From positions 310,001 to 374,000 of the forward strand of contig NZ_RPHB01000002.1 in NCBI RefSeq assembly GCF_019343195.1: 64,000 bases of DNA, given 5' to 3'. Source of the stretch: Arthrospiribacter ruber. Its GTDB lineage: Bacteria; Bacteroidota; Bacteroidia; Cytophagales; Cyclobacteriaceae. Made by a program: the position numbers and the translations under genes. This document shows, piece after piece, positions 1 through 64,000 of the stretch. The number at the start of each line of letters is the position of its first letter. Within the stretch, counting starts at the first letter, position 1. The notes beneath the pieces are model-generated. The model worked only from the letters and a program-made list of their open reading frames with translations. It was not told the DNA's origin and did not search any database.

Positions 1-2
1 TT

Positions 3-803
3 CAGGCCAACAACCTTGAAGGCCTCTGTATTTTAGATCACAGTATTGAAGGAAAAAGTAAAATTGATCCACCCCATAAACACGATTTTTTTCTTTTCTT
101 CCTCATTGAAAAGGGAGGTGGTTACCATAGGATTGATTTCACCAGTTACCCGGTCAGCAACAAGCAGCTTCACATACTCAATCCAGGGCAGGTCCATGAT
201 TGGGAATTGGATCAAAAAACTAGAGGATACCAGTTGATGATCGGAAAAAATGAATTTGAAGAAATGGGTGGAATCCTTTATTTTCTGTCCTTATATCAAG
301 TAAAATCCCCTGTACTCCAATTATTAGATGAAGAATTCATGATTTTTCACCATGAATTTCTACAGATTCTCAATGAATCCAAGCTTCCTAAACCGGACAA
401 GGGTATTGTCCGCTTCCGTTGTAACATCATCATCAAATTGATTATCAGAGAAATTGAAAAAATCACTACCCAACATCACCGGCCTTTGATACCGGAACTG
501 TTACTAAAATACCTTTCCGATATTGATGAATTTTACAAGAAAGAAAAATCGATGGTCTTCTATGCAGAAAAGCTGAACATCACACCCAACTATCTCAACA
601 TCATCTGTAAGAAACACCTTGGAAAAACTGCATATTCTCTGATAAAATCAAGAATATCCCTGGAAGCCAAACGCTTACTTTCTATCAGTAATATTACTGT
701 TAAGGAGTTGGCATTCGAGCTTGGTTTTCAGGATCCAGCGAACTTTTCCAAGTTTTTTAGGGAAGAAACTGGGACTTCGCCAAGTGATTTTAGGAGTAAG
801 TGA
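3..803 (+). CDS. AraC-family transcriptional regulator (5' end outside window)
   Basis: The reading frame is open from the first bases, so the start lies upstream of the window. The visible N-terminal part is a cupin-like sensing domain, with the segment HKHDFFLFFLIEKGGG and then LNPGQVHDW, typical of small-molecule-binding AraC proteins. The C-terminal ~100 residues are the double helix-turn-helix: ITPNYLNIICKKHLGKTA, then VKELAFELGFQDPANFSKFF, then GTSPSDFR. It ends 79 bases before a same-strand amidohydrolase, which it may regulate; that link is inferred only from position. An internal TTG at 207 is not a credible start because the cupin sequence upstream is in frame and well formed. Confidence 0.9.
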   Translation, partial: QANNLEGLCILDHSIEGKSKIDPPHKHDFFLFFLIEKGGGYHRIDFTSYPVSNKQLHILNPGQVHDWELDQKTRGYQLMIGKNEFEEMGGILYFLSLYQVKSPVLQLLDEEFMIFHHEFLQILNESKLPKPDKGIVRFRCNIIIKLIIREIEKITTQHHRPLIPELLLKYLSDIDEFYKKEKSMVFYAEKLNITPNYLNIICKKHLGKTAYSLIKSRISLEAKRLLSISNITVKELAFELGFQDPANFSKFFREETGTSPSDFRSK

Positions 804-882
804 TAAAATTCACCTGAATCCAATTGAAATGTATCACTAAGAAAGCAACCCACTTTCTAACTTTGGAATAAATTTGCTTACT

Positions 883-2226
883 ATGTCAGATAAACAGCTC
901 AACAGAAGAAACTTCCTTTCACAAACCATAGCCCTAACAGGAGCAGGTCTATTGACATCAGGCCTGGGATTTGCGAAAAATGACAAGTCATTGGAAAGCA
1001 AATCATCGCTTTCAAACAATACCTTGAAGAACGTAAGATTGGAAACAGGTTTTATCAAAGATGAAATAGAAGTGATTGCCACAAAAACTGACTTGTTTAC
1101 AATCGTCCTCGAGGATGGAAAAATAAAGGAAATCCTACCTAATGATCCAGCTGCTGATGCCATAAATGCAAAAGGTTATCTGATGCTTCCCGCCATGAAG
1201 GACATGCACATCCATCTGGACAAAACCTATTATGGTGGTCCATGGAAAGCAAGAGAGAGTAAGTTCCGTACGGTAAAAGAACTGATAGAGCATGAAAAGG
1301 AAGTAATCCCCACCTTGTTGCCCCACTCAACTGAACGGGCACAGAAACTCATAGAACTATTGCAGTCCAAGGGTACTGATTATGCCCGAAGCCATGTCAA
1401 TATTGAACCAACATCCAAACTGGATTCGCTAAAAAACCTTCAGAAGGCACTTGAAATTAAGCAAATGGGTTTCGGGGCTGAGCTGGTAGCCTTTCCCCAG
1501 CATGGCATTTTTTATTCAGGTTCCCAGGATCTGATGAAAGAGGCAGCAGGTATGGGTATTGACTATATAGGAGGAGTTGATCCTTTCTCCATCGATGGAA
1601 ATATTGAGAAAACCATGGATTTCACTATTCAGCTTGCTTTGGATCATGGTAAAGGTTTGGACATCCACTTACATGAAACCGGTGAATCAGGTCTTAAAAC
1701 CTTGAATTACCTGGTGGCTAAAGTCAATGAAAATCCGGTACTTAAAGGCAAGACCTACCTCAGTCATTGTTTTATCATGGGTGCATTGGATGAAAAAACC
1801 CTTCAGGCAACATGTGAATCCCTAGCTCAAGCTGACATCGGAATTACTACTACAGTACCCATAGGGTATAGCGTAATGCCTATTCCAAAAATGATTGACC
1901 ATGGTATCAAGGTAATGTCAGGCACAGACTGCGTCACTGATCACTGGCAGCCATTTGGTACGGGGAGTATGTTGGATAAGGCCAAAACCATGGCTGAGCT
2001 ATACCGGTACAACCATGAATATGGATTATCCAGATGCTTGGGAATCGGAACAAAAGGAGTGACACCATTGGACAAAGATGGAAAACAGTCATGGCCAAAA
2101 GTTGGTGATGAAGCCAGTTTCAACCTGATTGATGCATCCTGTTCCGCAGAAGCTGTGGCCAGGCTTTCTCCCGTCATTCAATTATATCACAAAGGTAATT
2201 TGGTATATGAACATGAAAATTATTAG
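883..2226 (+). CDS. Tat-exported cytosine-deaminase-like amidohydrolase
   Basis: Metal-dependent hydrolase of the amidohydrolase superfamily, closest in layout to cytosine deaminase (CodA). ATG at 883 gives MSDKQLNRRNFLSQTIALTG, a twin-arginine signal, so export to the periplasm is likely; a TTG three codons upstream is less attractive. Metal-site motifs occur in order: KDMHIHLDK, then DIHLHETGE, then LSHCF, then SGTDCVTDHW, which carries the catalytic Asp. Stretches such as RSHVNIEP and ELVAFPQHGI also match the CodA pattern. The substrate cannot be read from sequence; deamination or hydrolysis of a cyclic amide or N-heterocycle is the family expectation. Export is unusual for a true cytosine deaminase, which is cytoplasmic. 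Confidence 0.85.
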   Translation: MSDKQLNRRNFLSQTIALTGAGLLTSGLGFAKNDKSLESKSSLSNNTLKNVRLETGFIKDEIEVIATKTDLFTIVLEDGKIKEILPNDPAADAINAKGYLMLPAMKDMHIHLDKTYYGGPWKARESKFRTVKELIEHEKEVIPTLLPHSTERAQKLIELLQSKGTDYARSHVNIEPTSKLDSLKNLQKALEIKQMGFGAELVAFPQHGIFYSGSQDLMKEAAGMGIDYIGGVDPFSIDGNIEKTMDFTIQLALDHGKGLDIHLHETGESGLKTLNYLVAKVNENPVLKGKTYLSHCFIMGALDEKTLQATCESLAQADIGITTTVPIGYSVMPIPKMIDHGIKVMSGTDCVTDHWQPFGTGSMLDKAKTMAELYRYNHEYGLSRCLGIGTKGVTPLDKDGKQSWPKVGDEASFNLIDASCSAEAVARLSPVIQLYHKGNLVYEHENY

Positions 2227-2256
2227 ATACACCAAGATAGGAACTTTTACAAAAAG

Positions 2257-2287
2257 AAACTGAAAACTATAAAGGGCCTTTCAGTTT
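2257..2287 (+). terminator. Possible terminator after the amidohydrolase
   Basis: Perfect 9-bp inverted repeat, AAACTGAAA and TTTCAGTTT, with a 13-nt loop, 30 bases after the amidohydrolase stop. A broken T-rich stretch follows. The stem is AT-rich, so this is only a candidate. Confidence 0.35.
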
Positions 2288-2367
2288 TAAAACTTTTTGC
2301 CTTCTTTTGGGCTACCTTCACGGTCAATGTACATTCCTTCTGTTCTTGCCATCGCTTACTTAAGTCA

Positions 2368-3951
2368 ATGATGAAACGCTTTATCCAATGTTCAATCATA
2401 ATAACTTTTGCAATCCTAAAAACACCTGAATCCATAGGACAAAACATTACAGGTTATTTAAAGCTTATAGAAGTAATTGACCAAAAAGAACATTTTGAAT
2501 CTGAAAAAAGGACTCGTATAGCTGAATTAAGGGAGAAAATTGAAGCAAAAAATCAAAAAGACAACTATTATGTCAGAGATCTTGAGTCACTCCATAAAAT
2601 TTATCTGAAATATAACTTTGACTCTGCGATACATTTTGGATTGTTGATGGGCCAAGAGGCTCGACGCTTAAATAGAGAAGATTTAGAAATCCTTTCCAGG
2701 ATTAAAATAGCCAATACCTTGATAAGTGCCGGCATATATGGGCCGGCACTAGATTCCTTAAACAAGGTTTTTGAGGAAAAGATACCAGTCTCGCATAAGG
2801 AAGAATTTTTCTTTACCAAAGCAAAATTATTTTTTGACATGGCAGATTACAATGGAAGCTTTTACTTCCACCAACTGAATGATTCCGGCCTTATTTATCT
2901 CGACTCAGCTTTAATTCACACTAAAGATCAAAGTTTACACGGTTCTTATTCCGGTCTAAAATTGCTCCGAAAAAGAAATTTTGACGAAGCTGACATGGTC
3001 TATAGTAAACTCCTGAAAGAATTTTCACTCGATGACCGACAATTTGCAGTAGATGCCAGCGCATATTCCTATATTCTGGAGCAGAAGGGAAACAAAAAAG
3101 AAGCTATTGACTGGTTGGTCGAAGCTGCAATTTTGGATATAAAGACAAGTAATAAAGAAAACCTGGCCTTAATTAAACTCTCTCAAATGGCATATGAACA
3201 AGGAGAGCTTGACATATCCAGCAAATTTCTTCTTTCTGCCTTGGAGGATGCTATCACATATGGTGCAATTCAAAGGAAGTTTCAGATATTGGATATTTTA
3301 CCTGTTATTGATGCAGCCAAATTAGAATTAACTGAAAATCAAAAAATTAAATTCCAGGTTTTATCCATTGGCTTAGTAATACTATCTTTATTTATAATAG
3401 TTTTTCTGGTAGTAGTACTCCGTCAATACAAGAAACTGAAAGAAGCAAGAGATCTTCTCAGAAGGTCAAACATAAAGCTGAAAGAAGCTAACCTGATTAA
3501 AGAAGAATACATTGGATATTTTTTCAAATCAAATACTGAGTACATGCAGAAACTGGAAAAATTGACTTCAGGAATTGATTCAAAACTGATAAATAATAAA
3601 ATTCACGAAATCAAACCTTTGTTAGCCAAGTACAATCAAAAAAAGGAAAGGCAAACCATGTTCAATGCCTTTGATTCTGCATTTCTGAAAATTTTCCCGG
3701 ATTTCGTCCCCCAGTTTAATTCCCTATTTCTTGAGGAAAACCAAATTTTATTAAAAGACAACGAACTACTTAATACTGACCTTCGGATATTTGCCCTGAT
3801 GCGATTAGGTATAACGGACACTGAAAAAATTGCTCTTATTTTAAATTATTCAGTAAGCACCATCCACTCTTACAAATCAAGAATAAAAAGTAAGTCTATA
3901 AAATCAAATGAGGAATTCGAAGACGCTATCAAGCAAATTTCATCAATATAG
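2368..3951 (+). CDS. SusR-like membrane regulator (TPR + TM + DUF6377-type)
   Basis: Probable transmembrane regulator of the neighbouring glycan locus. An N-terminal signal sequence (residues 1-24) precedes a helical TPR-like region to about 325. A transmembrane helix follows at about 330-350 (VLSIGLVILSLFIIVFLVVV), then a charged coiled-coil linker. The C-terminus carries NTDLRIFALMRLGITDTEKIA and YSVSTIHSYKSRIKSK, a LuxR/HTH-like end seen in DUF6377 proteins. B. thetaiotaomicron SusR, which senses maltose and activates sus genes, has the same general plan. The gene lies directly upstream of susC and on the same strand. Assignment rests on architecture and neighbourhood; maltose sensing is inferred. 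Confidence 0.75.
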   Translation: MMKRFIQCSIIITFAILKTPESIGQNITGYLKLIEVIDQKEHFESEKRTRIAELREKIEAKNQKDNYYVRDLESLHKIYLKYNFDSAIHFGLLMGQEARRLNREDLEILSRIKIANTLISAGIYGPALDSLNKVFEEKIPVSHKEEFFFTKAKLFFDMADYNGSFYFHQLNDSGLIYLDSALIHTKDQSLHGSYSGLKLLRKRNFDEADMVYSKLLKEFSLDDRQFAVDASAYSYILEQKGNKKEAIDWLVEAAILDIKTSNKENLALIKLSQMAYEQGELDISSKFLLSALEDAITYGAIQRKFQILDILPVIDAAKLELTENQKIKFQVLSIGLVILSLFIIVFLVVVLRQYKKLKEARDLLRRSNIKLKEANLIKEEYIGYFFKSNTEYMQKLEKLTSGIDSKLINNKIHEIKPLLAKYNQKKERQTMFNAFDSAFLKIFPDFVPQFNSLFLEENQILLKDNELLNTDLRIFALMRLGITDTEKIALILNYSVSTIHSYKSRIKSKSIKSNEEFEDAIKQISSI

Positions 3952-4371
3952 ATTTTCTTAAGAATCATCCCGATTTTCAGAAAGACCACAACTTTTATGA
4001 GTATAGTGGCTTAGTTTTTTAAGTGAAACGGTTTGATTCTACTCTAAACTAATCATACATATTTATCTGGTTTACTGATATTTATAATTTTTATTCTTTG
4101 ATTTCACTTAATTATGGTTTGATTTTTTGTGAATCTTTTCCAACAATCTAAAATTTGGATGTTTACAATTTTCTTTGGGAGAACCGCATTGATGGTTCTC
4201 TCATTAACCCAAAATCATAACCAAATGTACCCTCCCATTTTCAAGAATTCAGATCCCTGAAAACTTCTATCAAAAATAGAAGCACATTCCAACATCACAT
4301 TATAACCCCAGAGGCAACGCCATATGGATTGCACTGGAAGGATATTGTCTAAACCTTAAATAACCTGATAA
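3952..4371 (+). promoter_or_regulatory. susC leader region with inverted repeat
   Basis: Gene-free 420 bases between the regulator and susC, presumably carrying the sus promoter. At 4179-4200 there is a perfect inverted repeat, GAGAACC-N8-GGTTCTC, which could be an operator or a leader hairpin. I found no exact TAnnTTTG box here; TATTCTTTG near 4093 is the nearest look-alike but has one base too many. Confidence 0.4.
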
Positions 4372-7353
4372 ATGAAAAAAAAATACCGATTCAAAAATTT
4401 TCAAGTGAAATGGCCCATTTTTCTATGGATGCTGGCTTTGTCATGTAGCCAAATTCATGGTTCTTTTGCCCAAAATCAAAATAATTACAGTGGAACTGTA
4501 AAAGATTCGCTAAATGAGCCTATACCAGGGGTGAGTATTGTAATTAAGGGCACCACTATTGGAACTGTAAGCGATTTGGACGGAAGCTTTAACCTACCTG
4601 TAAGAAGTGATTCAGATATATTAGTATTTTCTTTTATTGGCTATGTTACTCAGGAAATTCCAGCTCAGAACAACAGCATAATAAATATTGAATTGTTGGA
4701 GGATATGGTAGGCCTAGAAGAGATGGTCGTAATCGGATATGGAACTGCGCAAAGAAAAGACCTTACAGGAGCTGCTTCAAATATTACCAGTGAAAACTTC
4801 AATAGAGGTGCTATAACCAATCCCCTTCAGCAAATAGCAGGAAGGGCTGCAGGAGTCAACATAACTCAGGTTGGCAGTGAGCCTGGAACCAATCCAAGTG
4901 TTCGGATCAGAGGTATTACTTCCCTCATCGGTGGAAACGATCCATTAGTTGTAGTAGATGGTATTCAAGGAAATATGGATTTACTGAACCAAATACCAAC
5001 GGCCGAAATTGAGTCAATTGACATTTTGAAAGATGCTTCAGCTACAGCAATTTATGGCTCTAGGGGAGCAGCGGGTGTTATCATCGTAAGTACAAAAAAA
5101 TCCAAAGCTGGAGTATCTACAATAGAATATACCGGTACTACCTCAGTAGATGTTTTAGCCAATAGACTGGAAATGCTCAGTGCCGAAGAATGGAGAAGAC
5201 AGGCAAACCTTTGGGGAGTTCCCGCATCAGCTGATTTTGCTTCGAACACTGATTGGTACAACATCCTTACCCAACAAGGCATGACCAATAACCATACGGT
5301 ATCCTTAGGAGGAGGGACAGAGAACTTCAACTACAGGGCATCAATTGCTGCGATTTTACAAGATGGAGTAGTAATTAACTCCGGTAATAGCAATTACATT
5401 GCTAATATACAAGCAACCCAGTCCGCTTTAGAAGGTAGGTTAAAGCTTTCTTTCAGCTTAAACAACAGCATTAGAAATAATCAAGGTAGTCCAGGGAACA
5501 TCGGGCGTGCCAGTTTCACTTCCAATCTTATTTCAAACGCATTTGTTTCCAGGCCTACCGATCCAGTATTTTTTGAAGATGGAAATTACTTCTCTGATCA
5601 GAATGTGTTTCACTATATTAACCCTTATGCGGTAGCCCAGACGGTAATCAATGAATCCGAGACAGTCAACCAATTTGGAAGTTTAAAAGCAGATTTTGAA
5701 ATAATTGAAGGACTGAACATAAACTGGTTTGGTAGTTGGAGGAAAATCAACCATAACTCAGGCTATTTTGCCCCTGTATCTTCAACCATTCCTTCGGCAA
5801 TAGACCAAAATGGAATCGCGAATGTTTCTAACAACCGTACTGATGAAAAACTAACCAATTTAAGTCTTAATTATCAAAAGGATTTGGGGCACCATTCTTT
5901 CAATGCTATAGGAGTGTATGAATGGCAAAGGCAGACTTACCAAGGAAGCTTTGCTCAATCAAAAGGCTTTATCAATGACCTTACCTCCTACCATGCCTTG
6001 CAACTGGGCTCAATAGATAGGCATTTGCCCGGTGACATATCTTCTTATAAGAACGACCGTACATTAATTTCCATTCTGGGCAGGATCAATTATAATTATA
6101 ATGATCGGTACCTTTTCACTGCAAGTATGAGAAGAGATGGATCATCAGTATTTGGTGCTGGTAATAAATGGGGCAATTTTCCTTCTGTTTCGGCTGCTTG
6201 GAGACTATCGGAAGAAAAATTCCTAAATGGATTTCAGGCCGTTTCTGATTTAAAATTTAGAGTGGGATATGGCATAACAGGTAATCAACAAGGACTATAT
6301 CCTCAACAGTCACTCCAATTGGTGAATGCTTCCGGCACCACATATTTTGGAGAGTCACTGATCAATAATTATGTGGTTTCTCAAAATGCCAATCCAGATT
6401 TGATGTGGGAAACGAGACATCAAACAAATATTGGAATAGATTTCTCATTATTTAACCATAAAATCGGTGGTACCATTGACGTATTCTCAGCGACTACTAA
6501 CAACCTTCTGTTCCATTACAGTGTTCCGCAACCTCCGTTCCCATATGGTTCTATGGCTGCCAATATTGGCAGTGTGCTAAATGAAGGAATTGAAGTAAGT
6601 CTGAATTACTCCTTACTGGAAAACAAGGATTGGTCCATCATGTTAGCAGGAAATTTTTCTCTTTTGAGAAATGAGGTACTGAGTTTAAGCGGTTCTTTGA
6701 ACGGGGTAGAATTGGTCACCAATAATGTAGGATGGGGTATGAACTCCTTTTTGATTGAAGGTTATCCGATAGGTACATTTTTCATTCTTGAAAATGATGG
6801 CAAAGAAGCAGGCACAAATGAAGAACGGGTAGTGGATAGAAATGGGGATGGCATCATTGATCAGGGAAACTTCAGTGAGGATCGCTATATAGCTGGTTCT
6901 GCCTTACCTACTTATACTGCTGCATTCACACCTAAAATCAGGTATAAAAGGTTTCACCTGGATATGGTATGGAGAGCGTCAGGTGGTAATAAAATCTATA
7001 ACCGTATCCGCAGGGATTTTAGTATGTATGAAACGCTTGGAATCTCTAACCTGCTTCAAAGCGCTGAAAACCTCGGTCTGTTCACAACCCAATATGCTTC
7101 TGATCTATGGTTGGAGGATGGTGACTTTATCAGGCTTGACAACCTTACTTTGAGCTATGACCTAATGAATTTGAATTCAAGGTGGTTTAAATCCAGTGTT
7201 GTTTCAATTACCGGCAACAATTTACTCCTGTTTACAAAATATTCCGGATTAGATCCCGAACTCAATGCTTCTGGAGGAAGTGGTACTGGAATGGACTTTG
7301 GCATTTATCCAAGAACAAGAAGCATTGCACTTAGTCTACAATTTTCGTTTTAA
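4372..7353 (+). CDS. susC: SusC-type TonB-dependent outer-membrane glycan transporter
   Basis: 993 residues, the usual size for SusC. A signal peptide ends near SFAQNQ. A carboxypeptidase-regulatory-like domain follows (YSGTVKDSLNEPIPGVSIVIKG), then the SusC hallmark segment VIGYGTAQRKDLTGA, a plug domain (LIGGNDPLVVVDGIQG, DILKDASATAIYGSRGA) and a long beta-barrel ending in LSLQFSF with a terminal aromatic. It imports oligosaccharides across the outer membrane using TonB energy and forms a lidded complex with the SusD product next door. The adjacent amylase and SusE-like protein point to starch or maltodextrin as substrate. That assignment is by context. Confidence 0.93.
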   Translation: MKKKYRFKNFQVKWPIFLWMLALSCSQIHGSFAQNQNNYSGTVKDSLNEPIPGVSIVIKGTTIGTVSDLDGSFNLPVRSDSDILVFSFIGYVTQEIPAQNNSIINIELLEDMVGLEEMVVIGYGTAQRKDLTGAASNITSENFNRGAITNPLQQIAGRAAGVNITQVGSEPGTNPSVRIRGITSLIGGNDPLVVVDGIQGNMDLLNQIPTAEIESIDILKDASATAIYGSRGAAGVIIVSTKKSKAGVSTIEYTGTTSVDVLANRLEMLSAEEWRRQANLWGVPASADFASNTDWYNILTQQGMTNNHTVSLGGGTENFNYRASIAAILQDGVVINSGNSNYIANIQATQSALEGRLKLSFSLNNSIRNNQGSPGNIGRASFTSNLISNAFVSRPTDPVFFEDGNYFSDQNVFHYINPYAVAQTVINESETVNQFGSLKADFEIIEGLNINWFGSWRKINHNSGYFAPVSSTIPSAIDQNGIANVSNNRTDEKLTNLSLNYQKDLGHHSFNAIGVYEWQRQTYQGSFAQSKGFINDLTSYHALQLGSIDRHLPGDISSYKNDRTLISILGRINYNYNDRYLFTASMRRDGSSVFGAGNKWGNFPSVSAAWRLSEEKFLNGFQAVSDLKFRVGYGITGNQQGLYPQQSLQLVNASGTTYFGESLINNYVVSQNANPDLMWETRHQTNIGIDFSLFNHKIGGTIDVFSATTNNLLFHYSVPQPPFPYGSMAANIGSVLNEGIEVSLNYSLLENKDWSIMLAGNFSLLRNEVLSLSGSLNGVELVTNNVGWGMNSFLIEGYPIGTFFILENDGKEAGTNEERVVDRNGDGIIDQGNFSEDRYIAGSALPTYTAAFTPKIRYKRFHLDMVWRASGGNKIYNRIRRDFSMYETLGISNLLQSAENLGLFTTQYASDLWLEDGDFIRLDNLTLSYDLMNLNSRWFKSSVVSITGNNLLLFTKYSGLDPELNASGGSGTGMDFGIYPRTRSIALSLQFSF

Positions 7354-7486
7354 TCGAAAACTTTGAACAGATCAATTCAAGCAATATGTATATACCCAGG
7401 TCAGAAAGAGAAACTGTATTCAAACTCCAATATCGCTTAATGAGCTAGGTGTAAGATTTAACAAAAATAAAGACAATAATAAACAT

Positions 7487-8992
7487 ATGAATAAGATATC
7501 CTCAATAATCATAATCCCGGTTTTACTATTTTCAGCTTGTATGGATGTGGGAGAAAAGGTGTATGACAAATATTCCGCAAGTGAATTTTATGCCACACCT
7601 GAAGGTACAGCATCGGCCTTAGCCGGAGTCTACGCCCAAATCCCCGGCAATTGGGGCGGTGTAGGTTATGCCGGAGCTGATAATGGTTGGTACGACCTGA
7701 ACTGTATGACAACGGATGAACAGGTTATTCCACATAGGAATACAGGTGATTGGCAACTAGACTTTGCCCGCTTGCATCAACGGCAGTGGTTACCTGCTGA
7801 TGGAATCAATGCAAATGCCTGGAATTGGCTTTACCGATCGGTATTTCTTGCCAATCTCGCTGTGGAGCAATTAGAAAATGCCGGAGCTGAACCTACTTCT
7901 ATTGCAGAGGCAAGGGTCTTACGTGCCTTCTTTTACTATTTACTAATGGATGCTTATGGAAACGTCCCTCTTTATGACAGCAATGATATTCCTGTCAATG
8001 AAATCCAACAAGCCAATAGATCAGATGTTTTTGATTTTGTCAGTTCAGAACTAGAAAACTATATCGAAGATCTAAGTACAAGCAAAGGGGGGCAATATTA
8101 CGGGAGATTTACAAGATGGGCAGGCCATGCCCTACTTGCAAAAGTATATTTAAATGCTGAGGTATATACAGGAACAGCTATGTGGGAAAAATGCCTGGAA
8201 CAAATCGAAAAATTAGAGTCCGGAGGCTTCTCTTTACACCCTGCATCAAATGATCCTTCCCATCCTTTGGGAAACACCTATTATAATCTATTTGGAGACA
8301 GGTGTCCTGATGATGAAACCATTCTTGCTATCTATACCCAATTAGATGTAGTAGGAAGAAATATTCTTACTGTCAGAAGTCTTAGGGGAGCAGATGGCAA
8401 CCTACTCATTGGGGCCAGTGCATGGAATGGGTCTGTAGTCCCACAGGGCTATGTGGAAAAATTCAGTGATAATGACATCCGAAAGAGACAATTCCGGTTT
8501 GGTAATACGCCCTATGGCCCTCGTCCAGCAGGATTTATGGTTTATGAGCTTGAAATTTCAAACTTGGATAATCCTGGCGCTGACCCACTTGCTGGAGCCA
8601 GAAACATTAAATTTTGGCCAGCAGCACCTGTAAATAGCGGGGGGGCATCTAACGACTTCCCCATTTTCCGATATGCAGATATCTTGTTGATGAAAGCAGA
8701 ATGTCTTATCCGCACAGGCAATCCCCAACAAGCCAAAACATATGTGGACCAAATCCGGGAACGTGCAGGGCTTGATGCTTTAACAGAAAACCCAACCTTA
8801 GAAGATGTTTACGAAGAAAGAGGTTTTGAACTTTCATGGGAAGGCCACAGAAGACAGGATATGATACGATTTGGGACATTTACCCAAGCAAATGGTTTTA
8901 TCCCTGCTGTTGATGACACTTATTTGCTATTCCCTATTCCTACCCATGCACTGAATACTAACCCTAACTTAAATCAAAATCCAGGTTGGTAA
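7487..8992 (+). CDS. susD: SusD-type surface glycan-binding lipoprotein
   Basis: 501-residue RagB/SusD protein. The lipobox LLFSACMD gives Cys at residue 18, for lipidation and surface display. Family marks include YASEF-like SASEFYATPEGTASALAGVY near the start, the helical TPR core (AEARVLRAFFYYLLMDAYGNVPLY), FRYADILLMKAECLIRTG, the C-terminal YEERGFELSWEGHRRQDMIRFG, and the usual closing motif LNQNPGW. It caps the SusC barrel and binds glycan at the cell surface. It starts 133 bases after susC and is surely co-transcribed with it. Confidence 0.93.
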   Translation: MNKISSIIIIPVLLFSACMDVGEKVYDKYSASEFYATPEGTASALAGVYAQIPGNWGGVGYAGADNGWYDLNCMTTDEQVIPHRNTGDWQLDFARLHQRQWLPADGINANAWNWLYRSVFLANLAVEQLENAGAEPTSIAEARVLRAFFYYLLMDAYGNVPLYDSNDIPVNEIQQANRSDVFDFVSSELENYIEDLSTSKGGQYYGRFTRWAGHALLAKVYLNAEVYTGTAMWEKCLEQIEKLESGGFSLHPASNDPSHPLGNTYYNLFGDRCPDDETILAIYTQLDVVGRNILTVRSLRGADGNLLIGASAWNGSVVPQGYVEKFSDNDIRKRQFRFGNTPYGPRPAGFMVYELEISNLDNPGADPLAGARNIKFWPAAPVNSGGASNDFPIFRYADILLMKAECLIRTGNPQQAKTYVDQIRERAGLDALTENPTLEDVYEERGFELSWEGHRRQDMIRFGTFTQANGFIPAVDDTYLLFPIPTHALNTNPNLNQNPGW

Positions 8993-9104
8993 TACAATTC
9001 ACCTAATAATCTATAAGAATCCGGATCTGAATAAAGTCCTAAAAGCTGGGTACTTCAACATTTGGTTCGGTTTCCATTGACCATTTAAAAGCAAACATAT
9101 ACCT

Positions 9105-10190
9105 ATGAAATACTCTAATCTTGGAAGGATATTGAAATTATTTCTTTATCTGCCCTTTACTGTGTTCATCTCTTGCCAGGAAGATGCTGAACTTACATAT
9201 TTACGGTCTGTAAATTTTGATCAAGCCCCGGAGATTGACAATCATTTAATTGTATTAACTGAAGATAACTTTGATTCTGAGGAATTGAGCGTTTCTTGGG
9301 GTGAAGTAGACTTTCATTTGGATGCACCCGTAACTTTTAGCATTCAATTCACTGTAATTTCTGATACAACTTTTTGGGAGCAAGCACATACAGTTGAAGT
9401 AGGAAATAATCGATACCAGAAATCCTTTACTGGACTGGAGATTAATGAAATTGCTTCATACCTCGGTCTGGAGCCCAATGAACAGCACAACATGGCACTT
9501 AGGGTCAGTGCCTTTGTCAACAGGCCTGTTTTTTCATACGCCGTTCCTTTCTTATTGACCCCCTTTGAAGCAATACTCTCCTACCCCAGTTTATGGGTTC
9601 CTGGTGAATATCAGGGCTGGGATCCCAGCACAGCACCACAGTTGGTTTCAAAGAATAGTGACGGGATTTACGAAGGCTACTTTTATTTACCTGACGGAGG
9701 TTCAATGGAATTCAAGCTTACTGCACAACCTGATTGGGAGCCTATGGCATATGGTGATGGAGGAGATGGAGTTTTGATTGAGGCAAATTTCCCCGGAGCA
9801 AATTTTTCTGTATCAGAAGGTGGATATTACTTGTTCTTGGTAGATCTCAATGAGATGGTTTACCAGCTTAAAAAAACTGAATGGGGAATAATCGGTGGTG
9901 CTACCCTAGGTGGTTGGGAAAATGACACTGAAATGTCATTTGACCCTGTTTCCCAAACCTGGAACTTGGATACTTTCCTCACGACTGATGGAAGTTTTAA
10001 ATTTCGTGCTAATAGAAACTGGGAACTGGATTTTGGAATTGATGAAAATGGTCAATTGGCTTATGCCAACCATCCTTGGTTACCATATAATGACCAGCCC
10101 CAAATATCAGTAACCCAATCGGGCAACCACAGGATCATTTTAAACCTTAGTGACCCAGAAAATTATCATTTTGAATTAATACAACTTTAA
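9105..10190 (+). CDS. SusE/SusF-like starch-binding outer-membrane lipoprotein
   Basis: 361 residues with lipobox VFISC (Cys near residue 24). An N-terminal SusE-type Ig-like domain (ELSVSWGEVDFHLDAPVTFSIQFTV) is followed by two tandem carbohydrate-binding-like modules. The first starts at LWVPGEYQGWDPSTAPQL and includes FKLTAQPDWEPMAYGDGG; the second starts at WGIIGGATLGGWENDTEM and includes FKFRANRNWELDFG. Aromatic-rich repeats of this kind bind starch on the surface in SusE and SusF. With one Ig domain and two binding modules it resembles SusE (SusF has three). It sits between susD and the amylase. Confidence 0.85.
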   Translation: MKYSNLGRILKLFLYLPFTVFISCQEDAELTYLRSVNFDQAPEIDNHLIVLTEDNFDSEELSVSWGEVDFHLDAPVTFSIQFTVISDTTFWEQAHTVEVGNNRYQKSFTGLEINEIASYLGLEPNEQHNMALRVSAFVNRPVFSYAVPFLLTPFEAILSYPSLWVPGEYQGWDPSTAPQLVSKNSDGIYEGYFYLPDGGSMEFKLTAQPDWEPMAYGDGGDGVLIEANFPGANFSVSEGGYYLFLVDLNEMVYQLKKTEWGIIGGATLGGWENDTEMSFDPVSQTWNLDTFLTTDGSFKFRANRNWELDFGIDENGQLAYANHPWLPYNDQPQISVTQSGNHRIILNLSDPENYHFELIQL

Positions 10191-10229
10191 AATATTGGAT
10201 TCTTAAATTCAAAGTAAAACTCACATAAA

Positions 10230-11624
10230 ATGAATATACTTAAAACAGTACTTCTCAATTTATTAACATTAGTAATCATAACATCTTCAGCTTGTCAGCA
10301 TGAAGAAATACATTTTGAAACAGAATTTCCAGATCAGGAAACATTTACCCAATACGGAACACCTTTTCAGAATGTACCGGAAACGGAAGACATTATCATG
10401 TATGAAGTCAATCCATTGGTTTTTAGTTCTCAGGGAAACCTGAACGGGGTCATGGAAAGGCTGGATGAAATCAAGGCCTTGGGAGTAAATGTAGTTTGGC
10501 TAATGCCCATACATCCAATCGGAGAAGAAAGAGGTATCGGGTCACCCTATTCCATAAAAGACTTCTATGGGATCAACCCTGCATACGGAACATTGGAAGA
10601 CTTGAGGAAGTTGGTTCAGGAAGCCCACAGCAGGGACATGGCGGTAATTATGGACCTGGTAGCCAACCATACTTCATGGGATAATCCTTGGATTACTAAA
10701 AATAGATCCTGGTATGAACAGAATGAGCAAGGTGAAATCAAATTCCCTCAAAACTGGACTGATGTTGCCCAGCTAGATTACACTAATCCATCATTAAGAG
10801 AAGAAATGAAAAAGGTGATGGAATATTGGGTACTAGAAGCAAATATCGATGGATATAGGTGTGATTATGCTGATGGTGTACCTGTGGATTTTTGGACGGA
10901 AGCGATCAGCAGTTTAAGATCAATTCCGGACCGGGAGATCATAATGTTTGCCGAAGGAGCTGAAAAAAGCTTGTTCAATGCAGACTTTGATATGATTTTC
11001 GGCTGGAACTTTTACCACAGATTGAAAAATGTATTCACCGAAGAAAGGTCGGCCAATGGTATTTTCCAAGCACATAATGAAGATTACAGTAACCTCAGGG
11101 AAGGTGCACACTTTCTACGATTTACTACCAACCATGATGACAATGGATGGGATGCTACTCCATTGGAAATTTTCGGTGGGAGTAAAGGTGCATTAACTGC
11201 ATATGCAACTACGGTTTTTATGGGCGGTGTGCCAATGATGTACAATGGGCAGGAAATTGATGTTCCTGATCAAATACCATTTTTCTTCCCAAAGACTTAC
11301 ACCATAGATTGGTCAATCAATCCAGATGTTTTTGAGAAGTATTCTGAGATCAACAGGCTTAGAAACCAAAATCCTGCATTGAGGAAAGGTGAATTAAAGC
11401 GCCTTTCTGAAAGTGATGACGTGATATCTTTCACCAGAACCCTTGGAGAAGATGTGTTTTTTCTTGTTTTCAATTTAAGGGACAGGAATTCCAACTTCCT
11501 AATTCCAGAAGAAATCAGCCAAATGGACTGGACTACAATTTATGGAGATGATGGGTCTTTTGGGAATGAAACACTGGAACTTTCAGGATTTGAATTCAGA
11601 GTTTATAAGTCCCTTAGCAATTAA
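10230..11624 (+). CDS. GH13 alpha-amylase family lipoprotein
   Basis: Glycoside hydrolase family 13 enzyme of 464 residues, cleaving alpha-1,4-glucans. A lipobox near residue 22 (ITSSACQ) predicts lipidation, hence surface or periplasmic action. Catalytic residues are all present: nucleophile Asp212 in GYRCDYAD, acid/base Glu242 in MFAEGAE, and transition-state Asp303 in TTNHDDN. Conserved regions LGVNVVWLMPI, YGINPAYGT and MDLVANHTSWDNPW are also intact. It is shorter than SusG and shows no inserted starch-binding module. It is the last gene of the sus cluster, 39 bases after the SusE-like gene. Whether it is an endo-amylase or a maltodextrin-trimming enzyme cannot be told. Confidence 0.92.
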   Translation: MNILKTVLLNLLTLVIITSSACQHEEIHFETEFPDQETFTQYGTPFQNVPETEDIIMYEVNPLVFSSQGNLNGVMERLDEIKALGVNVVWLMPIHPIGEERGIGSPYSIKDFYGINPAYGTLEDLRKLVQEAHSRDMAVIMDLVANHTSWDNPWITKNRSWYEQNEQGEIKFPQNWTDVAQLDYTNPSLREEMKKVMEYWVLEANIDGYRCDYADGVPVDFWTEAISSLRSIPDREIIMFAEGAEKSLFNADFDMIFGWNFYHRLKNVFTEERSANGIFQAHNEDYSNLREGAHFLRFTTNHDDNGWDATPLEIFGGSKGALTAYATTVFMGGVPMMYNGQEIDVPDQIPFFFPKTYTIDWSINPDVFEKYSEINRLRNQNPALRKGELKRLSESDDVISFTRTLGEDVFFLVFNLRDRNSNFLIPEEISQMDWTTIYGDDGSFGNETLELSGFEFRVYKSLSN

Positions 11625-11643
11625 GAATTGTATTACAACACCA

Positions 11644-11690
11644 ATATAGCCAGGCTGGCCTAAATAAATGCCTGGCTATATCATTTTTTA
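11644..11690 (+). terminator. Rho-independent terminator of the sus operon
   Basis: Perfect 12-bp stem, ATATAGCCAGGC (11644-11655) and GCCTGGCTATAT (11670-11681), loop of 14, followed by CATTTTTTA. It sits 20 bases after the amylase stop and closes the cluster. Confidence 0.85.
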
Positions 11691-11832
11691 AAGCAGCAAA
11701 ATAAATAATGTCATAGACAAGCTATTCGGCAGTTCCAAATAAGCCAATGATTTGTATTGAGCCTGTACCCGGAATGGAAGGTTGACTACAGGGTTCTATC
11801 ATATAAATTGAATAGAAACATTTTTTTATATA

Positions 11833-11851
11833 AAACAAGATAATCTTGTTT
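11833..11851 (+). promoter_or_regulatory. 19-bp palindrome at the start of the orphan gene
   Basis: AAACAAGAT-A-ATCTTGTTT is a perfect 9-bp palindrome around one central base. It ends at the base before a GTG start codon and covers the alternative TTG start at 11846. This is the size and symmetry of a dimeric repressor site, or a hairpin that would hide the ribosome-binding region. Confidence 0.45.
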
Positions 11852-12499
11852 GTGAGCGTACATAAAGTCTACACTCAGGAACAAATTAACAAGCGGTTTC
11901 AAAAAATCATTTTCCAAGACCTTTTAAGGCATTATTATAGAAACTTTATAATCCTGAACACCTTAAAAATCAAAATTGAAACTGCTGATTTTAATAGCTA
12001 TCCATCTGAAGAACATATTTTGAAATTCAAATCATTACCAGAAGACTTACGAATAAACAAGTTTACAACATCAGGAAAAAATCATGACTCGTTACATGAA
12101 TTTGAACTCCTACTGAGAAATATAAATGTTGAAATTGATGTGTTTTTGGATCACCTTAAAAACAAAGATTTGAACAAAGAAATTAAATTGAGAGATTTCA
12201 ATGCAATGTTTTTTAAATTTTCCATGATAGCTGAAAGGATAACTAAAATTCTCAAAGACTTAAATTACAGGGATTTCAATTCAACAGAACATTTTTACGC
12301 CTATTTAAAACAAGTCAGCGAAGAAAATGCTAAAAGAAAAAAATCCGTCCCACCATCTTTAGAAAGTCAAAGAATGAAAATTGAAAGTGGGAAGGAAAAC
12401 TATTTTGACCAATTGGGTTTGAGCAAAGAGCTAGACAATGACATAAGATTAGAATTCGATGTAATACAGCTTATACCTTTCTACCAAACTACTACTTAA
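11852..12499 (+). CDS. Unknown protein, helix-rich, non-ATG start
   Basis: I do not recognise this protein. It has ~215 residues, is rich in Lys, Asn, Phe and Ile, and shows no signal peptide or transmembrane segment, so it is probably cytoplasmic and mostly helical. No ATG occurs near the front: the options are GTG at 11852 or TTG at 11846. The first in-frame ATG comes far inside, in the AMFFKF stretch. It is flanked upstream by a 19-bp palindrome and stands alone between the sus terminator and a lipoprotein gene. Its AT-rich composition compared with its neighbours could hint at transfer. Size alone recalls RteC regulators, but I see no convincing motif match. Confidence 0.6.
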   Translation: MSVHKVYTQEQINKRFQKIIFQDLLRHYYRNFIILNTLKIKIETADFNSYPSEEHILKFKSLPEDLRINKFTTSGKNHDSLHEFELLLRNINVEIDVFLDHLKNKDLNKEIKLRDFNAMFFKFSMIAERITKILKDLNYRDFNSTEHFYAYLKQVSEENAKRKKSVPPSLESQRMKIESGKENYFDQLGLSKELDNDIRLEFDVIQLIPFYQTTT

Positions 12500-12554
12500 T
12501 ATAATGTAAATGAACATATCGCTCTGCAAAAGTTATATATTCACTTGACCTTTT

Positions 12555-12665
12555 TTGGATACAGTTGAAATTTCTTTCTTACTTGAAGCATTGTCTTTTG
12601 CCATGCTGGGCACATTGGTTTTGGTTCTCTGGGGCTTCTTAAAAAACATGAACCATACTTATTGA
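12555..12665 (+). CDS. Candidate 36-residue membrane microprotein (TTG start)
   Basis: In the 337-base gap 12500-12836 one short frame reads MDTVEISFLLEALSF, then AMLGTLVLVLWGFLKNM, then NHTY and stop. This is an acidic N-terminus, one hydrophobic helix and a short basic tail, the usual form of a small inner-membrane protein. The start would be TTG with no clear ribosome-binding site, so it may be chance. The rest of the gap is AT-rich with nothing else recognisable. Confidence 0.22.
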   Translation: MDTVEISFLLEALSFAMLGTLVLVLWGFLKNMNHTY

Positions 12666-12836
12666 TGTTGAAAAAATAGAATCGAAACAAAGGAAAGCGA
12701 AAAACTGATCAAAATCAGATTCAAAATCCAACTTCAGCACCCCTCCTTACAAAAATTTTAGGAGAAAAAAAGTCCAAAACTGGACATTTTTTGTAGAATA
12801 TTTTTCTTTTCTTGAGTCTAAAAACCTTCAAAACCA

Positions 12837-13181
12837 ATGAAAAACCTCCTCCAATTATCCAGCTTATTGGTGCTCCTATTGTTTGTCTCCTGCAATTCCA
12901 ACCCAAAATCTGTGGCCCAGAATTTTGCTGAAAACCTGGCAAAAGGAAACACGGAAAAAGCCAAGAAATATGCCACTGAGGCAACGGGCAGCATGATAGA
13001 CATGGCCCTTAAAATGGGCCTAAGTGAGCATATCACGCCAGACTTTACCTACAAAGCCTACAAGGATTCCATTGTCAACAACAAGGCCTGGGTCAAACTC
13101 AGGGATCCTAAAAATCCGGACGCACAAATACAGGTTATCTACCTTATCAATGTGGATGGAAAATGGCTGGTACAGATGTAA
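12837..13181 (+). CDS. Small DUF4878-like lipoprotein
   Basis: 114 residues. MKNLLQLSSLLVLLLFVSC is a lipoprotein signal with the lipidated Cys at residue 19. The mature part has the form of the NTF2-like/DUF4878 fold: a helix (PKSVAQNFAENLAKGNTEKA), a KKYATEA turn, and a final strand VIYLINVDGKWLVQM. Proteins of this type are envelope-anchored and of unknown function. It is convergent with the response-regulator gene across a shared bidirectional terminator. Confidence 0.75.
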   Translation: MKNLLQLSSLLVLLLFVSCNSNPKSVAQNFAENLAKGNTEKAKKYATEATGSMIDMALKMGLSEHITPDFTYKAYKDSIVNNKAWVKLRDPKNPDAQIQVIYLINVDGKWLVQM

Positions 13182-13200
13182 ATCATTAGGCTATGGTGCT

Positions 13201-13234
13201 AAGTAAAGAAACGGAATTGTTGGTTTCTTTACTT
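13201..13234. terminator. Bidirectional terminator between convergent genes
   Basis: Perfect 12-bp stem, AAGTAAAGAAAC and GTTTCTTTACTT, with a 10-nt loop, midway between the lipoprotein stop (+) and the response-regulator stop (-). T-rich sequence flanks it on the plus side. Confidence 0.65.
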
Positions 13235-13261
13235 TCATTCTTTGTGCCTATCCCTAACTGG

Positions 13262-13945
13262 TTAATCAGGACAAGAAAAATAGTATCCAATGCCCTTGAT
13301 TGTAATGATTTCAACGCCAGGATCTGCTTTTAAGAAGTCTCTCAATTTGGTGATGTAAACATCCAGGTTTCGGGAATTGAAATAACTGTCATCATCCCAG
13401 AGTTCAAGAAGTATCTTTTTCCTCTCCAGGGTGCTGTTTAAATGTTGGAGAAGTAAAGAAAGAATTCCTGCTTCTTTATGGGAAAGTCTTCTGACTTCTG
13501 CTTCAGGGCCTTTCAGTTCATATCGATTGGGAGAAAATGTAAATCTCCCAAAATTGATTTCCTTTTGATTGCTGTTTTGTCCATGGGTAAGCGTCAACAG
13601 ATTTTCAATACGGATAATCAGTTCCTCCAAGCTAAAAGGCTTCTTCAAATAATCATTGCCTCCTGCTTTAAAGCCCTTTAATACATCATCTAACTGACTT
13701 TTGGCAGTAAGAAAAATGATAGGCATTTTGGGGTGGATATTGCGGATATTTTGAGCCAGGGTAAATCCATCCATTTTTGGCAGCATGATGTCCAGGACAC
13801 AAATATCCGGTTGATGTGATTCAAATAAACTTAATCCGGCAAGGCCATCTTCAGCCATCACTACTTCATACTTTCTGCTCTGAAGACTCTCCTTAACAAT
13901 CTTCCCTAGGGCAGGTTCATCTTCTACATATAGAATTTTAGTCAT
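13262..13945 (-). CDS. OmpR-family response regulator
   Basis: 227 residues counting from MTKILYVEDE (ATG at 13945); a longer in-frame extension upstream runs inside the kinase gene and is not credible. The receiver domain has acidic pocket Glu8/Asp9, phospho-acceptor Asp52 (CVLDIMLPKMDG), Thr80 and Lys102. The C-terminal winged helix ends VYITKLRDFLKADPGVEIITIKGIGYYF in two stretches typical of OmpR/PhoB. It overlaps the kinase gene by 8 bases, so the two are translationally coupled. The phased TTAACCT repeats upstream of the divergent GLPGLI gene are a plausible target. It resembles the RprY type of Bacteroidota. Confidence 0.93.
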   Translation of the reverse strand: MTKILYVEDEPALGKIVKESLQSRKYEVVMAEDGLAGLSLFESHQPDICVLDIMLPKMDGFTLAQNIRNIHPKMPIIFLTAKSQLDDVLKGFKAGGNDYLKKPFSLEELIIRIENLLTLTHGQNSNQKEINFGRFTFSPNRYELKGPEAEVRRLSHKEAGILSLLLQHLNSTLERKKILLELWDDDSYFNSRNLDVYITKLRDFLKADPGVEIITIKGIGYYFSCPD

Positions 13946-15425
13946 TTTTAGGAAGTTGAATAGTGAAAAGAGTTCCTTTATCAATTTCAGATTTAATGAA
14001 GATTTTGCCATTATGCTGCTTCACTGCTCCATAGACCTGAGCCAGGCCTAAACCATACCCTTTGACATCATGGATATCTTGCTGAGGAACCCTGACGAAT
14101 TTTTCAAATACTTCCTTCTGGTACTTTTCAGGAATACCTATTCCCTGATCCTGAACTTCAAGTTGTATATTACTTTGGTTCCCGAGAAGTCTGATGCTGA
14201 TTACCTTGGTCTTTTGGCTGTATTTTACCGCATTGTCCAACAGGTTAAATATCATCATGGCCAAAGACTCCTGATTACCCCTGAAATGATAATCAGCTTT
14301 ATCCTTTTTATAGTCAAAAAGAAAGCCTTTGGATTTCATTATTGGCTTGAATGACAAGAGCTGTTCCTCTAAGATTTTATCGAATTCAATCCTTGTCTTA
14401 GGGGAATCCTTTTGTCCTGAAACGGCTGAACTGAGAATGCTCTCAGACATTTTGTTAAGTCTTTTAAGCTCTCTTTTGGCGATCTGTATATATTCCTGTC
14501 TGGTTTCGGTCTGTTGATCCGCTCCGAAATTTTCCAATGCTTCGAGTACTACTCCTACGGTAGCCACAGGGGTTTTAAGCTCATGGGTGATGTTGCTGAT
14601 CAGGTCATTTTTGAGCATGTTGAGTCTTTGTTGCCTGATGATATTTCTGTATAAAAAGACAAATGAAAGGCTGATCAGTGCCAATACCAAAATCCCAAAA
14701 ATCAAGGGGGGCAGCATTTTCATCCACAGGAACTTTCTATAATCCTCAAAGTAAGCCTGGAAACTTGTCCCAAAAGGAACATTCACTTCTTCTAAATACA
14801 GGGTGGAGCTATTTTTAGGTAGGGTATCTTTTTCCCCTGGAGAGAATTTATTAATGCCTGCAGTCAGGTCATACCCTTGATTCTGGAGCCTTTGGTTAAA
14901 AACCTCCACCACCTCTTCAGTTCCAAACAGTTCTTTGTTAAAATTGAATTCAAAAGTCTGTCTTTTAGGAAAGCTATCGGATTTTAAAATAATGGGCCTG
15001 ACAATTCTTCTAATGGAATCTGCCTGAAGGTTAACATCTCTTGAAACTATCCTTATTACCCTATTTTTCGAAGAATCAGTTTTGATAGATCCCAGGGAGT
15101 CTACAATTACCTGAATATGAAAGTTTTCATCATTTACATCCCTGGTAAATTGTTGGTCAAAACTTCTGAAAACCACACCCTTCCTTGAATGATCGATCAA
15201 GCTGTCCAGATTGGGGATGAGCGGAATCCCATCTGAAGACGCCCTTTTCCAAACCAAGGAGTCAACCATTCCGGTGATTGTAGTGGCAAAAAGCAGAGAA
15301 GTTTCCTGTTTTAAGCTGCTTTTGTTTTCCTTATAGACTGCATTGAGGTAAAATACCTGCAATAAGATCAGAACCAGTATACTGAGGACCATTAACAAAA
15401 GATAAGGTCGGTTTTTTTGCTCCAT
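13938..15425 (-). CDS. Sensor histidine kinase
   Basis: 495 residues. TM1 is at about 8-28 and TM2 at about 236-259, with a periplasmic domain of ~205 residues between them. The dimerisation box SNITHELKTPVATVG carries phospho-acceptor His281. The catalytic ATPase domain shows the N box (MIFNLLDNAVKYS), DQGIGIPE and GYGLGLAQVYG. It belongs to the RprX-like group and is the cognate partner of the overlapping response-regulator gene. The periplasmic domain has no fold I recognise, so the signal is unknown. It is divergent from the GLPGLI/receptor pair. Confidence 0.93.
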   Translation of the reverse strand: MEQKNRPYLLLMVLSILVLILLQVFYLNAVYKENKSSLKQETSLLFATTITGMVDSLVWKRASSDGIPLIPNLDSLIDHSRKGVVFRSFDQQFTRDVNDENFHIQVIVDSLGSIKTDSSKNRVIRIVSRDVNLQADSIRRIVRPIILKSDSFPKRQTFEFNFNKELFGTEEVVEVFNQRLQNQGYDLTAGINKFSPGEKDTLPKNSSTLYLEEVNVPFGTSFQAYFEDYRKFLWMKMLPPLIFGILVLALISLSFVFLYRNIIRQQRLNMLKNDLISNITHELKTPVATVGVVLEALENFGADQQTETRQEYIQIAKRELKRLNKMSESILSSAVSGQKDSPKTRIEFDKILEEQLLSFKPIMKSKGFLFDYKKDKADYHFRGNQESLAMMIFNLLDNAVKYSQKTKVISIRLLGNQSNIQLEVQDQGIGIPEKYQKEVFEKFVRVPQQDIHDVKGYGLGLAQVYGAVKQHNGKIFIKSEIDKGTLFTIQLPKND

Positions 15426-15466
15426 GGAACAAATATATATGCTTTTCAGAGGGCTGATTCAAACCA

Positions 15467-15532
15467 TTAACCTTAATTAACCTTGTTTCCAGCTTGCTTA
15501 ACCTACTATCAGGATTCCATATTCTAGTTTTG
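15467..15532 (+). promoter_or_regulatory. Phased TTAACCT repeats and promoter of the GLPGLI gene
   Basis: Three direct copies of TTAACCT begin at 15467, 15477 and 15498, i.e. spaced 10 and 21 bases, about one and two helical turns. At 15525-15532 TAGTTTTG is an exact match to the Bacteroidota -7 box TAnnTTTG. The third repeat ends 20 bases upstream of it, where a -33 TTG would normally lie; none is present there. This is the layout of a promoter activated by an OmpR-type regulator, and such a regulator is encoded by the divergent operon. Confidence 0.6.
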
Positions 15533-15566
15533 GAAATCCAATTATTGTATTCAAAACTTCAGCATC

Positions 15567-16310
15567 ATGAAAAAATACATCCTGGCCGTATTGGCCTGCC
15601 TCCTACTATCATTTATAAGCCAGCAGACTGAAGAAGCTGCCATTATTTACAGCACCAAGGTAAACATGCACAAAAGAATTCCTGAAGACAGGCAAGAAAT
15701 GAAACAGATGGTCCCCGAGTACAACATCACTAAAAACATCTTGCTTTTCAATGAAAATGAGAGCCTGTATAAAAGTTTGCCAGAAGAAGAAAACCCATTT
15801 GATCAGACATCCGGTGGAAACAGAATTATGGTGCGGACTATATCGCCCAATGAAACTTATTTAGACAGGGATAAATCAATGGTGACCCAGCTGAGGGAGT
15901 TTATGGGCAAAAAATATTTGATCAAAAAGGAGCAAAACCAGATTCCTTGGAAATTGGAGCAGGACACCAAAGAAGTGCAGGGCTTTTTATGCAAAAGTGC
16001 TTCATTTATTGACGAAAACGAAAGAGAGATAAAAGCCTGGTATACAGAAGACATAAGAGTATCTCTTGGGCCTGAAAGCTATAATGGCCTACCGGGATTA
16101 ATATTGGAAGTGGCCATCAATGATGATGACATGGTCATCAGTGCCGAGAAAATAGATTGGAGGGCTTTAAAGAAAAATGAAATTAAGGTTCCAAAAGGTG
16201 GCCAGGAAGTTTCAGAGGAAGAATACATGGCTATGATAGAAGAACAAATGAAGAGCATGGGTATGCAGCCACAAGGATCAGGGGGATTTAGGATGATCAT
16301 CAGAAATTAA
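15567..16310 (+). CDS. GLPGLI family protein
   Basis: 247 residues with a signal peptide (MKKYILAVLACLLLSFIS). The family signature is present as YNGLPGLILEV near residue 173, preceded by the usual core WKLEQDTKEVQGFLCKSA and EIKAWYTEDI. GLPGLI proteins are periplasmic Bacteroidota proteins of unknown function, regularly encoded beside a TonB-linked outer-membrane barrel protein, as here. The C-terminus has a Met-rich stretch (MKSMGMQPQGSGGFRMI), which could bind metal but is weak evidence. It is transcribed from the phased-repeat promoter and followed 106 bases later by the receptor. Confidence 0.9.
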   Translation: MKKYILAVLACLLLSFISQQTEEAAIIYSTKVNMHKRIPEDRQEMKQMVPEYNITKNILLFNENESLYKSLPEEENPFDQTSGGNRIMVRTISPNETYLDRDKSMVTQLREFMGKKYLIKKEQNQIPWKLEQDTKEVQGFLCKSASFIDENEREIKAWYTEDIRVSLGPESYNGLPGLILEVAINDDDMVISAEKIDWRALKKNEIKVPKGGQEVSEEEYMAMIEEQMKSMGMQPQGSGGFRMIIRN

Positions 16311-16416
16311 TACTTGCACTATGAGCCTTCCCCTATTCCAACCGAAAATTTAAAAACCAAGAATTTGTAAATACCAACCCTATCAAATGGCTGAGCTATC
16401 CCTCTGCATGGTGAAA

Positions 16417-19233
16417 ATGAAAACTAAACCAACTTTATTTATATTGATTTTGTTCCTTTTGAGCTTTCAGATAAATGGCCAAAACATACGCTGGACATTG
16501 ACCGGAAGCCTTGAAGGTGAAAAAGGCCAAATTTTACAGTCCGCTACTGTTACCCTTTTAGACCCTTTGGATTCCACTTTGTTGGCATTTGGTGTGAGTG
16601 GGGCAAGTGGAGCTTTTGAAATCAAAAACATCCGTAATGAGGAGGTGATAGTACAGGTTACCTATATGGGATATGAACACTTTTTCCAAAAAATCCAAAG
16701 ACCGGAAAATGCTTTGAGTCTGAACTTGGGAAAAGTAACTCTCAAGGAAAAAACAGAGGAATTGGATGAGTTCACTTTAGAGGATATAGCACCTATAACT
16801 ATCAAAAAGGACACCATAGAGTACCATGCTGAGGCATTTAAAACACAGCCCAATGCCAATGTAGAGGAACTGCTTAAGCGTTTACCGGGTGTAGAAATAG
16901 ATCAGGAAGGAAATATCAAAGCGCAAGGCGAAACGGTCAAAAGAGTATTGGTAGACGGTAAGGAGTTTTTTGGCAATGACCCTAAGCTGGCCACTAAAAA
17001 CCTTTTGGCGGAGGCCATAGATAAAGTACAGATTCTGGACAGGAAATCCGAGCAGTCACAGTTTACCGGTATCGACGACGGACAGCGGGAAAAAACCATC
17101 AACCTAAAGCTTAAGGAAGATTATAAAAAGGGCTTTTTTGGGAATCTGACGGGGGGCTATGGATCCGATAACCTTTACAAGCTTCAGGGTAATCTCAATA
17201 GGTTTTCTGAAAACCAACAGCTTTCATTTCTCGGCCTTTCCAATAATATCAATGAACAGGGATTCTCCATTGAAGACTATATAAACTTTCAAGGAGGGGT
17301 TCGAAGCGTTGCAAGTGGGGGTCAGATAAGAATTACTGTCGGCGGTCCCGGCGGCGGAAGTTCAGGTATTCCGATCAATAGCGGACAAAGGCTCAATGGA
17401 ATTATGAACAGCCACGCTTATGGTGTTAACCTAAACCAGGACTTTAATAAAAATACAAAACTGAGAAGCAGCTATTTCTTCAATCAGCTCAATCATCAAA
17501 TTACTCAAGATACTGATCGGTTAAATTTTTTCCCCTCAGGAGATTTTACTTTTGAAGAAAAGAGCATTCAGGACAACCAATCCAGCAACCACAGGCTGAA
17601 CCTGATCATAGACCAAAAAATAGACAGCCTAAACTCATTTAGGTCCACCACCAATGCCCAGCTGAACCAAACGGATAGGTTTGGAAGAAGCATTTCCAGC
17701 ACAAAAGATATGGACGGGAACCTCCTCAACAGGGGCGAAAGATCCAACCTTACTTTTGGAAATTCCTATCAGGCCAACACAGAGATGCTGCTTAGGCATA
17801 GGTTTAAGAAACCGGGAAAGACCATTTCTGCTAACCTGACCTTTGGGTTCAATTCCAGTGATTACGAAGGGATTTTGTATGCTGAAAATGAATTTTTTGG
17901 CACTGAAGAAGAAGTGGAAATACTGGAACAGGAAAACACACAACAAAATCAAAACCTCAATTACGGGGTGAACCTTGCGTATACAGAACCTCTTGGAGGA
18001 AGAAAATACCTGGAGTTGGTCTATAATTTTACCCAAAACAGAAATGAAGTAAACCGGGAAGTATTTGACAGAGACGGAGAAAGTCTGACTTTCAACAGAG
18101 GCCTGAGCAATAGGTTCCACGCTGTATATACTTATCACAGACCTGGAGTCAACATTTCCTATAATCCTGGGAAATACAATTTCGTAGCAGGATTGGCCAT
18201 GCAGGCAACCTCACTCAATGGAGAACTGTTCCTATTAAATGAATCGATTAACAACAATTTTATAAATCTGCTTCCAAGCATGCGCTTAAACTACGGGTTC
18301 AGCAATACAAAAAACCTGATGCTCAATTATCAGACATCTGTGAATGAACCGGGTATAGAGCAGTTGCAGCCTGTAATCAACAATGCAGATCCGCTTAATA
18401 TTTTCATTGGCAACCCCGAATTAAGACCTGCCTTTAACCATAGTTGGCAAGCCAATTACAACAGCTTTGATATGGGAAGTTTTGTCAATCTCTTCATCAA
18501 TGCTTTTGTCAACTTTACCGAAAATGCCATTGTCAATTCCCAAAGTATTGATGAAAGACAGATCCGCACAATTATGCCTGTGAATGTGCGGAATAATACA
18601 GTTGTTGGAGGAAATATAAACTTCGGATTTCCGATCAAGCCTTTGAACAGCAGGTTTAATATAGGTCCCAACCTTAATTACAGTAGAGGATTCAATCTTA
18701 TCAATGAGCTTGAAGACCAGATTAAAATCAGCAATGTAGGAGGAAATGTTCGCTATGACTTCAACTGGAAAGAGTTTGTAAACCTTGGCCTCTCGGCTAA
18801 TATCAGCAGGCAGAACACATCATATGCCTTCAACCCTATGCAGAACCAGCTCTTTTTAAACCAAAACTATAACGCAGAAATCGGTTTAAACTTCCTTGAT
18901 AAGTATGCGGCTTCCTGGAATTTCAACTATTTGAAATTCAATTCCAGAACTACTGATTTTGATGAGTCCATACCTCTTATCAACCTTTCTTTCAGCCGCT
19001 TTGTGTTAAAAAACAATATGGGAGAAATCAGAATTTCCGGAAACAACCTACTTAACCAAAATATAGGAGTAGTCCAAAGAGCTGATATAAATTTTATTGA
19101 GCAAACGGTGACCAATAACCTGGGAAGGTTTATCCTACTTAGTTTTACCTATAAACTCAATAGCAAGCTAAACCCTATGAATGCTTCTGGCAGACCGGGA
19201 GGAGGAATGAGAATGATGCAGATAAGAAATTGA
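16417..19233 (+). CDS. TonB-linked outer-membrane beta-barrel protein
   Basis: About 938 residues from MKTKPTLFILILFLLSF; an ATG ten codons upstream (16387) would spoil the signal peptide. A carboxypeptidase-regulatory-like domain (GQILQSATVTLLDPLD) and a plug-like region (ANVEELLKRLPGVEIDQEGNIKAQG, KRVLVDGKEFFGNDPK) precede a long barrel of the OMP_b-brl_3 kind. A Gly-rich segment lies near residue 315 (VGGPGGGSSGIP). The C-terminus is Gly/Met-rich and ends MMQIRN without the usual terminal aromatic. Family members of this kind accompany GLPGLI proteins. The substrate is unknown; both proteins are presumably controlled by the two-component system. Confidence 0.88.
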   Translation: MKTKPTLFILILFLLSFQINGQNIRWTLTGSLEGEKGQILQSATVTLLDPLDSTLLAFGVSGASGAFEIKNIRNEEVIVQVTYMGYEHFFQKIQRPENALSLNLGKVTLKEKTEELDEFTLEDIAPITIKKDTIEYHAEAFKTQPNANVEELLKRLPGVEIDQEGNIKAQGETVKRVLVDGKEFFGNDPKLATKNLLAEAIDKVQILDRKSEQSQFTGIDDGQREKTINLKLKEDYKKGFFGNLTGGYGSDNLYKLQGNLNRFSENQQLSFLGLSNNINEQGFSIEDYINFQGGVRSVASGGQIRITVGGPGGGSSGIPINSGQRLNGIMNSHAYGVNLNQDFNKNTKLRSSYFFNQLNHQITQDTDRLNFFPSGDFTFEEKSIQDNQSSNHRLNLIIDQKIDSLNSFRSTTNAQLNQTDRFGRSISSTKDMDGNLLNRGERSNLTFGNSYQANTEMLLRHRFKKPGKTISANLTFGFNSSDYEGILYAENEFFGTEEEVEILEQENTQQNQNLNYGVNLAYTEPLGGRKYLELVYNFTQNRNEVNREVFDRDGESLTFNRGLSNRFHAVYTYHRPGVNISYNPGKYNFVAGLAMQATSLNGELFLLNESINNNFINLLPSMRLNYGFSNTKNLMLNYQTSVNEPGIEQLQPVINNADPLNIFIGNPELRPAFNHSWQANYNSFDMGSFVNLFINAFVNFTENAIVNSQSIDERQIRTIMPVNVRNNTVVGGNINFGFPIKPLNSRFNIGPNLNYSRGFNLINELEDQIKISNVGGNVRYDFNWKEFVNLGLSANISRQNTSYAFNPMQNQLFLNQNYNAEIGLNFLDKYAASWNFNYLKFNSRTTDFDESIPLINLSFSRFVLKNNMGEIRISGNNLLNQNIGVVQRADINFIEQTVTNNLGRFILLSFTYKLNSKLNPMNASGRPGGGMRMMQIRN

Positions 19234-19605
19234 AACACAATGGTAATTAAATAAAAGGATAACCCTTACAGTCATTAACAATAGATTATAAAACTGATCA
19301 CAAAAATCCAAAATAAAAAAACAAAGTATCTTAATCTCTTCAAGGTTGCTGGAAACGGGTTGGTACAAATGTGAGTTGCTATTTTGGTTTCCGTTATATG
19401 ATATCTGTTCAAGATATAATTCCCGGAGTTTTGAAGTCCAAAATATTTACCTAATTTGCTAGTCAAATATTTGGTAAACCATAATTTTTCTTTACTCTAT
19501 TTTAGGAATTTTGTTTATTGGGATAGCAGGAGGTACTATTTACTTGGGATTTTTAATAGGTAAAAAAAACGATAAATGAATTTAATGGGCAAACCAATTC
19601 AACAT
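19234..19605. other. Gap at the left edge of the mobile element
   Basis: No gene of normal size. A short plus-strand frame ending at 19579 reads FIGIAGGTIYLGFLIGKKNDK, a single hydrophobic helix, but it has no ATG and only a weak TTG. I searched by eye for a copy of the tRNA-Ser 3' end or of the GGTGAGTCATT repeats found at the right end and saw neither. The left junction of the element therefore stays unlocated. Confidence 0.5.
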
Positions 19606-20061
19606 TCAAGGGGTTTTCTTATCAAATAAATTCTTGTCACTGAAAAGACAATCCAATAACCACAAGATCTGACCATCATACAGGCTTTGTTCAAACCTAC
19701 CTTTTTTTTGCTGATCAAGTTTTAAAATCAGACTCAGAAGTTTCAGTGCCTTTAAGCGATTAATGGAAGGTGATTTCCTAATACCCTCAATGATTTCATT
19801 TCCTTCCAGCCAATTTCCCCAATCAAATGCAGGCATGAGCCCCGAAGTAAGTAAAAACCTATGCAGTTCTGTGTCCAAGCCACGTAAGTCCAGATAGGTC
19901 CTGACTGCTTCAGGGGTCAGCTTTATGGGCAGGTCATAAAGTTTTTGAAACATTTTTTCCAACTGTAATTGGTATTCCTTCAGCTCGAGTAATTTCTTAT
20001 CCCCCTCTTCTGAAACTAAAAATTCTTCAATGGTATCTATTGGAGTAAAAACAACTTTCAT
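19606..20061 (-). CDS. DUF6508-like protein
   Basis: 151 residues, cytoplasmic, helical. The stretch LMPAFDWGNWLEGNEI and the C-terminal KKGRFEQSLYDGQILWLLDCLF resemble DUF6508, small proteins often found on mobile elements. In that family the end reads R-F-x-E-G-x-L-x-x-x-x-x-x-G-x-I. The function is unknown. It lies downstream of the ArdC remnant on the same strand and is probably the leftmost element gene. The family match is from memory of the motif, so moderate. Confidence 0.6.
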   Translation of the reverse strand: MKVVFTPIDTIEEFLVSEEGDKKLLELKEYQLQLEKMFQKLYDLPIKLTPEAVRTYLDLRGLDTELHRFLLTSGLMPAFDWGNWLEGNEIIEGIRKSPSINRLKALKLLSLILKLDQQKKGRFEQSLYDGQILWLLDCLFSDKNLFDKKTP

Positions 20062-20147
20062 TTATCTAGAATAAGTACAAAGTAAAAGTAAAAAATTTGA
20101 TTTAAGACAGAGCATATGAGTTAGCATATTTATCTTTTCAATGACTA

Positions 20148-20169
20148 AAAAAGGGGCTTCCCCCTTTTT
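20148..20169 (-). terminator. Terminator after the ArdC remnant
   Basis: AAAAAGGGG-N4-CCCCTTTTT, a perfect 9-bp stem with A and T runs at its base, five bases past the minus-strand stop at 20175. It works in either direction on paper, but position assigns it to the mob/ArdC transcript. Confidence 0.7.
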
Positions 20170-20174
20170 CAATT

Positions 20175-21083
20175 CTAAAACGGACAGATATCCAGAATAT
20201 AATCCACTGCTTTCTGTGCTTTACCTGATGCTTCAAATATCAGGTTCTTGTCTGAAGATAGTTTCTCCATCCAGGCCTGTATGTATGCTGCTGAGTTACT
20301 CAGCAATTTTTCATCAGATATACCGACATATCCTGAAAGTATTCCCGCACCTATTTCTGCTATCAGTTCCTCTTTTGAATATACTTCGCTTCCAAAGCCC
20401 TGATTGGCGCTTACCCCTTCCCTATTCAGCCTTGACACATGTCCTGTCGCATGGACAAGTTCATGAAAAAGCACATTGTAATAAGCTTCGGAAGAATGAA
20501 ACTTGGAAATTGCAGGGATACAAACCTCATCAGTCAGCGGTGAATAATATGCTTCATCCCCACTATTGGAAATTTTTGGAGGGTCGGGCATTGTTCCAAC
20601 TATTTCCTCACAAAGATCAATTTTAGGTTTATTGCCAAGGTTGGTGTTTTCCAACCCGCTAAGGTCAAGCTCATCGCAATCTCCAACATTAAAAACCTTG
20701 TAATATTTGAGAAATGCAGTTTTCACCACAAGAGCAGGATCAATTTACATAGCTTCTATATCTGAAATCCTTTTTCCTGATCCCTTCAGCTTATAGTAAT
20801 ATTTCCAGTAAGTTATAGGAATGGAAGTGGCTCCTTTTCTGACCTTTCCTCCAAGAGATTGCACCTGTTTAAAAGTAAGGTAATAGGGCAGTTCATGTCC
20901 AAATGAATGAAGGATAAGCAAGTTGATTCCCCTGTATGTTTTCTTTGTCAGAAAATTCTGGGGTAGCACTCCGTTTCTCCAGGGCTTTTTCCAAGGAATC
21001 ACCCCTTCTTCCAATTTTGCAATAATCATGGCCGTTACCATTTCCGCAATGTCTCCGGTTGTTTTTTTCTTTGAGGTCTTCAT
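20175..21083 (-). pseudogene. ArdC-type antirestriction metallopeptidase, split by in-frame TAA
   Basis: The frame from ATG at 21083 (MKTSKKKTTGDIAEM) runs to a TAA at 20745-20747 and continues in the same frame: IDPALVVKTAFLKYYKVFN and onward to 20175. Together this is 303 codons, the normal ArdC length. The N-terminal half is the ssDNA-binding ArdC_N domain (IPWKKPWRNG, KKTYRGINLLIL, GGKVRKGATSIPI). The C-terminal half is a zincin peptidase with HELVH (codons at 20451-20465) and EELIAEIGAGIL. ArdC protects incoming mobile DNA from restriction. A single base change explains the stop. The second half could start at a GTG at 20729, but a free peptidase half is unlikely to work. Confidence 0.8.
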
Positions 21084-21388
21084 AACATTTTCGTTTTGGT
21101 GAAAGATTGAATTATGAAGCATCCTCAGGTTTTTGCACACACTGAAGGCAAGAGGAAACGGAATAAAAAACATCGTGGCTTTATGCCGTAGTCTCTTGGC
21201 CTGTGTGGGATTCAAAAACCTATTTTGGCTGAAAAATGGAATAGAAATAAAAAATTAAATCAATTATAGTTTATGTTCCTGTTCGCATTTTGCAAACAAA
21301 GAACACAGCTCTATTTTTTCTACAATGAATCTGTTTTTATGAACTGAAGAATGCCGGTTTCAAAACACAAAAGCAAAATAATCTTTGA
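21084..21388. other. Gap between ArdC remnant and coupling-protein gene
   Basis: About 300 bases. The ArdC frame stays open upstream to 21215, but that extension is not ArdC-like. It probably holds the ArdC promoter on the minus strand. I found no exact TAnnTTTG box; TATAATTG near 21267 has one mismatch. No other structure seen. Confidence 0.4.
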
Positions 21389-23371
21389 TCAAGCCTTCTG
21401 AATAATCAGTGAAGCCAATCCGGGATTATCCATCATCCTTTCCAATTCTTTTTCAATAAGTTCCGCAATCTGGGACTTGATGATCTGGTAATTTTCCATG
21501 ACTTCCCATTCCTTGATATCACGCGCCTTTGGAATCTCTTGGTATCCCTTTTCCTCCAAGGCAATTGCTTTATGGTCATTGATGATCTTGGCATGAAAGC
21601 GCTTCAGCTCTATTTCCTGATCCGGGTTATCCGCCACCAAGCCAATAAACTCCCCGGAGCTCAATGTTGCAATTGTAGATGGAGGAACTGCCAGGTCCAG
21701 CTGTTTGGAATGGCTGATAGAAATATCATTGCTGTTGATGGAGAGACTCTGCCTTTTCTGTACAATCTTTCCAAACCTGTCTGAAAGCTGCTTGGCTGTT
21801 TCCCCGAGCACCTGCCCTGAAATGATATTTCCCACAGTATTCATGATCACTTCTGCCTGCTCCCTTCCATAGTCTTTTTTGAGTTGGGAATAGTCCTGTA
21901 CCCCAAGCGTAGTGGCCACTTTGTTACTTCTGGCAGTAGCAATCAGGCTGTCAATGCCATTGAAGTAGATCGTGGGAAATTCATCAAAAATCAGACTGGA
22001 TTTCATCATCCCCTTTTTGTTGACAAGTTTGGTTATCCTTGAGATATACAGCGAGAGCACTGCCCCATAGACCTGCTGTTTTTGGGGATTATTGCCCATG
22101 CAGACAATTTTGGGATCAATAGGATTGTTGACATCCAGGGTGAATTCGCTGGCAGATAATACATAGTACAATTGGGGAGAAGAAAGCCTTGCCATGGTGA
22201 TTTTGGCACTGGCAATCTGCCCTTCCAGCTGCTCGGCAGCACCTTGAAGGTAGGCAGACACGAACGGGTTGATCAACACTTCAATTTCAGGCTCCGTTCT
22301 TAGCACCGAAAAAAGCCTGTTGTAATCTACCTGCATCATCTCAATTACATGGGGAAGGGTACAATAGATGCCTCCCTGGTACTTTTTCAAGAACCACATC
22401 ACGGCGGTCAAAAAGTTGATGGGAGATTCCACGAAAAAGTCTCCCTGTTTTTTAATCCATTCCCTGTTCAGGCCCAGCATAATGGTTCGGGAAGATTCAG
22501 ACGCATCCGTAATATCCATCATGGTGGATGGCTCCAAGGGATTGCACCTGTGGCTCCTGTTCAGGTCATCGAAATTGATGGTATAGAACTTCGGCAAAAT
22601 CTTATAAGCTCCTTTGTTTCTTAGAAGGGCATTGTAGGCAATTCTTGAAAGATCATCATATTTGAAGTCATAAATGAACATCGAAAAACCTTTGGCAATG
22701 TGCTGGGTAATGATATGCCTGATGACAAAATAACTTTTCCCTGACCCAGGAGTTCCCACAACCAAGATGGCCCTGAATGGATTGATGAAGTTTATCCAAC
22801 TCTTCCTCACCTTCCCTGCCAGTTTGTAGACAGCAGGAAGGTTTACAGAATATTCACTGACAAGCTTGCGTTCCTCTTGCGGGAATGTCTCATTGATTTT
22901 ATTGAATACATCCGGTTCAAAATATCCACTGAGGTATCTTGTCAGAAGCGTTGCCCCTGCAAGGACCATTAGGTAAGCCCCCACTGTCACTATTTTGTAG
23001 AGCATGTGCTTTATGTCAGCTTCCAAAGCTGTACTGTAAACCAATGGTCCACTCCAATAAAGCATCACTCCTATCATCAAAAGCAGCAATGGCACCCATG
23101 CTTTTAGCTTATTAGACTTCTTGCCCTGAACACCCAATATGGAAATCAGTAAAAGGACAAAAGAAAAAAACTTCGCATCAAAAGGAGGTATAAATATACC
23201 CGTCAAGGCCGCTTTTTGGAGCAAAGCATCAAATATGGGATGTTCAAGTTGTAGGCAGGCAAAAAACCCCCTGCATGTTACATAGAGGTGCAGCACCAAC
23301 AGAATTAAGCTAGACTTTCTAGTCAGTTCCAGTATTTTCCTTAATGCATCCTGATTGTCTGCTGTGGCCAT
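21389..23371 (-). CDS. mobC: MobC / TraG-VirD4-type coupling ATPase
   Basis: 660 residues from ATG at 23371 (MATADNQDALRKILEL), one base past the relaxase stop; longer in-frame starts lie inside the relaxase gene. Membrane helices lie in the first ~190 residues, then the ATPase domain: Walker A VVGTPGSGKSYF near residue 205 and Walker B SSLIFDEFPTIYF near 460, plus SKVATTLGVQDYSQLKKDYG. This is the type IV coupling protein that brings the relaxase-DNA complex to a mating pore, in the form used by Bacteroidota mobilizable elements. No pore genes are nearby, so a helper element must supply them. Confidence 0.88.
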   Translation of the reverse strand: MATADNQDALRKILELTRKSSLILLVLHLYVTCRGFFACLQLEHPIFDALLQKAALTGIFIPPFDAKFFSFVLLLISILGVQGKKSNKLKAWVPLLLLMIGVMLYWSGPLVYSTALEADIKHMLYKIVTVGAYLMVLAGATLLTRYLSGYFEPDVFNKINETFPQEERKLVSEYSVNLPAVYKLAGKVRKSWINFINPFRAILVVGTPGSGKSYFVIRHIITQHIAKGFSMFIYDFKYDDLSRIAYNALLRNKGAYKILPKFYTINFDDLNRSHRCNPLEPSTMMDITDASESSRTIMLGLNREWIKKQGDFFVESPINFLTAVMWFLKKYQGGIYCTLPHVIEMMQVDYNRLFSVLRTEPEIEVLINPFVSAYLQGAAEQLEGQIASAKITMARLSSPQLYYVLSASEFTLDVNNPIDPKIVCMGNNPQKQQVYGAVLSLYISRITKLVNKKGMMKSSLIFDEFPTIYFNGIDSLIATARSNKVATTLGVQDYSQLKKDYGREQAEVIMNTVGNIISGQVLGETAKQLSDRFGKIVQKRQSLSINSNDISISHSKQLDLAVPPSTIATLSSGEFIGLVADNPDQEIELKRFHAKIINDHKAIALEEKGYQEIPKARDIKEWEVMENYQIIKSQIAELIEKELERMMDNPGLASLIIQKA

Positions 23372-23372
23372 G

Positions 23373-24647
23373 TTAATGTTGTCCTTTCTTTTTCTTTTTT
23401 CTCTTCTTTCTGAATGGGTCAGGCGTTGCAAAGTTCCTTTCAGGAATCTTCCAAGAAACCATATAAGCAAGTTGTTCAAGGTCGGGCCCCAAACTTCCGG
23501 TTTCGGGTTTGGAAAGGGTACCTTTGCTCTGGGTATAAGTTTGTTTCTCTGAAACATCCAACCGGTTTTGGTCTGTCCACTCATCCTCTTCTTTGTCCTG
23601 GCCTTTTAGAAACAGCTGCGATAAGCCTTCAGCAGTATAATCTTTTCCAAGGTCTGAACCTTTATAAACCTTTCTATGAATGTTATCAATATAGGTTGTG
23701 CCATACAGCCTCCCTTCCCCATTGAAAGCGGTCTTTAACCCAATGGCATTCTTTTTCAGTTCCAGGATAAAACCCTCCAGGTCTCCATTATTTTCACTCA
23801 CCCTCTTCCTAACTGCTTCCAACCTGTTGATCAGCCCTTTATCCGGTTTGGTTTTTCTTTCCTGATCTGCCTTTTTTTGAATTTTTGATAGTGTGGGTCT
23901 TGAATGTATGGAGCTGGCTTTAACGGGAACACTGCATCTTCTGCCTTCGCTGTCAAGGATAAAATATAGCAGCCCATGCTGAATTCCTGATTCATCAGTT
24001 TTCCCTGCCTTTACGGCTTCGATCCTAAACTGTGAAAGTGCAGCATTATACGCAGCAAAAGACCTGAAGCTGTAAGTCCTGAATACTTCTGTCACAATGG
24101 AGGAGATGAGGGATTTGGTTTCTGCCACACCGTATTCGGCCTTTTCCAGAGGTGCTCTAAGCAAATAATCCTTTTTCTGATCCTCTGCTTTGATTAGCCC
24201 CAGTTCGGTTTCAAGCTCCTTCCTTGCCGTTTCCGACTGGTTCTTCCCCAGATTATGCGTTTCTATCCTCTTCCCTTCCGCATTAATATTCACTGACACG
24301 ATATGGATATGTGGGTGTCCTGCATCAAAGTGCCTGTAGACCATCCAAGGCTGGGAACCAAAACCTATCCGCTCCATATATTCATTGGCTATAAATGCCA
24401 GAAGCTTGTCATCTATTTTATCTTTCAGGGAAAAATTCAGAGATATATGTACCGCGTTAGTTTTGGTCCTTCTGTTCAGATCCAGGAGTTTCTTAAACCT
24501 GATAAGCTTAAAATCTGTGGAAGAACTTTCCATTCCCTTTGGAAAGCCTTTTGCCATTAGCACTTTAGCTTCTCCAAGCTTCACCTTTTTTTCATTGTAG
24601 ATGATGAGACCCCGGAGAGATTTACCTGTTGTTATTTTTGCAACCAT
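23373..24647 (-). CDS. mobB: MobB-type HUH relaxase
   Basis: 424-residue relaxase that nicks DNA at oriT. Residues 1-160 hold the catalytic domain. The His triad is His111, His113 and His115 in FDAGHPHIHIVSVN, and Tyr17 (LIIYNEKK) is the probable nicking tyrosine. This is the MobP-like group common in Bacteroidota. The C-terminal half is charged and ends in a run of Lys (KKRKKKKKGQH), fitting DNA or partner binding. It overlaps the mobA end by 16 bases and abuts mobC, so the three genes are one operon. Confidence 0.9.
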   Translation of the reverse strand: MVAKITTGKSLRGLIIYNEKKVKLGEAKVLMAKGFPKGMESSSTDFKLIRFKKLLDLNRRTKTNAVHISLNFSLKDKIDDKLLAFIANEYMERIGFGSQPWMVYRHFDAGHPHIHIVSVNINAEGKRIETHNLGKNQSETARKELETELGLIKAEDQKKDYLLRAPLEKAEYGVAETKSLISSIVTEVFRTYSFRSFAAYNAALSQFRIEAVKAGKTDESGIQHGLLYFILDSEGRRCSVPVKASSIHSRPTLSKIQKKADQERKTKPDKGLINRLEAVRKRVSENNGDLEGFILELKKNAIGLKTAFNGEGRLYGTTYIDNIHRKVYKGSDLGKDYTAEGLSQLFLKGQDKEEDEWTDQNRLDVSEKQTYTQSKGTLSKPETGSLGPDLEQLAYMVSWKIPERNFATPDPFRKKRKKKKKGQH

Positions 24648-25039
24648 ATTTTATTGAATTTGGCAAATTGTTCTTCGAGTAGGTTCTGATTGGAAACCAC
24701 CTGTGAAAGGAGATTTTCCATTTTCCGGAATCCCCCTTTATTGTCCGTAATCCCTTCCTTGGTTAAAAAGGATCTGAGAAGTTGGTTGACCTGAATGTTT
24801 ATGGACTGGATAACAGCACAGTATTGGGACAATTTTTCCATTACAAGGTCAAGGCTGTTATCATGGTGGACAATTCTGATTTTCCTATTCAAAATGATGT
24901 TCCTTACCAGTTCGCTCATGGTCAGTCCCTGTCCTTTGGATATCAGCTCCTGAAGTTCCTGAAATTTCTCTTCAGGTATCCTGCAATCTACCTTTCGTGA
25001 CAGGGCATTTTTAGCTAGTCCTCTATTTTTAATGCTCAT
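24632..25039 (-). CDS. mobA: MobA-type relaxosome accessory protein (ribbon-helix-helix)
   Basis: 135 residues. The N-terminal half looks like a ribbon-helix-helix DNA-binding fold: VDCRIPEEKFQELQELISKG, then TMSELVRNIILN. The C-terminal half is helical (LVMEKLSQYCAVIQSINIQVNQ). Proteins of this size directly upstream of a MobB relaxase bind oriT and position the relaxase. It starts at 25039, next to the gap containing the candidate oriT hairpin. Confidence 0.82.
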   Translation of the reverse strand: MSIKNRGLAKNALSRKVDCRIPEEKFQELQELISKGQGLTMSELVRNIILNRKIRIVHHDNSLDLVMEKLSQYCAVIQSINIQVNQLLRSFLTKEGITDNKGGFRKMENLLSQVVSNQNLLEEQFAKFNKIWLQK

Positions 25040-25225
25040 GATTATTCTCTTTTAGGTAAACAGAAAATCCGAGTTCCGAGGATTTTCAAAAAGCGACTTC
25101 AGAGCTGAGGGAAGGTTTTGGCGTAGACAAAACTACATCTAGCTAACTGCAGCACAGCAGTTCCAAATTTCCCTATTCTTGGGCTTGACAATTTTTGAAA
25201 AACATGACTTTTTCCCATATCAGTC
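25040..25225. other. Candidate oriT region with hairpin
   Basis: Non-coding gap immediately upstream of mobA, the usual oriT location in such elements. It contains the inverted repeat AACTGC-N6-GCAGTT at 25145-25162. The nick site cannot be identified by eye. Confidence 0.4.
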
Positions 25226-25477
25226 TCAGTTTTCCAGGTTCCACATCCAGCTGGAGGCAGCTAATTTCCAATCCCGCAAAGGAGTACCGTTTTCATTTCT
25301 CCATCCCAATGACTGGTAGTAAAAGAAGAACACATCGGCTTCTTCCAGAGGGTAATCATTTTGTCTAAAATAGTTTCTCACCTGATCCTGATCCGGTGAA
25401 AAAAGCTGCAGGATTTCCTGTTGGCTTTCAATTGAAATTTGCATGGCTAATTGAATTTGGTTCAGATCAAATCTCAA
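25226..25477 (-). CDS. Small protein with replication-protein-like C-terminal motif
   Basis: 83 residues. The second half, VFFFYYQSLGWRNENG followed by TPLRDWKLAASSWMWN, follows the pattern F-x-x-Y-Y-x-x-x-G-W-x-x-x-N-G-x-x-x-x-D-W-K-x-x-x-x-x-W. That pattern is seen at the C-terminus of phage and plasmid replication or DnaD-like proteins. Here it stands almost alone, with only a short helical front. It is in the mobile element, upstream of mobA on the same strand. A role in element replication or regulation is only inferred. Confidence 0.6.
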   Translation of the reverse strand: MRFDLNQIQLAMQISIESQQEILQLFSPDQDQVRNYFRQNDYPLEEADVFFFYYQSLGWRNENGTPLRDWKLAASSWMWNLEN

Positions 25478-25826
25478 AAAGCCACAGATAAAAAAATCAG
25501 TAGATGAACAGGAATGGGGTGAAAAATCAGTCTAAAAATAAAGTTTCGCTCAAAGGCTATCTATGAATTTAAACACTGTTCATTCCATTGGGTAGGAATA
25601 AACATTGATCTCGATGAGTACAAAAAACTAAAATCTAAATTTTAAGGTGATAATAAGAAAGTACAGTACTCACTTATTTTCTCCAAATATTGCTAATACA
25701 GTATCAGAATTTTACCTTATAATACCATATTACAGATAATTAATTATGTTAAATTGATGAAAAAAAAGAAAATAGAAAACTATTCTTTTATACAAATTGC
25801 TTCATATATAAATCAGAAAAATATTA
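25478..25826. other. Gap between divergent element genes
   Basis: About 350 AT-rich bases between the 83-residue gene (-) and the PAS gene (+); it should hold both promoters. A plus-strand frame ending near 25645 reads INIDLDEYKKLKSKF at its end and looks protein-like, but it has no start codon, so it may be a decayed remnant. Nothing else recognised. Confidence 0.35.
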
Positions 25827-27518
25827 ATGAAAGAAATCGATATAGAGGACATGATCCCCAATTACCTGGTTCAATCCCAGCTTTATTCTGTAGTTGTCAC
25901 AGATCTTGATGGATGCTATATCTATTTTAATAATTTTTTTAAAAATAGGTTTTACTACATTTCAAATGAATTGATCGGCAGGCCCTCTCACCTTTCGGTA
26001 CATCCGTCTGATATTCAAATTTGCAGAAATGCTTCTTATGAGTGTCTATCGAACCCCAATAAGACTGTGAAGATTCAAATTCGGAAACCGGGCAAAAATT
26101 TAAATGAATACAATTGGACAGAATGGGAATTTGCAGCCTTTAAAAACCTAAAAAATGAAGTCATAGGAATTATATGTATCGGGCATGATATTACAGAAAG
26201 CAAAAAAGCCTTTCAGGATGTAATTGTATTTGCCAAGAAAGTTGATACAATTATTGAAAAGGTAACAGATGGATTTTACCAATTGGATGTCAATTGGAGA
26301 TTCATCAAAATTAATAAGTTTGCAGAAGGTATATTGGGAATACCCAGAGAGCAGCTTTTGGGCAAAAATATTTGGGAGATTTTCCCTCAATCTTCATGTT
26401 ACAATTTCCCCAACTATTATGTAGAAGCTGTTTCGGAAAATGTTTCAAAAACATTTGAAGACTACAGACCGGATATTAAAAAATGGTTTTCCGTAATATG
26501 TTATCCATCAAATGAAGGTTTGACTGTCTTTTTCAGGGATATCACAAAAGAGAAAGAAAGTCAGATCAAGCTTAAAGAATCAGAAAAGAGACTTCAGGCC
26601 ATTTTAAACAGTACTCAGGACAGTAATATTCTGGTGGGGAAAAACTATAAAATTCTTTCATTCAATAAAGCCACGCAGGAGTTTTCCATGAAGGTATTTG
26701 AAAAGGAAATAAAAGAACAGGACTCCATGCTTGATTATCTGGTTCCTAGTAAGAAAGCCTCTTTCATTTCAGATACATCAAAAGCCATGAAAGGGGAGGT
26801 TGTAAAAAAGGAGTTTGAAATAAATGGGTTTTGGTTTGAATCCTGCTTTTTCCCTGTTTATGACGATTGCCAAAATATTATAGGCTTTTCTATGAACTCA
26901 ACTGATATAAGTAAAAAGAAAAATGATGACTTAAGAATTAAGCAGCAGGATTTGATGCTTAGAGCTATCTATGAAAGTACAACAGAGGCAAGTACCTTTA
27001 TAGATACAGACTATATAATCCGATATCTCAACCACCCAGCAAAAGAAATTACAAAACAACTGTTCTCTAAAGAAGCAAAAATCGGTGAAAAATTCATGAA
27101 TTATATTTTACCGGAATATCGGGAGACAACCCTTAAAACTTTATCATCTGTATTAAACGGGAAGAGAACCATCAAAGAATTGAATCAGGGAGATCATTGG
27201 TGGCAAGTTAAAATGTACCCGGTATTGGATGAAGATTCAAATTGTATGGGAATAGCCCATAACGTTCAGGATATTACCGAAAGAAAAATTAAGGAATTGA
27301 AAATACTTGAACAAAATAACGCCTTAAATAGTATTGCATGGATTCAGTCACACGAACTCCGAAAGCCTGTAGCTAATATACTAGGGCTTTGTGATATCCT
27401 GAAAAATTCAGAAGAAGAAAGCGAAACATTTAAAGTAGATATATTAGAAAAATTAGTTAAGTCAACCAACAAGCTAGATAACATCATCCGTAAAATTGTT
27501 CTAAAAGCAAATACCTGA
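25827..27518 (+). CDS. Multi-PAS sensor ending in a His-box domain, no kinase ATPase domain
   Basis: 563 residues, no membrane segment. About four PAS-like domains: ~8-125 (ends IICIGHDITESKK), ~135-250 (ends FFRDITKEKES), ~258-370 (ends MNSTDISKKKN) and ~382-495 (ends AHNVQDITERK). Then comes a HisKA-like segment, SIAWIQSHELRKPVANILG, and the protein stops about 50 residues later. The catalytic HATPase domain is missing and the downstream 570 bases do not encode one. It could act as a phosphotransfer or dimer partner for another kinase, or as a PAS sensor without enzyme activity. Similar short forms occur in Bacteroidota, so it may be native, not truncated. It appears to be cargo of the element. 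Confidence 0.85.
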   Translation: MKEIDIEDMIPNYLVQSQLYSVVVTDLDGCYIYFNNFFKNRFYYISNELIGRPSHLSVHPSDIQICRNASYECLSNPNKTVKIQIRKPGKNLNEYNWTEWEFAAFKNLKNEVIGIICIGHDITESKKAFQDVIVFAKKVDTIIEKVTDGFYQLDVNWRFIKINKFAEGILGIPREQLLGKNIWEIFPQSSCYNFPNYYVEAVSENVSKTFEDYRPDIKKWFSVICYPSNEGLTVFFRDITKEKESQIKLKESEKRLQAILNSTQDSNILVGKNYKILSFNKATQEFSMKVFEKEIKEQDSMLDYLVPSKKASFISDTSKAMKGEVVKKEFEINGFWFESCFFPVYDDCQNIIGFSMNSTDISKKKNDDLRIKQQDLMLRAIYESTTEASTFIDTDYIIRYLNHPAKEITKQLFSKEAKIGEKFMNYILPEYRETTLKTLSSVLNGKRTIKELNQGDHWWQVKMYPVLDEDSNCMGIAHNVQDITERKIKELKILEQNNALNSIAWIQSHELRKPVANILGLCDILKNSEEESETFKVDILEKLVKSTNKLDNIIRKIVLKANT

Positions 27519-28091
27519 AATTAATATCCAGACTTTGCTATTTATTGACGTAAACAAGTTTTGAAAGAAATATTTCTAAATGAATTTGATTCTTTAAACA
27601 CAAAAAAAGATTGTAAATATGGCTAAGTAAAAGTGATATAAAAGAGATTATAAGTCTCATTCAATAACTCCCTTAATTTCTTATGCTTTTTCATGGAATT
27701 TATTGGTTAAAATTAAAGTCTTTCCTAGCTTCAAACAAATCCTTGAGTTCAAATTTTAGCTTGATATTAAACTATAAAACTAATTGAATATTTCACCGGA
27801 ATGATAATCAAACCATTATTTTTTCTAATATAGATCCATTCACTTCTATAATCTAGCAGAAGCATTTATTCCCATTTTATCAATTAAGTCCAGGTATCAT
27901 TTGCTGTCTTTCTATAAAAGACTTGAAAACTACAAATCAAAAAAGTCAAGAGCCCCAATCAACATAGCTATTCTTTATAATATATAATTGGAGCCGTTCG
28001 AATTTTATTTTCTTCATGTCACCAAAGTCTTGCCCAAAGGGTGAATTACCTATAATACATCCATTTATATTAGAAACTTCACTTATGACCT
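27519..28091. other. AT-rich gap in the mobile element
   Basis: About 570 bases with stops in all frames at short intervals and no gene I can support. It does not hold a lost HATPase domain for the upstream PAS protein. It presumably contains the promoter for the two small DNA-binding genes that follow. Confidence 0.5.
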
Positions 28092-28346
28092 ATGGCAAGT
28101 ATTGAATTTATCACCAAAGAAGACCTTGAGATCCTAAGGGTTCAGCTGATGGATGACTTCAGGAAACTAATTGAACCCAGAAAAAAAATCCTTAAAGAGT
28201 GGATCAAAGGAAAGGAAGTCAGAAAAATCCTTAACATTTCTCCTGGATCCCTCCAGAACTTAAGGATTAACGGCAAGCTGAACCCGAAAAAAATAGGAGG
28301 AACCTGGTATTATAGAACTGAAGAAATTGAGTCCCTTTTTGAATAG
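28092..28346 (+). CDS. Excisionase-like helix-turn-helix protein
   Basis: 84 residues. The C-terminal half is a MerR/excisionase-type helix-turn-helix: KEWIKGKEVRKILNISPGSL, then QNLRINGKLNPKKIGGTWYY. This is common among small proteins of Bacteroidota integrative elements, where they control excision or transcription. It is followed after six bases by another small DNA-binding protein and faces the integrase gene, as a recombination directionality factor often does. Confidence 0.75.
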   Translation: MASIEFITKEDLEILRVQLMDDFRKLIEPRKKILKEWIKGKEVRKILNISPGSLQNLRINGKLNPKKIGGTWYYRTEEIESLFE

Positions 28347-28352
28347 TAGAAA

Positions 28353-28649
28353 ATGGAAGCGAAGAAAAAATCAAAAGAAAGTAAAGTCTTATCCCTTTTG
28401 TCAAAAGTGCTTAACAGACCGGAATTTAACCCCAGTCATATTGCTGTTTACACAGCCATATTAAAGGAGTTTTTGATTCAGGATGTAAAAGATGGAATCA
28501 GGATCACGAGAGGCAGGATAATGAGAATGGCCCAAATCCGTTCTATTGCCACATACCATCATTGTATTAAGGGTCTGATCAAAGCAAACTTAATCCAGTA
28601 CCATCCTTCCTTTCATCCAAAGCTTGGGACAATGGTCAAGTTGTTATAG
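28353..28649 (+). CDS. Small winged-helix-like mobile-element protein
   Basis: 98 residues, very basic at the front (MEAKKKSKESK). The segment HIAVYTAILKEFLIQD, then ITRGRIMRMAQIRSIATYHHC and IKGLIKANLIQYHPSFHPKLG, reads as a winged helix-turn-helix. Such proteins often follow an excisionase-like gene in Bacteroidota elements. It is co-transcribed with the preceding gene (six-base gap) and convergent with the integrase. The role is unknown; DNA binding is inferred. Confidence 0.7.
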   Translation: MEAKKKSKESKVLSLLSKVLNRPEFNPSHIAVYTAILKEFLIQDVKDGIRITRGRIMRMAQIRSIATYHHCIKGLIKANLIQYHPSFHPKLGTMVKLL

Positions 28650-28660
28650 ATAAAAAGCCA

Positions 28661-28713
28661 AACCGGAGAGGTCTTAGAAGATTAAATTCCCTCATTTTAA
28701 AGCCCCTCCGGTT
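28661..28713. terminator. Possible terminator between convergent genes
   Basis: Imperfect 11-bp stem, AACCGGAGAGG at 28661 and CCCCTCCGGTT ending at 28713, one mismatch, long loop (about 31 nt). It lies between the small wHTH gene (+) and the integrase stop (-). The long loop makes it weak. Confidence 0.4.
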
Positions 28714-28725
28714 ATAAATTCAGAT

Positions 28726-29943
28726 TTACTTATCCAACTTTGATTTGAGAGCCAGCATATCTTCACTGATTTTTCCATCAAGGATTTTTGCATAATGTTG
28801 GGTCTGCTTCAGAGACCTGTGCCCCAAGAGTTTGGAGACTGTCTCAATCGGAACACCATTGCTTAAAGTTATGGTAGTAGCAAAAGTATGTCTGGCAATG
28901 TGGAAGGTCAGCTCCTTTCTCACCCCACAAAGATCAGCTATTTCTTTCAGGTAGGCATTCATCTTCTGGTTACTGGGCACCGGAAGTAGTGCATCTTCAT
29001 GAATACATTTAGGATGATCTTTGTATTTCTCTATGATCCGCAAAGCTACAGGAAGTATCGGGATCCTGATGGGCGCCTCTGTCTTTTGCCTTTTGGTCTC
29101 TATCCACTTTTCATTGTCAATACCAATTATAATCTGGGTTCTTTTGAGGTTCTTGACATCAATGTAGGCAAGGCCGGTATAACAGCTGAAAACAAAAATA
29201 TCTCTAACCTGATCCAGCCTTTCAATTGTAAAGTCCTTTTCTGAAATTGAAACCAATTCCTCCTTGGAAAGAACTTCCCTTGCCACTTCTCTTTTTGTCA
29301 TGACAAAACCTTGGAAAGGATCTCTTAAAAGCCATCCACTCTTCACGCAAGAAAGTACTATCTTCTTAAAATTTCCAAGATACTTGACTGTAGTATTGTG
29401 AGCACAGCCCCTGACAGTCTTTAGCCAGAAAGAATATTGACTGATAAAATCATAATCCAATTTTTTCAACTCTATGTCTTCTGCATTGTACTTCCATTTA
29501 ATGAAGGCTTTGGTATGATCATAGGAAGTCTTATACCTTTCCAATGTTCCTGGTGCAAATTCTTTCCCTACCAAAGCTTCCATTTGTTCGTTATGTTTCT
29601 GGAAAATTTCAAGTATCAGCTTTCTGTCGTCTGTAATTCCAAGGAGTACATTTTTGATGCTTTTTGCAGTTATCTCCTTGTCCCTGTCCAAAAGATATTT
29701 TCTGGCTTCCAATATTTTCATCTGAAATGAATCCAGAAAGGAATTGATTTGTCTGACTTTCTCAGACTTCCCCACTACCCTGCCTATAGCAGAATTCCAT
29801 TTTTCGGTTTTCAGAATTATTCTAGTTGAAATTTCAGTCCGTTGACAGTCAACAGTAATTCTGGCATAAATACAGTTTTTTGTTCCCTTCGAATTTCGGG
29901 AAGATTTCAGGTAAAACAGGAAACTGAATGATTTTTCGATCAT
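28726..29943 (-). CDS. Tyrosine recombinase (integrase) of the element
   Basis: 405 residues. N-terminal arm-binding and SAM-like core-binding regions lie up to about 215, then the catalytic domain. Catalytic residues seen: His348 and Arg351 in FHIARHTFATT, His375 in LLGHRSL, and nucleophile Tyr384 in QHYAKI. The first catalytic Arg is replaced: the motif reads CYTGLAYIDVKNL with Ala259 where most family members have Arg. CTnDOT IntDOT also lacks this Arg, so activity is still possible. Its start faces a cluster of GGTGAGTCATT repeats and the 3' end of tRNA-Ser, the likely attachment region. Confidence 0.9.
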   Translation of the reverse strand: MIEKSFSFLFYLKSSRNSKGTKNCIYARITVDCQRTEISTRIILKTEKWNSAIGRVVGKSEKVRQINSFLDSFQMKILEARKYLLDRDKEITAKSIKNVLLGITDDRKLILEIFQKHNEQMEALVGKEFAPGTLERYKTSYDHTKAFIKWKYNAEDIELKKLDYDFISQYSFWLKTVRGCAHNTTVKYLGNFKKIVLSCVKSGWLLRDPFQGFVMTKREVAREVLSKEELVSISEKDFTIERLDQVRDIFVFSCYTGLAYIDVKNLKRTQIIIGIDNEKWIETKRQKTEAPIRIPILPVALRIIEKYKDHPKCIHEDALLPVPSNQKMNAYLKEIADLCGVRKELTFHIARHTFATTITLSNGVPIETVSKLLGHRSLKQTQHYAKILDGKISEDMLALKSKLDK

Positions 29944-29976
29944 AATGACACACTTTAAAGGTTTAAATTAAACTTT

Positions 29977-30076
29977 GGTGAGTCATTCGGCAAGATGTTC
30001 ATCCTTCAAACAGGTTGATAATCAATATCTTAAACCCCTTCTGGTGAGTCATTTTTATTTAGCAAAATGACTCACC
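29977..30076. repeat. Integrase-proximal repeat cluster, candidate att arm sites
   Basis: GGTGAGTCATT occurs at 29977-29987. At 30043-30076 the longer GGTGAGTCATTTT and its perfect complement AAAATGACTCACC flank 8 bases, a 13-bp inverted repeat. A weaker relative, GGTGATTCA, lies at 30116. Direct plus inverted copies between an integrase and a tRNA 3' end are typical of recombinase arm sites, or of sites controlling the int promoter. Confidence 0.55.
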
Positions 30077-30138
30077 GCATGGGGCTAATTGATTTTGATA
30101 ATTCTTGCAAATTTTGGTGATTCAGGCACCAAAACGCA

Positions 30139-30171
30139 AAAAAGCCTGTATTGATGAAATACAGGCTTTTT
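30139..30171 (-). terminator. Terminator downstream of tRNA-Ser
   Basis: AAAAAGCCTGTATT-N5-AATACAGGCTTTTT is a perfect 14-bp stem including its A/T base. It lies 138 bases past the tRNA 3' end on the minus strand and can also function on the plus strand. Confidence 0.8.
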
Positions 30172-30309
30172 CAACTTGAAATTGTAAATAATGATTGAAA
30201 ATCAGCGTTTAAAGGCTCTAGAGGCCGTTTTTAAAGCTTTTTTCTTGTTGATTAAACCTTACATTTTCCTTGACTTTGGAAGGATTTGAAAGAAAAAATC
30301 AACTAAAAG

Positions 30310-30394
30310 CAGAGGAGGAGGGATTCGAACCCCCGGTACCTTGCGGTACAACGGTTTTCAAGACCGCCGCATTCGACCACTCTGCCACTCCTCT
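30310..30394 (-). tRNA. tRNA-Ser (anticodon UGA)
   Basis: On the minus strand the acceptor stem AGAGGAG (from 30394) pairs with CTCCTCT (30317-30311), followed by discriminator G at 30310; CCA is not encoded. The anticodon loop CTTGAAA gives UGA, read as Ser. A long variable arm (TTGTACCGCAAGGTACC) and the T arm GGGGGTTCGAATCCCTC fit a class II serine tRNA of 85 nt. Its 3' end points at the integrase, so it may be the integration target. Confidence 0.95.
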
Positions 30395-30486
30395 ATTTGG
30401 TCTAATTAAGATGACTTCTTTGAAAAGTCAGATAAATCTGATACTTCTCATTTTTTCCCGTATGCAATCACTCGCTTTACGGACTG

Positions 30487-30517
30487 CAAATGTAGCCCAT
30501 TGATGTGAATTTGCAAA
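30487..30517 (-). promoter_or_regulatory. Bacteroidota-type promoter of tRNA-Ser
   Basis: On the minus strand TTTG (30517-30514), a 19-base spacer, and TACATTTG (30494-30487) match the -33 TTG / -7 TAnnTTTG consensus exactly. It lies about 93 bases upstream of the mature tRNA end. The remaining bases to 30824 hold no gene and should carry the promoter of the permease gene that follows. Confidence 0.65.
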
Positions 30518-30824
30518 TCTTATCAACACCTTTTTCCTCCCCCACACTTTAAAAGCCTGAAAATCAATTTTATTTTTTCAAAACCTCTTGCACATGCATC
30601 CATAATCATACTGGGCCAACCTCTACCCCATTCACCAAACCTCCCCTCATATCCTTTTTTCTTCTTCACATTTCAATTTGTTCGCCAACGAACGGATTTG
30701 TCCGAATTGCCCTCAAAAGTTTTCTCAAATTGACCAAATTAGCCTCAAAAAAGGCATTTTATCTGGCATCCCTATTGAATCTTGATAATTGCTTTCTATT
30801 ATATTGTATTTAAAACTTTTCCCT

Positions 30825-33200
30825 ATGTTCTACAATTACCTATTGATCGCTTGGAGAAACTTTGCCAAAAGAAAAGCTTATGCCGGAATCAATATTTTTG
30901 GACTCAGCTTGGGCATAAGCTCATGCTTGCTGGTGTTTGCACTGGTTACACACATCCGAAGCTTTGACAACTTTCACCAACACTCAGAACACACTTACCG
31001 ACTGGTGACCAACTCATTTGAGGGAACCAGAGAATATTACACTTCCGGAGTGCCTGCAGTACTCCCTGAAGCATTTTTAAACGATTTCCCGGAAACTGAC
31101 CTATCCGTAATGATTTCCGGAGGGCACAATGGCCTGCTTACCGTAAATGCCCCGGACGGTGAAAGACGTCTCATGGAATCCAATATCGCATTTACCACAG
31201 ATGATTTTTTTGCTGTCTTCGACCGAAAAATAACAACAGGCGAAACCTTGGACATGCTCAAAAGCCCAAACCAAGCGGTAATTTCCAATAAATATGCGGA
31301 AAAGCTATTTGGAAAAGAGAACCCTGTCGGCAACACCTTTCAATTTCAAAAGGGGGATGTCTATGCCGTTACTGCTGTAATGGAAGACTTCCCAGTAAAC
31401 ACAGACTTTCCTTTCGATATTTTTCTCTCCTATGAAAACTTGAGAAAAAGCAGGGAAGAGGGTGGCTGGATGAGCATTTACAGTGATGACCAATTCTATG
31501 TGGTACTTGATCCACAGGCCAAAAACCAAGTCCAGGCTTCACTTCCAGGTTTTGTAGACAAATACTTGGGTGACAACAATACACTCAATCGAGAACATGT
31601 GTTGCAGCCGCTCTCAGAAATCCACTTCGATGAAAGATACGGCAACTTTGGCTATCAAGTAGCTCCACAATCCATCACGATCATGTTTGGCGTCGCCATA
31701 TTCCTGTTGATTACGGCATGTATCAATTTCATCAACCTCAGCACAGCACTTTCCGGAAAGAGGGCCAAAGAAGTGGGACTACGAAAAGTATTCGGGGGCC
31801 AAAAGTCCCACATAATCGGACAATTCTTAAGTGAAACCAGCCTTATCACGCTTTTCTCTTTGATGACGGCATTTGTACTGGCCGGAACTGCCCTGCCTTA
31901 CCTAAACAACTTCCTTGGTACAAAAGCAGAATTTACCGTCCTATTCACACCTATGGGCATTTGCACCATGCTCTCTATATGGTTGGTTGTCAGCATCATT
32001 TCAGGAGCCTATCCTTCCCTGACCATCAGCCAGCTCAATCCAATCCGGGCCATCAAGGAGCAGTCACAAAGCAAACAGACCGGATCTTATACCATGAGAA
32101 AAGGGCTGGTGATATTCCAGTTTATGATCACCCAGTTTTTCATTATCGGTACTTTGGTTTTAGTAATGCAGATGAACCATTTGAGGTCAGGCGATCTTGG
32201 CTTTCAAAAAGATGCCGTTGTCACTTTTTCTATCCCTGAAAGAGACAAGGAAAAGTCAAACCTACTGGCTGAGAGACTTAGGAACCTGAACGGGATAAGC
32301 GCTGTATCCCTCTCATTTACAGAACCGGCCTCAACTTCCACTTCCTCCACCAATGCCATTTTGAAAGAAAGTGGGGAGGAATATACTGTATACATCAAAC
32401 CTGCTGATGAGTATTACTTGGATACTTATGGTTTACAGCTCATGGCCGGAGAAAACCTAATCCGGGAAGATAGTGTCAGCAGATATTTGGTGACAGAAGC
32501 TTTTGCCAGAAAAGCCGGATTTGAAAACCCGGAAGAAATGCTAGGCACTTACATCAATATCGGAGGAATTGACGCCCCGGTTACCGGCTTGCTGAGGGAC
32601 TTTTATACCAAATCTCTAAAAAGTGAAATAGAACCTATGGCTATATTCAACAATCCCCACCTTTTTAGTACCGTAGGTTTGAAAATCGGCAATGCCAATG
32701 CCAATATGGTATTGGCTGAGGCAGAGAATATCTTCTCGGGACTTTATCCCGAATTTGGCTTTGAATACATGTTTCTGGACGAAAAAATCGCACGCTTTTA
32801 TGAAGCGGAAGAGAGGTTGACCCTTTTGTTTTTGATTTTTTCCTGCATAGCTGTAGCTGTAGGTTGTATTGGCCTTTATGGATTGGTTTCCTTCATGGCA
32901 TCTGTTAGGGTCAAAGAAATCGGTGTCCGAAAAGTATTGGGAGCCAGTTCTGCCCAGGTGCTGGGCATATTCACCAAAGAGTATGTCAGTTTGTTGCTTA
33001 TTGCATTTTTGCTGGCAGCCCCTTTGGCGACTTTTGTAATGAAAAAATGGCTTGAGAACTATGCTTCCAAAATAGAGTTATCCTATGAACTTTACCTGCT
33101 TTCCATTATCATAGTTGCTATGATCGCTTTCACCACCGTAGGATACCGATCTATCAAAGCAGCTTGGTCCAACCCTGTCCATGCACTGAAAAGCGAATAA
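30825..33200 (+). CDS. FtsX/MacB-type ABC transporter permease
   Basis: 791 residues from MFYNYLLIAWRNFAKRKAY; ATG at 30825 suits the family better than the TTG further upstream. Plan: TM1 with INIFGLSLGISSCLLVFALV, a periplasmic MacB core domain, three TM helices around 290-400, a second core domain, and three TM helices at the end (FSCIAVAVGCIGLYGLVSFM, VKEIGVRKVLGAS). It is the duplicated eight-TM layout typical of Bacteroidota. No ATPase subunit is encoded nearby. Such permeases usually move lipids, peptides or act as mechanotransmitters; the substrate is unknown. A paralogue follows. Confidence 0.9.
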   Translation: MFYNYLLIAWRNFAKRKAYAGINIFGLSLGISSCLLVFALVTHIRSFDNFHQHSEHTYRLVTNSFEGTREYYTSGVPAVLPEAFLNDFPETDLSVMISGGHNGLLTVNAPDGERRLMESNIAFTTDDFFAVFDRKITTGETLDMLKSPNQAVISNKYAEKLFGKENPVGNTFQFQKGDVYAVTAVMEDFPVNTDFPFDIFLSYENLRKSREEGGWMSIYSDDQFYVVLDPQAKNQVQASLPGFVDKYLGDNNTLNREHVLQPLSEIHFDERYGNFGYQVAPQSITIMFGVAIFLLITACINFINLSTALSGKRAKEVGLRKVFGGQKSHIIGQFLSETSLITLFSLMTAFVLAGTALPYLNNFLGTKAEFTVLFTPMGICTMLSIWLVVSIISGAYPSLTISQLNPIRAIKEQSQSKQTGSYTMRKGLVIFQFMITQFFIIGTLVLVMQMNHLRSGDLGFQKDAVVTFSIPERDKEKSNLLAERLRNLNGISAVSLSFTEPASTSTSSTNAILKESGEEYTVYIKPADEYYLDTYGLQLMAGENLIREDSVSRYLVTEAFARKAGFENPEEMLGTYINIGGIDAPVTGLLRDFYTKSLKSEIEPMAIFNNPHLFSTVGLKIGNANANMVLAEAENIFSGLYPEFGFEYMFLDEKIARFYEAEERLTLLFLIFSCIAVAVGCIGLYGLVSFMASVRVKEIGVRKVLGASSAQVLGIFTKEYVSLLLIAFLLAAPLATFVMKKWLENYASKIELSYELYLLSIIIVAMIAFTTVGYRSIKAAWSNPVHALKSE

Positions 33201-33235
33201 AGCCCTCTTACTACACCTGACCAAATTCTTGAACC

Positions 33236-35644
33236 ATGCTCAAAAATTACTTTACCATAGCAATCAGGAACATCCGACGCAATAAGCTCAGAACCTTGGT
33301 ACATGTCCTGGGCCTGTCTCTTGGGATGGGCATATGTCTGGTCATTTTCCATGTAGTATTGCATGCATACAGTTTTGACAGGTTTCACGCGGACAGCGAC
33401 AGGATTTATCGAATCAACACAATTTCGGAATGGGAAGAGGGGAGCACCTTCAAAACTTCCGGAACCAACGGTCCACTCGGAGAGATCATAGATGAGGAAC
33501 TCTCATTTGTAAAGGAAAAAGGCAGGCTATATACCCTCTATGAAACCATGATAGTGATCCCAGAGGAAAACAAAGTGATCGGAAGAAGTGACAAAGTCGC
33601 TTTTGCCAACCAAGGTTTTTTCAGGATTTTTCAGAGAAAGTGGCTTTCAGGAAATGAGGAAACTGCCCTGGACGAGCCATTTTCAGTTGTCATTACAGAA
33701 AGCAGCCTGGAAAAGTATTTCCCAGGCCAAACTCCCAATGAGGTTTTAGGCAAGGAAATTTTATGGATTGATGCTTCTGATTCTGCTTTTGCTCAGGTCA
33801 AAGGAGTAGTAGCTGACTTTACAGAAAATACCGACTTTTACTTCACTGATTTTATCTCCTTTGAAACCATTGCTTCCAAAGAAAGAGAAGATTGGTTGGG
33901 GCTTCACAGCTGGACCAATCTCAATACCATGAGCCAGCTTTTTGTCAAATTGAATGCAAACTCCGGTAAACAGGAACTGGATAAAGGACTGCTTTCTATT
34001 TCCAAAAAACACCTCGGAGAAGACAGTGAAACCACTTTTATCGGTGAACCACTGGCGGAAATGCATTTCAGCGAAAACTACGATGACACAACAGTTTCAA
34101 AGCCTCTTCTGAAAGGACTTATCTACATTGGGATCATAATATTGCTTTTGGCCTGCCTCAATTTCATCAATCTGGAAACAGCCTTGGCCATCAACAAAAC
34201 CAAAGAAGTAGGGATCAGGAAAACTTTGGGGAGTAACCGGCCCCAGTTGATTTATCAGTTTCTTTGTGAAACCTTTGTGATGGCCCTCATTGCCTCCATA
34301 GCAGCATTGTTTTTTGCAGACATGTTCAAAAACTACTTTTCAGATTACCTCCCCAAAAGTTTTGAAGTGTCCTTTATCGACCTTCAGAGCTTGGCCTTTT
34401 TGCTTGTCAATTCGTTGGTACTCACTTTCGTTTCAGGCATATACCCGGCCATTGTGCTGTCCAATTATCAGCCTCAAAGGGCCCTTAAAGGGGAACTTCA
34501 TCAGGAATATAAATTTTCGATCGGAGTATTTTTGAGAAAAAATCTCGCTGTGCTTCAGTTTACGGCATCCATTACTTTCATCATTCTGGTCCTTGTACTC
34601 AGCAGCCAACTCAAATTTATCAGCTCACAACCTTTGGGTTTTGAAAAAGAGGCATTACTGTATACCAATCTTCCTTTTATGGGAGACAGAAATCAGAGAG
34701 AGGTACTAGCAGAAAGAATCAAAAATGAAAGCTACGTAGAAAGTGTGAGCCTGAGTAACAACCTGGTCTCTTCCAACAGCATTTGGACCTCAGATGCTTA
34801 CTTGATGATGGATTCTGCTGAAACCCGTGTCAATGTGCATATCATGAATGTGGATTCTGCCTTTGTATCAGTCAATGGCATCCGACTTTTGGCCGGAAGA
34901 AAACCGAACAATAAACAAAATGAAATCTTGGTCAATAGGAATTTCATCAATGCCACCACAGCTTTGGATCCTGAGACTTTGATCGGAATGAACCTCAATT
35001 TCCGAACTGAACCACATGTGATAGTCGGAGTGGTAGAAAACTTCAACGCGAGAAATCTAAAAGAGGAAATCATGCCTATGGTATTGACCTACAATCCTGA
35101 CTATTTTTTCCTGCTTACCGTTAAAGTTTCCTCTTCCCATAACCTGTCCTATGCCAAACAAGAGTTGGAAAAACTGACGGAAGAAGCATTTCCTTATGAA
35201 GCATCCGGATTTATTTTCCTGGATGAGGTATTGGAAGGGTTCTATGAATCCGATAGAAAAATCCAGGGAGTGTTGTCCTTTGCAGCTGTGATTTCCATCC
35301 TGATCTCCATTTTGGGATTATTTGGCTTGTCCTCTTTTACCATTGCCCAAAGAACCAAAGAAGTCAGCATTCGAAAAATCCTGGGTGCCGGAGTGTTTCA
35401 GATCATTGCATTGATCAGCAAGCAATACGTAATATTGGTATTGACTTCATTTGCGTTTGCTGCATTTCCGGCCTATTACTTTGGAAAAGAATGGCTAATG
35501 GAATTTGCCTACCGGATCGATATGCCCTACAGCCAGTTTGTTCTGGTGGGTGTTGGAGTGCTGTGCCTCACCCTTTTGGTGGTAGGATTTCACACCTTGC
35601 ATGTAGCAAGAAGCAATCCTGCGGATATCCTGAAGAGTGAATAA
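33236..35644 (+). CDS. FtsX/MacB-type ABC transporter permease (paralogue)
   Basis: 802 residues, same layout as the preceding permease: MLKNYFTIAIRNIRRNKLRT, first TM with LVHVLGLSLGMGICLVIF, two MacB core domains and two three-TM bundles. The coupling-helix motif occurs twice (KEVGIRKTLGSNRPQ and KEVSIRKILGAGVFQ), and it ends SNPADILKSE. It starts 35 bases after its neighbour, so the two form an operon and could be a heteromeric pair. The cognate ATPase must come from elsewhere in the genome. Confidence 0.9.
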   Translation: MLKNYFTIAIRNIRRNKLRTLVHVLGLSLGMGICLVIFHVVLHAYSFDRFHADSDRIYRINTISEWEEGSTFKTSGTNGPLGEIIDEELSFVKEKGRLYTLYETMIVIPEENKVIGRSDKVAFANQGFFRIFQRKWLSGNEETALDEPFSVVITESSLEKYFPGQTPNEVLGKEILWIDASDSAFAQVKGVVADFTENTDFYFTDFISFETIASKEREDWLGLHSWTNLNTMSQLFVKLNANSGKQELDKGLLSISKKHLGEDSETTFIGEPLAEMHFSENYDDTTVSKPLLKGLIYIGIIILLLACLNFINLETALAINKTKEVGIRKTLGSNRPQLIYQFLCETFVMALIASIAALFFADMFKNYFSDYLPKSFEVSFIDLQSLAFLLVNSLVLTFVSGIYPAIVLSNYQPQRALKGELHQEYKFSIGVFLRKNLAVLQFTASITFIILVLVLSSQLKFISSQPLGFEKEALLYTNLPFMGDRNQREVLAERIKNESYVESVSLSNNLVSSNSIWTSDAYLMMDSAETRVNVHIMNVDSAFVSVNGIRLLAGRKPNNKQNEILVNRNFINATTALDPETLIGMNLNFRTEPHVIVGVVENFNARNLKEEIMPMVLTYNPDYFFLLTVKVSSSHNLSYAKQELEKLTEEAFPYEASGFIFLDEVLEGFYESDRKIQGVLSFAAVISILISILGLFGLSSFTIAQRTKEVSIRKILGAGVFQIIALISKQYVILVLTSFAFAAFPAYYFGKEWLMEFAYRIDMPYSQFVLVGVGVLCLTLLVVGFHTLHVARSNPADILKSE

Positions 35645-35754
35645 ACTCTTTATCTCAGGGAAATATTAAAGGTTAATCTTATTATTTTTTCACCTTTTAC
35701 AAAACCTTCTCCTGTTTTTTACTTATATTAAGATACAACCAAACGCTCTCTGTC

Positions 35755-36282
35755 ATGAAAACCCAAATATTCACCTTCTGCTTCTCCATTGTTTTTGGAT
35801 TACTTTCCGCACAGACCATGCAGACATTCCAGACAAGCAATGGAATACCTTCCATTTTTCCTTCCCAAACCATCAAAACCGTAGCTCCCAATACCCAGAA
35901 CGTCTACAACCACCAAAACGGAATTCAACAGCCTTTTCCTTCTCAGGTGATCACAACAAATCCGCAAAGTGGAGTCAAGCAGGTGTACAGCACCACCAAT
36001 GGAATACAGGACATTATACCCGTGCAAGTAATTAAACCCAATACAATGGGCGGTTATGATATTTTTGAAACAAAAAATGGAATACCGAACATCACTCCCA
36101 GCAAAACCATGAGGCCTGACCCCATGGGTGGAATAGCAGTTTTTCCCACTCAGAATGGAATTCCATCAGTCAGCCCTGACAAGACCATAAGACCTAATCA
36201 AGGTGGTTTTGATATAGTACAATATAAAAGTGGACTACCGGAACTCTTTCCTAGCAAAACAATCAAGGTAAAGGATCCCTGA
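35755..36282 (+). CDS. Secreted protein of six ~26-residue repeats
   Basis: 175 residues with a signal peptide cut near LLSAQ. The mature part is nearly all repeats. The unit is roughly V-Y/F-x-T-x-N-G-I-P-x-x-x-P-S-x-T-I-K/R-P-N-x-x-G-G. Anchor NG/SG pairs lie at residues 29, 55, 82, 108, 134 and 159, so the period is 25-27. I recognise no family. Each unit could be a beta-hairpin and the whole a small beta-solenoid or propeller-like fold; that is inference. It has its own promoter region and is followed by a gene on the opposite strand. Confidence 0.75.
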   Translation: MKTQIFTFCFSIVFGLLSAQTMQTFQTSNGIPSIFPSQTIKTVAPNTQNVYNHQNGIQQPFPSQVITTNPQSGVKQVYSTTNGIQDIIPVQVIKPNTMGGYDIFETKNGIPNITPSKTMRPDPMGGIAVFPTQNGIPSVSPDKTIRPNQGGFDIVQYKSGLPELFPSKTIKVKDP

Positions 36283-36298
36283 AAACATGAAAAAACAA

Positions 36299-36328
36299 AA
36301 CCCGTTGACAGTGAGGCTGCAACGGGTT
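36299..36328 (-). terminator. Terminator of the small membrane protein gene
   Basis: Perfect 9-bp stem, AACCCGTTG and CAACGGGTT, loop of 12. On the minus strand it is followed by TTGTTTTT, so it best fits the gene ending at 36363. Confidence 0.6.
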
Positions 36329-36362
36329 CGTAACTATTAATCAGGGTGATTAAGTACTTTTC

Positions 36363-36572
36363 TTAAGCCAAGGCTTTTTTCTTATCTATAGAAGATTTCC
36401 AATAAAGGTAAGCAAAGCCCATTTGCGGAACTGCCAACAATAGGATTGTCGGAACCAATGCTTGGGAGCTCAACCCCAACTCAATACCTAAAGATTTTGA
36501 CGCTGAGAAAATCGTCACGACCGCTACCAATGCAAACATATTGGCAAGGATCAATTTTGTTTTGTTTTTCAT
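36363..36572 (-). CDS. Small two-helix membrane protein
   Basis: 69 residues from MKNKTKLILANMF (ATG at 36572); a longer frame upstream adds an unlikely basic stretch. It has two predicted membrane helices, LANMFALVAVVTIFSAS and LVPTILLLAVPQMGFAYLYW, and a basic tail KKKALA. I recognise no family. It stands alone with its own terminator. Confidence 0.55.
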   Translation of the reverse strand: MKNKTKLILANMFALVAVVTIFSASKSLGIELGLSSQALVPTILLLAVPQMGFAYLYWKSSIDKKKALA

Positions 36573-37140
36573 GTGCTTGACATTTGTTTTTTTGATTATC
36601 ACCTTCCTAAAGGCCGGCAATTTTGTTGCATGAAAATTTCTTTTTTTTCAAAATCAACATGCATTCAATTGTTGTTGGATAAAGTCATTGGGTGATTACC
36701 ATTTTTCGGCAATGCGTCAATCAGCTATTTCCGGGGACTAATATGAAACAAAAAAATCAATAAACAAATTATTTTTTACTTGAAAAGATCAAATAATTTC
36801 AACTGAAAATGAGATACTTAAGAAAAATGAATTTCAGAATTTTAAATTTGTATTACATCACAAAATCCAAGATTTTAGACTTTGGTATTATTTAAAAAAA
36901 AACGAAAATGCAATCAACCCAAAATCATAGTAATAACATAAGGTCATACACTTCTTTGTCAGCAGCATCAATTTCTGATACAAATAGTTGTTCCAAAACA
37001 ATACCTACAAATAACTGGTCGTGGCGGATCCAAAATCAATTACTATCGGGTTAACTTAGGTCCTTATTTAATTTGGTTTGTAGTGGAATTTCAGATATAT
37101 ATAATACATACAATTATAAATGTAAACCAGGTACCAAAAA
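36573..37140. other. AT-rich gap
   Basis: About 570 bases without a gene I can support. A 48-codon plus-strand frame at 36908-37054 (MQSTQNHSNNIRSYTSLSAA onward) is low in complexity, Ser/Asn-rich and has no family look; I treat it as chance. Confidence 0.45.
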
Positions 37141-37365
37141 TTACTTCCTCCTGCTTATGTCACGGATATAAAGTTCTTCAACTTTTTTCCTTGCCCATTC
37201 CTGTTTTCTGAGAAACTTAAGACTGGAATTGATGGAGGGTTCATGGGTAAAACACCTGATATTGATCCTTTCTCCAAGTCTTTCCCAGCCATATTTATTC
37301 ACCAGGTGCTCAAGGATGTCTACCAGTCTCACACCATGAAGAGGGTTGTTGGGTTGTGTTTCCAT
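37141..37365 (-). CDS. VF530-type (DUF2132) DNA-binding protein
   Basis: 74 residues from [12 protein letters not shown] (ATG at 37365). The family run is clear: [62 protein letters not shown]530 proteins are small DNA-binding proteins with a double-helix-motif fold, widespread in proteobacteria and Bacteroidota; their role is unsettled. It lies 32 bases after the DUF5916 gene on the same strand. Confidence 0.88.
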
Positions 37366-37397
37366 TTTGCAAAAATATCCAATCTCCTCGTAAAGCC

Positions 37398-39572
37398 TTA
37401 CATATTCCACCAATAAGTGAATTTTAATGCGACAGACCTGTCTTTGGCATAAAATGGAGCAGGAAGGTAATTGTCTGTCAACACCAGGAAAATATCAGAG
37501 GCAGGCGCAAACCTCCACTGCAAGCGGGCATTGAGGTTGATGTTTTCAATCTGCTCATTGTATTGGACAAAGGTGGTGATGAAGAAAGTATTGGTCAATG
37601 TCAAATCCATTCTTGGTCCCACAAGCCAAAAGCTGGTGACATTCCAAGGTTCAGGAAGGTGGATCTCATTATAATTCGCATTCATCGTGATGCTGAAATA
37701 GGGCTGAAACCTGTACCCCATTTCGCCAGCTACATTATACCTGTCCCCATCGGCAAAATACCCACCCACGCGTCCGGATGCAGAATAAGTGAATATACTT
37801 TGTGGCTTAGAGGTAAATTCACCTCCCATAGAGTACCATTGGTGTTCTGTACCGGATTCCAGTCTTTGCCCCGAAAAGTTGGTCGGATCAAAAGGCTGCT
37901 GAAGCTTGATGTAATCATAAGCTCCCCAAACAAACAGGTTACTTTGACTTCTGAACCTCACCCTATATAATACATAGGACTCGTTGTCCGTAAGTTCCCA
38001 GGAAGTATTGTAAAAGAGGTTAACATTGAATTCAGGGCCATGACTCAGGATGGTTTTACTTTTTGGGAAAAAGAGGTATCCTATGCTGGGGCTGGCTTTG
38101 TAAAATCCCGTACGGGGCACGAACCCCACTTCTGCCGTATAATTATCAGAAACATATTCATGCCTCCAGTTCCAGGTGAGATTACCCGATGCATACCTGA
38201 GATTCGCGGCATGCACCATGCCATTCCCCTGAACAGGACTAAAAGAATTGAGCACAAAAGCTTTTCCCGTCCATAAGTTATTGGAGGATGCATAATTAAA
38301 CTCCATTCCCAAGTTCCTGTTATAGGCACTGAACCTCCTCTCCTCTCCTACCGGTAAATCAAAGGGAGCAGATTGCCTGTTGACCAAAATCGCGCCGATG
38401 TTGGACCGCGAAAAAACCCTACGCTGAAGAGAGATGACAGAATAGTTTTGACCACCGAGGTTTTGCTCCGGTACAGAACCAGTCTGCATGCTCATGGCCC
38501 CTATTCTCCAATCTTTATTCACCCTTCCACTTAGCCTCGCTCCACCAAGTATCGGTGCATCCAGTCCTACTCTTCTGGAAAAAAATGGCCTGATGGTTTC
38601 GTAACCAAAGTTTCCGAAAATATCCCCATTCTCTAGAAAAAACTGTCTCCTTTCCGGAAAGAAGAGTTCAAATCGCTCCAAATTGGTCACCTGCCTATCT
38701 ACCTCTACTTGGGAAAAATCCGGATTGACGGTAAGGTCAAGGTTGAGTGATGAGCTTAGGCCTATTTTGGCATCCATACCAAAAGCGTTCCTGTACTCAG
38801 CCGCTCCCCCCTCCTGAATATTCCTGTTCATACCGCCAAGAGCATAAGGGATCACGGAAACATTCGGTCCTGGGGAAGGTGGTGGGGTATCCCAGACCAA
38901 AACGCCTGTATAGGCCAGTGAAGCGGAAGGAAACTGCCGGGGTACCGGCGCCCATCCAGACTTCTCGGTGGTTTTCAAATCCATACGGCTGAAATTAATC
39001 CCCCACTCTGTAATGCCGTCCTTGTAGCGGATAGACTTAAAAGGTATGGCAGCTTCAAAGACCCATTTGTCCTCATAATTGACAACTTTGGATACCCATT
39101 TATTGTCCCAGCTCAGGTCGATCTGTCCCCCATTAAACATGATCCCGTCCCATTGTGCTCCTGCTGCATTGGCACCGAAGGAAAACCCATTTAACTGATC
39201 ATCAAAAGGGTCAAGAAACAAAAGAAAATTATCATTTCGTCCAAATGTAAAATCGCGACGTAGAGACTCTACCATGTAGGGTCCATCTACAGCATGAAAA
39301 TTCTCTACCAGCAAATAAAGGTGCTTTTCATCATAAGCCATACGAACATCCGTTCGCACATTCGAATATGAAGTGTCCATGGGTATGATCATGAAAAAAT
39401 CCGTTGCCACCTCTGCTTCTGCCCAGGTCTTTTCATCAATCATCCCGTCAATGATTACGGGATCAGAGGCTTCACGGATATGAAGACGGTAAGAGGAATT
39501 GATCTTTTTCTGTGCTGTGGCTGAAACGGAAAGCACGCAAAATAAAAAAACCAGAAAAATGGCTTTATTCAT
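37398..39572 (-). CDS. DUF5916 outer-membrane protein with CBM9-like domain
   Basis: About 724 residues from [20 protein letters not shown], a signal peptide; the ATG 11 codons upstream is less likely. An N-terminal CBM9-like domain (~35-215: [46 protein letters not shown]) is followed by the DUF5916 barrel ([54 protein letters not shown]). The last residues, [10 protein letters not shown], are barrel-like. DUF5916 proteins are outer-membrane proteins common in Bacteroidota and of unknown function. Confidence 0.88.
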
Positions 39573-39931
39573 GAGGTTATTGCTGGGTGTCTTTTGAGAA
39601 TTCAAAAATAAAAGGAATACCAGAGACTTTCTTGATTTTTTTGCAAAAGTCCGAAATCAGGTACAGATGGAAAATGTGATGGCTGAAAATAAATTTCAAG
39701 ATTCGACCCAAGGTAAAAAGTTTCAAAAACCGATTTCGCAAAAGTTAAAGAATTAGCCCGAATTTTTGATTTAATATAATTCGAATATAAAATTGATTTT
39801 TGGAAATAATTTCAGTGAAAAAATACCCTATATAGGGTATTTCAGCACTGTGATCCATTTTGTACCTTTAAGCATCTTATTCCATTTTTTTCACGGTTTT
39901 TATAGGGAAGTTTTCGTTGAAAAACTTCCCA
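39573..39931. other. Gap upstream of DUF5916 gene, leading into repeat array
   Basis: About 360 AT-rich bases that should hold the promoter of the DUF5916 gene on the minus strand. No coding frame of note. It passes directly into the 11-bp repeat array at 39932. Confidence 0.4.
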
Positions 39932-40030
39932 TTTTTTTACTCTATATCTATTTTATTTCAACTGTACTTCTACCATATTTCTACTGTATTTCAACCATAT
40001 TCCCACTATATCTCTACAATATATCATTTA
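39932..40030 (+). repeat. Degenerate 11-bp tandem array A (about nine units)
   Basis: Contiguous 11-mers with consensus TATTTCTACCA. From 39954 the units read TATTTCAACTG, TACTTCTACCA, TATTTCTACTG, TATTTCAACCA, TATTCCCACTA and TATCTCTACAA, with weaker units on both sides. Phase is kept exactly, with no spacer. The array runs up to and touches the stop codon of the cusB-type gene. Confidence 0.75.
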
Positions 40031-41785
40031 ATGAACATGCTTCACCTCCGGCTGATTGCCAGATGATGAAGTAACTCTCTTACCCGGCTGATATGTTTCC
40101 TTGACCTCACCACAAGTCAGCATCATGTCCCCGAAATATGGATTGCGGATTTCTTTTTCTGAGCTCAACCAATAGGCTCCTTCATCTCGAAAAGCCATAG
40201 GACAATATTGACGGTAAAGCGTTTGGTCCAATACACCGAAATACTCCACCGCTTCAATCAGGTCGTCAGATAAAGTCTCGAAATGCTTCCTCTGCTCCTC
40301 CACATCAGAGGTCTGAGTGATTTTATCTAGACTGCTTTGCATCGGTCTGAGCAAATCCATCCAAATGTCATGGGCTTTGTTGTCTAAAAGCTTCATATCC
40401 ACTTTGGACAAACTGGCTTTGGCCGGACTGATGGCTGATTGGGTAGCTTTTGGATCAGTTTTTACCAAAGCATCCTTGATAGGCAAGTAGCTTTGCACAA
40501 ACGCCGTAAGTTGCTTTCTAAATTCCTCGGGTGTATCCAAAGTCTTCACTTCAGGCCTTGTCATCATGCTGTAATTACCACTCAACTGTGCCGCTGCATC
40601 AATGGCAAAAACCCCATTGCTGACCACCTGATCACCTTCTTCTACTCCTGACAAAACCAAGTAGTCTTCACCTACCCTTGGCCCCAATTCTACCTCACGC
40701 ATCTCGAACGCCGGAGCTTCCTTATCACCTACCTGCACATAGACCACCGATCTAGGCCCTGTCCAAAGTATCGCTGTCTTGGGAATCATCAAACCTGACT
40801 GAGCCGCTTGGCCTGTAGAGATATTGGCTGAGACAAACATCTCCGGTTTCAATTCAAAATTCCGATTCGTTGCTTCCGCACGAACGCCTACTGTTCTGGT
40901 ATCGGGATTCAAGACAGGGTCGATATAAGTCACCTTAGCATTGAAAGCCCTTCCCGGATAAGCAGAAACCGAGAAACTCAAATCATCTCCTTTTCGAATT
41001 GCCCCTAGATCAGATTCATAAGCGTCAAGAATTACCCAAACATTACTTAAATCAACGATTTCAAACAAAGCCGATCCCCTACTCACAAAATCTCCCACCG
41101 CAATATTTCTTGCTGTCACCACACCAGCCACATCAGCATAGACATCAAATTGGGTCTGAACCTGACCTGAACTTTCTATAGCAGCAATCTGCTCCTCCGA
41201 AATCTTCCAAAGTCTCAGTTTTTCTTTGGCAGCTTGATACAATTCCGGTTGACGATCTTTGATTTTGGCCGTTTCCAACAGCTCCTTTTGGGCATTGACC
41301 AGTTCTGGGGAATACAATGTGGCCAGTTTTTGCCCTCTTTGAACTTCTTGCCCGGTAAAATTGACAAACAATTGATCCACCCTTCCCGCATAATTGGCAG
41401 TAAGACTTTTCACACGCTGTTCATTGGCTTGGATTTTTCCTGTTAGGGAAAGTTTCCCAGTACCAGCCCCGGATTTAACCCTGACAGTCTGCACGTTGGA
41501 AAGAGCAACTGCCTCGGGAGTCATTTCCAACACAAAGGGGCTGGATTCTCCGCCCTTTTTATTGCTGACTGGAGTAAGTGCCATACCGCAAAGCGGACAT
41601 TGCCCAGGTTCATTTTGACGGATTTGCGGGTGCATAGAGCAAGTATATTCCACCCCGTTTTCATCAATATGCGTATGCTCGTGATCAGGATGCTCTTCCC
41701 CTCCCCCACGAATCAGATATCCCGCTACCCCTCCAAAGAAAAGGCAGCCGAGGATGATGATTACTATATGTTTATTTTTGTTCAT
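40028..41785 (-). CDS. cusB: CusB-type RND periplasmic adaptor with metal-binding domains
   Basis: 585 residues that link the CusA-type pump to the outer-membrane channel and hand over Cu(I)/Ag(I). TM anchor at ~8-25. A His-rich stretch (EEHPDHEHTH) precedes a heavy-metal-binding domain, EYTCSMHPQIRQNEPGQCPL then CGMALTPV. Next comes the membrane-fusion core (lipoyl/barrel parts: GRVDQLFVNFTGQEVQRGQ, YADVAGVVTARNIAVGDFV). A C-terminal DUF3347 domain has YCPMAFRDEGAYWLS and MMLTCGEV, candidate copper ligands. E. coli CusB is ~400 residues, so both end domains are additions usual in Bacteroidota. It is the last gene of the efflux set. Confidence 0.93.
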   Translation of the reverse strand: MNKNKHIVIIILGCLFFGGVAGYLIRGGGEEHPDHEHTHIDENGVEYTCSMHPQIRQNEPGQCPLCGMALTPVSNKKGGESSPFVLEMTPEAVALSNVQTVRVKSGAGTGKLSLTGKIQANEQRVKSLTANYAGRVDQLFVNFTGQEVQRGQKLATLYSPELVNAQKELLETAKIKDRQPELYQAAKEKLRLWKISEEQIAAIESSGQVQTQFDVYADVAGVVTARNIAVGDFVSRGSALFEIVDLSNVWVILDAYESDLGAIRKGDDLSFSVSAYPGRAFNAKVTYIDPVLNPDTRTVGVRAEATNRNFELKPEMFVSANISTGQAAQSGLMIPKTAILWTGPRSVVYVQVGDKEAPAFEMREVELGPRVGEDYLVLSGVEEGDQVVSNGVFAIDAAAQLSGNYSMMTRPEVKTLDTPEEFRKQLTAFVQSYLPIKDALVKTDPKATQSAISPAKASLSKVDMKLLDNKAHDIWMDLLRPMQSSLDKITQTSDVEEQRKHFETLSDDLIEAVEYFGVLDQTLYRQYCPMAFRDEGAYWLSSEKEIRNPYFGDMMLTCGEVKETYQPGKRVTSSSGNQPEVKHVH

Positions 41786-41909
41786 GTTTTTTTAGACTCA
41801 AGATTTAAGACATAAGACATAAGATTTGAGACAGCCTGACCTTTGAGGTTTTTGGAACCCTGAAGGTATTTTGGGTAATATTAAATGCCTAACCATTGAT
41901 TCATATTCC

Positions 41910-41975
41910 TATCTCTATAGTATTTCAATTGTATTTCCACTTTATTTCAATCGTATTTCTACCATATTTCAAACT
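41910..41975 (+). repeat. Degenerate 11-bp tandem array B (six units)
   Basis: Units TATCTCTATAG, TATTTCAATTG, TATTTCCACTT, TATTTCAATCG, TATTTCTACCA and TATTTCAAACT follow each other without spacers, the same 11-mer as array A. The last unit overlaps the end of the channel gene (stop at 41969). Further toward cusB, near 41805-41830, AGACATA is repeated in tandem with AGATTTA/AGATTTG variants. Confidence 0.75.
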
Positions 41976-43498
41976 CCAACCAACGTTTCTAATCTCGCCA
42001 ACTGAATCTCCCTCTCAATCTTCGTATTCAGCAAACTCAACCTGAAATCCAGCAATTCTCTTTGGATGCTCAAGATCTCTTCGAAGGAACTGCCTTCCGT
42101 CGCGTATGAAGTCACGGAAAGTTCCAAGGTTTGCTCGGTCAATTCAATTTGATCTTGTAAGAGTCGGATTTTACGGTCAGCATCTTTGATGGACACCAAG
42201 ATGGTTTCAAATTCAGTTTCCAGATTTCTTTGCAGGTCTTCTTTTTGCCTTTCATTGGCTTCCCAGTAAAGCTTGGATTCTGCTTCCATGGCTTTGTACT
42301 TTTTGCGGTAAATCGGCAGGGAAACCGTTGCCATCGGCATGATCATATTATTGCCCATACCTGCTGGCATATAATCCATTCCGCCCATACCACCAGGCAC
42401 GCCCATTTCAGGTCTAGGGGAAAACACCATATAATTCAATCCCAATCCAAACATGGGCTTACCTTCCAATTTGGCCATTTCACCTTGCTTCTGATAGGCC
42501 AAACCTTCTTTTTCCAGCATCAACAGCATGGGATTGGTCTCCAAAATTTGCTCAAGCATTTCTACTTCCCAACCCTTAGCTTTTTGACTTTCCGACTGGC
42601 TTTCTATGGCTACAACTTCGTTTTTATCCCTACCTAATAGTTGATTGAACCTTACTGTCAATGGGCGCTTGTCCACCTCCAACTGTTCCAAATCAGACTC
42701 TAAAGCCTTGATCTGAACTTGCAGTCGGAGTACATCCGTGAGTTTACCGGAACCTCCACCCGAACCCATGCTGTTCATGGAAGCAGCACCTGAGGATTGC
42801 CCTGAAGAAGTAGCGGAAGAACCTCCACCTCCCATGCCCATGCCATCATCTCCACTTCCCTGTTGGCTACCCCGTGTTGGCCTTCTTACCGCTGAAGACA
42901 CAGATGAAACAGCCTCAGAAGTACTTCCTCCCTGATAGCGGATGATAGCCAATTGCTCCAAAGATCTCAAAATCTCCAAATTGGATGCGGTAATGTCAAT
43001 GGTATTTTGCAATTGCTGCAATTGGAAGTAAGTCTCCTTGACCTGATACAGAAGTACATTCCGCTGCTGTCTGAATTCCTCGTATTTGGCCTCAGCCATC
43101 AGCGTGGCTTCATCCTTCTGCGTCCTTAGCATCCCAAACCAAGGAAACATCTGCATCACCGATGCCTCTGCCCGCTGATTCCCCATCAACAGCTCCATCG
43201 GTCTGGTAAAAACACCAATGTTCAATTGAGGGGATTCAAGGCTTACTTGGTTTGTTTTTTCTAATGAAGCCTGATACCCTTTAAAAGATGCTTGAAGTCC
43301 GGGGTTGTTTTCGGCTGCTTCTTCTAGGTATTGGTTTAAAGTTTGACCTTGGGCTAATCCTATATTCAACAGCCAAATAAACACTAGGAAAAGATATTTG
43401 TGGATATTGGATATTGATTGATATTGTACCAGAGCTCTAAGCTGTTCCTTTGATTTCAAGTATTCAGATAGGCAATATTTTTCTGTAAATCTGTTCAT
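41969..43498 (-). CDS. TolC/CusC-type outer-membrane efflux channel
   Basis: 509-residue outer-membrane factor completing the CusA/CusB pump. Two coiled-coil TolC repeats are visible (AEAKYEEFRQQRNVLLYQVK and AESKLYWEANERQKEDLQRN). Two odd inserts stand out: a Gly/Ser/Met-rich stretch around residues 212-252 (GSGDDGMGMGGGGSS), and a Met-rich loop around 365-395 (GVPGGMGGMDYMPAGMGNNM), possibly copper-binding. The hydrophobic signal (YLFLVFIWLLNIGLAQG) comes after a 34-residue leader that is partly encoded by the GATATT repeat array at 43393-43425. The ATG overlaps the stop of the upstream S23-type gene (ATGA). The start may have been remade by insertion of that unit. Confidence 0.88.
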   Translation of the reverse strand: MNRFTEKYCLSEYLKSKEQLRALVQYQSISNIHKYLFLVFIWLLNIGLAQGQTLNQYLEEAAENNPGLQASFKGYQASLEKTNQVSLESPQLNIGVFTRPMELLMGNQRAEASVMQMFPWFGMLRTQKDEATLMAEAKYEEFRQQRNVLLYQVKETYFQLQQLQNTIDITASNLEILRSLEQLAIIRYQGGSTSEAVSSVSSAVRRPTRGSQQGSGDDGMGMGGGGSSATSSGQSSGAASMNSMGSGGGSGKLTDVLRLQVQIKALESDLEQLEVDKRPLTVRFNQLLGRDKNEVVAIESQSESQKAKGWEVEMLEQILETNPMLLMLEKEGLAYQKQGEMAKLEGKPMFGLGLNYMVFSPRPEMGVPGGMGGMDYMPAGMGNNMIMPMATVSLPIYRKKYKAMEAESKLYWEANERQKEDLQRNLETEFETILVSIKDADRKIRLLQDQIELTEQTLELSVTSYATEGSSFEEILSIQRELLDFRLSLLNTKIEREIQLARLETLVGV

Positions 43499-44102
43499 TT
43501 CAATTCCTTTTTTGAATTGTAAATAGATTGAATGTAGTTGTTGAGTTTGAGTGAAAGTTTGTCAGACACTTGCTTGAAGTCATCAAACTCCTCCTTTGGA
43601 ATAATCTCTCTTTCAAGCATTAAGCTTAACCAATGATTTACGGCCTCGATCATAGATCCTCTGCTATTGTAGAGAAACCTAATTCTATCAAGATAATGAA
43701 ACCGACCATAGGACTCAGCTAAATTTGCCCCAATAGAATCTGTCGATTCAATAAATTGATCACCAATAATTTTTCGTGTCTGCCAATCCATTTTTTTATA
43801 AATAACCCATCCCTTCCGCGACAGCTGTCTGGACAATTTATACACCTCCAAATCCTCCAATTTTATATACCCCTTTTTCTCTTCCATATCATTAAAAGAT
43901 TACTTAAACCAAAGACTACTAATAACATTTACCCCATCTCCTCAATTGCCAACCAGCTAAATATTCAAATTAAACGCCTGAAGACCAGCCCAATATCTAA
44001 TATCAATGAATATCCATCAAAATCCTTTAGCACTTTCCAATAACCAAATAAACGTTTGATACCAAAACCAATATCCACCAATATCTAATATCCATTAATA
44101 TC
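43393..44102. mobile_element. S23-type gene unit bounded by inverted 33-nt phased arrays
   Basis: Left end 43393-43425 has GATATT at 43393, 43403, 43410 and 43420. Right end 44070-44102 has AATATC at 44070, 44080, 44087 and 44097. Both follow the plan 6-4-6-1-6-4-6, and the left end equals the reverse complement of the right at 28 of 33 positions. A partial inner copy (AATATC at 43992, 43999, 44009) lies next to the right end. The unit encloses the four-helix-bundle gene and splits cusA from the channel gene. 23S rRNA intervening sequences have the same plan: an S23 ORF inside inverted ends that pair as RNA. Confidence 0.55.
43495..43887 (-). CDS. Four-helix-bundle protein (S23 / IVS-type)
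   Basis: 130 residues of the TIGR02436/S23 family, first known from ORFs in 23S rRNA intervening sequences and related to Avd of diversity-generating retroelements. Family marks: LEDLEVYKLSRQLSRKGWVI, QFIESTDSIGANLAESYGRF, HYLDRIRFLYNSRGSMIEA. It probably forms a basic, nucleic-acid-binding homopentameric bundle like other members. It is wholly unrelated to the metal-efflux genes on either side, and its stop overlaps the channel start by four bases. It is bounded by inverted GATATT/AATATC arrays. Confidence 0.9.
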   Translation of the reverse strand: MEEKKGYIKLEDLEVYKLSRQLSRKGWVIYKKMDWQTRKIIGDQFIESTDSIGANLAESYGRFHYLDRIRFLYNSRGSMIEAVNHWLSLMLEREIIPKEEFDDFKQVSDKLSLKLNNYIQSIYNSKKELK

Positions 44103-44112
44103 AATTTTGAAT

Positions 44113-47100
44113 CTAACCCCTTATCTGATACTCCCTAAGTTTCCCATAAAGCACCGGCACAATAAACAGTGAAATCAACGCCACCGTCATCCCCCCAAAA
44201 GCAGGTATCGCCATAGGGATCATGATGTCGGAGCCTCGGCCTGAACTTGTCAGTACGGGAAGCAAAGCCAATAAAGTGGTTGCTGTTGTCATCAGACAAG
44301 GTCTAACCCTTTTCAGTCCGGCTTCCAAGACTGCTTTTCGTACTTCTTTTACATTTTCTGGCTGGATTTTTTCGAAGCTTTGTTTCAAATAGGTTCCCAT
44401 CACTACCCCATCATCGGTAGCGATACCGAAGAGGGCGATAAAGCCCACCCAAACTGCCACCGAAAGATTGAAGGTGCGCATTTGGAAGAGTTCCCGCATG
44501 TTGGTCCCTAAGAAGTTAAAGTCAAAAAACCAGTCTTGACCATACAGCCAAAGCATCATAAAACCTCCTGAAAATGCCATGGCAATGGCTGAGAAGATCA
44601 TCAAGACCATGGCTGTGGAGCGGAACTGCAGGTAAAGAATCAGGAAAATCACCGCCAAACACAGGGGTATCACAATCGCCAAGCGCTTTTCGGCACGGAT
44701 CTGATTTTCGTAACTTCCGGAGAAAGTGTAGGACACCCCGGTAGGTACTTTTAACTCACCGCTGTCAATTTTTTGTTGGATAAAGTTTCGGGCATCATCT
44801 ACCACTGAACCCTCAGCAAAGCCATCCCGCTTATCAAATAGCACATAGCCCACCAAGAAGGTGTTTTCCCCACGGATCATCATGGGTCCAGGTCTGTAAT
44901 TGATCTCTGCCAACTGCCCCAAAGGTATCTGTGCTCCCGTAGGCGTACTGACCAAAATCCGCTTCAAAGCTTCGGGATCATCCCTGTACTCTCTGGCATA
45001 TCGGGCACGGATGGCATAGCGTTCCCTGCCTTCTACCGTCGTGCTCAAGGTCATTCCGCCTATCGCCACTTCGATAAATTCCTGCACATCGGCAATATTC
45101 AGCCCAAACCTACCCAGTTGGGTTCTATCCAAATCAATCTCCAAATACGGCTTGCCCAAAGAACGGTCTGCAAAAACTGCCTCAGACTTTACGGAAGGCA
45201 CTTCTTTCAACACCGACTCCAACTTCAAGCTGAAATCCTCTATGGTTTCCAAATCTGGACCATACACTTTCATCCCCATAGGAGCACGCATTCCCGTCTG
45301 CAACATCACCAAGCGGGTTTCGATAGGCTGGAGTTTAGGTGCGGAAGTTACCCCGGGAAGATTGGAGGTACGCACTTGGATTTCATCCCATATATCATCA
45401 GGCGTGCGGATTTCATCCCTCCACTGACGGAAGTATTGACCACGTCTTTCATTTGGCACCAAGTATTTGGCGACATTTCTAATCACCGACCTGCGCTGGG
45501 ATTCCTCCATGTAATTCTTTTCTTCATCCCATATAGCCCCATCCTGACGGTCATACCACCAGGTTTTACCATTAACCTCAAGCTGATAATTTCCCTCTCG
45601 ATCTACTTCAAATCGGAGTTTGCGGGCATCATCATCCTGAAGGTATTCAGTCTTGTAATTGATGATATTTTCATACATGGACATGGGAGCGGGATCAAGC
45701 GGACTTTCTGCCCTACCTGCTTTTCCAACCACCATTTCCACCTCCGGAATGGCCTGCACCAACATATCAAGCTGCTTTACAATCTGCATATTGGCCTCCA
45801 CGCCGGAGTGAGGCATAGAGGTAGGCATCAAAAGAAAAGAGCCTTCATTCAAGGCTGGCATAAACTCCTTGCCCATGCCAGGAAAGGTATGGGTCAGGCC
45901 CGACCAAACAGATGTGGTGCGGATATTGACTCCCAATTTGTCAAAACCGGTAGCCACAAAACCGAAAATATTTCCAAACCCTATCCAAATATTCAAAGCC
46001 AAAAGGATAACTGTCAAAGGGATCAGTAAAAAGATTTTAGCGTTTTCCAAGCACCAATTTAGCAGTTGCGCATAGTAGTGGATAAACAAGGCGAATACCC
46101 CCAAAACCAAACCCACTACCAGACCAATAAAAATAAAGTTAACGAATACAGATTGGGTCAAGCCCAATGGTCTCCACTCAATCGCCAATAAAACGGATAC
46201 TGCCACCACAGCTATCAGCATGGCAATCTGATTTTTGTAGCGTCCCTCTTTTGTTTGTTTTAGGAAAAAGTGATGGATCAAATGATTGGCTGCAAAAGCC
46301 AATAAGACCCATCCCGCCCAAGGGAAATAGAACAGTAGCACTAAGCCCAAAACTGCCATGGCGATATTCAGCACCGTCTTATAATTCTTGGACTTCACTT
46401 TCGCTCCAAACACCCAATGGGCAAAAGCCGGCATAAAGATCAAAGTAAAGATTAAAGCTGCGATCAAAGCAAAGGTCTTGGTATAGGCCAATGGCCCGAA
46501 CAACTTCCCTTCCGCTGCCTGCAGAGTAAATACAGGCAAGAAGCTGACAATCGTAGTCATCACAGCTGTCAAGATCGCCGAACTCACCTCTGTGGTCGCA
46601 TCATAAATAATCTGGAGTTTGGACTTTTTATCATCAGACTCTTCGAGATACCTAAGTATATTTTCATTCAGAATAATCCCCAAATCCACCATGGTTCCAA
46701 TGGCAATGGCAATACCCGAAAGCGCCACAATATTGGCATCCACGCCTACATACTTCATCATGATAAAACACATCAAGACTGCCAATGGCAACAATGCGGA
46801 GATCAAAATCGAAGCTCGAAGGTTATACACCATCACCATGATCACAATGATGGTAATCAAAATTTGCAAGCTGATGGCTTCATTCAGTGTATTCAAGGTT
46901 TCCTTGATCAGTCCAGAACGGTCATAGAAAGGCACTATAGTCACCTTGGAGACCGTACCATCTTCCAGCGTTTTGCTCGGAAGTCCTGGGGTGATTTCAT
47001 CGATTTTAGCTTTGAGTGCATCAATTACCTGAAGAGGATTGTCTCCGTAGCGTGCCACTACCACGCCACCTACTGCTTCGGCACCACCCTTGTCCAAAAT

Positions 47101-47979
47101 AGCCCTTTCCGCCCTACTTGCCGGCCCAATATTCACTTTGGCAATATCCCTGATTCTCAAGGGGACATTGTTGCTGGTTTTGACTACCGCCTTTTCGATG
47201 TCCTCCAGAGACTTCACATAGCCCAAGCCCCTCACAATAAATTCCACCTGATTGATCTCCATGGTATTGGCGCCGATATCGAGGTTGGATTGCTTGATGG
47301 CATTCATCACCTGCATCATGGAGACGTTGTGGGCCTTCATGGCCACAGGATCCAGGTCCACTTGGTATTCCTTGACATGTCCACCAATGGTCGCTACCTC
47401 TGCGACTCCTTCTGTCCCAGCCAAGCCATAGCGCACATAGTAATCCTGAATGCTACGGAGTTCGTGTAGGTCCCAGCCACCTACTGGATTGCCATTTTCA
47501 TCTCTTCCTTCAAGTGTATAAAAATATACTTGCCCAAGACCAGTTGCATCCGGCCCGAGTTTGGGTTGTACCCCCTCGGGTAGCAATCCTGACGGCAAGG
47601 AATTGAGCTTTTCCAAAATCCTGGATCTACTCCAGTAAAATTCCACGTCATCTTCGAAAATGATGTAAATGGAAGAAAAACCGAACATAGAAGTACTTCG
47701 GATAGACTTGACTCCTGGCATTCCCAAAAGGGAAGTAGTCAGCGGATAGGTAATCTGATCCTCCACATCCTGCGGAGAGCGTCCCATCCAGTCGGTAAAG
47801 ACGATTTGCTGGTTTTCCCCAATATCCGGAATGGCATCAACTGGCACAGGGTCATTGGGAAGAAAACCGGTATTCCAGTTAAACGGTGCCGTCACGATTC
47901 CCCATGCCACTACAAGGACAAGTAGGATGACGGTGACCAGTTTATTTTCGAGGAAGAATTTTATTATAGTATTGAGCAT
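44113..47979 (-). CDS. cusA: CusA/CzcA-type heavy-metal RND efflux pump
   Basis: 1288 residues, inner-membrane proton-driven exporter of Cu(I)/Ag(I)-type metals. It has the HME-RND start (VDAIPDIGENQQIVFTDWMG, RSPQDVEDQITYPLTTSLLG) and the TM4 proton-relay segment ALSGIAIAIGTMVDLGIILN with its Asp. In the porter domain GMRAPMGMKVYGP resembles the methionine relay of CusA. It is ~240 residues longer than E. coli CusA. The excess is an inserted membrane region about residues 525-690 and a Trp/Arg-rich segment near 830-890; both occur in other Bacteroidota pumps. It is followed downstream by the S23 unit, the channel and cusB. Confidence 0.93.
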   Translation of the reverse strand: MLNTIIKFFLENKLVTVILLVLVVAWGIVTAPFNWNTGFLPNDPVPVDAIPDIGENQQIVFTDWMGRSPQDVEDQITYPLTTSLLGMPGVKSIRSTSMFGFSSIYIIFEDDVEFYWSRSRILEKLNSLPSGLLPEGVQPKLGPDATGLGQVYFYTLEGRDENGNPVGGWDLHELRSIQDYYVRYGLAGTEGVAEVATIGGHVKEYQVDLDPVAMKAHNVSMMQVMNAIKQSNLDIGANTMEINQVEFIVRGLGYVKSLEDIEKAVVKTSNNVPLRIRDIAKVNIGPASRAERAILDKGGAEAVGGVVVARYGDNPLQVIDALKAKIDEITPGLPSKTLEDGTVSKVTIVPFYDRSGLIKETLNTLNEAISLQILITIIVIMVMVYNLRASILISALLPLAVLMCFIMMKYVGVDANIVALSGIAIAIGTMVDLGIILNENILRYLEESDDKKSKLQIIYDATTEVSSAILTAVMTTIVSFLPVFTLQAAEGKLFGPLAYTKTFALIAALIFTLIFMPAFAHWVFGAKVKSKNYKTVLNIAMAVLGLVLLFYFPWAGWVLLAFAANHLIHHFFLKQTKEGRYKNQIAMLIAVVAVSVLLAIEWRPLGLTQSVFVNFIFIGLVVGLVLGVFALFIHYYAQLLNWCLENAKIFLLIPLTVILLALNIWIGFGNIFGFVATGFDKLGVNIRTTSVWSGLTHTFPGMGKEFMPALNEGSFLLMPTSMPHSGVEANMQIVKQLDMLVQAIPEVEMVVGKAGRAESPLDPAPMSMYENIINYKTEYLQDDDARKLRFEVDREGNYQLEVNGKTWWYDRQDGAIWDEEKNYMEESQRRSVIRNVAKYLVPNERRGQYFRQWRDEIRTPDDIWDEIQVRTSNLPGVTSAPKLQPIETRLVMLQTGMRAPMGMKVYGPDLETIEDFSLKLESVLKEVPSVKSEAVFADRSLGKPYLEIDLDRTQLGRFGLNIADVQEFIEVAIGGMTLSTTVEGRERYAIRARYAREYRDDPEALKRILVSTPTGAQIPLGQLAEINYRPGPMMIRGENTFLVGYVLFDKRDGFAEGSVVDDARNFIQQKIDSGELKVPTGVSYTFSGSYENQIRAEKRLAIVIPLCLAVIFLILYLQFRSTAMVLMIFSAIAMAFSGGFMMLWLYGQDWFFDFNFLGTNMRELFQMRTFNLSVAVWVGFIALFGIATDDGVVMGTYLKQSFEKIQPENVKEVRKAVLEAGLKRVRPCLMTTATTLLALLPVLTSSGRGSDIMIPMAIPAFGGMTVALISLFIVPVLYGKLREYQIRG

Positions 47980-48033
47980 AGTTTCTTGGACTAAATGCTG
48001 TTTTTCTGATTGAAATTTTGATTTTTATAATCA

Positions 48034-48067
48034 GATATTAATTGATATTCAGATACTTATAGATATT
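48034..48067 (+). repeat. Solo GATATT array upstream of cusA
   Basis: GATATT at 48034 and 48044, GATACT at 48052, GATATT at 48062: spacing 10, 8, 10, nearly the plan of the ends of the S23 unit (10, 7, 10). It lies 55 bases before the cusA start on the non-coding side, with no inverted partner close by. Confidence 0.5.
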
Positions 48068-48130
48068 AAATCCTAAAGTAAACCTATTATTTTGATAAAG
48101 GGGAAATAGCGAATAAAGCTATGACTAGAA

Positions 48131-48155
48131 CTGTCAGGTTTTGAAAACCTGACAG
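48131..48155. repeat. Hairpin repeat, CTGTCAGG type
   Basis: CTGTCAGGTTT-N3-AAACCTGACAG, a perfect 11-bp stem. It is followed at about 48190-48225 by a TTTGCG-rich stretch (CTTTGCGGTCTTTGCG and CCTTTGCGTGAAA). Both phrases recur between genes in many Bacteroidota genomes. It may also act as the terminator of the HYC_CC_PP gene. Confidence 0.6.
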
Positions 48156-48233
48156 GTCTTCAGCCCAAACTAGGTGCAATAAATAATACTTTGCGGTCTT
48201 TGCGCCCTAGCGCCTTTGCGTGAAACAAAAAAA

Positions 48234-48614
48234 TCAAATCAGGAATACCTGACAAAAAATATAAATCGGGGTATCATGTAATATCGGGGGAGAAGTATCA
48301 GCAAAGGCTGTTTTCTCTTCAGAAACAATAAAATTTAAGGGTAATTCAAATGAAACCTCAGCATTCAATAATTCGAAAGTCTGAGGTTGGAAATCCAAAA
48401 TATCTGAAACCTGCTGATCGGTATTGGGAAGTTCCAAATTCGAAACATCGTCGCAACATCCAGACATCGGGGTACTGGACTCACAGCAGGTTTTATATTC
48501 TGCAAATACATTGATCCTCTGAAAATCATCACCACAAAAATGCATAGAATAGCTCAACCCTGCGTTGAAAAACACATAGAAAACAAGGAGTGCTATTTTG
48601 ATAAGTGACTTCAC
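48234..48614 (-). CDS. HYC_CC_PP family protein
   Basis: 126 residues. A signal or TM segment (LIKIALLVFYVFFNAGLSYS) is followed by the family motifs: SMHFCGDDF, TCCESSTPMSGCCDD (paired Cys) and, late, SPPILHDTP. The family is named for these H-x-C, CC and PP motifs and is found beside metal-efflux genes in Bacteroidota. The Cys pairs suggest Cu(I) or Ag(I) binding in the periplasm; that is inference. It lies upstream of cusA on the same strand. Confidence 0.82.
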   Translation of the reverse strand: MKSLIKIALLVFYVFFNAGLSYSMHFCGDDFQRINVFAEYKTCCESSTPMSGCCDDVSNLELPNTDQQVSDILDFQPQTFELLNAEVSFELPLNFIVSEEKTAFADTSPPILHDTPIYIFCQVFLI

Positions 48615-48682
48615 GGTTGGTATTTACGGATCAAAGATAAAGAAGTTCATTGGATTAAAGGTATAGAATTATTATTGGAGTT

Positions 48683-49372
48683 TCAAAAATCATATTGAAA
48701 CCTTAAACCCCAATGCCTTGCCGAACCATTTGAAATGATAGTGGAGTTGACAGTCTCGCCAGAATTACCAATATAATTTACTTCCCTTCTAACAAAATCA
48801 TGGTTCCCTTTCAAAAAGCCATATTGAAACATGATTTCCATTTTCCTGAAAACCCTGTAACCCAAACCCAATCCCCCTTCAAAATAGGTATTGGTCCTTC
48901 TTTCATTAATTATGGTTTGGTTCGTTTCAGTACCCTTAAATCCGATATGCCTATTGAAAGAGGTGGCAAAACCGAGAAAAGGTTGAATACTAAGTTTATT
49001 CATAAATTCAGAACCTGGACTTAATGGGTCAAACTTATAGCCTACCCTTACAGGAAAGGTTAAAAATCTCTCAGGGTTGCTCAAGGTCTCAAAAAAAAAG
49101 CTCTGACCAGGATCAGGTCTAAAATTTAAACTCCTTCCATAAGAAAACCAATAAATCCCAGACTCTAAAAACAAGTTATTCTCAAATACATACTTCCCAA
49201 AAACCCCATAAGACAGGTGGCTAAAACCATCGGGTAAAATCAAATTACCGGGATCATTATATTGAAAAAACTCCTTTCTGGAAATCATATCAAGCCCTAA
49301 TGAAAACTGGGCTATAGATTTTCCTGTTAATAAAAACATGACGAATATTAACATTAATATTATTCTATCCAT
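48683..49372 (-). CDS. Outer-membrane beta-barrel protein (porin-family-like)
   Basis: 229 residues with a signal peptide ending LLTGKSIAQ. Alternating aromatic strands (GVFGKYVFENNLFLESGIYW, FLTFPVRVGYKF, TNTYFEGGLGLGYRVFRKME) and a final HWGLRFQYDF with terminal Phe show a small barrel of the OmpA/porT-like kind. No specific family recognised. It is in the metal cluster on the same strand, but a metal role is not shown by its residues. Confidence 0.75.
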   Translation of the reverse strand: MDRIILMLIFVMFLLTGKSIAQFSLGLDMISRKEFFQYNDPGNLILPDGFSHLSYGVFGKYVFENNLFLESGIYWFSYGRSLNFRPDPGQSFFFETLSNPERFLTFPVRVGYKFDPLSPGSEFMNKLSIQPFLGFATSFNRHIGFKGTETNQTIINERRTNTYFEGGLGLGYRVFRKMEIMFQYGFLKGNHDFVRREVNYIGNSGETVNSTIISNGSARHWGLRFQYDF

Positions 49373-49432
49373 ATTTCAGATATTTCTGTGATATAATAGA
49401 CTGAATTATTTCAATCTTATTTAATTGAAATG

Positions 49433-49615
49433 TTAAAAACCTACCAATCTAACGCTTGCTTGCCTGTGTTCGTCTTTCACATAAGAGCATATTTCAAAAG
49501 ATGGAACAGTATAGCCCTTCGTCCACTTTAAATCTCCTGGATTGCAGCCACCGAACCCACCACCAAAATAGCATTTAACCTTTACAGTTCCTGCTTGCCA
49601 ATCTAGTACTCCAAT
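49433..49615 (-). pseudogene. C-terminal fragment of a Cys/Gly-rich protein, start lost
   Basis: On the minus strand 60 codons are open and read like protein: IGVLDWQAGTVKVKCYFGGG, FGGCNPGDLKWTKGYTVPSF, EICSYVKDEHRQASVRLVGF, stop. A TAA lies directly upstream and no ATG, GTG or TTG stands near the front, so it cannot start by itself. Upstream sequence is a run of hairpin repeats. It looks like the 3' end of a gene whose 5' part was replaced. Family not recognised. Confidence 0.45.
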
Positions 49616-49633
49616 TTAGTTCAAGTCTTCAGA

Positions 49634-49734
49634 CCTGCCTGACGCAAGCAGGCGGGCTTGGACTTTCTATTTGCAGTCTTCAGACTGCCAGTGTTATGGT
49701 CCAAGACCAAGTCTTGAACCATAAAGTCTTGAAC
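49634..49734. repeat. Cluster of short hairpin repeats
   Basis: Three hairpins in about 100 bases: CCTGC-N9-GCAGG (49634-49652), GCAGTCT-N2-AGACTGC (49673-49688), and ATGGTCCAAGAC-N3-GTCTTGAACCAT with one mismatch (49696-49722). AGTCTTGAACCA is repeated directly at 49710 and 49725. It lies downstream of the copZ-like gene and replaces the 5' part of the fragment at 49433-49615. Confidence 0.55.
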
Positions 49735-49746
49735 CAATTAGGAGTC

Positions 49747-49956
49747 TCAAACTCTCTCAATCTGAAAACCCACTTTCTTGACTGCGGTAATCACATCCTC
49801 TTCATTTGTATTTCGTCCTTCCACTGTCAGGATTTTGTCGGGATTTTGCAGGTCCACGCTCCAGTTTTCTATACCCTGAGTATTATTCAATTGAGGGGTC
49901 ACTTTCTCCAGGCAACCGTTGCACATAATGGTTGTTTTGAATTGAATCTTTTTCAT
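49747..49956 (-). CDS. CopZ-like heavy-metal-associated (HMA) protein
   Basis: 69 residues, one HMA domain. The metal site is TTIMCNGCLEKV, a CxxC motif, and the ferredoxin-like pattern continues with NWSVDLQNPDKILTVEG and VITAVKKVGFQIERV. Proteins of this form carry Cu(I) in the cytoplasm to the ATPase CopA, encoded just upstream on the same strand. The CNGC variant is usual in Bacteroidota. Confidence 0.88.
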   Translation of the reverse strand: MKKIQFKTTIMCNGCLEKVTPQLNNTQGIENWSVDLQNPDKILTVEGRNTNEEDVITAVKKVGFQIERV

Positions 49957-50022
49957 GTTTTTTATATTTATTCTTATCTATTTAAATGATACACTCATAG
50001 TCCTATTTTTTTGCTACTGAAT

Positions 50023-50142
50023 GATATTCGTAGATATTTTTGGATATTAGGATATTGTGATACTTAACTCGAAAACTGATTTCTAAATTTAACATTGAAA
50101 CTGAACCCTAATATCTATTAATATCCAGTATCTACTAATATC
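50023..50142. repeat. ORF-less inverted GATATT/AATATC element
   Basis: GATATT at 50023, 50033, 50043 and 50051 (GATACT at 50059), then about 45 bases, then AATATC at 50110 and 50120, AGTATC at 50127, AATATC at 50137. The right array has the exact 10-7-10 spacing of the S23-unit ends; the left has 10-10-8. The two arrays are inverted to each other, so the 120 bases can fold back. It looks like a small non-coding relative of the S23 unit, placed between copZ and copA. Confidence 0.5.
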
Positions 50143-50197
50143 TTAAAATGAATCCCTGGTAAATTATTAAAAATAAAGCCTGCATCCGTTTAATAAA

Positions 50198-52432
50198 TTA
50201 CAATTCCTTCACCTTTAACCTCAAACTATTAGCCACCACCGAAACGGAACTGAAAGCCATAGCTGCTCCGGCTATCATAGGATCCAGCAGAAAGCCATTA
50301 ACAGGGTACAATACGCCTGCTGCAATGGGAATACCAATGACATTGTAGATAAATGCCCAAAAGAGATTCTGCCTGATTCCCATCACTGTTAGGGAAGACA
50401 ACTTCAAGGCTTTGGGAATGGATTCCAGATTGGAAGTAATCAAGGTCATCTTGGCCACATCCATCGCAATGTCAGTGCCATGCCCCATAGCCATACTGAC
50501 ATCCGCTTGGGCCAAGGCCTGGGAATCATTGATTCCATCCCCTACCATGGCCACCACCTTTCCTTTTCCCTGGAGCTCCTTTACGAAATCCGCTTTGTCA
50601 GAAGGTAGGACTTCGGCCTTAAATGAAGTCAATCCTAAGGATTTGGCCACTGCCTCAGCGGTCTGTTGGTTGTCTCCTGTCAGCATGTAAACTTTCACAC
50701 CTCGTTTCTTCAACTTTTCTATGGCTGATTTGGAACTAGGTTTGATTTTGTCTGCAATGGCAATCACTGCCAATACGGATTTATCATCAGAAAAATAGAC
50801 AACTGTCTTGGCTTCTTCCTGCCAGTTGCTGGCTATAGTTTTTGTTTCCTCCGAAATGGAAACCTGCTGATCATGCATCAAAGCCCTGTTTCCTATCAAA
50901 TAGGTTCTACCGGATGCACCTGAAGCTTTGATGCCCCTACCCGTGATGCTTTCAAAAGCGTCAATATCAGATGCTTTCACCCCATCTTCCTTGAGTTTTT
51001 TCACTACGGCTTCGGCAAGGGGGTGTTCGGACTGAGATTCCAAAGCCAATAAGATTGATTCCAGCATTGGAATTTCTTTAACATCCTTTTCCCAATACAT
51101 ATCCGTAGCAGTAGGTTTACCTTCCGTGATGGTACCTGTTTTATCCAGGACAACGGCATTCACCTTATGTCCCAATTCCAAACTCTCAGCATCTTTGATC
51201 AGGATGTTGTTTTCAGCTCCTTTGCCCATACCTACCATAATGGCAGTGGGGGTAGCAAGTCCCAGCGCACAGGGACAGGCAATGACCAATACCGCTACAG
51301 AAGTGAGCAAAGCATGTGTGAAGGCCTCATCCCCTCCCACAAGCATCCAAATCAAGAAGGTAAGAACCGCTATCACCATAACGATGGGTACAAAAATCCC
51401 TGCAATTTTATCCACTAGCTTCTGTACGGGGGCTTTACTGCCCTGGGCTTCTTGTACCATTTTGATGATTTGGGAAAGCAAGGTTTCAGCACCTACCTTC
51501 TCCGCTTCAAAATGGAAACTGCCTTTTTGATTGACTGTACCTGCAAATACCTTTTCGCCCTTACTTTTGGAGACCGGAACGGGTTCACCGGTGATCATAC
51601 TTTCATCTACATAAGAACTGCCTGAAATCACTTTCCCGTCAACCGGAATTTTTTCACCCGGCCTTACCAGAATCGTAAAGCCCTTTTCTACGGATGAAAT
51701 CGGGATTTCCTGCTCCTCCCCATTGACTATCGCCTTAAGGGTCTTGGGCTGCAAGCCCATCAGCTTTTTAATGGCAGAAGAAGTATTGGATTTGGCCTTT
51801 TCCTCCAAAAGCTTGCCTAGAGAAATAAAAGTGATGATGACCACTGCAGCCTCATAATAAACATGAGGATGTATGCTCCGCTGATGCCAGAAATCCGGAT
51901 AAACCGTATTAAAAAAACTGAAAATGAATGCCATCCCGGTACTGAGCGCGACCAATGTATCCATATTGGCTTTGCCATGTCTGGCCTGCTTCCAGGCATT
52001 TACAAAAAAGCTCCTACCGAAATAAAACAGTACCGGTAGAGTAAGTACCATGGATATCCATCTCCCCATTACCCACTCCATGTAAAACATCCCGATGATG
52101 AATACGGGCAAGGTGAAAACCGCCGACCAAATGGTCCTCTTCTTTATATCTTCATATTTCTGGCGCTGCAATTCTTCCTGCACCTCTGATGGATTGTCCT
52201 CTTCAATAATCAGTTCGTATCCCACGCTTTGCAGTGCAGAACGTAAATCTTCCTTTTTGATGGCCGGGTCATATTCTACCAATACCGAGTTGCTGGCAAA
52301 ATTCACACTGGCCTTGCTTACTCCTTCTGTATTGGAAAGGATGGACTCCACACTGGATGCGCAGGCCGCACAGGACATACCGCCGACCGGAAAAGTATCT
52401 TTTTTTAGCTTGTTTTTTTCTGCGAATTCCAT
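50198..52432 (-). CDS. copA: CopA-type copper-translocating P1B ATPase
   Basis: 744 residues, inner-membrane pump that exports Cu(I) from the cytoplasm. One N-terminal HMA domain with Cys21 and Cys24 ([11 protein letters not shown]). TM6 carries the ion site Cys386-Pro387-Cys388 ([13 protein letters not shown]). Phosphorylation site Asp430 in [13 protein letters not shown], then [16 protein letters not shown] and the hinge [15 protein letters not shown]. The 8-TM plan and CPC put it in the P1B-1 (Cu+/Ag+) group. It follows the HMA-AraC regulator by 84 bases and precedes the chaperone gene. Confidence 0.95.
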
Positions 52433-52516
52433 CTTCCAATCAATTTAGAATACAAATATCGACCAAGTTCGAAAAACAAGTGTTATGGAATTTTGAGGTT
52501 CTTTTTCAAGATTTTG

Positions 52517-53083
52517 TCATAAGCTATCCAAATGCCTGTGGCCCGGGGAATGCATCTTCTTGAATTGCGTAGGGGTCATGCCTGTTTCTTTTTTGAACTG
52601 GGTAGATAGATAAGCAGTGCTGCTGTAATCCAATTTAAAGGCAATTTCCGCCAAAGTGAGTTCATCATAAAACAGCATTTCCTTCACCTTTTCAATCCTC
52701 TGTTTGGTAATGAATTTCTCAATGGTAATGCCCTCTACCGAGGAAAAAAGCCTGCTCAGATAGGTGTAATCATGGTGGAGCTGGTCAGAAAGTAAGGTGG
52801 AAAAATTAACTCTTAAGGCTTCGTTTTTATGATGAATCTGATCTATGATCAAAGTCTTGATCTGGGAAATAATGGTGGACTTTCCTGACTCCAACAATTC
52901 AAACCCAAGCCCTTTCAGTTTTTTATCCAAACTTTCCATTTTTCCTTTGGGCATAGCCTGTGACAAATCCACCTGGCCCAACTGCACACTTTTATAAGGT
53001 ATTTCCAGTTCATCCAGCACTGTTTCTACCGCCATAATACACCTGGGGCAGACCATGTTTTTGATGTAAAGGGTTTGGTTCAT
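52517..53083 (-). CDS. HMA-AraC fusion regulator
   Basis: 188 residues. The N-terminal ~65 residues resemble an HMA domain with a CxxC site, Cys12 and Cys15 (YIKNMVCPRCIMAVETVL). The C-terminal ~100 residues are an AraC double helix-turn-helix (DYTYLSRLFSSVEGITIEKF, ELTLAEIAFKLDYSSTAYLS, TGMTPTQFKKMHSPGHRH). There is no cupin. The simplest reading is a regulator that binds Cu(I) with its HMA part and controls copA and the cus genes downstream. That is inferred from domain content and position as first gene of the minus-strand cluster. Confidence 0.85.
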   Translation of the reverse strand: MNQTLYIKNMVCPRCIMAVETVLDELEIPYKSVQLGQVDLSQAMPKGKMESLDKKLKGLGFELLESGKSTIISQIKTLIIDQIHHKNEALRVNFSTLLSDQLHHDYTYLSRLFSSVEGITIEKFITKQRIEKVKEMLFYDELTLAEIAFKLDYSSTAYLSTQFKKETGMTPTQFKKMHSPGHRHLDSL

Positions 53084-53353
53084 TGGGTATTGATTCGGAA
53101 ATTATATAATATCAAAAGCCAAATTCGATTATTTTAGTTTCGTGAATGGGGCAAGGGTATCAAAAACTTATATGTACTTATATCCCTTATATGGTTCTCT
53201 TTTTTTAAACCATATAAGTTGTAGAAGATCATAGAAGAGAAATAAAAAAAATCTTAAATAGTCTTTAATGGTTCAATTTTTATTTCTGCACCCTGCACGA
53301 ATCCATTTGCGTTGGTTGCATAATATTATGTAAGGTTAGCCATATCATAATTT

Positions 53354-53468
53354 TGCTTATTATATTAAGCATTTTTTATAAAATTTGATATTTATAAACA
53401 GCATTTTAAATATATAATGCTTTTTTATCATATCAATAACTCATATTTTTGCTTAATTAAATAAGCAA
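53354..53468 (+). promoter_or_regulatory. Two matching palindromes upstream of the ATPase gene
   Basis: TGCTTA-N6-TAAGCA at 53354-53371 recurs as TTGCTTA-N6-TAAGCAA at 53449-53468, four bases before the ATG. Between them AGCATT-N10-AATGCT (near 53400-53421) is a third inverted pair. The whole region is very AT-rich. Repeated sites of the same symmetry suggest an operator pair for a repressor. Confidence 0.5.
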
Positions 53469-53472
53469 TACT

Positions 53473-54666
53473 ATGAGATCCATAGAAGAAAGATTTCAGA
53501 AAAAAATTGATTCCACCAGCCTTGACTTTATCCGCAGCATGATCCATAAGATCAGGTGGGAAGCAAGACTGATAGGGATCAAAGGACCCAGAGGTGTGGG
53601 AAAAACCACCCTTTTGCTCCAATACATCAAGCAAAACCTACCATTGGACCATACCACGCTTTATGTGAGTTTGGACAACATCTGGTTTGCCCAAAACAAC
53701 CTGGTGGAACTGGCAGATGATTTTGCCAAGAAGGGAGGCAAATACCTGTTTCTGGATGAAGTACACAAATACCCTAATTGGTCACAGGAGATCAAGAACA
53801 TCTACGATGATTTTCCTGAGCTGAAGGTGGTATTTACCGGTTCTTCCATGCTGGAGATCCTCAATGCCCGGGCCGACCTCAGCCGCAGGGCGGTGATTTA
53901 CCACATGCAGGGATTGTCATTCAGGGAGTTTCTGGCCGTCAAAACCGGGCATGAGTTTCCCATCATAGGATTAGAAGAATTGATCGCAAACCATGTGGAT
54001 ATAGCCAGGGAGGTGTTGAAAAAAATCAAGCCTTTGGAGCATTTTGGTTCTTACCTGAACCATGGATACTTTCCATTCTTTCAGGAAGTGCCGGATCTGT
54101 ACCACTTACGGTTGGAAGAGGTGGTGAACATGACTTTGGAGATAGAGCTGCCATTGCTGAGGAATGTGGACATATCATATATTCCCAAGTTGAAGCACCT
54201 GCTCCATATCATTTCTGAGTCTGTGCCCTTTATCCCAAATGTCACCAAACTTAGCGAGCGAATAGGCATCAACCGGAATACACTGGTCAGCTACTTATTT
54301 TTCTTGCAGGAAGCCCACCTGACCAAAAACCTGTACAAGGACATCAAGGGAGTAACCCAAATGCAGAAACCGGAGAAAATCTACCTGGAAAACACCAATT
54401 TCCAGTTTGCCTTTACTCCCAAAAATGCAGATTTGGGCAATCTGAGAGAGACCTTTTTCATCAATCAGGTATCCCATCTTCATACCCTGGAGTATGTTAA
54501 AGACGGGGATTTCAGGGTGGATGGGAAGTACATCTTTGAGGTGGGTGGCAAAAACAAAACCACAGAACAGACTCAAGGAGTCAAAAACAGTTTTGTCGCA
54601 GCAGATGACATTGAATACGGCAACCCGAAAAGAATCCCCTTGTGGCTTTTTGGTTTTTTATACTGA
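53473..54666 (+). CDS. AAA ATPase of the AAA_14 / DUF4143 type
   Basis: 397 residues. Walker A GIKGPRGVGKTTLLLQYI near residue 38, Walker B KYLFLDEVHKYPNWSQEI near 95, sensor VVFTGSSMLEIL, then the lid and a C-terminal nuclease-like DUF4143 domain (YIFEVGGKNKTTEQTQG). The family is widespread in bacteria and archaea, often horizontally transferred, and its role is unclear; toxin-like or DNA-related functions have been proposed. It stands alone, divergent from the HMA-AraC gene, behind two palindromes. Confidence 0.88.
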   Translation: MRSIEERFQKKIDSTSLDFIRSMIHKIRWEARLIGIKGPRGVGKTTLLLQYIKQNLPLDHTTLYVSLDNIWFAQNNLVELADDFAKKGGKYLFLDEVHKYPNWSQEIKNIYDDFPELKVVFTGSSMLEILNARADLSRRAVIYHMQGLSFREFLAVKTGHEFPIIGLEELIANHVDIAREVLKKIKPLEHFGSYLNHGYFPFFQEVPDLYHLRLEEVVNMTLEIELPLLRNVDISYIPKLKHLLHIISESVPFIPNVTKLSERIGINRNTLVSYLFFLQEAHLTKNLYKDIKGVTQMQKPEKIYLENTNFQFAFTPKNADLGNLRETFFINQVSHLHTLEYVKDGDFRVDGKYIFEVGGKNKTTEQTQGVKNSFVAADDIEYGNPKRIPLWLFGFLY

Positions 54667-54696
54667 GGATGATAGAATGCAATCGGGCATGTTTTC

Positions 54697-55323
54697 TTAA
54701 AAAGAATAACCAAAGCCGACTCCAAAATTGGAAAAGGCACCTTTCCTGACATAACTTCTATCTTCCTCATTGATATTGATCCTTGGACCTCTGACCAAAT
54801 TGTAATCTCCACTTACAAAAATCCGGAGCGCATTTCTGTTTTCTATTTGATAAAACACATAACTGATTCTGGATCTATGAAAAAAATTATGATAATTGAG
54901 CCTGAATTTCTGTTCTCCATCAAAGTGAACCATCGTTGGCAGAGCAAAGCCTAACCCAGGTTCAAAGACCAATTTTTCTGAAATTGGAATGGCATAAAAC
55001 ACATGCGCACCAAAAACCTGCCACTTGACTCTATCAAAGAAGTCCCCAAGTATTCTGGTTTGCCCAACCTCTCCTCCGTTATTACTGAAAAACAAACCCA
55101 AGCCAAACCTCTCGGCAATCCCCGTCTGAAATCCCATCCTTACAGAGGGGTTGAGGTTATAATCATTTGACAGCAGGTTATTCCCATGAAATACGGGCAA
55201 ACCCAGTTCCAGCGTAAATTCAGGCCTGATGCTGAATGGCACATTTTCAACCACTTGATTCTGCTGGGCAGTGACAAAAGAGGTAAGTCCCATAAAGAAG
55301 AAACAAAAAATCACATTCTTCAT
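54697..55323 (-). CDS. Small outer-membrane beta-barrel protein
   Basis: 208 residues with a signal peptide (MKNVIFCFFFMGLTSFVTAQ). Strand-like segments (FTLELGLPVFHGNN, VRMGFQTGIAERFGLGLFFS, KLVFEPGLGFALP, LRIFVSGDYNLVRG) and a final FGVGFGYSF with terminal Phe show a small barrel. Family not recognised. Its ATG overlaps the stop of the upstream lipoprotein gene by four bases, so the two products probably work together at the outer membrane. Confidence 0.72.
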   Translation of the reverse strand: MKNVIFCFFFMGLTSFVTAQQNQVVENVPFSIRPEFTLELGLPVFHGNNLLSNDYNLNPSVRMGFQTGIAERFGLGLFFSNNGGEVGQTRILGDFFDRVKWQVFGAHVFYAIPISEKLVFEPGLGFALPTMVHFDGEQKFRLNYHNFFHRSRISYVFYQIENRNALRIFVSGDYNLVRGPRININEEDRSYVRKGAFSNFGVGFGYSF

Positions 55324-55775
55324 ATACGAATGACTTTTATCTTTCCTAAATCCAAATCCCTCCTATCTGTTTGCTGGACAAATAGCCTGACTTCTACCAC
55401 ATCTGTTTCTACCTCCTCTTCAAATCTGGAAAACTGAAACTTTGATCCATTAGGCGTAACCATATAATAAAAAGGACTTACTTTTTTGGGGACTACAATA
55501 CGAAATCTCCCATTCTGATCGGTTTTCACATTGTAAATCACTCTGATAAATCTACTTTCCGGAAAACCGAGTTCGGTAAATTCTGCTGGGAGAATCCGAT
55601 CCTGCTCCCCAAATCCAAAAGTAAAATTCTCCAGAATTTCCCCTTCCGAACTGACCACTTGTCCGAAATAAGTTTCAAATTCATTGTCTTCGTACACCCT
55701 ACAGGATTGTATGGATACCATAAACAAAAAAATACTCAAGCCAAGACAGCGGAAATAAAAAAACCTCCCATTCAT
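55320..55775 (-). CDS. Lipoprotein with Ig/regulatory-like domain
   Basis: About 151 residues from MNGRFFYFRCLGLSIFLFMV (ATG at 55775); a longer frame begins 11 codons upstream. Lipobox VSIQSC puts the lipidated Cys near residue 25. The mature part reads as a carboxypeptidase-regulatory-like beta-sandwich (YFGQVVSSEGEILENFTFGF, VKTDQNGRFRIVVPKKVSPF). The function is unknown. It is coupled to the barrel gene downstream by an ATGA overlap. Confidence 0.68.
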   Translation of the reverse strand: MNGRFFYFRCLGLSIFLFMVSIQSCRVYEDNEFETYFGQVVSSEGEILENFTFGFGEQDRILPAEFTELGFPESRFIRVIYNVKTDQNGRFRIVVPKKVSPFYYMVTPNGSKFQFSRFEEEVETDVVEVRLFVQQTDRRDLDLGKIKVIRI

Positions 55776-55851
55776 ATCCAATAAATTAAGAATGATAAAT
55801 TTAGTCAAAAAAACGGATTGTATATGAGATAGTTTTTTTCTCTTGAAAAAA

Positions 55852-55876
55852 AATCAGGAATTATGCATTCCTGATT
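55852..55876 (-). terminator. Terminator of the SDR gene
   Basis: AATCAGGAAT-N5-ATTCCTGATT, a perfect 10-bp stem extended by A/T pairs, followed on the minus strand by a T8 run. A second hairpin, AGCCCCAA-N6-TTGGGGCT at 55896-55917, touches the SDR stop codon. Confidence 0.85.
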
Positions 55877-55916
55877 TTCCATTTTGCTTTCAAATAGCCC
55901 CAAATCACCTTGGGGC

Positions 55917-56789
55917 TCATTGCTTTTTTCCTCTCGAAGCTTCCATCATGTCCCACATTTCCTGAGGTATCATGTCCAGGTTATTGAATTCTCCGGCACC
56001 TTTTATCCACTCACCACCATCAATCGTAATCACCTCACCATTTACATAAGCAGAAAAATCAGACACCAAATATGCTGCGAGATTGGCAAGCTCTTGATGC
56101 TCTCCTACTCTTCCTACAGGTACTTTTTTGGCCGGATCAAACTTCTTGACCAAATCTCCGGGCAAGAGCCTGCTCCATGCTCCTTCTGTGGGAAATGGAC
56201 CTGGCGCGATCGCATTGGACCTGATGTTGTATTTTGCCCATTCCACTGCCAAAGAACGGGTCATGGCCAATACTCCAGCTTTAGCAGCGGCACTAGGCAC
56301 TACATATCCTGAACCAGTCCAAGCATAAGTGGTCACTATATTGAGAAATACTCCTGCCTGTTTGGCATCAATCCACCTTTTCCCGGCAATCATAGTCACA
56401 TTGGCAGTCCCTTTTAACACAATATCCACCACAGTATTGAAAGCATTTGTAGAAAGCCGCTCAGTGGGAGAAATAAAATTGCCCGCTGCATTGTTGAGCA
56501 CTACGTCCACTTTGCCAAAGATGGCATCTGCTTCATCAAAAACCTTGGTCACCTGATCTGCATCACGTACGTCACAGGCCACTGCCAACACCTTCCCTCC
56601 TGTTTCTTTTTCCATTTCTCCGGCCGCCTTGTCCAACACATCCTGTTTCCTGCTTGTAATGACCAGATTTGCTCCCAATTTCAAAAAATACGTCCCCATG
56701 GACCTCCCTAAACCCGTTCCTCCTCCTGTAATGAGAATCGTTTTGCCCTGAAGAGCATTTTCTTTAAACATTCCTTCTGTATATGACAT
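55917..56789 (-). CDS. SDR oxidoreductase, 2,4-dienoyl-CoA-reductase-like
   Basis: 290 residues from MSYTEGMFKENALQGKTILI (ATG at 56789). The NADP-binding motif TGGGTGLGRSMGTYF and NNAAGNF are typical of short-chain dehydrogenases. The later segment VVPSAAAKAGVLAMTRSLAV has Ser where classical SDRs have Tyr, and PGPFPTEGAWSRLLPG follows. Both are marks of the DECR/peroxisomal dienoyl-CoA reductase group, whose catalytic Tyr sits elsewhere. A role in unsaturated fatty-acid beta-oxidation is likely. It is divergent from a lipoprotein gene. Confidence 0.87.
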   Translation of the reverse strand: MSYTEGMFKENALQGKTILITGGGTGLGRSMGTYFLKLGANLVITSRKQDVLDKAAGEMEKETGGKVLAVACDVRDADQVTKVFDEADAIFGKVDVVLNNAAGNFISPTERLSTNAFNTVVDIVLKGTANVTMIAGKRWIDAKQAGVFLNIVTTYAWTGSGYVVPSAAAKAGVLAMTRSLAVEWAKYNIRSNAIAPGPFPTEGAWSRLLPGDLVKKFDPAKKVPVGRVGEHQELANLAAYLVSDFSAYVNGEVITIDGGEWIKGAGEFNNLDMIPQEMWDMMEASRGKKQ

Positions 56790-56917
56790 AATAATTTGGG
56801 TTAAAATAACCGTTGAATATAGGTATTCCTCCAAGTAAAAAAAAGACAGTCGGACGTAATTGGCATCATTTTGAATATGAAACAAAGCAACTAGATTTGC
56901 GATAATTTCATATCAGA

Positions 56918-57733
56918 ATGCTCAGACGCTACATACTCTTCCTGCCAATTTTATTCCTTGCAGCTTGTTTTGGAGATATCGACAAAAACATCACCACTGA
57001 CCTTCAGGTGGAAGGTAACGAAGCTTTTAATATTTCTTTGGTTCTGGATGAATCTATGATATTTGCCTTTGATTCCTTTGAAGATTACAAAAATGCCGAT
57101 ACCACTTCCCTTCTAGGATGTCCCAATATCCTTATAGATGAGACTGAAAAGAAAGTGACGCTTGAATTTTTGGGTAACAGGCAATGTGTCAATGAAAACA
57201 ATCTTGGTCGAACTGGAAAAATCCACCTGACATTCACCTCCCAAAGTAGTTTCAATTCTACAGTCATGGAATATGAAAATTACCAGGTAAGACAAAAAAA
57301 GATTGAAGGGAAAAGAGAATTCAGAAGAAGTAGGCTAAGCAACGGACTTAACAATACACCTTTGACAGAATCATTCTCAGACCTTCTGATCCGTGACGAA
57401 AATGGGTCTTCAAGTAGAATCAGTGGGAATTTTGAACACAGAAGAATAATCCTGAACAATACCAATACCGAAATTGTCTCTACCGGAAGCCTTGAGGGAA
57501 GAAATATCACCGGAAGACCCATCGCAATGAACAGGACTCAAGCCAAAAGATTTTCACTTACCTGTCTCAAGGCAGGGTTCATTGTCCCTTCTGCGGGAGC
57601 AGAAACTTGGCAAATTACAAGACTCAACAATCAGGCAACCAGCCATCAGCTTGTCTTCAGCAATGAGACCGCCTGTGTGAGTATAGCTACCATAACCTTA
57701 CATGATGGTAGAACTATCATTTACCGTCAATAA
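56918..57733 (+). CDS. Lipoprotein of unknown function
   Basis: 271 residues with a clear lipobox, LFLAACFGD (Cys at 17). The mature protein is beta-rich with four Cys (LLGCPN, RQCVNE, LTCLKA, TACVSI), perhaps two disulfides. No family recognised. It is divergent from the SDR and closed by a shared terminator with ahcY. Confidence 0.7.
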   Translation: MLRRYILFLPILFLAACFGDIDKNITTDLQVEGNEAFNISLVLDESMIFAFDSFEDYKNADTTSLLGCPNILIDETEKKVTLEFLGNRQCVNENNLGRTGKIHLTFTSQSSFNSTVMEYENYQVRQKKIEGKREFRRSRLSNGLNNTPLTESFSDLLIRDENGSSSRISGNFEHRRIILNNTNTEIVSTGSLEGRNITGRPIAMNRTQAKRFSLTCLKAGFIVPSAGAETWQITRLNNQATSHQLVFSNETACVSIATITLHDGRTIIYRQ

Positions 57734-57738
57734 AAAAA

Positions 57739-57761
57739 CCTCCGGAGGATACCACCGGAGG
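57739..57761. terminator. Bidirectional terminator between lipoprotein and ahcY
   Basis: CCTCCGG-N9-CCGGAGG with A7 before and CTTTC after; it lies between two convergent stops. Confidence 0.75.
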
Positions 57762-57792
57762 CTTTCAGTTTTATATTTTCAATGAATAAGGC

Positions 57793-59112
57793 TTAATACC
57801 TGTAATATTCAGGCTTGTAAGGACCCTCAACAGTCACGCCGATATATTCTGCTTGATCCGGAGTAAGCTCTTCCAATACAACACCCAATTTGGCAAGGTG
57901 AAGGGCAGCTACTTTTTCATCCAAATGCTTAGGAAGCACATATACACCCGGCTCATACTGATCTGTATTGTTCCACAGCTCAAGTTGGGCAAGGGTCTGA
58001 TTAGTGAAAGAGTTGGACATCACAAATGAAGGGTGACCGGTTGCGCAACCAAGGTTGACAAGTCTACCTTCAGCAAGCACTATGATGTCATTTCCTTCTA
58101 TGTTATATAGGTCTACCTGAGGCTTGATCACATTTTTGGTATGACCGTAGTTTTTGTTCAACCAAGCCATATCAATCTCATTGTCAAAGTGTCCAATGTT
58201 ACATACAATGGTCTTATCTCTCATTGCTCTGAAATGTTTTTCAGATATAATGTCTTTATTACCGGTTGCCGTAACTACGATATCTGCTTCTTTAACAGCA
58301 TCTACCATCTTTTTCACTGCAAAACCATCCATTGCTGCCTGTAGCGCACAGATAGGATCAATTTCAGTTACAATCACTCTAGCTCCTGCACCTCTTAAGG
58401 AAGCAGCAGAACCTTTCCCTACATCACCATAGCCGGCTACAACTGCTACTTTCCCTGCCATCATCACGTCTGTAGCTCTTCTGATCGCATCTACCAATGA
58501 TTCTTTACAGCCATATTTGTTGTCAAACTTGGATTTGGTTACAGAATCATTGACATTGATCGCAGGCATCGGAAGCGTTCCTTTTTTCATTCTTTCATAA
58601 AGCCTGTGAACTCCAGTGGTAGTTTCCTCAGAAAGTCCTTTGATACCTTTAACCAGCTCAGGGTAATTGTCCAATACCATATTGGTCAGATCCCCACCAT
58701 CATCAAGAATCATGTTCAAAGGCTGTCTTTCTTCGCCGAAGAACAAAGTCTGCTCGATACACCAATCAAACTCCTCTGCTGTCATACCTTTCCAGGCATA
58801 AACAGAAATCCCGGCAGCAGCTATGGCAGCAGCAGCATGATCCTGAGTAGAAAAAATATTACAAGATGACCAGGTAACTTCAGCACCCAAAGCCACTAAT
58901 GTTTCGATAAGCACCGCGGTCTGTATAGTCATGTGAAGACATCCTGCGATTCTAGCACCTTTCAATGGTTGAGCAGCACCGTATTCTTCTCTCAACGCCA
59001 TCAGCCCGGGCATTTCTGCCTCTGCCAATGTAATTTCTTTTCTTCCCCATTCCGCAAGGGAGATGTCTTTCACCTTATACTGGATGAACTTGTCTGACTT
59101 AATTTCGGACAT
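57793..59112 (-). CDS. ahcY: Adenosylhomocysteinase
   Basis: 439 residues; hydrolyses S-adenosylhomocysteine to adenosine and homocysteine in the cytoplasm, using bound NAD, to keep methylation running. Substrate-domain motifs: [37 protein letters not shown] and [20 protein letters not shown]. The NAD-binding [20 protein letters not shown] and the C-terminal [20 protein letters not shown] with its conserved Lys-Pro-x-x-Tyr-Arg-Tyr are intact. Its length is usual. It has its own promoter-like box 40 bases upstream. Confidence 0.97.
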
Positions 59113-59151
59113 AATTATTGGATTATTAAATTTATATTCAATTTGGATTTA

Positions 59152-59159
59152 CAAAAATA
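59152..59159 (-). promoter_or_regulatory. -7 box of ahcY
   Basis: On the minus strand TATTTTTG matches TAnnTTTG exactly, 40 bases before the ahcY ATG. A matching -33 TTG at the right distance is not evident, so the call is tentative. Confidence 0.4.
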
Positions 59160-59190
59160 GCCTTTTTAAACTCAAAATAAAATTTGGTAT

Positions 59191-59946
59191 TCAAAGGAAC
59201 CTTACTTCTTTCAGACCATAACTTTTTATTTCACCGCTTTCTTTTTCCATGATCAGTTTCCCATCAGGACTGGTGTCTTTGATCCTGCCTTTGAACACTT
59301 CCCCATCATCATAATAGGCCCATCGGTCCAACTGATACAGTTCAGATTTGTATTTTCCATCTATTTTGGAATAATCTCCACTTTTCAGAACACGGTACCA
59401 GTACTCAATTTTCCCTACTATCTTCTCCAGAACATCCTGAAGCCTCATCTCAGTTCCTGCGACTATGGCCAAAGAGCTGACATTGGGAAAAGGAAACGAG
59501 GTCTGATTGACATTAAGTCCAATTCCAACCACGCTGTATTCTATATTGTTTTGGTTGATCACATTCTCAATAAGAATCCCGCATGTTTTTCCTTCCAAAA
59601 AATGTAAGATATCATTTGGCCATTTAATGAAAAAGAGCTTGCTGTATGCTGACAACACCTCATGAATGGCTACAGACACCATTTTACTCAGGTAAAACTG
59701 CTGGCTGGGTTTTAAAAAAACCGGTTTGAGCACGAGTGAAAAAGTGAGGTTTTTACCTGATTCTGACCACCATTGACTACCTCTTTGCCCTTTCCCTTTA
59801 GTCTGGGAATCGGTAATGATGATGCATCCTTCATTGAGGCTCTTTTTTCTGATTTCATCCATCGCCAGGTCATTGGTGGAGTGACACTCTGTCAGGTATC
59901 TCACATCTTTTCCCAGAAAAACAGTATTGGCAAGGATTTTATACAT
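59191..59946 (-). CDS. birA: Biotin--[acetyl-CoA-carboxylase] ligase
   Basis: 251 residues; joins biotin to the carrier protein of biotin carboxylases. The biotinyl-AMP loop reads KGKGQRGSQWWSE; FIKWPNDILHFLEGKTCGIL and VVGIGLNVNQTSFP follow. The C-terminal SH3-like domain ends EIKSYGLKEVRFL. It lacks the N-terminal helix-turn-helix, so it is a mono-functional enzyme, not a repressor. It is divergent from rsfS. Confidence 0.93.
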   Translation of the reverse strand: MYKILANTVFLGKDVRYLTECHSTNDLAMDEIRKKSLNEGCIIITDSQTKGKGQRGSQWWSESGKNLTFSLVLKPVFLKPSQQFYLSKMVSVAIHEVLSAYSKLFFIKWPNDILHFLEGKTCGILIENVINQNNIEYSVVGIGLNVNQTSFPFPNVSSLAIVAGTEMRLQDVLEKIVGKIEYWYRVLKSGDYSKIDGKYKSELYQLDRWAYYDDGEVFKGRIKDTSPDGKLIMEKESGEIKSYGLKEVRFL

Positions 59947-60032
59947 TTTGATTAGTTAATTTGTAAGGCAATAAAGATATTACATGCCCTTTTAAAGGGA
60001 GTAAATTTCTAAAAAAACAGGAGATAAATAGC

Positions 60033-60380
60033 ATGACAGCAGAAGAGCTGAGTAAAATAATAGTAAAAGGAATGGAAGAAAAAAAGGCTTCCAACATTAT
60101 TTTGATGGATTTGAGAGGAGTAAGTAATTCATTTACAGACTTTTTTGTAATATGCTCTGGAAATTCAGACACCCAGATCGAAGCCATTTCGGATTCGGTA
60201 GAAGAAGAAGTTTTCAAGTCATGTAAAGAAAGGCCTTGGAGAAGTGAGGGAAAAAACAACCTTCAATGGATACTCATGGATTACGTAAATGTGGTCGCAC
60301 ACATTTTCTTAAAGGACAAAAGAGAGTTTTACGGAATAGAAGAACTTTGGGGCGATGCCAAAGTGACCCGAATAGATTAA
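60033..60380 (+). CDS. rsfS: Ribosome silencing factor
   Basis: 115 residues of the RsfS/YbeB/Iojap family, which binds protein L14 on the 50S subunit and blocks subunit joining under starvation. Motifs: ASNIILMDLRGVSNSFTDFF, VICSGNSDTQIEAISDSVEE and YVNVVAHIFLKDKREFYGIE, then ELWGDA. Its length is usual. It precedes ftsH by 67 bases on the same strand, a common order in Bacteroidota. Confidence 0.95.
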   Translation: MTAEELSKIIVKGMEEKKASNIILMDLRGVSNSFTDFFVICSGNSDTQIEAISDSVEEEVFKSCKERPWRSEGKNNLQWILMDYVNVVAHIFLKDKREFYGIEELWGDAKVTRID

Positions 60381-60447
60381 AGCGGTTTTGAACTTTCAGA
60401 AAGTTTGAGCGTTTTACAAAAAGTTTGCAGCTAAGAAACAACAACAA

Positions 60448-62514
60448 ATGAGCGATAATAAGAAAACCAAAAAATTCATCCCCAAAACACCTCAAAAGCC
60501 CAATTTTCAGCTTTGGCTGATCATTGCAGCAGTGGTAGTTTTGGTAGGCATTACCTGGTTCAACCAGAGGAATGCTGTGATGGACATCACCCTGAAAAAA
60601 TTTGAAGACATCTACCTGGCCAATGACGTAGCCAAGGTAATGGTGATTTACAATCAGAACCTGGTAGAAGTTACCCTGAATTCTGAAGCGCTGCAGAACC
60701 GAAAATACAAGGAAGAACTGGAATCCAACAGTCCTTTTTTCACCCCTGCAGGCCCGCACTATCAGTTAAAAATTGCCTCAGTAGACAAGTTTATTGAATA
60801 CTACAATGAACTGGAATCAAGAATGCCCGAGGACCAAAGGATAAGCTATGAATCCAAAACCCAAGAGTCATGGACCAATTGGTTTTCAAGCTTCGGATTT
60901 TTGATCCTACTTTTCTTGCTATTCTGGATCATGATGAGAAGAATGGCAGGTCCAAGCGGTCCTGGAGGTCAGATTTTCAATGTAGGTAAATCAAAAGCCC
61001 AGCTTTTTGATGCAGAAAATAAAGTGAAAATCACATTTGACAATGTAGCAGGTCTTGATGAAGCCAAGGAAGAAATTCAGGAAATCGTAGAATTCCTTAA
61101 AAACCCTTCCAAGTTCACCAAACTGGGTGGTAAAATCCCAAAAGGTGCTTTGTTGGTAGGACCTCCGGGAACAGGTAAAACTTTACTTGCAAAAGCCGTA
61201 GCCGGCGAGGCAGGAGTTCCTTTCTTTACTTTGTCAGGTTCTGATTTTGTGGAAATGTTCGTGGGTGTAGGTGCAGCCAGAGTAAGAGACCTTTTCAAAC
61301 AAGCCAAAGAAAAAGCTCCTTGCATCATATTTATAGATGAAATTGACGCCATAGGTAGATCTAGAGGAAAAGGGCAGATGCCAGGCTCCAATGATGAAAG
61401 AGAAAACACACTTAATTCCCTTTTGGTGGAAATGGACGGCTTTGGCACTGATACAGGTGTTATCGTCTTGGCGGCGACCAACAGACCTGATGTGCTTGAT
61501 TCGGCTTTGCTGAGACCTGGAAGATTTGACAGGCAGATCAGCATTGACAAACCGGACATTGTGGGACGTGAAGCCATTTTCAAAGTTCATCTCAAGCCGA
61601 TCAAGGTAGCTGATGACATCGATGCCAAGAAAATAGCAGCTCAAACACCAGGCTTTGCAGGCGCTGAAATTGCCAATGTATGTAACGAAGCGGCCCTTAT
61701 AGCTGCAAGAAGAAACAAATCAGCAGTGGATATGCAAGATTTCCAAGATGCCATTGACAGGGTAATCGGAGGACTTGAAAAGAAAAACAAAATCATATCT
61801 CCTGAAGAAAAGAAAATTGTTGCCTATCATGAGGCCGGTCATGCTGTGGCAGGATGGTTCCTTGAGCACGCAGATCCTTTGGTGAAAGTCAGCATAGTGC
61901 CAAGAGGTGTAGCTGCCTTGGGATATGCCCAGTATCTACCTAAGGAACAGTTTCTCTATCAGACCGAACAGCTGATAGATGAAATGTGCATGACCCTGGG
62001 CGGAAGAGCAGCTGAGGAAATCATATTTGGAAAAATCTCTACAGGTGCCCTGAGCGACTTGGAGAGAATTACCAAAATGGCCTATTCTATCGTATCCATT
62101 TACGGTATGAATGAAAAGATCGGGAATGTATCGTTCTATGACAGTAAAGGCTCAGAATACAGAATGTCAAAACCTTATTCTGAAAAAACTTCTGAAACAA
62201 TAGACGAAGAAGTAAGGAAACTCATTTCTTATGCCTATGAAAAGACCAAACAGTTGCTTTTGGAAAGAAAAAATGAACTTGAAATATTGGCCAAAGAGCT
62301 ACTTGAAAAAGAAATTCTTTTCCAAAGTGATTTAGAAAAGCTAATTGGGAAAAGACCTTTCGGTAAGGAGACTACCTACGAGGCCTATACCAAAAAGGAA
62401 GTCAAAGAAAAGGTGGTAACTCCGGAAGTCTCTGAGGCTGCTCCAGCAAAAGAAAGTGAGAATCCGGAAAATCCAAGTTCAGAGGCAGAAGAGGTCGAAG
62501 AAAACAAAGGGTAA
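60448..62514 (+). CDS. ftsH: ATP-dependent zinc metalloprotease FtsH
   Basis: 688 residues, inner-membrane AAA protease that degrades misplaced membrane proteins and regulators. TM1 ~21-38 and TM2 ~148-166 flank the periplasmic domain. Walker A is GPPGTGKT at residues 238-245, Walker [19 protein letters not shown], the [23 protein letters not shown]. The zinc site HEAGH is at 461-465 and the third ligand region [16 protein letters not shown] follows. The acidic, Glu/Pro-rich tail ([20 protein letters not shown]) is low-complexity and typical. Confidence 0.97.
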
Positions 62515-62652
62515 ATCTGAAAAAATAAAAAGTCGTTTGGAAAGAATACTATTTCAAAAATTCGTTTCCTATTGATATATGACTTTTATCATAACTCTAA
62601 ATGTATTATTTGGCGGCTATACTTCAAAAGAGTACAACCGTCGCCTTTCTAG

Positions 62653-62684
62653 AAAAAGCTTTCCAAATCTGGAAGGCTTTTTTT
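62653..62684 (+). terminator. Terminator of rsfS-ftsH
   Basis: Stem AGCTTTCC / GGAAGGCT with one G-U pair, loop of 6, then a T7 run; A-rich before the stem. It lies 139 bases past ftsH and before lpxH. Confidence 0.8.
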
Positions 62685-62730
62685 ATGCTATACTCCTGAT
62701 TATTGGCTATGATTGGTTTATTTTGCAGGC

Positions 62731-63495
62731 ATGAACATTCAACTGAACGGTAAAAAAGTATTTTTTGCTTCAGACTTTCATCTTGGAGCTCCTGATACTT
62801 CAACCAGCAAAATACGGGAAAAAAAAATCATCAAATGGCTGGAAAGTATTGAAGATGAAGCTGCCGCTATCTTTCTTGTAGGTGACATTTTTGATTTTTG
62901 GTTTGAGTACAAGCAGGTAGTACCTAAAGGATTTGTCAGGTTTCTGGGTAAGATTGCAGAACTGAGAGACAAGAATATCCCTATACTTTTTTTTACCGGC
63001 AATCATGACCTTTGGATGAAAGACTATTTCGAGAAGGAATTGCAGGTACCTGTGTACCATCACCCTATAGACATTCAGATACAAGGCAAAAAACTGCTCG
63101 TGGGACATGGGGATGGACTAGGCCCAGGAGACAAACAGTACAAGGTGCTCAAACAGGTCTTTACCAATCCCGTTGCCCAATGGATGTTCCGATGGCTACA
63201 CCCCGACATTGGTGTCTGGCTGGCCCAAAAATGGTCCTCCAAAAGCCGGATTTCAAAATTGGGCCAGGCCGAAAATGAGTTCAAAGGGGAAGAGGAATGG
63301 CTTTGGCAATATTGCAGGCAAGTTCAGAAAAACCAGCAATTTGACTTTTACATATTCGGACATAGGCATATTCCATTAGATCTACCTGTTGGGGACCACT
63401 CCAGGTACTTCAATTTGGGAGAATGGGTAAGTCAGTACACTTATGGCGTATTTGATGGCACAAGATTTGAAATCAGGACCTTTGATCCCCAATGA
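62731..63495 (+). CDS. lpxH: UDP-2,3-diacylglucosamine diphosphatase
   Basis: 254 residues from MNIQLNGKKVFFASDFHLGA (ATG at 62731); the TTG six codons upstream is unlikely. It cleaves UDP-2,3-diacylglucosamine to lipid X in lipid A synthesis. All calcineurin-like metal motifs are present: SDFHLGAP, GDIFDFWFEY, GNHDLWM, GHGDGLGPGD and GHRHIPLD. The WMFRWLHPDIGVWLA helix fits LpxH membrane association. Its stop overlaps the next ATG. Confidence 0.93.
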   Translation: MNIQLNGKKVFFASDFHLGAPDTSTSKIREKKIIKWLESIEDEAAAIFLVGDIFDFWFEYKQVVPKGFVRFLGKIAELRDKNIPILFFTGNHDLWMKDYFEKELQVPVYHHPIDIQIQGKKLLVGHGDGLGPGDKQYKVLKQVFTNPVAQWMFRWLHPDIGVWLAQKWSSKSRISKLGQAENEFKGEEEWLWQYCRQVQKNQQFDFYIFGHRHIPLDLPVGDHSRYFNLGEWVSQYTYGVFDGTRFEIRTFDPQ

Positions 63496-64000
63496 AACGA
63501 ATACCGTCCATCATACTGCTTCTGGTGTTTACTTCCTTTTTTGCCAAAGGACAGGATTGGGGCATTCCGGTTACCATTGACTTTCCGAGATTAGGCTTGA
63601 TTTCTTTGGACAATCAAGGGTATATCTTTGTGTCAGACCTGGAAGGCAATCTTTATCAATATGACCAGCTTGGCCAAAGGGTCAATAATTTTTCCCCTCA
63701 GCGTCAGGGAGCTCTCAGTCAACTTGAAGCCTCATGGACAGTCAATATCTTTACTTTTTCACAAGACTTACAGGAATACCGCATTCTTGACAGGTTTATC
63801 AACCCAGTTGCTGAAAACAGAATACCACTTCAGCACATCACACTGGCTAAAGCTGCCACATTAGGCAACAATAATATCATTTGGGTGTATGATGAAGCGG
63901 ACCTGTCCCTGAAACAGCTGGATTATAGGCAGAACAGAATCATCCAAAACCAGCCTTTGAACCTGGTACTGGCTCAATCCTCCCTGGACATCCTGGATAT
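63492..64000 (+). CDS. Secreted protein of unknown function (3' end outside window)
   Basis: Starts with ATG at 63492, overlapping the lpxH stop (ATGA), and stays open to the window end (169 codons). MKRIPSIILLLVFTSFFAKG is a signal peptide. The mature part reads PRLGLISLDNQGYIFVSDLE, GNLYQYDQLGQRVNNFSP, then NIIWVYDEADLSLKQLDY, with spaced strand-like repeats that could be propeller blades. In Bacteroidota a protein of this kind often follows lpxH, but its function is not known to me. Confidence 0.75.
   Translation, partial: MKRIPSIILLLVFTSFFAKGQDWGIPVTIDFPRLGLISLDNQGYIFVSDLEGNLYQYDQLGQRVNNFSPQRQGALSQLEASWTVNIFTFSQDLQEYRILDRFINPVAENRIPLQHITLAKAATLGNNNIIWVYDEADLSLKQLDYRQNRIIQNQPLNLVLAQSSLDILD

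Follow-up and report, generated by a model that had tools for sequence, protein, structure and literature searches.

To our knowledge, the S23/IVP proteins are a widespread family with two solved structures and no known function. In the REP/RAYT systems, one cognate gene has inverted repeats alongside it and many gene-less copies of the repeats lie elsewhere. For 23S rRNA intervening sequences (IVSs), a report on Coxiella describes tandem GACAGAT heptamers upstream of the S23 ORF together with a 28-bp terminal stem, and terms the function and origin of IVSs unclear (PMC4990558). Intergenic arrays of a direct heptamer, TAACTGA, have been described in Bacteroidetes, Cyanobacteria and Beggiatoaceae, and of their transfer it is stated that "no mechanism is evident" (MacGregor 2015, PMC4679880); the words S23 and four helix are absent from the main text of that paper. 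A further paper places a 23S_rRNA_IVP gene between cmr2 and cmr3 of one cas operon (PMC3936711). Here, we relate an S23 gene of Arthrospiribacter ruber, and the short-word arrays on both of its sides, to these systems.

An S23 unit between cusA and tolC

The window, that is the whole stretch of 64,000 nt of A. ruber DNA that was analysed, contains the following features (window coordinates, strand).

41921-41970, minus: GAAATA array of five motifs with an 11-bp phase, between tolC and cusB
41969-43498, minus: TolC-like channel gene, with its start and the S23 stop overlapping in ATGA
43345-44140, minus: exchangeable cassette, approximate, with edges placed from break points in relatives
43393-43425, plus: inverted GATATT array downstream of S23, in the tolC frame (N-terminal leader, around QYQSISNIHKYLF)
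43495-43887, minus: S23/IVP four-helix-bundle gene, 130 aa (PF05635 and TIGR02436 profiles; model)
43992-44024, minus: inner upstream array within the unit, GATTTT-N4-GATATT-N4-GATATT-N1-GATATT
44070-44102, minus: outer GATATT array upstream of S23, in the gene's reading direction, 10-7-10 phasing
44113-47979, minus: cusA-like RND transporter gene (CusA/CzcA; TIGR00914, 791 bits), upstream of the unit
48034-48067, plus: solo GATATT array, 10-8-10, with one degenerate motif
50023-50142, no strand assigned: inverted pair of GATATT arrays without an ORF

Both outer arrays (43393-43425 and 44070-44102) read GATATT-N4-GATATT-N1-GATATT-N4-GATATT. Compared as reverse complements, they are identical at 24/24 motif positions and at 4/9 spacer positions, giving the match of 28 in 33 for inverted 33-nt arrays that the original prediction had placed at exactly these positions. 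Its account of a four-helix S23 gene splitting the cusA-channel operon also held, by the PF05635 and TIGR02436 profiles and the cusA and TolC-like neighbours, as did its solo array and ORF-less pair nearby. It had mentioned neither the inner upstream array, nor the translation of the downstream array within the TolC leader, nor the GAAATA array, whose word belongs to the other type of S23 (see below). The cassette comprises the last cusA codons, arrays, S23, arrays, and the TolC leader/signal region.

The S23 protein scored 70.3 bits against PF05635 (cut-off 33.8) and 67.8 bits against TIGR02436 (cut-off 24). PF05635 was the sole Pfam match of the unit's one gene; the search found no Y1/HUH (REP-associated tyrosine) transposase in the unit, and no other transposase was seen among its ORFs. 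The AlphaFold2 model is a four-helix bundle (pLDDT 93.9), which Foldseek matched to 2gsc (E 5.6e-05) and 2rld (E 4.7e-04), structures of five chains each. The same fold is found in Avd of DGRs (4DWL, 8UBE, 8UB7), at a sequence identity of 7-9%. No target-site duplication was made out between the flanks compared, which are diverged.

A search for empty sites in related cus operons, as had been suggested, found them in Cyclobacteriaceae relatives. The survey covered 20 Cyclobacteriaceae genomes, 19 of them lacking a cus-site S23, and located the cusA end 18 times in 17 genomes. At 16 of 17 loci (G018 excluded) the tolC frame is open 0-2 nt past the cusA stop, and at the remaining one (L392) it is open from +78. 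GATATT and GAAATA arrays are absent from the 330 nt past the cusA stop at the empty sites, where each strand holds at most two copies; one site (L398) has a short run of a different word, GATTTC, in the tolC leader. The nearest empty site, in G639, has a cusA end 92% identical, and the others are more distant. In G018, a truncated S23 is fused in frame to tolC. Judged from these sequences, the S23 gene and its arrays were inserted as a unit into a tightly packed cusA-tolC operon; in relatives without the unit the two genes abut. Genes for cusA and tolC were recognised on both sides at 29 of 46 Cyclobacteriaceae S23 loci; since the gene is mostly at this one site, S23 itself would appear to jump rarely in the family.

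Arrays at other S23 genes and the match of word to protein

An alignment of five cus-site S23 proteins, used to scan named genomes, gave 80 loci in several phyla. This layout is seen again in Bacteroidota, Patescibacteria, Campylobacterota, Nitrospirota and Chloroflexota, as well as on cyanobacterial plasmids. The score of a locus was that of the 6-mer best repeated upstream of the gene and, in inverted orientation, downstream of it, with a threshold of at least three copies on each side; 71 of the 80 were scored, nine without 400 nt of flank being left out. A contig-edge S23 from a separate scan (G447) was likewise left out. Inverted arrays reached the threshold at 42/71 named loci versus 4/258 shifted pseudo-genes, and the remaining controls gave 195/1402 for cross-paired flanks and 7/71 for direct orientation. 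Among 63 further PF05635 loci the threshold was reached by 20, versus 2/126 shifted, 29/1243 cross-paired and 7/63 in direct orientation. This second set comprised nine loci from A. ruber, 26 from five genomes selected because they had arrays or a close S23 (four of the 26 being cus-site genes), and an order sample of 28 chosen without regard to arrays, in which six were at threshold. Arrays stayed below threshold at 29/71 named and 43/63 further loci. On the counts of 42/71, 20/63 and 6/28, arrays appear common at S23 genes of the cus-site subfamily and are perhaps present at about one fifth to one third of all S23 genes.

On cyanobacterial plasmids, five of 12 S23 loci (L402, L404, L405, L407 and L409) carry three or more copies on each side, a count that covers 12 of 30 matched records and has no shifted control. 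These arrays are tandem heptamers (GGGAGTA, GGGAACA, AGGTGAC) that are inverted around S23/four-helix genes. S23 genes also lie within cas loci, twice between cas6 and cas4 and once between cas10 and cmr3. No relative of the S23 unit was confirmed on viral contigs. By eye, the arrays near the S23 gene at L017 resemble TAACTGA arrays.

Word and protein type go together. Among 39 loci with arrays, the word was the same in 134/134 ordered pairs of S23 proteins at least 70% identical, in 191/1196 at 40-70% identity and in 0/152 below 40%. GATATT itself is found in two separated clades, one of Cyclobacteriaceae and one of Patescibacteria. The clade grouping and a first comparison of residues used group labels partly set by eye; the residue tallies, the test on 89 S23s and the tree test below used one fixed automatic word caller. 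Residue 68 of the protein (67 in the alignment, which lacks Met) tracks letters two and three of the word: the automatic caller paired R with GAT at 13/16 loci, K with GAA at 27/30 and S with GTT at 6/7. Its exceptions were R with GAA (L226), GTT (L212) and GAG (L219), three K with other words and one S with GTC.

The Cyclobacteriaceae contributed 46 loci of 49 places (G018, G019 and G524 left out), mostly near-copies of earlier loci. Here, K went with GAA at 18/18 and R with GAT at 17/20, or at 17/17 when residue 122 was I; the exceptions were two loci with R and T/A122, which had GAG, and R with GAA in the truncated L381. The new rows (<0.90 identity to the first set) with a word call and R or K were four K/GAA, three R+I122/GAT, two R+T/A122/GAG and one R/GAA, the last from a truncated gene. 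The candidate type code is R68+I122 for GATATT and K68 for GAAATA/GAAATT. Residues 68 and 122 are each 24 residues from the H3-H4 turn, on opposite sides, and going by the helix limits they probably share one end of the bundle, with R68 and I122 as candidate specificity residues.

Two further tests bear on this code. On a tree of the R/K and GAT/GAA rows, from which five short or badly aligned proteins were left out, including the contradicting L226, we counted three to four independent changes of word and residue (sign test p=0.25), with agreement at 40/40 without L226 (R with GAA) and 40/41 with it. Given so few independent changes, the residue code is a strong lead, not proof. In a blind test on 89 further Bacteroidota S23s, mostly of other subfamilies, the code hardly applied: among K loci one had GAA and 11 were without a call, three R loci were without a call, and the S loci L302 and L309 had GGG and GAG. 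Outside the cus-site subfamily the residue code does not hold in this form.

Cassette exchange and dispersed arrays

Both S23 types occur at the same cus site within each of five genera (g19, g22, g248, g270 and g278). The genomes G621 (K) and G666 (R) belong to one genus and have S23 and arrays of different types. Upstream, over 1.2 kb to the last cusA codons, they are 89-100% identical per 100 nt (mean about 96%), and tolC past the leader is 95-99% identical over its first 200 nt and 67-91% thereafter; between the two breaks, over about 755 nt, identity is 41-68%, with no common 25-mer, S23 gene included. Pairs from one genus have a cusA identity of 0.947 across types and 0.957 within a type (between genera, 0.906 for both). 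This swap, together with cusA identity that does not follow type, indicates that exchange of the S23-array piece was largely independent of cusA, either through homologous recombination or through movement of its own. Ordinary homologous recombination across the region may be a sufficient cause, since TolC identity within genera is somewhat lower between types (0.832, against 0.871 within) and the nearest cusA relative is of the same type in 17/27 cases.

Arrays are also dispersed beyond the cus site. In the 5.36-Mb A. ruber genome we counted 12 four-motif GATATT arrays (middle gap 1-3) and 147 doublets of the form GATATTN4GATATT, versus none for the reversed control pattern. The genome has 11 S23 genes (12 matches, two being pieces of one gene), and GATATT arrays (at least three words, within 1.5 kb) are found at one of the 11, the cus-site gene; many arrays are remote from any S23 gene. 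We surveyed 295 Cyclobacteriaceae genomes, counting S23 as present at E<=1e-50. S23 was present in 25/28 genomes with at least five GATATT matches and in 16/267 other genomes (odds ratio 131), with the qualification that the five-match threshold was picked after the counts were seen and the genomes are related. The corresponding figure for at least five GAAATA matches, tallied by hand, was 34/39. Array-rich genomes without the gene were G493, G563 and G652 for GATATT, and G612, G639, G648, G652 and G712 for GAAATA, the latter belonging to genera (g60, g248) whose other members have S23. Most S23-bearing genomes hold GATATT and GAAATA arrays alike, whatever their resident type, and the median share of GATATT among dispersed arrays is 0.65 in R-type versus 0.40 in K-type genomes (n=15 and 13; p=0.005).

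The dispersed family foreseen in the original prediction, with ORF-less and solo copies, is thus borne out by the genome array counts. It had also named arrays equally common around non-S23 genes with no pairing partner as evidence against its reading. This is the case in part: most dispersed arrays do lack an adjoining S23, but the array-rich genomes nearly all carry the gene. An exact inverted partner was found on the facing side of 9/50 dispersed arrays and on the back side of 1/50, one element being entered from both arms, and 41/50 had no such partner. Three exact words per side were present in three GATATT and five GAAATA pairs. Spacer agreement within dispersed pairs, 2/6 and 13/27 from few pairs, is like the values across elements.

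Explanations and comparison with known systems

The S23 gene with its matching arrays suggests a small genetic element, mobile or dispersed, of a kind not yet described. We think it fairly probable, on the sequence patterns above, that this is a REP/RAYT-like element with inverted arrays as its ends and S23 as its word-specific binding protein. S23, the element's only gene, would recognise the word of both end arrays. Because both arrays read inward like terminal inverted repeats, recognition of double-stranded DNA is the simplest reading, and several subunits would bind on the phased sites. Since the S23 fold has no nuclease, a partner would be needed for movement, and S23 may recruit a host or other enzyme; gene-less arrays would then be propagated in trans, in the way that RAYT transposases serve REPs. 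A bolder proposal, to which we give rather less than an even chance, is that S23/IVP proteins generally are word-specific array binders defining a pan-bacterial mobile or dispersed family, of which rRNA IVSs, cyanobacterial heptamers and TAACTGA arrays would be cases, with residues 68 and 122 setting much of the word.

Among the alternatives, the strongest takes S23 as a transcription regulator, with the arrays as operators and the dispersed copies as its regulon. Recognition of repeated phased sites would look alike, and the arrays flank the gene and sit in the cus region; an operator, however, would not predict a cassette swap or inverted ends. The positions of the dispersed arrays point the same way. 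Of 49 GATATT arrays, two lie in ORFs, seven at edges and 40 in classifiable intergenic regions, of which 30 are tandem, nine convergent and one divergent, near the 67/24/9% that a crude ORF caller gave as background and without promoter bias. On the strength of these positions we set this reading aside as unlikely.

Slightly less likely again, in our estimate, is action of the arrays in RNA, in which a ring of S23 would bind words in the transcript and set tolC translation or mRNA stability. TRAP is such a ring binding repeated words in RNA, S23 has the fold of Avd in the DGR ribonucleoprotein (8UBE, 8UB7), and the S23 stop overlaps the tolC start. The arrays are inverted, however, so that a single transcript bears the word itself at one array and the complementary sequence at the other, and in the A. 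ruber genome array matches fall on both strands (36 and 44).

The original prediction had seen in this locus an IVS-like RNA unit, with pairing ends cut by RNase III. Its S23 is of the same protein family as IVS ORFs, short stretches of the window's arms can pair (19 nt at 95%, another 18 nt at 94%; -75.1 kcal/mol for 200-nt arms), and the heptamers and 28-bp stem described in the Coxiella report (PMC4990558) would fit. The arms' complementarity to their own partners shows, however, no clear excess over that to other loci's arms, and their spacers agree at only 4/9. Own and other arms, in the two comparisons of each, had alignment scores of 27.3 versus 24.8 and 26.6 versus 25.0, non-motif identities of 0.688 versus 0.684 and 0.670 versus 0.689, and duplex energies of -71.0 versus -69.3 and -63.7 versus -62.8 kcal/mol; own partners ranked at 0.56 and 0.52 among units of the same type. 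Since own arms are hardly better partners than the arms of other units, the word rather than the stem appears to be under selection. There was no Rfam match in the window between 40 and 51 kb, and no Rfam rRNA match at the 40 scanned of the 80 named S23 loci. The stem cut by RNase III is not supported by these comparisons; we reject it as the main reading and regard it as improbable. Very unlikely is the last alternative, in which the arrays arose by passive expansion of tandem repeats, with S23 as an incidental passenger: short tandem words expand readily and many arrays are distant from S23 genes, but the inverted orientation at both ends, the tie of word to protein and the concentration in S23-bearing genomes all stand against it.

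Should the reading of S23 as a word-specific array binder be true, the protein-word code would give the S23/IVP family a function, a cause would be on offer for short-repeat arrays of Bacteroidota and cyanobacteria that have lacked an explanation, and a four-helix oligomer would join the few folds that recognise mobile DNA ends. The inverted heptamer arrays at plasmid S23 genes presumably resemble cyanobacterial STRR heptanucleotide repeats, and among the papers found none joined STRR and S23 in its title or abstract. Nor did we find, within the open literature (subscription papers and preprints being outside its scope), a paper tying S23 genes to such arrays. In the cas operon described in PMC3936711, S23 lies between operon genes as it does here, and the passage describing it mentions no flanking arrays.

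The unit also compares with two further systems. Like the A. ruber unit, the 23S rRNA IVSs of Leptospira, Coxiella and Xanthomonas have a protein of the same family and ends with inverted repeats. The unit differs in lying within a protein-coding operon (cusA-tolC) and not an rRNA gene, in having arms that are unmatched beyond the common word, and in the gene-less arrays found genome-wide. Because of the heptamers and stem in Coxiella, rRNA IVSs could nonetheless be one case of a wider array element. With REP/RAYT the unit shares a gene, S23, flanked by inverted repeats, and gene-less copies concentrated in gene-bearing genomes. It departs from that system in its protein, a PF05635 four-helix bundle, and in its repeats, which are arrays of 6-7 bp words and not one palindrome.

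Array words and S23 type

The repeated word again follows the protein in an additional example: two S23 genes of the same type from different genomes (loci L022 and L126; genomes G000 and G021) have GATTTACGA arrays in common.

S23 and its words in cus operons

The window's S23 gene is of the GATATT type, yet its operon also contains an array built from the word that belongs to the other type of S23:
41921-41970, minus strand, GAAATA array of five copies in 11-bp phase, between tolC and cusB

In a genome that lacks S23 (G612, locus L398), the tolC leader after the cusA stop contains a short run of a different word, four GATTTC copies, which is perhaps a remnant. Elsewhere, TolC is reached from S23 without a change of frame (L082 and L360); in genome G018 a truncated S23 is fused to TolC in the same frame, and in G600 the open frame running from S23 into TolC spans 657 aa.

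S23 genes beyond the cus operon

On cyanobacterial plasmids, S23 genes with heptamer-like arrays occupy the cas6/cas4 interval (L405 and L409) and the cas10/cmr3 interval (L412, with two copies on its weaker side). On a Nostoc plasmid, an S23 gene with GGGAGTA arrays (L402) is flanked by both ribonucleotide reductase subunit genes and lies on the strand opposite to both.

The window's genome holds a further S23 gene:
L017:1230-2240, S23 gene within long AGTTAATAGTGA-type arrays

By eye, these arrays resemble the TAACTGA heptamer direct repeats (MacGregor 2015, PMC4679880).
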